A stretch of 20,394 bases of DNA from an uncultured Erysipelotrichaceae bacterium (lineage in GTDB: Bacteria > Bacillota_I > Bacilli_A > Erysipelotrichales > Erysipelotrichaceae), in NCBI GenBank assembly GCA_902766675.1, contig CACXEN010000139.1, positions 1 to 20,394 of the forward strand, in the 5' to 3' direction. Both the position numbers and the translations under genes were made by a program. The notes under the pieces were generated by a model. The model worked only from the letters and a program-made list of their open reading frames with translations, made no database searches and was not told where the DNA came from. Positions 1 through 20,394 of the stretch are shown piece after piece. Each line of letters starts with the position of its first letter. The first letter of the stretch is position 1.

Positions 1-399
1 CTGATTGAAAGGCAAAATCATGAAATGATATATGATGCATATATTGTTGGTTGTACAATGCCTAGAGAAGTATTGTATGAAAGAATTAATTGTCGTGTAG
101 AAGGTATGTTTCAAGAAGGATTAAAAGATGAAATACAATCTTTGTTAAAGAAAGGATATACATTCGATGATCCAGGTATGCAAGGAATTGGCTATAAAGA
201 ATGGAAGTCATATTTCAATGGTACAATGGGCATAGAAGAAGTGAAAAATGAAATTCAAAAACATTCCCGACAATTTGCGAAAAGACAATATACTTGGCTA
301 AGACATCAAATGCCAGTACATTGGATTGATATGCAAAACCAAGAAGAGATTGAGAATGTGATGAATGAAATAGTGGAATGGAGTAAAGAAGATGATTAA
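1..399 (+). CDS. miaA: tRNA dimethylallyltransferase MiaA, C-terminal part (5' end outside window)
   Basis: The reading frame is open from the first base, so this is the C-terminal ~132 residues of a longer protein. It carries the MiaA signature QGIGYKE and the downstream stretch RQFAKRQYTWLRHQ, typical of the helical C-terminal region that grips the tRNA anticodon stem. By family knowledge MiaA transfers a dimethylallyl group to N6 of A37 in tRNAs reading UNN codons. The N-terminal P-loop that binds the isoprenoid diphosphate lies upstream of the window. The stop codon overlaps the next gene by 8 bases, which suggests translational coupling. Identification is confident; length and start cannot be judged. 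Confidence 0.93.
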   Translation: MIERQNHEMIYDAYIVGCTMPREVLYERINCRVEGMFQEGLKDEIQSLLKKGYTFDDPGMQGIGYKEWKSYFNGTMGIEEVKNEIQKHSRQFAKRQYTWLRHQMPVHWIDMQNQEEIENVMNEIVEWSKEDD

Positions 400-892
400 A
401 AGAAAACTAAGAAGAAAGTATGCAAACTTTGGAATAAGTAGAGGCATAGCCGTCGGCCTATTTTTAAGTATGTTGTTAATGGTGTTGATGTTATGGCAAG
501 GTTTTGGATATATCGTACTTATCTTTGCAATTCCAGTTGCTATACTTCTTGTTATTTGTGGATTTGTTGGATATTTGATTTACAATCTGAAATACAATCG
601 AATTAATAAAAGGATTAATTCATTGGAAGAAATCAGTGGAAATATCGATAATGATAAATTTGAACATATCGCAATGGAAATGTCTATTGGTAAAAGATGG
701 CTTGTATATCACAAAGGATTAGATTACCGTTTTTGGACAAAAGAAACATTGGGTGATGTGAAAAAGGTTGGAGATAATCAATTGGAAATATGGGATTATC
801 ATAGTAGCCAAAAAACAATACTAAAGGTAAGCACAAATCTTGATTTACAAGATGTATTAACGCAATGGAAACAAGCTGAGCAAGTAAATTGA
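392..892 (+). CDS. Small two-helix membrane protein, unknown function
   Basis: The 166-residue product starts with a basic stretch (MIKRKLRRKY) and has two adjacent hydrophobic segments at about residues 16-35 and 39-66. A soluble, charged C-terminal domain of about 100 residues follows, containing aromatic motifs such as WLVYHKGLDYRFWTKE. The arrangement suggests an inner-membrane hairpin with a cytoplasmic domain. The ATG lies inside the end of miaA (8-base overlap), so the gene is very likely co-transcribed and perhaps translationally coupled with it. I do not recognise the family. No ribosome site stronger than a short purine run (GGAGTAAAGAAG) precedes the start. The next promoter begins at its stop codon. 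Confidence 0.75.
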   Translation: MIKRKLRRKYANFGISRGIAVGLFLSMLLMVLMLWQGFGYIVLIFAIPVAILLVICGFVGYLIYNLKYNRINKRINSLEEISGNIDNDKFEHIAMEMSIGKRWLVYHKGLDYRFWTKETLGDVKKVGDNQLEIWDYHSSQKTILKVSTNLDLQDVLTQWKQAEQVN

Positions 893-916
893 CTTTCGGT
901 CAAATAAGTATATGAT
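889..916 (+). promoter_or_regulatory. Sigma-A-type promoter for the Bax inhibitor-1 family gene
   Basis: TTGACT at 889-894 is followed, after 16 bases, by TATGAT at 911-916. The -35 box overlaps the stop codon of the preceding gene. The predicted start lies near 923, just ahead of a strong AAGGAGGG ribosome site at 931-938. Confidence 0.7.
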
Positions 917-945
917 AAAAATGAGGAAAGAAGGAGGGCATTTAT

Positions 946-1668
946 ATGAGTGAATTCAATCGTTCAGAATCCTATGTTCGTGAAAGCGAAGGTTCTTTAA
1001 ACGCTTATATCGCAAAAGTATTTACAATTATGGGTGCTGGTTTAGGAATAACAACAGTAATAGCGTATTTGAGCTATTTATCTTTTATGAGTGGTGGCTT
1101 TGTATATAGAATGCTAGTCACAACAAGTCCTATTGTATTCCTTGCTTTATTCTTTGTGGAGATTGGCATTGCGATTGCGATGGGAAGAGGTATTACTAGA
1201 TTCTCTACTGGTACATGTCGTTTATTATTCTTTGTATATTCTGCTATTACAGGAATTACTTTTGGAATATTACCAATTGGATATGGTGTAGATACATTAT
1301 TTGTGGCATTCTTATTTGCGGCAGTATTGTTTGCATGCTGTGCAATTATTGGGTATACCACAAATATTGATTTAACTAGATTCCAAGGATTATTATTTGC
1401 AGGTTTGATTACGGTTGTAGTTTTATCTGTTCTATCAATGTTCGTTCCTGTACTAAGAGATAGCTTGTTGATTGGATATCTAGGATTGGTTGTATTCTTA
1501 GGTTTAACAGCATATGACATGCAGAAAATTAAATATTTCTACTATAATGGTGTAGAAGGAACGGTAAAAGAAAATCTAGCTGTCTATGCGGCATTCGAAT
1601 TGTATTTAGATTTTATCAATATCTTCTTATACATTCTTCGAATTCTAGGATCTAGAAATAGAAACTAA
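946..1668 (+). CDS. Bax inhibitor-1 (BI-1/YetJ-like) family membrane protein
   Basis: This 240-residue protein has a short polar N-terminus (SEFNRSESYVRESEG) and then about seven hydrophobic segments that fill the rest of the chain. The order and spacing fit the BI-1/TMBIM family, as does the late YDMQKIKYFY motif containing the conserved Asp. Characterised bacterial members such as YetJ are pH-sensitive calcium leak channels in the cytoplasmic membrane; applying that role here is inference. An ideal ribosome site (AAGGAGGG) lies 7 bases before the ATG. The gene is a single transcription unit with its own promoter (889-916) and a terminator directly after the stop. Confidence 0.9.
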   Translation: MSEFNRSESYVRESEGSLNAYIAKVFTIMGAGLGITTVIAYLSYLSFMSGGFVYRMLVTTSPIVFLALFFVEIGIAIAMGRGITRFSTGTCRLLFFVYSAITGITFGILPIGYGVDTLFVAFLFAAVLFACCAIIGYTTNIDLTRFQGLLFAGLITVVVLSVLSMFVPVLRDSLLIGYLGLVVFLGLTAYDMQKIKYFYYNGVEGTVKENLAVYAAFELYLDFINIFLYILRILGSRNRN

Positions 1669-1670
1669 AG

Positions 1671-1694
1671 ACAGGTAGAGATACCTGTTTTTTT
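1671..1694 (+). terminator. Rho-independent terminator after the BI-1 family gene
   Basis: ACAGGTA (1671-1677) pairs perfectly with TACCTGT (1682-1688) across a GAGA loop and runs into a T tract ending at 1694. The ribosome site of the next gene follows at once. That leaves little room for a separate promoter, so some readthrough into the next gene is likely. Confidence 0.85.
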
Positions 1695-1707
1695 AAAAGG
1701 AGTAAAG

Positions 1708-2412
1708 ATGAGACTTGGGGAAATCCGACTAAATGATTATTATCACCAATATATAACGATTGAGGCAGATGATTTAACAGATCTTCTAAAAGATGAAATC
1801 AGTGTAAAGGAAGAAGACTGTTTTGCGCTATGTTCATCCTATTGTGGAAGAGATGGCCTTTTAGAATTTAATGTGCTTTCGATTGGTGATAGTTGGGAGA
1901 ATTGCACAAAAGGTTTAAGGCTAAATAAAATGCTTGGTATTTTTACAATTGACCAAGTATTTGATTGCGAAGCTAGAATTGTAGAACCAAATGCAAGAAT
2001 GATAAAAAAGAATACGCCATTTTTAGAAATGGTAGACGATGGCTGGGATGAAGATATATTGAGCACGCGTCTAGATAGTCGCTTAGATGATTTAAGAGAT
2101 CCATTCTATCCTGATGTAGTGATGACAGGAATTATTCTTGAGAATCAAATTGTGGAATATATGATGCGCATCACTGGCGTAAAGGGACCATTTCTTGTGG
2201 GTAAATTAGAAGAAGAACCAAATGAAGATATTGGTTTACATTATGATGATTCAATATTTGCATTAGCATATGCGACAGGACAAGAGTGCCGATTGTTTGC
2301 ATTATTTGCAGGTGAGAATCTAAGCGAAGATGAGATTGCGGTAAGAGATCGTATTATCCAAGAAATGGATAAAATAGGTATTCGCTTTAATGGTGTTAGT
2401 TTAAAGAATTAG
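1708..2412 (+). CDS. Cytosolic acidic protein of unknown function
   Basis: The 234-residue product has no signal peptide or hydrophobic segment and is rich in Asp and Glu (for example VDDGWDEDIL). I do not recognise a family or any catalytic motif. Its start is well supported by AAAAGGAG about 5 bases before the ATG. The stop is only 8 bases before the start of the CpXC-domain gene, so the two genes are almost certainly one operon and may act together. No promoter fits between the preceding terminator and this start, so expression probably depends on readthrough from the BI-1 gene or on a promoter inside that gene. Confidence 0.75.
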   Translation: MRLGEIRLNDYYHQYITIEADDLTDLLKDEISVKEEDCFALCSSYCGRDGLLEFNVLSIGDSWENCTKGLRLNKMLGIFTIDQVFDCEARIVEPNARMIKKNTPFLEMVDDGWDEDILSTRLDSRLDDLRDPFYPDVVMTGIILENQIVEYMMRITGVKGPFLVGKLEEEPNEDIGLHYDDSIFALAYATGQECRLFALFAGENLSEDEIAVRDRIIQEMDKIGIRFNGVSLKN

Positions 2413-2420
2413 GAGAGAAG

Positions 2421-3068
2421 ATGAGTAAGTCAAGAGAGATCCAATATACATGTCCATATTGTGGAAAAGAATTTCAAACAACAATTTATGAATCCATCAA
2501 TGTAAAAGAAGATGTGGATTTAAAAGACAATTGTATGTCTGGGGATATATTTAAACATCTATGCCCGCATTGTCATACTGATTTTATGATTCAAAATCCT
2601 CTTGTATATATGGATCATGATTTAAAATTCATGCTTTGGGTAAGTACAGAAGATGTTCCAGAACAAGTTGTTCAACTTGCAAAACCATTACATGAGAAGG
2701 GATATAAATTACGTCGTTGTGAAACGATTCAACAATTCACAGAAAAGCTTCAGATCTTTGAAGATCACATGGACGATATTGTGGTGGAGTTAGGAAAGTA
2801 TGATAGCTTTATTGAATATATTGATAATCGTCAAGGCAATCCAGAAGAAGTTACTTCGATTGAATACCAATATACGAAAGATGACGTAATGAAAATTAAT
2901 GTCAGATGTGATGATAAAGGACTTTCTTTCTTAATTCCAATTGCAGGATTAGAAGAAGAAATACGAGCACAAAGTGATCGATATGCATTGGATAATGCAA
3001 GATTTCCATTAGTGGATTCAAATTGGATTATTCAGCTATTTCTAGAGGAGGATAAACCGCTAAATTAA
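2421..3068 (+). CDS. CpXC-domain (zinc-ribbon) protein
   Basis: The 215-residue soluble protein opens with a treble-cysteine zinc ribbon: Cys11-Pro-Tyr-Cys14, an isolated Cys38, and Cys48-Pro-His-Cys51. This matches the CpXC domain, which is found in many Firmicutes and whose function is not known. The rest is an acidic alpha/beta-looking domain without recognised catalytic residues. GGAGAGAAG sits just ahead of the ATG, and the gene follows the previous ORF after 8 bases, so they form an operon. No clear terminator follows the stop; the lipoprotein gene downstream has its own promoter. The domain call is good; the role is unknown. Confidence 0.8.
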   Translation: MSKSREIQYTCPYCGKEFQTTIYESINVKEDVDLKDNCMSGDIFKHLCPHCHTDFMIQNPLVYMDHDLKFMLWVSTEDVPEQVVQLAKPLHEKGYKLRRCETIQQFTEKLQIFEDHMDDIVVELGKYDSFIEYIDNRQGNPEEVTSIEYQYTKDDVMKINVRCDDKGLSFLIPIAGLEEEIRAQSDRYALDNARFPLVDSNWIIQLFLEEDKPLN

Positions 3069-3113
3069 TGGTTGTAAATGACATCTAATTTGTGAAATTT
3101 TTGATTACTATAG

Positions 3114-3141
3114 TTGCAATTTACGTATATCGTTTTATAAT
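3114..3141 (+). promoter_or_regulatory. Promoter of the lipoprotein gene
   Basis: TTGCAA at 3114-3119 and a perfect TATAAT at 3136-3141 are separated by 16 bases. The predicted transcript starts near 3148, so the 5' leader is only about 30 bases and holds the AAAGGAG ribosome site at 3159-3165. Confidence 0.75.
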
Positions 3142-3177
3142 TTTATATGCCTAGTGGCAAAGGAGAAAAGAAATAAT

Positions 3178-3951
3178 ATGAAAAGATTTTTAAAGGGTGT
3201 TGCAGCATTAGCTCTAACATTTAGCTTAGTAGCTTGCGCAAACAATTCAGGTAACACAGAAGAACCAGCAGCAGATGAAACAAAAGAAGAGGAAGAAGAC
3301 ACAACTCCTACTAAGGGTCTTTACCAAATCTATAACACAACTGGTGAAGCTCTAACAGAACTATACATCTACAAGAATGGTGAATCTGATAAAGGTACAA
3401 ACTATGCTGAAAGTGAAGATTGGACACACAATACTCCAGCTATGTTAGAAATCGATTTAGGTGAATTACCAGCAAATGAATGCCATGGTATTTACACATT
3501 AGAATTCACAACAGAAGGTGGATGGACAGGTAAGTTCGAAACACTATCACATGAAGAAGCTCCAGTTGCATTATTAAGTGAAGATGCAGCTAGTGGCGCT
3601 ACAAATGGTCAACAAATTTCATTCTTCGAACCAATGGTTGAAGGTGACTATGACATTTATAACGTTACAGGTGAAAAAGTTACAGAACTATACATCTATG
3701 TAAACGGTGAAACTGACAAAGGTGAAAACTATGCAGCTGAAGGTTTAGATGATGGTGCAACAGTTCATGTACACAAAGATGAAGTACCAGCTTCTACAAT
3801 CAGCCACTTATATACAATCGAATATGTAACAGAAAGTGGAAGAACAGGTGCATTCGAAAACTTATCTCAAGAAACAGCACCTATCTCTTTACTAGCTGAA
3901 GATGATATGACTGGACCATCTCCAATTAGCTTCTTCGCACCTGAAAAATAA
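3178..3951 (+). CDS. Secreted lipoprotein built of two tandem repeats
   Basis: From the ATG at 3178 the product is 257 residues with a lipoprotein signal peptide: basic MKRFLK, a hydrophobic core and the lipobox LVAC with Cys20 as lipidation site. A GTG at 3154 would extend the frame by 8 residues, but it lies before the AAAGGAG site (3159-3165), so I reject it. After an acidic linker rich in Glu and Thr, two homologous units of about 100 residues follow. Each contains IYNxTGE, TELYIYxNGExDKGxNYA, a LYT[IL]E[FY]xTE segment, GxFExLS and SFF. I do not recognise the repeat. Many C-ending codons (AAC, TTC, ATC) set it apart from its neighbours, a sign of high expression. It has its own promoter and terminator. 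Confidence 0.85.
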   Translation: MKRFLKGVAALALTFSLVACANNSGNTEEPAADETKEEEEDTTPTKGLYQIYNTTGEALTELYIYKNGESDKGTNYAESEDWTHNTPAMLEIDLGELPANECHGIYTLEFTTEGGWTGKFETLSHEEAPVALLSEDAASGATNGQQISFFEPMVEGDYDIYNVTGEKVTELYIYVNGETDKGENYAAEGLDDGATVHVHKDEVPASTISHLYTIEYVTESGRTGAFENLSQETAPISLLAEDDMTGPSPISFFAPEK

Positions 3952-3973
3952 TTGGGTAAAAAGTCAAAACTAG

Positions 3974-4000
3974 GAAGGCAAGAAATTGCCTTCTTTTTTT
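3974..4000 (+). terminator. Terminator of the lipoprotein gene
   Basis: GAAGGCAA (3974-3981) pairs perfectly with TTGCCTTC (3986-3993) across a GAAA loop, followed by seven T residues. It is a strong intrinsic terminator and cuts the downstream RNA off from the lipoprotein transcript. Confidence 0.92.
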
Positions 4001-4021
4001 GTCTTAAACTTTTTCACATAA

Positions 4022-4051
4022 TTTAACATTTTTTAACGATATTTCTAATAT
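4022..4051 (+). promoter_or_regulatory. Candidate promoter of the C-rich small RNA
   Basis: TTAACA at 4023-4028 and TAATAT at 4046-4051 are 17 bases apart and would start a transcript near 4058. The -10 box is imperfect, and a second AT-rich box (TATTAT, 4064-4069) is possible. The region is very AT-rich, so the match could be chance. It does lie between a strong terminator and the structured RNA. Confidence 0.4.
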
Positions 4052-4057
4052 AGTAAT

Positions 4058-4179
4058 TTTTTATATTATAGGTGCAGATGAAAATCTGCTCTGGATGAAA
4101 ATGTACCCCTTTGCATTTCACTCAGAGATTCTATCCCCTTATTATGAATAGTCTGAAGAGAGCCCGATGGGCTCTTTTC
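4058..4179 (+). ncRNA. Structured small RNA or leader with two C-rich loops, RsaE/RoxS-like
   Basis: About 120 bases between the lipoprotein terminator and the trkA promoter fold into a series of hairpins. GCAGAT/ATCTGC (4074-4079 and 4084-4089) closes a GAAA loop. TCTG/CAGA plus TGAAAATG/CATTTCA (4090-4126) holds the loop TACCCCTTTG. ATTC/GAAT (4128-4149) holds a loop containing TCCCCTTATT. The last hairpin is a terminator. Two single-stranded CCCCUU motifs followed by a terminator resemble the anti-Shine-Dalgarno small RNA RsaE/RoxS of Staphylococcus and Bacillus, as I remember its sequence; homology is not proven. It could instead be a riboswitch leader of trkA, but a good promoter between its terminator and trkA argues for an independent RNA. 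Confidence 0.5.
4157..4179 (+). terminator. Terminator of the small RNA upstream of trkA
   Basis: AGAGCCC (4159-4165) pairs perfectly with GGGCTCT (4169-4175) across a GAT loop and runs into TTTT with further T-rich sequence. It is the only strongly GC-rich hairpin in this gap. Confidence 0.8.
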
Positions 4180-4190
4180 TATTTGACTAT

Positions 4191-4218
4191 TTGTCTTTTT
4201 ATTCCGGAGTGATACAAT
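4191..4218 (+). promoter_or_regulatory. Promoter of trkA-trkH
   Basis: TTGTCT at 4191-4196 and TACAAT at 4213-4218 are 16 bases apart, just downstream of the small-RNA terminator. The predicted start is near 4225. This gives a short leader with the AAGGGG ribosome site at 4236-4241, 6 bases before the ATG at 4248. Confidence 0.6.
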
Positions 4219-4247
4219 GGATTAGCATTAATTTCAAGGGGAATAGT

Positions 4248-5609
4248 ATGAATATTTTAATTGCAGGAGCAGGAAAAGTTGGGAAAACAATCGCGAATGA
4301 ATTGAGTGATGAAGGTCATGATATAACAATCATTGATAGCAATTCGAAAGTATTAGAAGAAGCAATCTCAAAATATGATGTCATTGGCGTAGTTGGTAAT
4401 AGTGCATCAAAAGATGTATTAGAAGAAGCAAACGTACAAAACATGGATATTTTTATTGCGGCGACTAGTGCTGATGAGGTGAATTTATTAAGTACAATTA
4501 CTGCGCATTCTTTGAATGAAAATATACATACAATCGCAAGAATTCGTAATCCTGAATATGCAAAACAAGCATATGATATGCGAGATGTATTCTCTTTATC
4601 ATTAGTGGTTAATCCTGAAAAACAAACTGCAATGGAAATTGCAAGACTATTAAAATACCCTGGATTCTTAAAGAGAGAAACATTTGCGAAAGCAAGAGTT
4701 GAAATTGTTGAACTAAAAGTATTAGAAGATAGTATTTTGAATAATGTAAAACTAATGCATTTACAAAATACGGTAAATGCAAGAGTGCTAGTTTGTGCTG
4801 TTACAAGAAATGGTGAGTCTTATATCCCAGATGGAAATTTCGTTTTGGAAAAAGGAGATCGCATTTATGTAACAGGTGAAACACAACAATTACATACAAT
4901 GCTTACAAACATTGGTATTATCACAATGCCTGTAAAACATGCGATCATTACCGGTGGTGGGAAAATAACATATTATTTAGCAGAAGAATTACATCGTTCG
5001 AATATTGCGACTTCCATCATTGAATATGATGAAGAACTATGTGAAACACTTGCCAGCAAATTGCCATTTGCGACGGTGATTCGAGGTGATGTATCTGATC
5101 GCGCTGTATTAGATGGTGAAGAAATAGATGGATATGATGCATTTGTGTCACTAACTGGTATGGATGAATTAAACATCGTTACATCGTTATATGCACATAC
5201 AAATGGAGTGCCACAAGTCGTTACGAAATTAGGTCGTGGAGAGGCTCCAGATTTAATTGGGAATATGCCAATTGGCTCTGTTGTTTGTCCAAAAGAATTA
5301 TGTACGATGCATATTGTTCGTTATGTGCGTGCTATTCAAAATTCAAAAGGTGCAGCATTAACAATCCATAGAATTGCTGAAGGTAATGTAGAAGCCATTG
5401 AATTTGAAGTGGATAAAGATACAAAACATATTAATGAACCACTAAAGAATACAAAGACAAAAGACAATGTTTTAATCGTATCAATCCGCCATGGAACAAA
5501 AGTATCTATTGGTGGTGGTGATGCAACATATGATGTTGGTGATTCAGTTATTGTGGTTGCGCAAAAGAATGCCGCAATTCATACGTTAAATGATATTTTT
5601 GAGGAGTAG
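4248..5609 (+). CDS. trkA: Trk potassium uptake system peripheral subunit TrkA
   Basis: With the ATG at 4248 the product is 453 residues, the usual TrkA size. An in-frame ATG at 4167 lies inside the upstream terminator hairpin and before the promoter, so it is rejected. The protein is two tandem RCK units. The first begins MNILIAGAGKVGKTIA, a Rossmann GxGxxG fold with an acidic residue after the second strand (IIDS). The second starts near residue 230 with a degenerate GGGKITYYLAEEL. Each is followed by an RCK-C domain. By family knowledge TrkA is a cytoplasmic nucleotide-binding ring that gates TrkH. The stop is 3 bases before trkH, so they form an operon. No ydaO-type c-di-AMP riboswitch motif is seen upstream. 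Confidence 0.93.
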   Translation: MNILIAGAGKVGKTIANELSDEGHDITIIDSNSKVLEEAISKYDVIGVVGNSASKDVLEEANVQNMDIFIAATSADEVNLLSTITAHSLNENIHTIARIRNPEYAKQAYDMRDVFSLSLVVNPEKQTAMEIARLLKYPGFLKRETFAKARVEIVELKVLEDSILNNVKLMHLQNTVNARVLVCAVTRNGESYIPDGNFVLEKGDRIYVTGETQQLHTMLTNIGIITMPVKHAIITGGGKITYYLAEELHRSNIATSIIEYDEELCETLASKLPFATVIRGDVSDRAVLDGEEIDGYDAFVSLTGMDELNIVTSLYAHTNGVPQVVTKLGRGEAPDLIGNMPIGSVVCPKELCTMHIVRYVRAIQNSKGAALTIHRIAEGNVEAIEFEVDKDTKHINEPLKNTKTKDNVLIVSIRHGTKVSIGGGDATYDVGDSVIVVAQKNAAIHTLNDIFEE

Positions 5610-5612
5610 TCG

Positions 5613-7073
5613 ATGAATATAAAAATGATTGCAAGAATCATTGGATATATCTTATTTGTGGAAGTAGCTTTGATGCTGCCAGCTTTTGCGATAAGCATTT
5701 TTATGCATGAAGCTGCCGCAATGAAAGGGTTTATTTATGCAATTGTGATAGCTCTTATTGTTGGTGCACTTCTATGTTTATTTGCGAAAAACGCAAAAAG
5801 AGATAGATTCTATGCCCGTGAAGGTATGGCTACAACAGGAATTAGTTGGATAGCTATGTCACTAGTTGGAGCTGTTCCTTTTTATGTATCAAAAGAGATT
5901 CCTTCATTCATAGATGCTTTCTTTGAAATTGTGTCTGGTTTTACAACTACAGGATCATCCATTCTTTTAGAAGTTGAATCAATGAGTAAGGGATTATTAT
6001 TCTGGCGTTCATTCTCACACTGGATTGGTGGTATGGGTGTACTTGTATTCTTGATGGCAATCGTTTCACTTGGCAAAAAGAACCAAGGTTTCTCTTTACA
6101 TATTTTACGTGCAGAATCTCCTGGTCCATCTGTTGGTAAGATTGTGCCAAGAATAAAACAGACTGCAGCGATTTTATATGTCTTATATATTGTATTAACA
6201 GTAGTGGATATTGCATTCCTATTACTTGGTGGAATGAATTTGTTTGAGGCGTGTTGTATTGCCTTTGGAACAGCTGGTACAGGTGGCTTTGGCGTAAAAA
6301 ATGATTCTCTTGCGTCATATTCCCCTTATATACAAACGGTCACAACAATTTTCATGTTCTTGTTTAGCGTGAACTTTAGTATTTACTACATGATCGTGTT
6401 AAGAAGATTTAAAGAAGTAATTCGAGATGAGGAATTCCATTTATTCTTAGGAATGATAATGGTTAGTATTACATTAATCACATGGAATGTATTACCAATG
6501 TTTTCTTCTTTAAAAGAAGCAGTTCATCATGTCGCATTTACTGTTGGTACAGTCATGTCGACAACAGGTTATGCAACAGTTGACTTTGATCAATGGCCAT
6601 CATTTGCGAAAAGTATTCTATTTATATTAATGATGATTGGTGCTTGTGCTGGTAGTACAGGTGGTGGTATGAAACAAGTTCGTATCCTATTACTGTTAAA
6701 AAAGATTAGACAGAATATTCATAAATCATTACATCCAAGTGAAGTAAAAAGTATATTAGTAAATGGTAGAGCAATGGATGAAGGAATAATAGATAATACA
6801 ACTTCATATCTGATTGCTTATGCAATTATAGTAATTTTAAGTTTTATCATTATTTCTTTAGATGGATTTGATTTAGAAACGAATGTCTCAGCGATTATTG
6901 CGACATTCAATAATATCGGGCCAGGTTTTGCGAAAGTTGGCGCAACTTGTAATTTTGCGGCATTTTCACCAGTGTCAAAACTTGTTATGTGTTTTGATAT
7001 GCTGGCTGGACGCTTGGAGATATTCCCAATGCTATTATTGTTATCTAGAAGTACGTGGAAGCGGGCAAGATAA
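5613..7073 (+). CDS. trkH: Trk/Ktr-type potassium transporter membrane subunit TrkH
   Basis: The 486-residue polytopic protein shows the four pore-loop signatures of the TrkH/KtrB superfamily in order: SGFTTTGSS, GTAGTGGFGVK, STTGYATVDF and NNIGPGF. Each contributes a selectivity-filter glycine. The GSTGGG element also seen in TrkH proteins is present (CAGSTGGGMKQ). It forms the potassium-conducting channel in the cytoplasmic membrane and is gated by TrkA, encoded immediately upstream with a 3-base gap. The ribosome site GAGGAG lies in the last codons of trkA, which suggests coupled translation. Length is typical and no defect is seen. Confidence 0.94.
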   Translation: MNIKMIARIIGYILFVEVALMLPAFAISIFMHEAAAMKGFIYAIVIALIVGALLCLFAKNAKRDRFYAREGMATTGISWIAMSLVGAVPFYVSKEIPSFIDAFFEIVSGFTTTGSSILLEVESMSKGLLFWRSFSHWIGGMGVLVFLMAIVSLGKKNQGFSLHILRAESPGPSVGKIVPRIKQTAAILYVLYIVLTVVDIAFLLLGGMNLFEACCIAFGTAGTGGFGVKNDSLASYSPYIQTVTTIFMFLFSVNFSIYYMIVLRRFKEVIRDEEFHLFLGMIMVSITLITWNVLPMFSSLKEAVHHVAFTVGTVMSTTGYATVDFDQWPSFAKSILFILMMIGACAGSTGGGMKQVRILLLLKKIRQNIHKSLHPSEVKSILVNGRAMDEGIIDNTTSYLIAYAIIVILSFIIISLDGFDLETNVSAIIATFNNIGPGFAKVGATCNFAAFSPVSKLVMCFDMLAGRLEIFPMLLLLSRSTWKRAR

Positions 7074-7113
7074 GTTCGCTTTTTCTTGAGATTTAGGATA
7101 TTGTTTAGAGTAT

Positions 7114-8358
7114 ATGAAGGTTAATTTTTATTTTGTAAGACATGGTGAGACGCTATTTAATAAACTTGGTCTAATGCAAGGTCAAGGAGATAGCCCTCTA
7201 ACAGATGATGGTATAAAACAACTTGAAGAAACGGCATCTGTATTGCGCAAGGTGCATTTTCATCATATCTATTGTTCATCAAGTGAAAGAGCGTGGGATA
7301 GTGCAAATATTATTGCGAAATATCATACAGCTGAACCTGTTCTTATGAAAGAATTAAAAGAATTTGATTTTGGTAAATTCGACGGTGAAAAAATAAAAGA
7401 TATTCAATATCGTTTAAAAGCGACAGAAGTATATAACGATTGGAGCGATGTTGGCGGAGAGGATTGGCTATCATTTCAAACAAGAGTAAAAAAAGGTTTT
7501 AAAAAGATTCTTGCGGAATGTGAAGATGAAGAGAATGTATTAATTGTTAGTCATGGAGCATTCTTATTACATATGGTGGAAGTATTAGATCCATTTAACA
7601 CAAATCATCATCGTGATTTATTACGACAAGAAGATGGCGCAATCGCTGTACCAAATGGAAGCGTGACACCATTTGTGTATGAAGATGGGAAATACTTCTT
7701 TGACTCAAAGCCACTAACTGCTAGTAAGTTACGTGAAATCAACCCTAAGACAATCCAATTCTATTTCATTAGACATGGTGAAACGAAATTCAATGAGAAA
7801 AAATTAATCCAAGGATGGTGCGACTCAGATTTAACACCAAGAGGAGAAGCACAAGTAAGAGCTGCGAAAAAAGAGTTGAGTAATATTACATTTACTCGTG
7901 CATATGTATCAACAACAGAAAGAACAAGAGAAACAGCTGATATCCTTTTAGAAGATAGAGAAATACCTGTTGTATATGATAAACGATTAAAAGAGGTATA
8001 CTACGGGGAAGCAGAAGGCGCATCCGTTGAAAAGAATGATTACAAAAAAGAATATATAACAACCAATTGGGCTCAATTCAAAGGAGAGACCCTAAAAGAT
8101 GTACAAGAAAGAATGCAATTGTTGTTTAGAGATATCGTTGATAGTGCAGATGATGGAGATTGTATCTTACTTGTATCACATGGGGATTTCTTCTTCGTAT
8201 TATGTGAAACCTATTTTGGTTTAACAAAAGAGAATATATTTAAAGATGCAGAAAAGAAGAACACAAATCCAGTCCCAAATGCAGGGATTGCGTCATTTGA
8301 ATATCAAAATGGAAAATTCATGGTGCATCATTTAATGCTAGAAAAATTAACAAAATAA
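7114..8358 (+). CDS. Tandem (two-domain) histidine phosphatase, phosphoglycerate mutase-like
   Basis: The 414-residue soluble protein is a fusion of two complete histidine phosphatase domains of about 205 residues each. Domain 1 has VRHGETLFNK with nucleophile His10, the acidic KEFDFG segment and SHG with His147. Domain 2 has IRHGETKFNE with His221, KEVYYG and SHG with His356. Both active sites look intact, so both halves may be catalytic. The substrate cannot be told from sequence; single-domain relatives act on phosphosugars, phosphoserine, nucleotides or proteins. It begins 40 bases after trkH with a weak ribosome site (TTTAGAG) and is followed by a terminator, so it is probably the last gene of the trk transcript. 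Confidence 0.88.
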   Translation: MKVNFYFVRHGETLFNKLGLMQGQGDSPLTDDGIKQLEETASVLRKVHFHHIYCSSSERAWDSANIIAKYHTAEPVLMKELKEFDFGKFDGEKIKDIQYRLKATEVYNDWSDVGGEDWLSFQTRVKKGFKKILAECEDEENVLIVSHGAFLLHMVEVLDPFNTNHHRDLLRQEDGAIAVPNGSVTPFVYEDGKYFFDSKPLTASKLREINPKTIQFYFIRHGETKFNEKKLIQGWCDSDLTPRGEAQVRAAKKELSNITFTRAYVSTTERTRETADILLEDREIPVVYDKRLKEVYYGEAEGASVEKNDYKKEYITTNWAQFKGETLKDVQERMQLLFRDIVDSADDGDCILLVSHGDFFFVLCETYFGLTKENIFKDAEKKNTNPVPNAGIASFEYQNGKFMVHHLMLEKLTK

Positions 8359-8380
8359 CGATGAATAAATCAAAGAAACG

Positions 8381-8405
8381 AATAGTAGTCAATCTACTAT
8401 TTTTT
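8381..8405 (+). terminator. Terminator after the tandem phosphatase
   Basis: AATAGTAG (8381-8388) pairs with CTACTATT (8394-8401) across a 5-base loop, followed by T residues to 8405. It separates the trk/phosphatase unit from the perR operon. The perR -35 box begins two bases later. Confidence 0.85.
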
Positions 8406-8406
8406 C

Positions 8407-8435
8407 TTGCAAAAAAGTTTGGTTGGTTCTATAAT
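8407..8435 (+). promoter_or_regulatory. Promoter of perR-rubrerythrin
   Basis: TTGCAA (8407-8412), a 17-base spacer and a perfect TATAAT (8430-8435) form a near-consensus promoter immediately after the preceding terminator. The predicted start at about 8442 falls inside the palindromic operator. Confidence 0.85.
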
Positions 8436-8449
8436 GAGAATAATTCTCA
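8435..8449 (+). promoter_or_regulatory. PerR/Fur-type operator (perfect 7-1-7 palindrome)
   Basis: TGAGAATAATTCTCA is an exact 7-1-7 inverted repeat that differs from the Bacillus Fur/PerR/Zur-type core TGATAAT-N-ATTATCA by one base per half. It touches the last base of the -10 box and covers the predicted transcription start. A bound repressor would block initiation, and the adjacent perR gene is the obvious candidate, giving autoregulation. Confidence 0.8.
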
Positions 8450-8461
8450 ATAAGGAGCGAA

Positions 8462-8863
8462 ATGAAAAGAAGAAAAACAGAACAAAAAGCAGCGATTTAT
8501 GAAATCATTCATGGGGTTGGAAGACACATGACTGCAGAGGAAGTGAAACAAGCTTTAGACGAGAAAGAGCTAGGCATAGGTTTAGCAACAGTCTATCGTA
8601 ATTTGAACTTGCTTTGTGAGGAAGGAACGATTCAAAAGTTTACACACAACAACTTTAGTTTCTTTGATGGGAATCCTGAACCACATGATCATTTTCGTTG
8701 TATTCGCTGTGGCTGTGTCCAAGATGTTCAAGCCTCTTATAATCATGCTTTAGATAAGAAGGCTATGAAGGATACAGGTGCTATGATTCTTAGTCATTCA
8801 GCAACTTTTGAAGGAATTTGCCCAAAATGTATAAAAGAGGAGGATAACAGGCAATGGAATTAA
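8462..8863 (+). CDS. perR: Peroxide-responsive Fur-family repressor PerR
   Basis: The 133-residue protein has an N-terminal winged helix (GLATVYRNLNLL is the recognition region) and a C-terminal metal-binding dimer domain. The candidate regulatory metal site is His22, Asp69, His75, His77 and Asp88. The Asp69/His75/His77/Asp88 spacing equals that of Bacillus subtilis PerR (D85, H91, H93, D104). Asp rather than Glu at the last position favours PerR over Fur. The structural zinc site is Cys80-Cys83 and Cys120-Cys123. In PerR, iron-catalysed oxidation of the histidines releases DNA. Context agrees: a palindromic operator lies upstream and rubrerythrin overlaps the gene end by 10 bases. The ribosome site is AAGGAG. 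Confidence 0.9.
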   Translation: MKRRKTEQKAAIYEIIHGVGRHMTAEEVKQALDEKELGIGLATVYRNLNLLCEEGTIQKFTHNNFSFFDGNPEPHDHFRCIRCGCVQDVQASYNHALDKKAMKDTGAMILSHSATFEGICPKCIKEEDNRQWN

Positions 8864-9393
8864 AAGGAACAAAAACAGAAAAGAATTTACAAGATGCATT
8901 TGCTGGTGAAAGCCAAGCACGTAACAAGTACACTTATTTCGCAGAAAAAGCACGTGAAGAAGGTTACGAACAAATCGCTAACATCTTCGAAGAAACTGCA
9001 CGCAACGAACAAGAACATGCTAAACAATGGTTCAAAGCACTATGTGGTGGTGAAATTCCTACAACTGCAGAATGCTTAAAGATGGGTGCTGAAGGCGAAA
9101 ACTATGAGTGGACAGACATGTATAAGAGAATGGCTGAAGAAGCACGTGAAGAAGGTTTCACAACAATCGCAGCTAAGATGGAATTAGTTGCTAAAGTTGA
9201 AAAAGAACACGAAGACAGATACAACACATTACTTGCTAGAGTAAATGATGGAAAAGTATTCGAAAGAGCAGAAGCAGTTGTATGGCAATGTGAAATCTGT
9301 GGTTACACAGTAGAAGCTACAACAGCTCCAAAAGTATGCCCACTTTGCGGATATAAAGAATCATTCTTTGAAGTAAAGAAAAACAATTTCTAA
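8854..9393 (+). CDS. rbr: Rubrerythrin (peroxide-scavenging diiron protein)
   Basis: The 179-residue protein has an N-terminal four-helix ferritin-like domain with Glu19, the motif Glu52-x-x-His55 and a second Glu116-x-x-His119. These are the diiron ligands. The C-terminal rubredoxin domain has Cys146-x-x-Cys149-Gly and Cys162-x-x-Cys165-Gly. Rubrerythrins reduce hydrogen peroxide to water in the cytoplasm of anaerobes, using electrons passed through the rubredoxin iron. The ATG overlaps the end of perR, with AGGAGG about 8 bases ahead, so the pair is a translationally coupled stress operon. Codons are biased to AAC, TTC and ATC compared with neighbours, as in strongly expressed genes. A terminator follows. 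Confidence 0.95.
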   Translation: MELKGTKTEKNLQDAFAGESQARNKYTYFAEKAREEGYEQIANIFEETARNEQEHAKQWFKALCGGEIPTTAECLKMGAEGENYEWTDMYKRMAEEAREEGFTTIAAKMELVAKVEKEHEDRYNTLLARVNDGKVFERAEAVVWQCEICGYTVEATTAPKVCPLCGYKESFFEVKKNNF

Positions 9394-9419
9394 ATCAAAA
9401 ATCAAATTTAATGAATTGA

Positions 9420-9446
9420 GGGTTTAATGAATATTAAACCCTTTTA
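9420..9446 (+). terminator. Terminator of perR-rbr
   Basis: GGGTTTAAT (9420-9428) pairs perfectly with ATTAAACCC (9433-9441) across a GAAT loop, then TTTT. Confidence 0.85.
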
Positions 9447-9517
9447 ATATGAATGAATTGCGTAATGAACATCATAGAGGTAGACTGAAAATTGTTTTGA
9501 AAGAAGAGGTAATGTGA

Positions 9518-10024
9518 ATGGATTATGCATATGGCCAAGGCTTAGGATGGGCATTCATTCTATTTTATTTATTTCCAGTACTTTTTTTATATCCAATATT
9601 ACTTATTGTAAGTTTAATATTTAAGTGGCATAAATTTCGCGCACTAATAACCATTATCTCTTTGCCTGCGCTTCCTTTTTATTTCTTTTATCCATTTTCT
9701 TCACTCACTAAAAAAATACAACTTTTGATATTTCCTGAATTTCATAGTTCACACTTTGGTGATACCTTTGGGGAAGTCTTTATTGATATGACTCGCTTTA
9801 ATATGTTATTTTCTGTTATTACTGTTGGTTTTATTATTTATCTATTCCGTTTGTTTTATAAACAAGAGAAAGATAAATTTAAGAATACATTGATCATATA
9901 TGGTATCTTATTTGTCTTATTTATCATAATTGTTGGTGCAGATGCAGTGATATCTAAAAGGATTTATATTGAACATAGTTCTACATACTTTCCATATCTT
10001 AGTGCCTTGATACATAGTGTATGA
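9518..10024 (+). CDS. Small polytopic membrane protein, unknown function
   Basis: The 168-residue product is mostly hydrophobic with about four membrane segments, at roughly residues 10-35, 41-60, 96-112 and 124-145. They are separated by short charged loops such as KQEKDKFKN and FPEFHSSHFGD. It is rich in Phe, Ile, Leu and Tyr. I recognise no family. An AAGAGG ribosome site precedes the ATG. The gene follows a strong terminator; a weak TTGCGT/TAGACT promoter (9458-9486) is possible. No terminator is obvious after the stop. The 190-base gap to the next gene holds only weak signals, so the relation to the HD-GYP-like gene downstream is open. Confidence 0.65.
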   Translation: MDYAYGQGLGWAFILFYLFPVLFLYPILLIVSLIFKWHKFRALITIISLPALPFYFFYPFSSLTKKIQLLIFPEFHSSHFGDTFGEVFIDMTRFNMLFSVITVGFIIYLFRLFYKQEKDKFKNTLIIYGILFVLFIIIVGADAVISKRIYIEHSSTYFPYLSALIHSV

Positions 10025-10214
10025 TGAAGCGGTAATTATGATCTATCAGTCTAATAGAAAAAGTCATGATGAGATTTATTAGAATACGTTTTTAGACTAT
10101 TGTCTATATAAGTAAAAATATCATAGGAGAAAGTTGATGTTTTCTATGGTATGATAAAAGGCTACATATGTGGGGCAAATATGTTAGTAATACAGAAAGC
10201 TTTGGAGGTGGAGG
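10025..10214 (+). promoter_or_regulatory. Upstream region of the first HD-GYP-like gene, with weak promoter and small inverted repeats
   Basis: There is no gene here. TAGAC-TATT-GTCTA (10093-10106) is a small inverted repeat. CATAG (10122-10126) and CTATG (10144-10148) flank a second partial hairpin just before TATGAT (10150-10155), a candidate -10 box without a good -35. The strong ribosome site GGAGGTGGAGG (10204-10214) ends the gap. No known riboswitch pattern was seen. Confidence 0.3.
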
Positions 10215-12110
10215 ATGCACAATCGATCGCTAAGCAAATATGCAGAACTAACACAAAAAATCAGAGAGCTCTCAGCACCGAGTATTGCTGAAATAACGAG
10301 TGCTGAAGAATATCGTGATAGTCTTTTACGCTCTTTTATGAGAATTAGTGAATTATCAAAAGCGAATGAGGATATATTAAAAGAGCATATTTATCCAGTA
10401 CTAGAATCAAATAGAATTTTAAGCAAAGATGATATAGAAGATATACGTAATTTTTGTAATATTTTGATGGATCCGACCAATATGGGAAATATCGATATTA
10501 CGATGATTTATGTGCATGTACAAAAACTAGTCAATGCCGCAAAAGAGATGGATGATATCCGAACGAAAATAGCTGTTTTGGATATGTTGGTTCAATCGGC
10601 GTACTTGATGTTTGTGTCTATGTATCGTTTATATCCATATTACGAGATCTGTACGAAATATCGTGATGCTGGAATTGATGCGGCATTGGAAATCATTTCA
10701 TATCTCGATAAAGAAAAATTTGAGAAGTTACCAGATGATTTCTGTAAAGAAATTGTGCTTATCAATTCTAGATATATCTATGCACTATTCTTTTGGTTTG
10801 ATAGAGCACATATTGAAGAAGAAAGACAAAAAGATATTGATATATTACTAAGATCACTATCGCTTGCGGATGATCCTTTCTATTTACAACAAGCACCAAA
10901 CTATGATTGGCAGTATCATAAATTTAGATGCATGGATTATTTATCTTGTTTAACAGAAAGAAATAATATCAATGGTTATAATCAGAAACAACTAGAAATA
11001 ATCATTGAAAACACAAAGAAGTTAATTGAATTTTCTAATCAGTTGGATTGCGATTATATAGCTGATTTTACTGATGATATTAAACAACAGTATTTGAATC
11101 GTAATCTTTATGTGAGTGGAAAAATCAGTAAGGATGAATATAAAACATTTTTAAGAGAAGTATTTGATCGTATATCAAGAGAAGATTATAGTTCAATCAA
11201 TATTTATCTGTATTTTGATGTACCTATCGAATATATATTGACTGTTCAAAATGATGAATTAACACATGAGGATAAAGAATTCTTAATTAAGTTCTATAAG
11301 AGCTTGGTGCATTATGCATATAATTTACCAACCCCTGAACAATTAACATATTTAGTATCTTTTATCTCAGATGTATTTAGATATTTTATTGAAGTGGAAG
11401 GTGGACCATCGTTTAAAGATTTAAGTTTAAATCTATTGGCCGCATTACATCCACCAACATATGTACACTCTTTAAGTGTAGCTGTATTTACCGTTACTCT
11501 TACAAAACATTTATTACATAAAGAGCCAGAACGATTTATTGGTGTGCTAGGTATTGAAAGTGTTGAAGATGTTTTGAATAGAGAAAATGAGATTTTAAAA
11601 TATGCAGAAGATATTGCGTTATTACATGATGTAGGTAAATTACAAATTATTGAAACAGTCATGACATACGCGCGTAGATTATTTGATACAGAATTTGATG
11701 CGATTAAAGTGCATCCAAGACTTGGGTATGAATTACTTCGTAAATATCCAAGTACGAAAGATTTAGCAATTGGAGCATTAGGACATCATAAATGGTTTAA
11801 TGATAAAGGTGGATATCCAGATGATTTCAAATTATCTGAGTGTAAAGAAGAAGTTCTTGTGTCTACTTTGATGGTGGCGGATTGTTTGGATGCTGCTACA
11901 GATTCAGTAGGTCGTAATTATAAAAAGGCATTAAACTTAGATGACTATATTAGAGAACTTGAAGAAGGTAAAGGCACTAGGTATGCGGATTATCTAGTAG
12001 ATTTATTACATGATGAAGATGTATATCGTGAGCTTTCTAATCTACTTGAAGTAGCTAGAGATGATAACTATAAAAAGACATATTATCTCTTAAGAGAAGA
12101 AGCTAGTTGA
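10215..12110 (+). CDS. HD-GYP-like metal-dependent phosphohydrolase, paralogue 1
   Basis: The 631-residue cytoplasmic protein (no membrane segment or signal) has a helical N-terminal region of about 400 residues with no domain I recognise. Its C-terminal HD domain resembles HD-GYP: His418 (TYVHSLSVA), His471-Asp472 in LLHDVGK, His500 in KVHPRLGYELL, His524-His525 in GHHKWFND, then GGYP at 532-535 and Asp556 in VADCLDAATD. HD-GYP enzymes usually hydrolyse cyclic di-GMP with a di- or tri-metal centre. The altered HHKWxNDxGGYP loop leaves the substrate uncertain. The start is fixed by a strong ribosome site, GGAGG, 6 bases ahead. A paralogue lies about 620 bases downstream. Confidence 0.85.
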   Translation: MHNRSLSKYAELTQKIRELSAPSIAEITSAEEYRDSLLRSFMRISELSKANEDILKEHIYPVLESNRILSKDDIEDIRNFCNILMDPTNMGNIDITMIYVHVQKLVNAAKEMDDIRTKIAVLDMLVQSAYLMFVSMYRLYPYYEICTKYRDAGIDAALEIISYLDKEKFEKLPDDFCKEIVLINSRYIYALFFWFDRAHIEEERQKDIDILLRSLSLADDPFYLQQAPNYDWQYHKFRCMDYLSCLTERNNINGYNQKQLEIIIENTKKLIEFSNQLDCDYIADFTDDIKQQYLNRNLYVSGKISKDEYKTFLREVFDRISREDYSSINIYLYFDVPIEYILTVQNDELTHEDKEFLIKFYKSLVHYAYNLPTPEQLTYLVSFISDVFRYFIEVEGGPSFKDLSLNLLAALHPPTYVHSLSVAVFTVTLTKHLLHKEPERFIGVLGIESVEDVLNRENEILKYAEDIALLHDVGKLQIIETVMTYARRLFDTEFDAIKVHPRLGYELLRKYPSTKDLAIGALGHHKWFNDKGGYPDDFKLSECKEEVLVSTLMVADCLDAATDSVGRNYKKALNLDDYIRELEEGKGTRYADYLVDLLHDEDVYRELSNLLEVARDDNYKKTYYLLREEAS

Positions 12111-12121
12111 TTGAAGAAGAG

Positions 12122-12153
12122 GTGTTTGTCATAGGTTTGGCAGACACTTTTTT
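12122..12153 (+). terminator. Terminator after HD-GYP-like paralogue 1
   Basis: GTGTTTGTC (12122-12130) pairs with GGCAGACAC (12139-12147), including G-U pairs, across an 8-base loop and is followed by six T residues. Confidence 0.8.
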
Positions 12154-12218
12154 GTGTAATCCAAAAATTTACAATTTAATTGAAATGTAAAAGTTCGAAA
12201 AAATGTTTTTGAAATCAA

Positions 12219-12248
12219 TTGACAGTTTTTATTTAACGGAGTTAGCAT
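12219..12248 (+). promoter_or_regulatory. Candidate promoter of the orphan structured RNA
   Basis: A perfect TTGACA (12219-12224) is followed after 18 bases by TAGCAT (12243-12248). The predicted start is near 12255, just ahead of the long stem of the putative RNA. Just upstream are two AT-rich inverted repeats: TTTACA/TGTAAA at about 12169-12190, and TTC-AAAAA/TTTTT-GAA at 12194-12213. Confidence 0.5.
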
Positions 12249-12254
12249 ATAAAT

Positions 12255-12383
12255 GTACTTAATAAATCACGTTATCAAAAAGTGTAGGTCCGAAGAGTCG
12301 GATACATTGACGTGAATTATTTAGTCCTTAAAATTTGGATAAGTAATTCAAGGTAAATGTTTAATAAATGTTTGCCTTTTTCT
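12255..12383 (+). ncRNA. Putative orphan structured RNA (about 130 bases)
   Basis: A long stem pairs TTAATAAATCACGT (12259-12272) with ACGTGAATTATTTA (12310-12323), 12 of 14 positions matching. Inside it AGTGTA (12281-12286) pairs with TACATT (12303-12308), and TCCGA (12289-12293) pairs with TCGGA (12298-12302) over an AGAG tetraloop, with a GG bulge and an asymmetric A-rich internal loop. A 26-base single-stranded stretch and a terminator hairpin follow. A TTGACA promoter lies directly upstream. I match it to no known riboswitch or RNA family. It may be a free small RNA, or the leader of the cell-wall-binding gene whose remnant follows. Confidence 0.45.
12350..12382 (+). terminator. Terminator of the orphan structured RNA
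   Basis: AAGGTAAATGTTT (12350-12362) pairs along its whole length with AAATGTTTGCCTT (12366-12378), allowing three G-U pairs, across an AAT loop. Five T residues follow at 12377-12381. It ends only a few bases before the truncated cell-wall-binding frame. Confidence 0.7.
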
Positions 12384-12388
12384 TATGA

Positions 12389-12640
12389 TTGAGATTTGGC
12401 CAATGGTATTACCTAAAATCTAGCGGTGCTATGGCAAGCGATGAGTGGTGCAAAGTATCTGGTAAATGGTATGTATTCAAAACAAACGGTATCATGTTTA
12501 CTGATTGGCATTCATATAACGCTAAATACTATCACTTAAACCCAGTTGGCGGTGGTCCACTAGGTTCAATGGATACCAATAAATGGATTGGTAAATACCA
12601 TGTCAATGCACAAGGTGTATGGGATAGAACAGCAAAATAA
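12389..12640 (+). pseudogene. 5'-truncated remnant of a cell-wall-binding repeat protein
   Basis: About 80 codons encode only the tail of a choline-binding-type repeat protein: GQWYYLKSSGAMASDEW, then SGKWYVFKTNGIM and the family ending TNKWIGKYHVNAQGVWD. The same ending closes the protease (14710-16959) and the minus-strand protein (19540-20214) in this window. The frame is closed by a TGA immediately upstream. The only possible start is a TTG without a ribosome site, and there is no signal peptide. I therefore read it as the surviving 3' end of a lost gene, cut by deletion or rearrangement. The repeat units still have intact aromatic residues, so the loss may be recent or the piece may serve as a donor for recombination. 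Confidence 0.75.
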
Positions 12641-12666
12641 TCCTATATGATGAAGAAATGTGATTG

Positions 12667-12690
12667 GGACGAGAGAGATCTCGTCCTTTT
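12667..12690 (+). terminator. Terminator after the cell-wall-binding remnant
   Basis: GGACGAGA (12667-12674) pairs perfectly with TCTCGTCC (12679-12686) across a GAGA loop, then TTTT. A strong intact terminator behind a broken gene supports the idea that a complete gene once stood here. Confidence 0.88.
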
Positions 12691-12730
12691 AATTGTGGAC
12701 AAGTGATTCCAATGTATATGGCAATATGCT

Positions 12731-14650
12731 ATGATACTACCAATGAAAGATATTGAGGCGATTAAAGCCAAATTACATCGTTATATTGATAATACATCTC
12801 TAATTAGGGAATTATCTTCTCCAAAAATTAGTGAGGTGAATAATTCTGAGGAATATCGAAAACTTTTGATTAAGAATTTCGTAAAAATTGGAGAATTATC
12901 AAAAGAAAATAGCGCCATTCTTGAAGCGTATTATTTTCCTTTGATGGAATCTGCTAAGGAATTAGATCGTGAAGATATTGAAATAATAAGAAGTTTTTCT
13001 AAAGCGCTGTTAAATGCATATAAACTAGATTATTTAGATATTCCAATGGTTTATCAACAAGCGCTTTTATTATTGGATAAAGTTGAATCATCTGATAGTG
13101 AAACAGATCGCATTCTTGCGCTAGATAATGTGATGCCTGTTGCATATGCGATGATTTGTACAACAAATAGAATGTATCCAGTAAATGATGTTAGCTGTAG
13201 TTACCAAAAAGTTGGTTTGGAAGCTGCGGAGCGTCTTTTAAAATACCTGGATCATGATAAGTTTAAAACACTGGATGATACGAGCAAGGAGTTAGTACTC
13301 ATTAATGCTCGTTATATTCGTGTTGTTTCAGAGATTGATGGCGTGCCATGTTCAAAAGAACAAAATGAACTAAATTTACAAAGAATGAAAGATGCATTAG
13401 CGCTCGCTGAAGATCCATTCTATTTAGAACAATTACCATCATATAATTGGGACTATCATATTTTTAGAACGTTAGAATATATTTCTTCATTTACTGATCA
13501 AAATAATATGAGAGGTTTTGATGAGGAATCTGTTCAATTTATTAATGCATGCGCAAAACGATTGGTTCAAATGTTTGATTCAAATCCTGAATATTATGAA
13601 TCTATTGATAATGCAAAGATTATTGAGTTATATGCATGTCGTAATGCATATTTAGCACATGAATTAACATTGGATGAATATAAAGATAAATTAAAGGACA
13701 TCTATAGAGTTCATAGTAAAGAAAAACATACGAATGATTCATTGGTTGTATTATATGCGCCAGTTGAATACATTTTAGTAATAGATAAAGATAATTTGAA
13801 GAAAGAAGATATCGATTTCTTGAATGACTTCTATGATCATGCGATTGATTTTATGCATAAAACTCCAAAGAAGAATTCGTTGGTATTCTTATTATTCTTT
13901 ATCACTGTAATATTAAAGAATTTCATTGAAATACCAGGTGGATTAGATTTTGAGACGATGTGTCTATCTATGATAGCTGCGATTCATCCACCTACATATG
14001 TACATACACTAAGTGTTGCGGATCTATCTCTTTGTATTGCGCAACACGTATTTAAAAGAAATCCTGAATTATTTGAAGGTATGCCATTCTTTGATAAGAA
14101 TAGAGATATCAAAGAGCAAGCATCAGCTTTACAACATTATGTATATCATGCGGCGCTTTGCCATGACTTTGGAAAACTAATGATAGCTGAAACAATTCTT
14201 ACATATGGAAGAAACCTATTGGATTCAGAATTTAGTTTGGTTCGCTCACATCCATCTGCTGGAGCATATCTTTTAAAGGGAATTAAATCTACTGAAAAAT
14301 ATGCAGATATCGCAATTGGACATCACAAATGGTATAACGACCAAGGTGGATATCCAAAAGACTTTATGTTAGAAAACAGTCCATACCGTACAGTTATTGA
14401 AATTGTGACATGTGCAGATTGTTTGGATGCAGCGACTGATACGGTAGGTAGAAGTTATAAAGATGGTATTAGTCTTGATGAATACTTTGAAGAATTAAAA
14501 GAAGAAAGTGGAACACGTTATGCACCATATCTTTATGATTTACTAATTGATCCTGATATTCGCAAACAAATCGAAGAATTAATCACTAAAGGTCGTGAAG
14601 ATAATTATCATAAAGTATTCGATATTTTAAAAACACATGAATCAAAATAG
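12731..14650 (+). CDS. HD-GYP-like metal-dependent phosphohydrolase, paralogue 2
   Basis: The 639-residue protein is homologous to the 10215-12110 product over its whole length (shared IRELS, SEEYR, GELSKEN, PPTYVHTLSVA, GHHKWYNDQGGYP, CADCLDAATDTVGRSYK). Its HD motif reads CHDFGK, followed by SHPSAGAYLL with a further His. All predicted metal ligands are kept, so it is probably active. The helical N-terminal half has diverged more than the HD half, which may reflect different signals. Neither the ATG at 12731 nor the in-frame ATG at 12743 has a ribosome site. Alignment with paralogue 1 slightly favours 12743. TATGAT at 12730-12735 could make the transcript leaderless. The cyclic di-GMP role is only inferred. 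Confidence 0.85.
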   Translation: MILPMKDIEAIKAKLHRYIDNTSLIRELSSPKISEVNNSEEYRKLLIKNFVKIGELSKENSAILEAYYFPLMESAKELDREDIEIIRSFSKALLNAYKLDYLDIPMVYQQALLLLDKVESSDSETDRILALDNVMPVAYAMICTTNRMYPVNDVSCSYQKVGLEAAERLLKYLDHDKFKTLDDTSKELVLINARYIRVVSEIDGVPCSKEQNELNLQRMKDALALAEDPFYLEQLPSYNWDYHIFRTLEYISSFTDQNNMRGFDEESVQFINACAKRLVQMFDSNPEYYESIDNAKIIELYACRNAYLAHELTLDEYKDKLKDIYRVHSKEKHTNDSLVVLYAPVEYILVIDKDNLKKEDIDFLNDFYDHAIDFMHKTPKKNSLVFLLFFITVILKNFIEIPGGLDFETMCLSMIAAIHPPTYVHTLSVADLSLCIAQHVFKRNPELFEGMPFFDKNRDIKEQASALQHYVYHAALCHDFGKLMIAETILTYGRNLLDSEFSLVRSHPSAGAYLLKGIKSTEKYADIAIGHHKWYNDQGGYPKDFMLENSPYRTVIEIVTCADCLDAATDTVGRSYKDGISLDEYFEELKEESGTRYAPYLYDLLIDPDIRKQIEELITKGREDNYHKVFDILKTHESK

Positions 14651-14709
14651 TTTGGTATTAATATAGGGAAAAAAGTTATATGATATAACAAGATTGAAGG
14701 GGGCCGATC

Positions 14710-16959
14710 GTGAGGAAAAATACAATATTATTAACAGCTTTATTATGCATCATTCATTGTTTACCTTTTTCTGTGCTTGCGGATGAGAAAACGGAAGTAG
14801 AAGTAGTTGAGACAGTTGAAGAATTGGCTAAAACTTCTAGCGCATCAGACGTGCAACCGTTTTTTCAAATTGATTTGGTTGATGGAGAAGTAAATGGGGA
14901 TGCAGAGTTTTCAGATCTTGTTGGAGAGGACTATTTTGATGTAGTTGATGAAACAGACTCAATAGAAGTAAGAGAAGAAATAGTTAATGAATGTTTAAGT
15001 GAAACTGGTCTATACCAAACGGGTGAAGTTACAGACAATAGTTTGGATGTAGTTTCTACATATGCATATAAAAGAATACGTTTAGAAGCACCACAAAGTG
15101 ATATGATTCAAACATTCGGTGCTACGCAAGCTGTATACTTTAATGATTATTATCTTTTATCTTATGCAAGCGAAGAGGAAACACGTAGTGCATATGAAAA
15201 GTTAATGGAAGAGTATGGTGAATACAATGTGTATTTAGATTTGCCAATTCGTGGTGAAGCATTTGGTTGGGGCTATGATGTAATGAACTTTGATGCTGGA
15301 ATAGAAAAAGCTAGTGCAAGTGGAGAAGTTGTCAAAATTGCAGTTATAGATTCAGGTATTAATAAAAATCACATTATTTTTAACCAAACAGTTATTATTG
15401 ATGAATTTAATGCAAAAAACGGAGAATATGATGCGACGGATGACCTTGGTCATGGCACAGCAGTAGCTGGTATTATAGCGGAATCAACACCAACCAATGT
15501 TGAGGTTATTCCTATTAAAGTGCTTGGTAGTGATAACCATTGCTCGTGGGAAGAATTATGGATGGGATTACAATATGCTGAGAGTGTTGGCGCTGATATA
15601 GTAAATATGTCAATTAGCGGAAACATATTGGAAGATTTTAATGGAATTAGAGAAGAAGCTAAGAAATATTATGATAACTATAACAAGAAGACGAATCAAT
15701 TCTATTCTGGTCTTATGGTTGCGGCAAGCGGAAATGACAGTAAAGATATCATGGAGAATTATATTGTGCCAGCAGCAGTAGATAATGTGATAACAGTAGG
15801 AGCACTAAATCGCCAGAATGATTTAAGTTATTTCTCGAATTATGGAGAAGGAATAGACTTTGTGGCACCAGGCGAAAGTTTGAGTTTGGCAGATTATTCT
15901 AGAAATGATGGTCTTTGTTGGATGCAAGGAACATCATTTGCGTCACCATATATTGCGGCTGTAGCAGCAAATATTCTTGCGACAAATCCATACTATACAC
16001 ATGAAGATGTATACAATACGATGGTAGAGTTAAGCAAAGATTTAGGTGATGCTGGATTTGATTATATGTATGGTTATGGTATGCCTGTCTTTACGGAAAA
16101 TGGCGAAGATACAGATGGTATTAAGCATTCTATTGCGAATGCATCTATTTCTAATATTAGTGATCAAACTTATAGCCCATTTGGAATTCGACCATACTTT
16201 ACTATTTCAATGAACAATAAACGTTTGAATGAAAATACAGATTATCTGGTTACATATAAGAATAATATTAATGCCGGTGTAGCGACAATCACTATTACTG
16301 GTATTGGTAAATACAATGGTCAAATAACAAAAACATATAAGATAAATCCTTCTAGTTTCCCAAATTATCTTGATGTGATATTAGATAAAGAAACATATAC
16401 ATATAATGGCGCACCGGTTAAACCTAAAGTAATTTCGGTTAAACAAGCAGGTTATGGTATTCTCCCACCATTCGAAGAGAATAAAGATTTTGTTATAAAG
16501 TATGAAAACAATACGAAAGCGGGAGTTGGAAGAATAGTATTTACTGGAAAAGGAAACTGGAAAGGAACATTTACTAAAGAGTTCACTATTACAAAAGGTA
16601 ATCCAAAATGGATGAAAGACTCAAAAGGTTGGTGGTACTCTTACGGAGATGGAAATTACCCTAAGAATAAATGGGGAAAGATTAGTGGAAGCTGGTACCA
16701 TTTTGATAAAAATGGTTATATGCAAACAGGTTGGCTAAAAGATTCTGGTAAATGGTATTACTTGAAATCAAGCGGAGTTATGGCAACTGGCTGGGTAAAA
16801 GTAGGAAGTAAATACTACTACATGGATAAATCAGGAGTCATGCAAGCCAATAAATGGATTGGTAACTATTATGTTCAATCTGATGGATCAATGGCAGTAA
16901 ATAAGTGGATTGGTAAATACCATGTAGATGCTAGTGGTAAATGGGATAAAACGAAATAA
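14710..16959 (+). CDS. Secreted subtilisin-like serine protease with cell-wall-binding repeats
   Basis: The 749-residue protein starts at a GTG behind GAAGGGGG and has a signal peptide (MRKNTILLTALLCIIHC..., cleavage near ADEK). Residues 26-190 look like an acidic propeptide region. The S8 catalytic domain shows Asp214 (AVIDSGIN), His248 (GHGTAVAGI), oxyanion Asn342 (AASGND) and Ser409 (GTSFASPYIAA). Two Ig-like units follow, about 475-545 and 550-628, sharing KNNINAGVATITITG and ENNTKAGVGRIVFTG. Residues 633-747 are choline-binding-type repeats (GWWYSYG, GSWYHFD, GKWYYLK, NKWIGKYH). It is thus exported and held on the wall or teichoic acid. It lies 60 bases after the HD-GYP-like gene; a weak TATGAT (14679-14684) may be its own -10. 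Confidence 0.92.
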   Translation: MRKNTILLTALLCIIHCLPFSVLADEKTEVEVVETVEELAKTSSASDVQPFFQIDLVDGEVNGDAEFSDLVGEDYFDVVDETDSIEVREEIVNECLSETGLYQTGEVTDNSLDVVSTYAYKRIRLEAPQSDMIQTFGATQAVYFNDYYLLSYASEEETRSAYEKLMEEYGEYNVYLDLPIRGEAFGWGYDVMNFDAGIEKASASGEVVKIAVIDSGINKNHIIFNQTVIIDEFNAKNGEYDATDDLGHGTAVAGIIAESTPTNVEVIPIKVLGSDNHCSWEELWMGLQYAESVGADIVNMSISGNILEDFNGIREEAKKYYDNYNKKTNQFYSGLMVAASGNDSKDIMENYIVPAAVDNVITVGALNRQNDLSYFSNYGEGIDFVAPGESLSLADYSRNDGLCWMQGTSFASPYIAAVAANILATNPYYTHEDVYNTMVELSKDLGDAGFDYMYGYGMPVFTENGEDTDGIKHSIANASISNISDQTYSPFGIRPYFTISMNNKRLNENTDYLVTYKNNINAGVATITITGIGKYNGQITKTYKINPSSFPNYLDVILDKETYTYNGAPVKPKVISVKQAGYGILPPFEENKDFVIKYENNTKAGVGRIVFTGKGNWKGTFTKEFTITKGNPKWMKDSKGWWYSYGDGNYPKNKWGKISGSWYHFDKNGYMQTGWLKDSGKWYYLKSSGVMATGWVKVGSKYYYMDKSGVMQANKWIGNYYVQSDGSMAVNKWIGKYHVDASGKWDKTK

Positions 16960-16987
16960 TGAGTGTCAATAGACACTCATTATTTTT
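16958..16987 (+). terminator. Terminator of the protease gene
   Basis: AATGAGTGTC (16958-16967) pairs perfectly with GACACTCATT (16972-16981) across AATA and is followed by ATTTTTG. The stem starts inside the stop codon. Confidence 0.88.
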
Positions 16988-16990
16988 GAA

Positions 16991-17018
16991 AAAAGACTAT
17001 CTGCTTATAGATAGTCTT
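16991..17018 (-). terminator. Terminator of the minus-strand TetR-type gene
   Basis: AAGACTATC (16993-17001) and GATAGTCTT (17010-17018) form a perfect 9-base-pair stem. Read on the minus strand it ends in a T tract (the A run at 16989-16994). The stem overlaps the last codons of the regulator gene, and this terminator stands back to back with the protease terminator. Confidence 0.85.
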
Positions 17019-17601
17019 CATCGTCATATTCTTCATTTTTACAAACTACAATTCCTTCAATTAAAATTGTACGAAGTTGTTCTAAAGCATATCCATAAGA
17101 CATTTGGTTTTCTGCCAAGATATCACTTGTAAGTAACATCTCAATGGAGGAAATGAAGACACTTTGGAATAATGGGATTGATATAGGTTTTATCGTATTG
17201 GTGATAATTCCTTCATTTAACAATTCAATAATTGGTTCCCAATGTGCTGACAATTGTTCACGAAGAACTTCAAATACTTTTGGATATTCAGTTTTTAAGG
17301 TATTGAATTGTTTATAATTAATTGCTTTATATTGTTCGGGCATAGCAATCATTACTTGTTTGAGCTTATCAATGATAGGTAAGTCACTATTGATGATTGC
17401 ACGCTTTTCAACTTGGATATGATCAAATACATATTCCAAACTATTTACCAGTAGGTCTTCTTTATCGGAAAAATATAAAAGAAAGTCTGCTTCACGTATA
17501 TCGCAGGACTCAAGAATCTTATCTAATTGAAGATTCAAACCATCTTTGTGGAATTCTTGGATGGTTGCTTCAATAATCTTTCTCTTGGTATTGGTGTTCA
17601 T
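17005..17601 (-). CDS. TetR/AcrR-type transcriptional regulator
   Basis: The 198-residue protein has the three-helix TetR DNA-binding domain at its N-terminus: KRKIIEATIQEFHKDG, then LDKILESCDI and the DNA-reading FLLYFSDKEDLL. An all-helical ligand domain of about 140 residues follows without recognisable ligand residues, and the tail is acidic (NEEYDDEDYL). It should bind an inverted repeat as a dimer and be released by a ligand. The target is unknown; candidates are its own promoter or the wall-protein gene upstream on the same strand. It has its own strong promoter (17617-17645) and terminator, so it is a one-gene unit. The ribosome site is poor (CTAGAAAATT). Confidence 0.82.
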   Translation of the reverse strand: MNTNTKRKIIEATIQEFHKDGLNLQLDKILESCDIREADFLLYFSDKEDLLVNSLEYVFDHIQVEKRAIINSDLPIIDKLKQVMIAMPEQYKAINYKQFNTLKTEYPKVFEVLREQLSAHWEPIIELLNEGIITNTIKPISIPLFQSVFISSIEMLLTSDILAENQMSYGYALEQLRTILIEGIVVCKNEEYDDEDYL

Positions 17602-17616
17602 AATTTTCTAGTAGAT

Positions 17617-17645
17617 ATTATAAATACTTATGGTTTATCATGCAA
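17617..17645 (-). promoter_or_regulatory. Promoter of the TetR-type gene (minus strand)
   Basis: On the minus strand TTGCAT (17645-17640), a 17-base spacer and a perfect TATAAT (17622-17617) lead to a start near 17610, only about 10 bases before the ATG. The leader is too short for a normal ribosome site, and none is seen. Confidence 0.75.
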
Positions 17646-17655
17646 CGAAAAAAAC

Positions 17656-18792
17656 TTACCAATTTGTTGCAATATCGATTTGATATGGATCGCTGTTCGC
17701 AAAACCACCTGTATCCGCACAAATTCCAATACCTAAGCTTGTTTGAACAGTCGAATATTTTGGATGGACAGAATATCCACATGCACAGATGACATAATTT
17801 CCATACATCTTGACACCATCTTCACGTACCCAATACTCCCCACTAATGCCTTGTGATTGAATACCTTTTACAACAACATCCATGTTGAGATTATAGTAAG
17901 TCTCTACTCCACTTGGACCTTGTATTCTACCAGCATAAGCAGTAAGTACACTGCCATTCCATGTCGTGTTATATGTGTTGGTTGGGGTAGGAGTTGCAGT
18001 AGGTTTTGGGGTTGACGTAGCTGTTGGTTTAGGTGTAGGCGTAGGTGTATTTTGTGGGACAGATGGGGTAGGAGTTGTTTCTTCGATAACAGTTTCTTGT
18101 GTGGTTGTTGTGGCTAAAGTTTGTGTATCAGTTGTATCAATAGTTTCTTCTTCTTGAGGAGTTTCTTCCTGTTTCTCTTCTTCTACAACAACTGTAAATG
18201 TTTTTTCGCTTTTTAGATTATTGCGATCAATTGCGATAATTTCTATTTTATAACTACCAGCTTCATGAATGTTTAAATCTGATTGTATGGAATAAGAGTT
18301 TGATTGACTGGTAGTAGATTTTTCTAAAGGACCATCTATTACATCTTCAATGCGCACGATATTTGAGAGTACATCATATTTTTCACCTTGCGTAATTGTG
18401 AGTGATTCTTTTTTGATTTCTATAATTGGTTCTTTTGTGTCTACCACTTCAATTGGATAAGAAAATGTTTTTTCTACTTCTTGTTGGAAATGGGAATCTT
18501 TATCTTTTACAGTGTATTTCACGGTATAATTTCCAACTTGATAAGAATCAATAAAACCTTCTACTTCATATGTGGAAGAACTATCTAACACAAAGTCTTC
18601 AGGATGAAAAGGCTCTCCATACTCTAGTACTCCCTTTAATTCATCTTTGAAAGTAATAGAAAGAGAATTAAGTGCTTCTTCATAATATTTATCTCGATAA
18701 TATTCTTGGAATAATAAATACACGCCAAAACCACTAGCGAGCAGTAATAGACATATAAAACCAATCACAATTGTTTTAGATGTAGACCTCAT
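17656..18792 (-). CDS. Membrane-anchored cell-wall protein with Ig-like and 3D (double-psi beta-barrel) domains
   Basis: I place the start at 18792, giving MRSTSKTIVIGFICLLLLASGFGVYLLFQE, a classic signal anchor, and 378 residues. A longer frame back to 18879 would add 29 residues that run across the divergent promoter and into the opposite gene. Outside the membrane come two Ig-like units (about 46-117 and 118-203; KYTVKDKDS and DUF5011-like features), a Thr/Pro/Glu linker with PTP/KPTAT repeats (about 205-275) and a C-terminal domain (279-378) ending GIGICADTGGFANSDPYQIDIATNW. The Asp360 and Asp373 motifs resemble the 3D domain of resuscitation/lytic-transglycosylase-like proteins. A role in peptidoglycan cleavage or remodelling is inferred. 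No ribosome site is clear. Confidence 0.8.
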   Translation of the reverse strand: MRSTSKTIVIGFICLLLLASGFGVYLLFQEYYRDKYYEEALNSLSITFKDELKGVLEYGEPFHPEDFVLDSSSTYEVEGFIDSYQVGNYTVKYTVKDKDSHFQQEVEKTFSYPIEVVDTKEPIIEIKKESLTITQGEKYDVLSNIVRIEDVIDGPLEKSTTSQSNSYSIQSDLNIHEAGSYKIEIIAIDRNNLKSEKTFTVVVEEEKQEETPQEEETIDTTDTQTLATTTTQETVIEETTPTPSVPQNTPTPTPKPTATSTPKPTATPTPTNTYNTTWNGSVLTAYAGRIQGPSGVETYYNLNMDVVVKGIQSQGISGEYWVREDGVKMYGNYVICACGYSVHPKYSTVQTSLGIGICADTGGFANSDPYQIDIATNW

Positions 18793-18843
18793 AATTACAC
18801 AAAAAGATATCATGAAAAAGGAAGATAGACAAATAAAAAAAGG

Positions 18844-18851
18844 ATTATAAT
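18844..18851. promoter_or_regulatory. Shared -10 element of divergent promoters
   Basis: ATTATAAT contains TATAAT on the plus strand (18846-18851, toward the HAD gene) and TATAAT on the minus strand (18849-18844, toward the wall protein). Neither direction has a convincing -35 box. The spacing suits both starts: about 27 bases to the HAD ATG and about 50 to the minus-strand ATG. Confidence 0.5.
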
Positions 18852-18877
18852 AAAATAAGTTTAGAAAAGGGGTTTTC

Positions 18878-19528
18878 ATGGTAGCAGGCGCAATTTTTGA
18901 TATGGATGGATTGCTTGTTGATTCAGAAAGTGTTTGGCAAAAGAATTGGCAATTTTTCGCAAATGAAATGGGTGTAGAATTGCCAGAAGAGTTTAAATAT
19001 GAGATTTGTGGATCATCTGGTGAAATGATGATGGATATTTTAAGAAGGTATTATCATACAGACCAACCAGAAGAATTACATGCAAAGTGTAAGAAGAAAA
19101 CATTTGAAGAGATTGATAAAGGAGTTCCTTTAAAAGAAGGCGCGAAAGAAATACTGGAATACTTTCATCAAGCGGGTGTAAAACTTGCAGTAGCATCTGC
19201 TGCACCACATGAAAGAATTCATAAAAATTTAATGAATTTAGGAATTGAAAAATATTTCGATGCAGTAGTTAGTGGATCGGATGTAGAAAATGGAAAACCT
19301 GCACCAGACATATTCTTAAAAGCAGCACATGAATTACAACTAGATCCGAAAGATTGTTATGTATTTGAAGATGCATTTAATGGAATAAAAGCAGCACATA
19401 GTGCTGGATGTAAACCAATAATGATTCCAGATTTATCACAACCGGATGAATATATAAGAAGTCTATGCGTTGGTGTGTTTGAAACACTAGCTAAAGCAAA
19501 AGAAGAAATCAAAGAAAAAAGCTCTTAA
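18878..19528 (+). CDS. HAD-superfamily phosphatase, beta-phosphoglucomutase-like
   Basis: The 216-residue cytosolic enzyme has all four HAD motifs. Motif I is FDMDGLLVDSE with nucleophile Asp8 and acid/base Asp10; motif II is VASAAP; motif III is the Lys of NGKPAPDIF; motif IV is VFEDAFNGIKAA. A helical C1-type cap (about 16-85) is typical of the beta-phosphoglucomutase/phosphoglycolate phosphatase branch. The substrate is not predictable; small sugar phosphates or 2-deoxyglucose-6-phosphate-like compounds are usual. The ribosome site is AAAAGGGG, 5 bases before the ATG, and is exactly complementary to the C-rich loops of the small RNA at 4058-4179. It shares a terminator with the converging gene. 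Confidence 0.9.
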   Translation: MVAGAIFDMDGLLVDSESVWQKNWQFFANEMGVELPEEFKYEICGSSGEMMMDILRRYYHTDQPEELHAKCKKKTFEEIDKGVPLKEGAKEILEYFHQAGVKLAVASAAPHERIHKNLMNLGIEKYFDAVVSGSDVENGKPAPDIFLKAAHELQLDPKDCYVFEDAFNGIKAAHSAGCKPIMIPDLSQPDEYIRSLCVGVFETLAKAKEEIKEKSS

Positions 19529-19541
19529 TAGAGCTTTTCTT
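19515..19541. terminator. Bidirectional terminator between the HAD gene and the minus-strand wall-binding gene
   Basis: AAAAGCTCT (19517-19525) pairs with AGAGCTTTT (19530-19538) across TAAT. The stem is flanked by A residues on the left and T residues on the right, so it works in both directions. It overlaps the end of the HAD gene and starts right after the stop of the converging gene. Confidence 0.85.
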
Positions 19542-20214
19542 AATAACTTCTGTCCCAAACGCCGTTAGCATTTACATGGTGTCTGCCAATCCATTTATTT
19601 GTTTGGAGAGCACCATTTCTATCGAAGTAGTAGTATTTATTTCCGATCTTTTCCCAGCCTGTTTCCATTTCGCCGTCTTCATCGAAATAATACCATTTAC
19701 CAGAAATCTTTTGCCAACCTGTTTGCATGTACCCATACTTATCGAAATGGTACCAGTCATCACCGATTCTCTTCCATTGATTTTTTGGATAGCTACCATT
19801 TGCGTTGCGGTACCACCATCCCTTAGAATCTCTAATCCAGCCTTTTTTGAGTTGGTAAGCTGTTACACGATTTCTTGTCTTGAAAGAGCCAGTTACATCC
19901 GCATTAGCGTTTGTATTGCGAATTTTAACGCCACTAATGGAGAATGTATACTTTGTGTTAGCCTTTAATCCGTTTACATAGAATTTTAGATCATCAGAAT
20001 CAAATTCAATTAATGAAGCTGAATAAGTATTTCCTGAAGAATCTTTTACAATAACTTTTGGATTTTGATATTTAACATTTTTGGTGAGTTCTACTTCAAC
20101 AACACTGTTTGATTCAACTTCAACATCTTCTACGATGGAATAAGCCATTACAGGTGTAAATGTTGAGCAGATACCTAAGATTATAGCTAGGCTTGTAATA
20201 ATACGTTTTATCAT
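19540..20214 (-). CDS. Secreted cell-wall-binding repeat protein
   Basis: The 224-residue protein has a signal peptide with cleavage after PVMA (Ala24). A beta-rich domain of about 90 residues follows (26-115), with SASLIEFDSDDLKFYVNGLK and KYTFSISG, like fibronectin or Ig folds. Residues 125-221 hold choline-binding-type repeats (GWWYRNANG, DDWYHFDKYGYMQTGW, GKWYYFDEDGEMETGW, NKYYYFDRNG, TNKWIGRHHV). No enzyme domain is present, so it is probably a surface adhesin or structural protein held by teichoic-acid choline or similar ligands. The start is supported by CGAGGAAC about 7 bases upstream. A weak minus-strand promoter (TTTACA/TAAATA, about 20301-20274) overlaps the promoter region of the next plus-strand gene. 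Confidence 0.88.
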   Translation of the reverse strand: MIKRIITSLAIILGICSTFTPVMAYSIVEDVEVESNSVVEVELTKNVKYQNPKVIVKDSSGNTYSASLIEFDSDDLKFYVNGLKANTKYTFSISGVKIRNTNANADVTGSFKTRNRVTAYQLKKGWIRDSKGWWYRNANGSYPKNQWKRIGDDWYHFDKYGYMQTGWQKISGKWYYFDEDGEMETGWEKIGNKYYYFDRNGALQTNKWIGRHHVNANGVWDRSY

Positions 20215-20275
20215 AATTGTTCCTCGTCTTTCTATTTAACTAATGGGTGAAAGTAGAAATTTATTGCAAAAAATA

Positions 20276-20303
20276 TTTAAAAAGTTTTCTTTTTATGTAA
20301 AAT
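20276..20303 (+). promoter_or_regulatory. Candidate promoter for the last gene
   Basis: TTTAAA (20276-20281) and TAAAAT (20298-20303) are 16 bases apart in AT-rich sequence. The start would be near 20310, just before two GC-rich hairpins. A divergent minus-strand promoter may overlap. Confidence 0.4.
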
Positions 20304-20310
20304 AGACTAA

Positions 20311-20374
20311 GTGGTTTTATTGCCACCGTCGGTAGCGGCTACCCGACGTTAAATGAAAATAAGGAGATTTTACA
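20311..20374 (+). promoter_or_regulatory. Hairpin-rich 5' leader of the last gene
   Basis: GTGG (20311-20314) can pair with CCAC (20323-20326). CGTC-GGTAG (20327-20335) pairs with CTACC-GACG (20339-20348) with one bulged C and a CGG loop. This GC-rich pair of hairpins stands out in an AT-rich gap and sits between the putative start and AAGGAG (20361-20366). I match it to no known riboswitch. It could be a regulatory leader or an mRNA-stabilising structure. Confidence 0.4.
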
Positions 20375-20394
20375 ATGGATTTAAAGAAAATGAC
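20375..20394 (+). CDS. Start of a gene running out of the window
   Basis: ATG followed by GAT TTA AAG AAA ATG (MDLKKM) lies 8 bases after a good AAGGAG ribosome site. Too little is present to identify the product. Confidence 0.6.

Follow-up and report, generated by a model that had tools for sequence, protein, structure and literature searches.

Downstream of a lipoprotein-like gene and ahead of trkA there appears to lie the gene of a small RNA of about 110 nt, which probably represents a trans-acting family spread through the Erysipelotrichaceae, induced by a regulator and using a C-rich loop and a linker to block Shine-Dalgarno regions. To judge from its sequence, the family is new and its kind is known; Rfam 15 does not recover it at threshold. 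The original prediction, made on one locus, very probably found a real gene.

Anatomy of the locus

The window, that is the whole stretch of DNA analysed, is 20,394 nt long. Its features around the small RNA gene, all on the forward strand, are as follows.

3972..3995, + strand: terminator-like hairpin of the upstream gene, separating the gene at 3154-3951 from the small RNA gene (terminator scan)
4013..4053, + strand: promoter box of tandem direct repeats, TTCACATAATTTAACATTTTTTAACGATATT..., with half-sites about 10-11 bp apart
4062..4067, + strand: -10 element TATATT (from the sequence; columns 49-54 of the aligned promoters read TATAnT)
4072..4180, + strand: small RNA gene, about 108-110 nt with predicted exact ends; 63.9 bits with covariance model R2 at 4072-4151
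4074..4089, + strand: 5' hairpin GCAGAU-GAAA-AUCUGC (folding; helix 1 of the covariance test)
4090..4126, + strand: second hairpin, with the C-rich loop UACCCCUUU at 4104-4112 (folding; helices 2 and 3)
4128..4142, + strand: linker AUUCUAUCCCCUUAU, the best conserved element and presumed anti-Shine-Dalgarno seed
4155..4185, + strand: intrinsic terminator GAAGAGAGCCC-GAU-GGGCUCUUUUC (hairpin 4155-4179) plus U-rich tail (folding)
4191..4218, + strand: probable separate trkA promoter, TTGTCT-N16-TACAAT with TG (extended -10; promoter scan)
4248..5609, + strand: trkA (TrkA_N/TrkA_C), a neighbour outside the RNA

The original prediction had given the RNA the span 4058-4179; the gene start moves to near 4072. 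The two C-rich stretches that it had pointed out were read at their places (UACCCCUUUG at 4104-4113 and UCCCCUUAUU at 4134-4143), and both of the flanking signals that it had proposed are there: the gene is preceded by a terminator-like hairpin at 3972-3995 and followed by an extended -10 promoter-like site at 4191-4218. Promoter-like sites overall are not commoner than in shuffles (11 versus 14.2 +/- 3.5). By eye, TACAATG or GATAAAATG stands 5' of trkA in 9 of the 12 relatives printed. The promoter of the small RNA itself has no good -35 element, and the repeats overlap its place.

Elsewhere in the window, the gene at 3154-3951 appears lipoprotein-like by eye, with an internal repeat and no Pfam match. 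Three predicted proteins (12389-12640, 14710-16959 and 19540-20214) have common WYY/WIGKYHV-type repeats which, by eye, resemble choline-binding or glucan-binding repeats.

Distribution of the family

An initial DNA search of 60 related genomes at E up to 1 returned mostly chance-like matches (in 58 of the 60 genomes), and the 20 best places, down to E 0.003, were taken as loci; all lie within the window's genus. On reading, all 20 share one layout: a TCACATAATT-like box, a -10 element, a GCAGAT-like hairpin, a hairpin with a C-rich loop, TTCTATCCCCT and a U-run hairpin. Covariance model R1, built from these 20 relatives and, like all our models, giving only rough E-values, found a match in 59 of the 70 genus genomes at E ≤ 0.5 and in 58 at E ≤ 3e-4; a convincing match was absent in 12 of the 70, some of them more than 90% complete. 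Within the family, 140 of 244 genomes and 44 of 59 genera had a match to R1 at E ≤ 0.1, about 24 being expected by chance.

Forty further stretches were then taken at listed matches, and R1 run over 84 loci gave 102 matches. These form alignment A2, which is fitted to the model and is the base of model R2. One of them (L068, 14.8 bits) is a false match; it was kept in A2, in R2, in the 97-row covariation test, in the 100-promoter alignment and in the CAU count below, and was left out of the terminator, neighbour-frame and 53-copy box counts.

The covariance-model search that the original prediction had proposed as a check recovered the family: R2 matched 175 of 294 genomes of the order, in 45 of 78 genera, at E ≤ 0.01, with about 3 expected by chance, and every matching genome among those listed belonged to the window's own family. 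Draws from the class and the phylum gave matches in 19 of 296 and 30 of 392 genomes, respectively. When 15 further R2 matches were read, 11 looked real by eye; these come from other genera of the same family, outside the models, and show a visible box (by eye). The other four do not look real. Three of them, outside the family (G070, G122 and G683), were rejected as having neither box nor terminator, and the fourth, a second match in the window's genome (G000:C216, 31.1 bits), has no box and lies, on its other strand, inside a long open frame.

In the genomes sampled, the RNA is restricted to one bacterial family, which, to judge by named relatives, is the Erysipelotrichaceae: the named TrkA relatives (13 loci) belong to records of uncultured Erysipelotrichaceae and Solobacterium sp., some of which carry the label sheep rumen or jejunum. 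Next to a thioredoxin-like gene, two divergent copies in tandem (L187, G322:C1:176500-177600; by eye) were found via the promoter box and are not among the RNA-model matches listed, so the family may exceed what the models show. At another place (L145, G133:C19:13770) a box precedes a short RNA-like stretch that by eye has CCCC in its terminator loop and no TTCTATCCCC linker, possibly a divergent paralogue.

Structure and conservation of the RNA

Both stretches that were folded are more stable than their dinucleotide shuffles (200 per stretch). The fold of 4050-4180 reached -39.8 kcal/mol against -25.1 +/- 3.6 in shuffles (z -4.1), and that of the likely transcript, 4072-4182, reached -36.7 against -21.4 +/- 2.9 kcal/mol (z -5.2); none of the 200 shuffles was as good in either case.

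Three hairpins and a terminator had been predicted, and this is the minimum-energy fold of 4072-4182. The third hairpin, in which four pairs (AUUC/GAAU) enclose the second C-run, is absent from the centroid of 4072-4182 and from the fold of 4050-4180, and its GAAU arm is kept in only 3 or 4 of the 20 genus rows (by eye). The linker is open in the centroid and, in the minimum-energy fold, lies in the loop of this weak 4-bp hairpin. The comparison across the family supports a structure of two hairpins, an open linker and a terminator.

The 3' terminator folds as an 11-bp hairpin in both 4050-4180 and 4072-4182. The terminator scan of the window did not list it at 4155-4179, apparently because most of the U-run lies within the stem. 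A terminator-like hairpin follows the RNA in 81 of 96 copies, compared to 51 of 480 shuffles, and the call is absent in the remaining 15 of 96. Ahead of the linker, CCC is found in 91 of 96 copies.

The linker core TTCTATCCCCT is invariant in all 20 genus loci. In the 20-row alignment A1 its mean identity is 1.0 versus 0.85 for stem columns, a value of 1.0 that has to be read knowing that the rows were cut out using the linker core as anchor. The hairpin loop drifts in relatives: most genus rows have CUCCCCCUUAGC or similar, and the UACCCCUUUG of the window is not typical. Stem positions in the same alignment vary with compensation.

Among the 97 distinct rows of A2, 92.7% of pair cells hold standard pairs versus 63.8% in shuffles, and the covariation score is 0.679 versus 0.195, every slid version of the structure falling below 0.1. 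Two-sided changes occur in 14 pairs versus 13.5 in shuffles, which is no excess. Helix 1 is paired in 96.8% of cells, with two-sided changes in 4 of its 5 pairs, and helices 2 and 3 in 90.5% and 90.3%, with two-sided changes in all 10 pairs. The unfitted 20-row alignment gave 88.2% paired versus 82.3%, with none of 500 shuffles as high; its structure was drawn from those same rows, and it is a weaker but less circular test than A2. Closed ATG frames of at least 15 codons occur in only 19 of 102 copies, which makes a coding role unlikely.

A promoter box at a near-fixed distance

A box with the consensus TTCACATAATTTMACATAA stands at a near-fixed distance 5' of the RNA. After it had been noticed in the genus loci, copies outside the genus were examined for it: with up to 5 mismatches of 19 it is present in 51 of 53, compared to 7 of 106 control windows from the same loci, and some of these 7 may include the box of a neighbouring copy. 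The box starts 59-61 nt ahead of the model start in 40 of the 53. In 100 aligned promoters (the false L068 included), the repeats have spacings of about 10, 11 and 10 bp and precede a TATAnT; a -35 consensus is absent. A matrix of the whole promoter scored 47.6 at the window promoter, which is in its training set, versus -1.5 at the next best site of the window.

Such a repeat layout is the one expected of an OmpR-family activator, and we infer that a response regulator, possibly of the OmpR type, may bind the box and probably switches the RNA on. Control by the phosphate regulator PhoP was considered and is not supported. A pstS gene at or above its cut-off is present in 12 of 70 genus genomes, and none of these 12 loci has an sRNA-type promoter in the upstream DNA covered, the best score being -8.0; true sRNA promoters score 25 to 61 (5th percentile to maximum), with one at -29. 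By eye, two of the 12 pstS loci carry other TTTACA repeats.

Searched without mismatch in 12 genomes, the box gave 7 sites, 5 of them at copies of the RNA, and its reversed pattern gave none. With up to 3 mismatches in 8 genomes, there were 129 sites versus 130 for the reversed pattern, so no other box-regulated gene can be named. In several genus promoters, for example those of L006, L007 and L012, a palindrome such as TTGACCGATGGTCGG lies over the place of the -35, between box and -10 (by eye), possibly a second operator.

Independence from neighbouring genes

The nearest frames of 70 aa or more around 83 loci (no more than two per side) form 148 clusters when grouped by protein similarity. 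Downstream, 94 of 96 distinct copies have a frame of 100 aa or more, and in 30 of these 94 it runs in the opposite direction; six of the 96 copies lie mostly within such a frame. Given the opposite downstream frames and the 148 neighbour clusters, the RNA is not the leader of one gene. The commonest neighbour clusters in the genus, identified by scanning one representative of each, comprise an upstream integrase-like protein (18 loci), a small kinase-like protein (16 loci) and a HAD phosphatase (13 loci). The integrase-like frame (Phage_int_SAM_5) is the nearest upstream frame in the 18 loci, and is divergent in, for example, L059. Two or three copies of the RNA occur in 13 of 36 non-genus regions, some of which were cut wide on purpose to take in listed copies, and in 12 of the 13 the copies lie within about 1 kb.

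A cis-acting leader or riboswitch of trkA would sit where the RNA sits in the window, directly 5' of trkA, and TrkA-like frames (cluster 5, 9 frames) are found near some other copies. Against this, a terminator and a separate promoter lie in between, other genes flank most of the 83 loci, and in many copies the downstream frame runs the opposite way; we regard a trkA leader as most improbable. The original proposal of a free-standing RNA is instead well supported by the sequence, through its own promoter box, a terminator, covarying stems, an invariant linker and changing neighbours. Possession of its own promoter and terminator, independently of neighbours, is also what would be expected of a trans-acting small RNA.

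Relation to RsaE/RoxS

No Rfam 15 family reached its threshold in the window. In a loose scan of 401 bases, RsaE (RF01820, a family of Staphylococcus and Bacillus) had the best score and E-value of 4227 families, 26.2 bits and E 0.024, an E-value favoured by the small search space and a score to be set against the gathering score of 79 bits. Two other sub-threshold Rfam matches were noted: CRISPR-DR52 at L018 (2573-2609, minus strand; 27.2 bits, cut-off 50), and a patAB leader (39.3 bits, cut-off 92, E 0.0021) that overlies the L083 terminator on the opposite strand.

In the accessible text of PMC4409812, the C-rich regions of RoxS/RsaE pair with ribosome-binding sites, the RNA is under ResD/SrrA control through a conserved site near -65, and a 10-nt duplication, CCCCUUUGUU, marks C-rich regions 1 and 3. 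The RNA of the window resembles it in length, in having C-rich regions in loop and linker, and in its terminator; by eye, the RsaE consensus and the window have ACCCCUUUG (loop) and AUCCCCUU (linker) in common. Both also have a conserved upstream site, mostly 59-61 nt before the model start here and near -65 in RsaE as that text describes it (PMC4409812), a likeness of position. The differences are an extra 5' hairpin in the window RNA, the absence of the 10-nt duplication, in place of which the window has CCCCUUUGCA and CCCCUUAUUA, and the UACCCCUUUG loop shared with RsaE, which its relatives do not keep.

Common descent from RsaE/RoxS, with divergence past the Rfam threshold, would explain why RsaE is the best loose match to the window, the 29-bit match in a genus relative (L003), the shared loop and linker motifs and the conserved site about 60 nt upstream (PMC4409812, in the part available). 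Its scores are nevertheless far under the gathering score. In the 60-kb scan, RsaE at E ≤ 1 was found in 1 of 20 genus loci (L003), in none of 20 other loci and not at the window RNA (L001); elsewhere in the class, loci without a match to our model give chance-like RsaE matches that reach 32.4 bits. The common loop is not usual for the family, and RsaE has no counterpart of the 5' hairpin. RsaE was found at its cut-off in none of 198 class genomes and 195 phylum genomes, in a search whose B. subtilis control passed, so there are no bridging members. We consider descent from RsaE unlikely. The likeness to RsaE/RoxS claimed in the original prediction applies to the plan and to the loop of the window itself, and does not extend to family membership; the name RsaE is not earned, and a functional analogy is plausible.

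Relation to csRNAs and LhrC

The csRNAs of streptococci (RF02379, CiaRH regulon) are described in the part of PMC3091779 available as multicopy RNAs under CiaR, in variable genomic places, with anti-SD and anti-AUG stretches and with a CiaR repeat, NTTAAG-N5-TTTAAG (last G invariable), before the promoter. Our family is like them in being often multicopy and variably placed, in the direct repeat before its promoter, and in an unpaired anti-SD and anti-AUG stretch between hairpins (compared with the same text, PMC3091779). Matches to the csRNA family, all below its cut-off of 57 bits, occurred in 2 of 20 non-genus loci, both divergent members (L092 with 38.3 and 34.4 bits, L086 with 35.4), in none of 20 genus loci and not on the window. 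The csRNA box TTTAAG-N5-TTTAAG is not found: the nearest in the window is TTTAAC-N4-TTTAAC and the family consensus is TTCACATAAT/TTMACATAAT. The window RNA also differs from csRNAs by its extra 5' hairpin.

According to the accessible portion of PMC4132741, LhrC of Listeria monocytogenes is controlled by LisRK, exists in multiple copies and has three CU-rich sites that are redundant; that portion maps the responsive region and gives the LisR consensus as not known. Two of the three sites of LhrC (loop, linker and terminator loop) have a counterpart in the window, where the terminator loop is GAU and lacks a C-run; of 96 copies, 22 have CCC in that loop. No family named LhrC was among the Rfam matches to the window, the 20 genus loci and 20 other loci. 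Unlike multicopy LhrC, the window's incomplete genome has no accepted second copy.

The anti-Shine-Dalgarno design is established, as far as the available texts describe it, for RoxS/RsaE (PMC4409812), the csRNAs (PMC3091779) and LhrC (PMC4132741), and it is plausible that the RNA of the window works most like this group. By sub-threshold Rfam matches, some members of our family lean to RsaE and others to csRNA. That all four are branches of one ancient lineage of response-regulator-driven anti-Shine-Dalgarno RNAs in low-GC Gram-positives, and that the Erysipelotrichaceae copies bridge the gap, is a speculation to which we give little credence.

Proposed mechanism and candidate targets

In the mechanism that we propose, a two-component response regulator of the OmpR type would turn the RNA on, and its C-rich loop and linker UUCUAUCCCCU would pair with the G-rich Shine-Dalgarno regions of several mRNAs. 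Pairing would block translation or expose these mRNAs to decay. The complement of the linker, AAGGGG-AUAGAAU, resembles an idealised ribosome-binding site with its spacer. Many non-genus copies have a CAU ahead of the linker that could cover the start codon as well: it is no more than 12 bases away in 35 of the 54 non-genus rows, among which one copy is counted twice, with 23% expected from shuffles. An anti-start-codon role would not be general, because CAU so placed occurs in just 6 of 48 genus-side rows.

The target pattern AGGGGATAG before ATG was found 51 times, in 13 of 14 genomes, compared to 7 times for the reversed pattern; many of the 51 are the other strand of the sRNA genes themselves. 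No recurrent target emerged: 13 of 30 site loci have a frame of at least 60 aa downstream, none related to another. The window's genome has five sites, four of them inside long open frames, and its sole match that resembles an initiation site is at an L18-like ribosomal protein gene, a candidate target. In G324 a citrate-synthase-like gene (named by eye) is another single candidate. The trkA gene of the window has partial complementarity, AAGGGGAAUAG, and AAGGGG at trkA is kept in none of the 12 relatives printed.

The same data bear on another reading, in which the C-rich RNA mainly binds a protein or another RNA, as a sponge, with the invariant linker as binding site. An unusually constant linker core (20 of 20) and the lack of a recurrent mRNA target in the pattern search would suit it. 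C-rich loops and single-stranded stretches are nevertheless the hallmark of proven anti-SD RNAs in low-GC Gram-positives, as the available parts of PMC4132741 and PMC4409812 describe them, and the CAU before the linker in non-genus rows fits pairing with start codons, yet is rare on the genus side. We judge a sponge or protein-binding role improbable, though worth bearing in mind, and favor pairing with Shine-Dalgarno regions.

Significance

A literature search, with limited coverage of subscription papers, found among the papers listed no report of a base-pairing small RNA described in Erysipelotrichaceae. The covariance model, the specific promoter box and the invariant linker core make the regulator and the targets directly testable. 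If our interpretation is true, this would be a widespread small RNA family of gut and rumen Erysipelotrichaceae, and it would offer an independent comparison to RsaE, csRNA and LhrC, bearing on whether such RNAs arose repeatedly or share a common origin.
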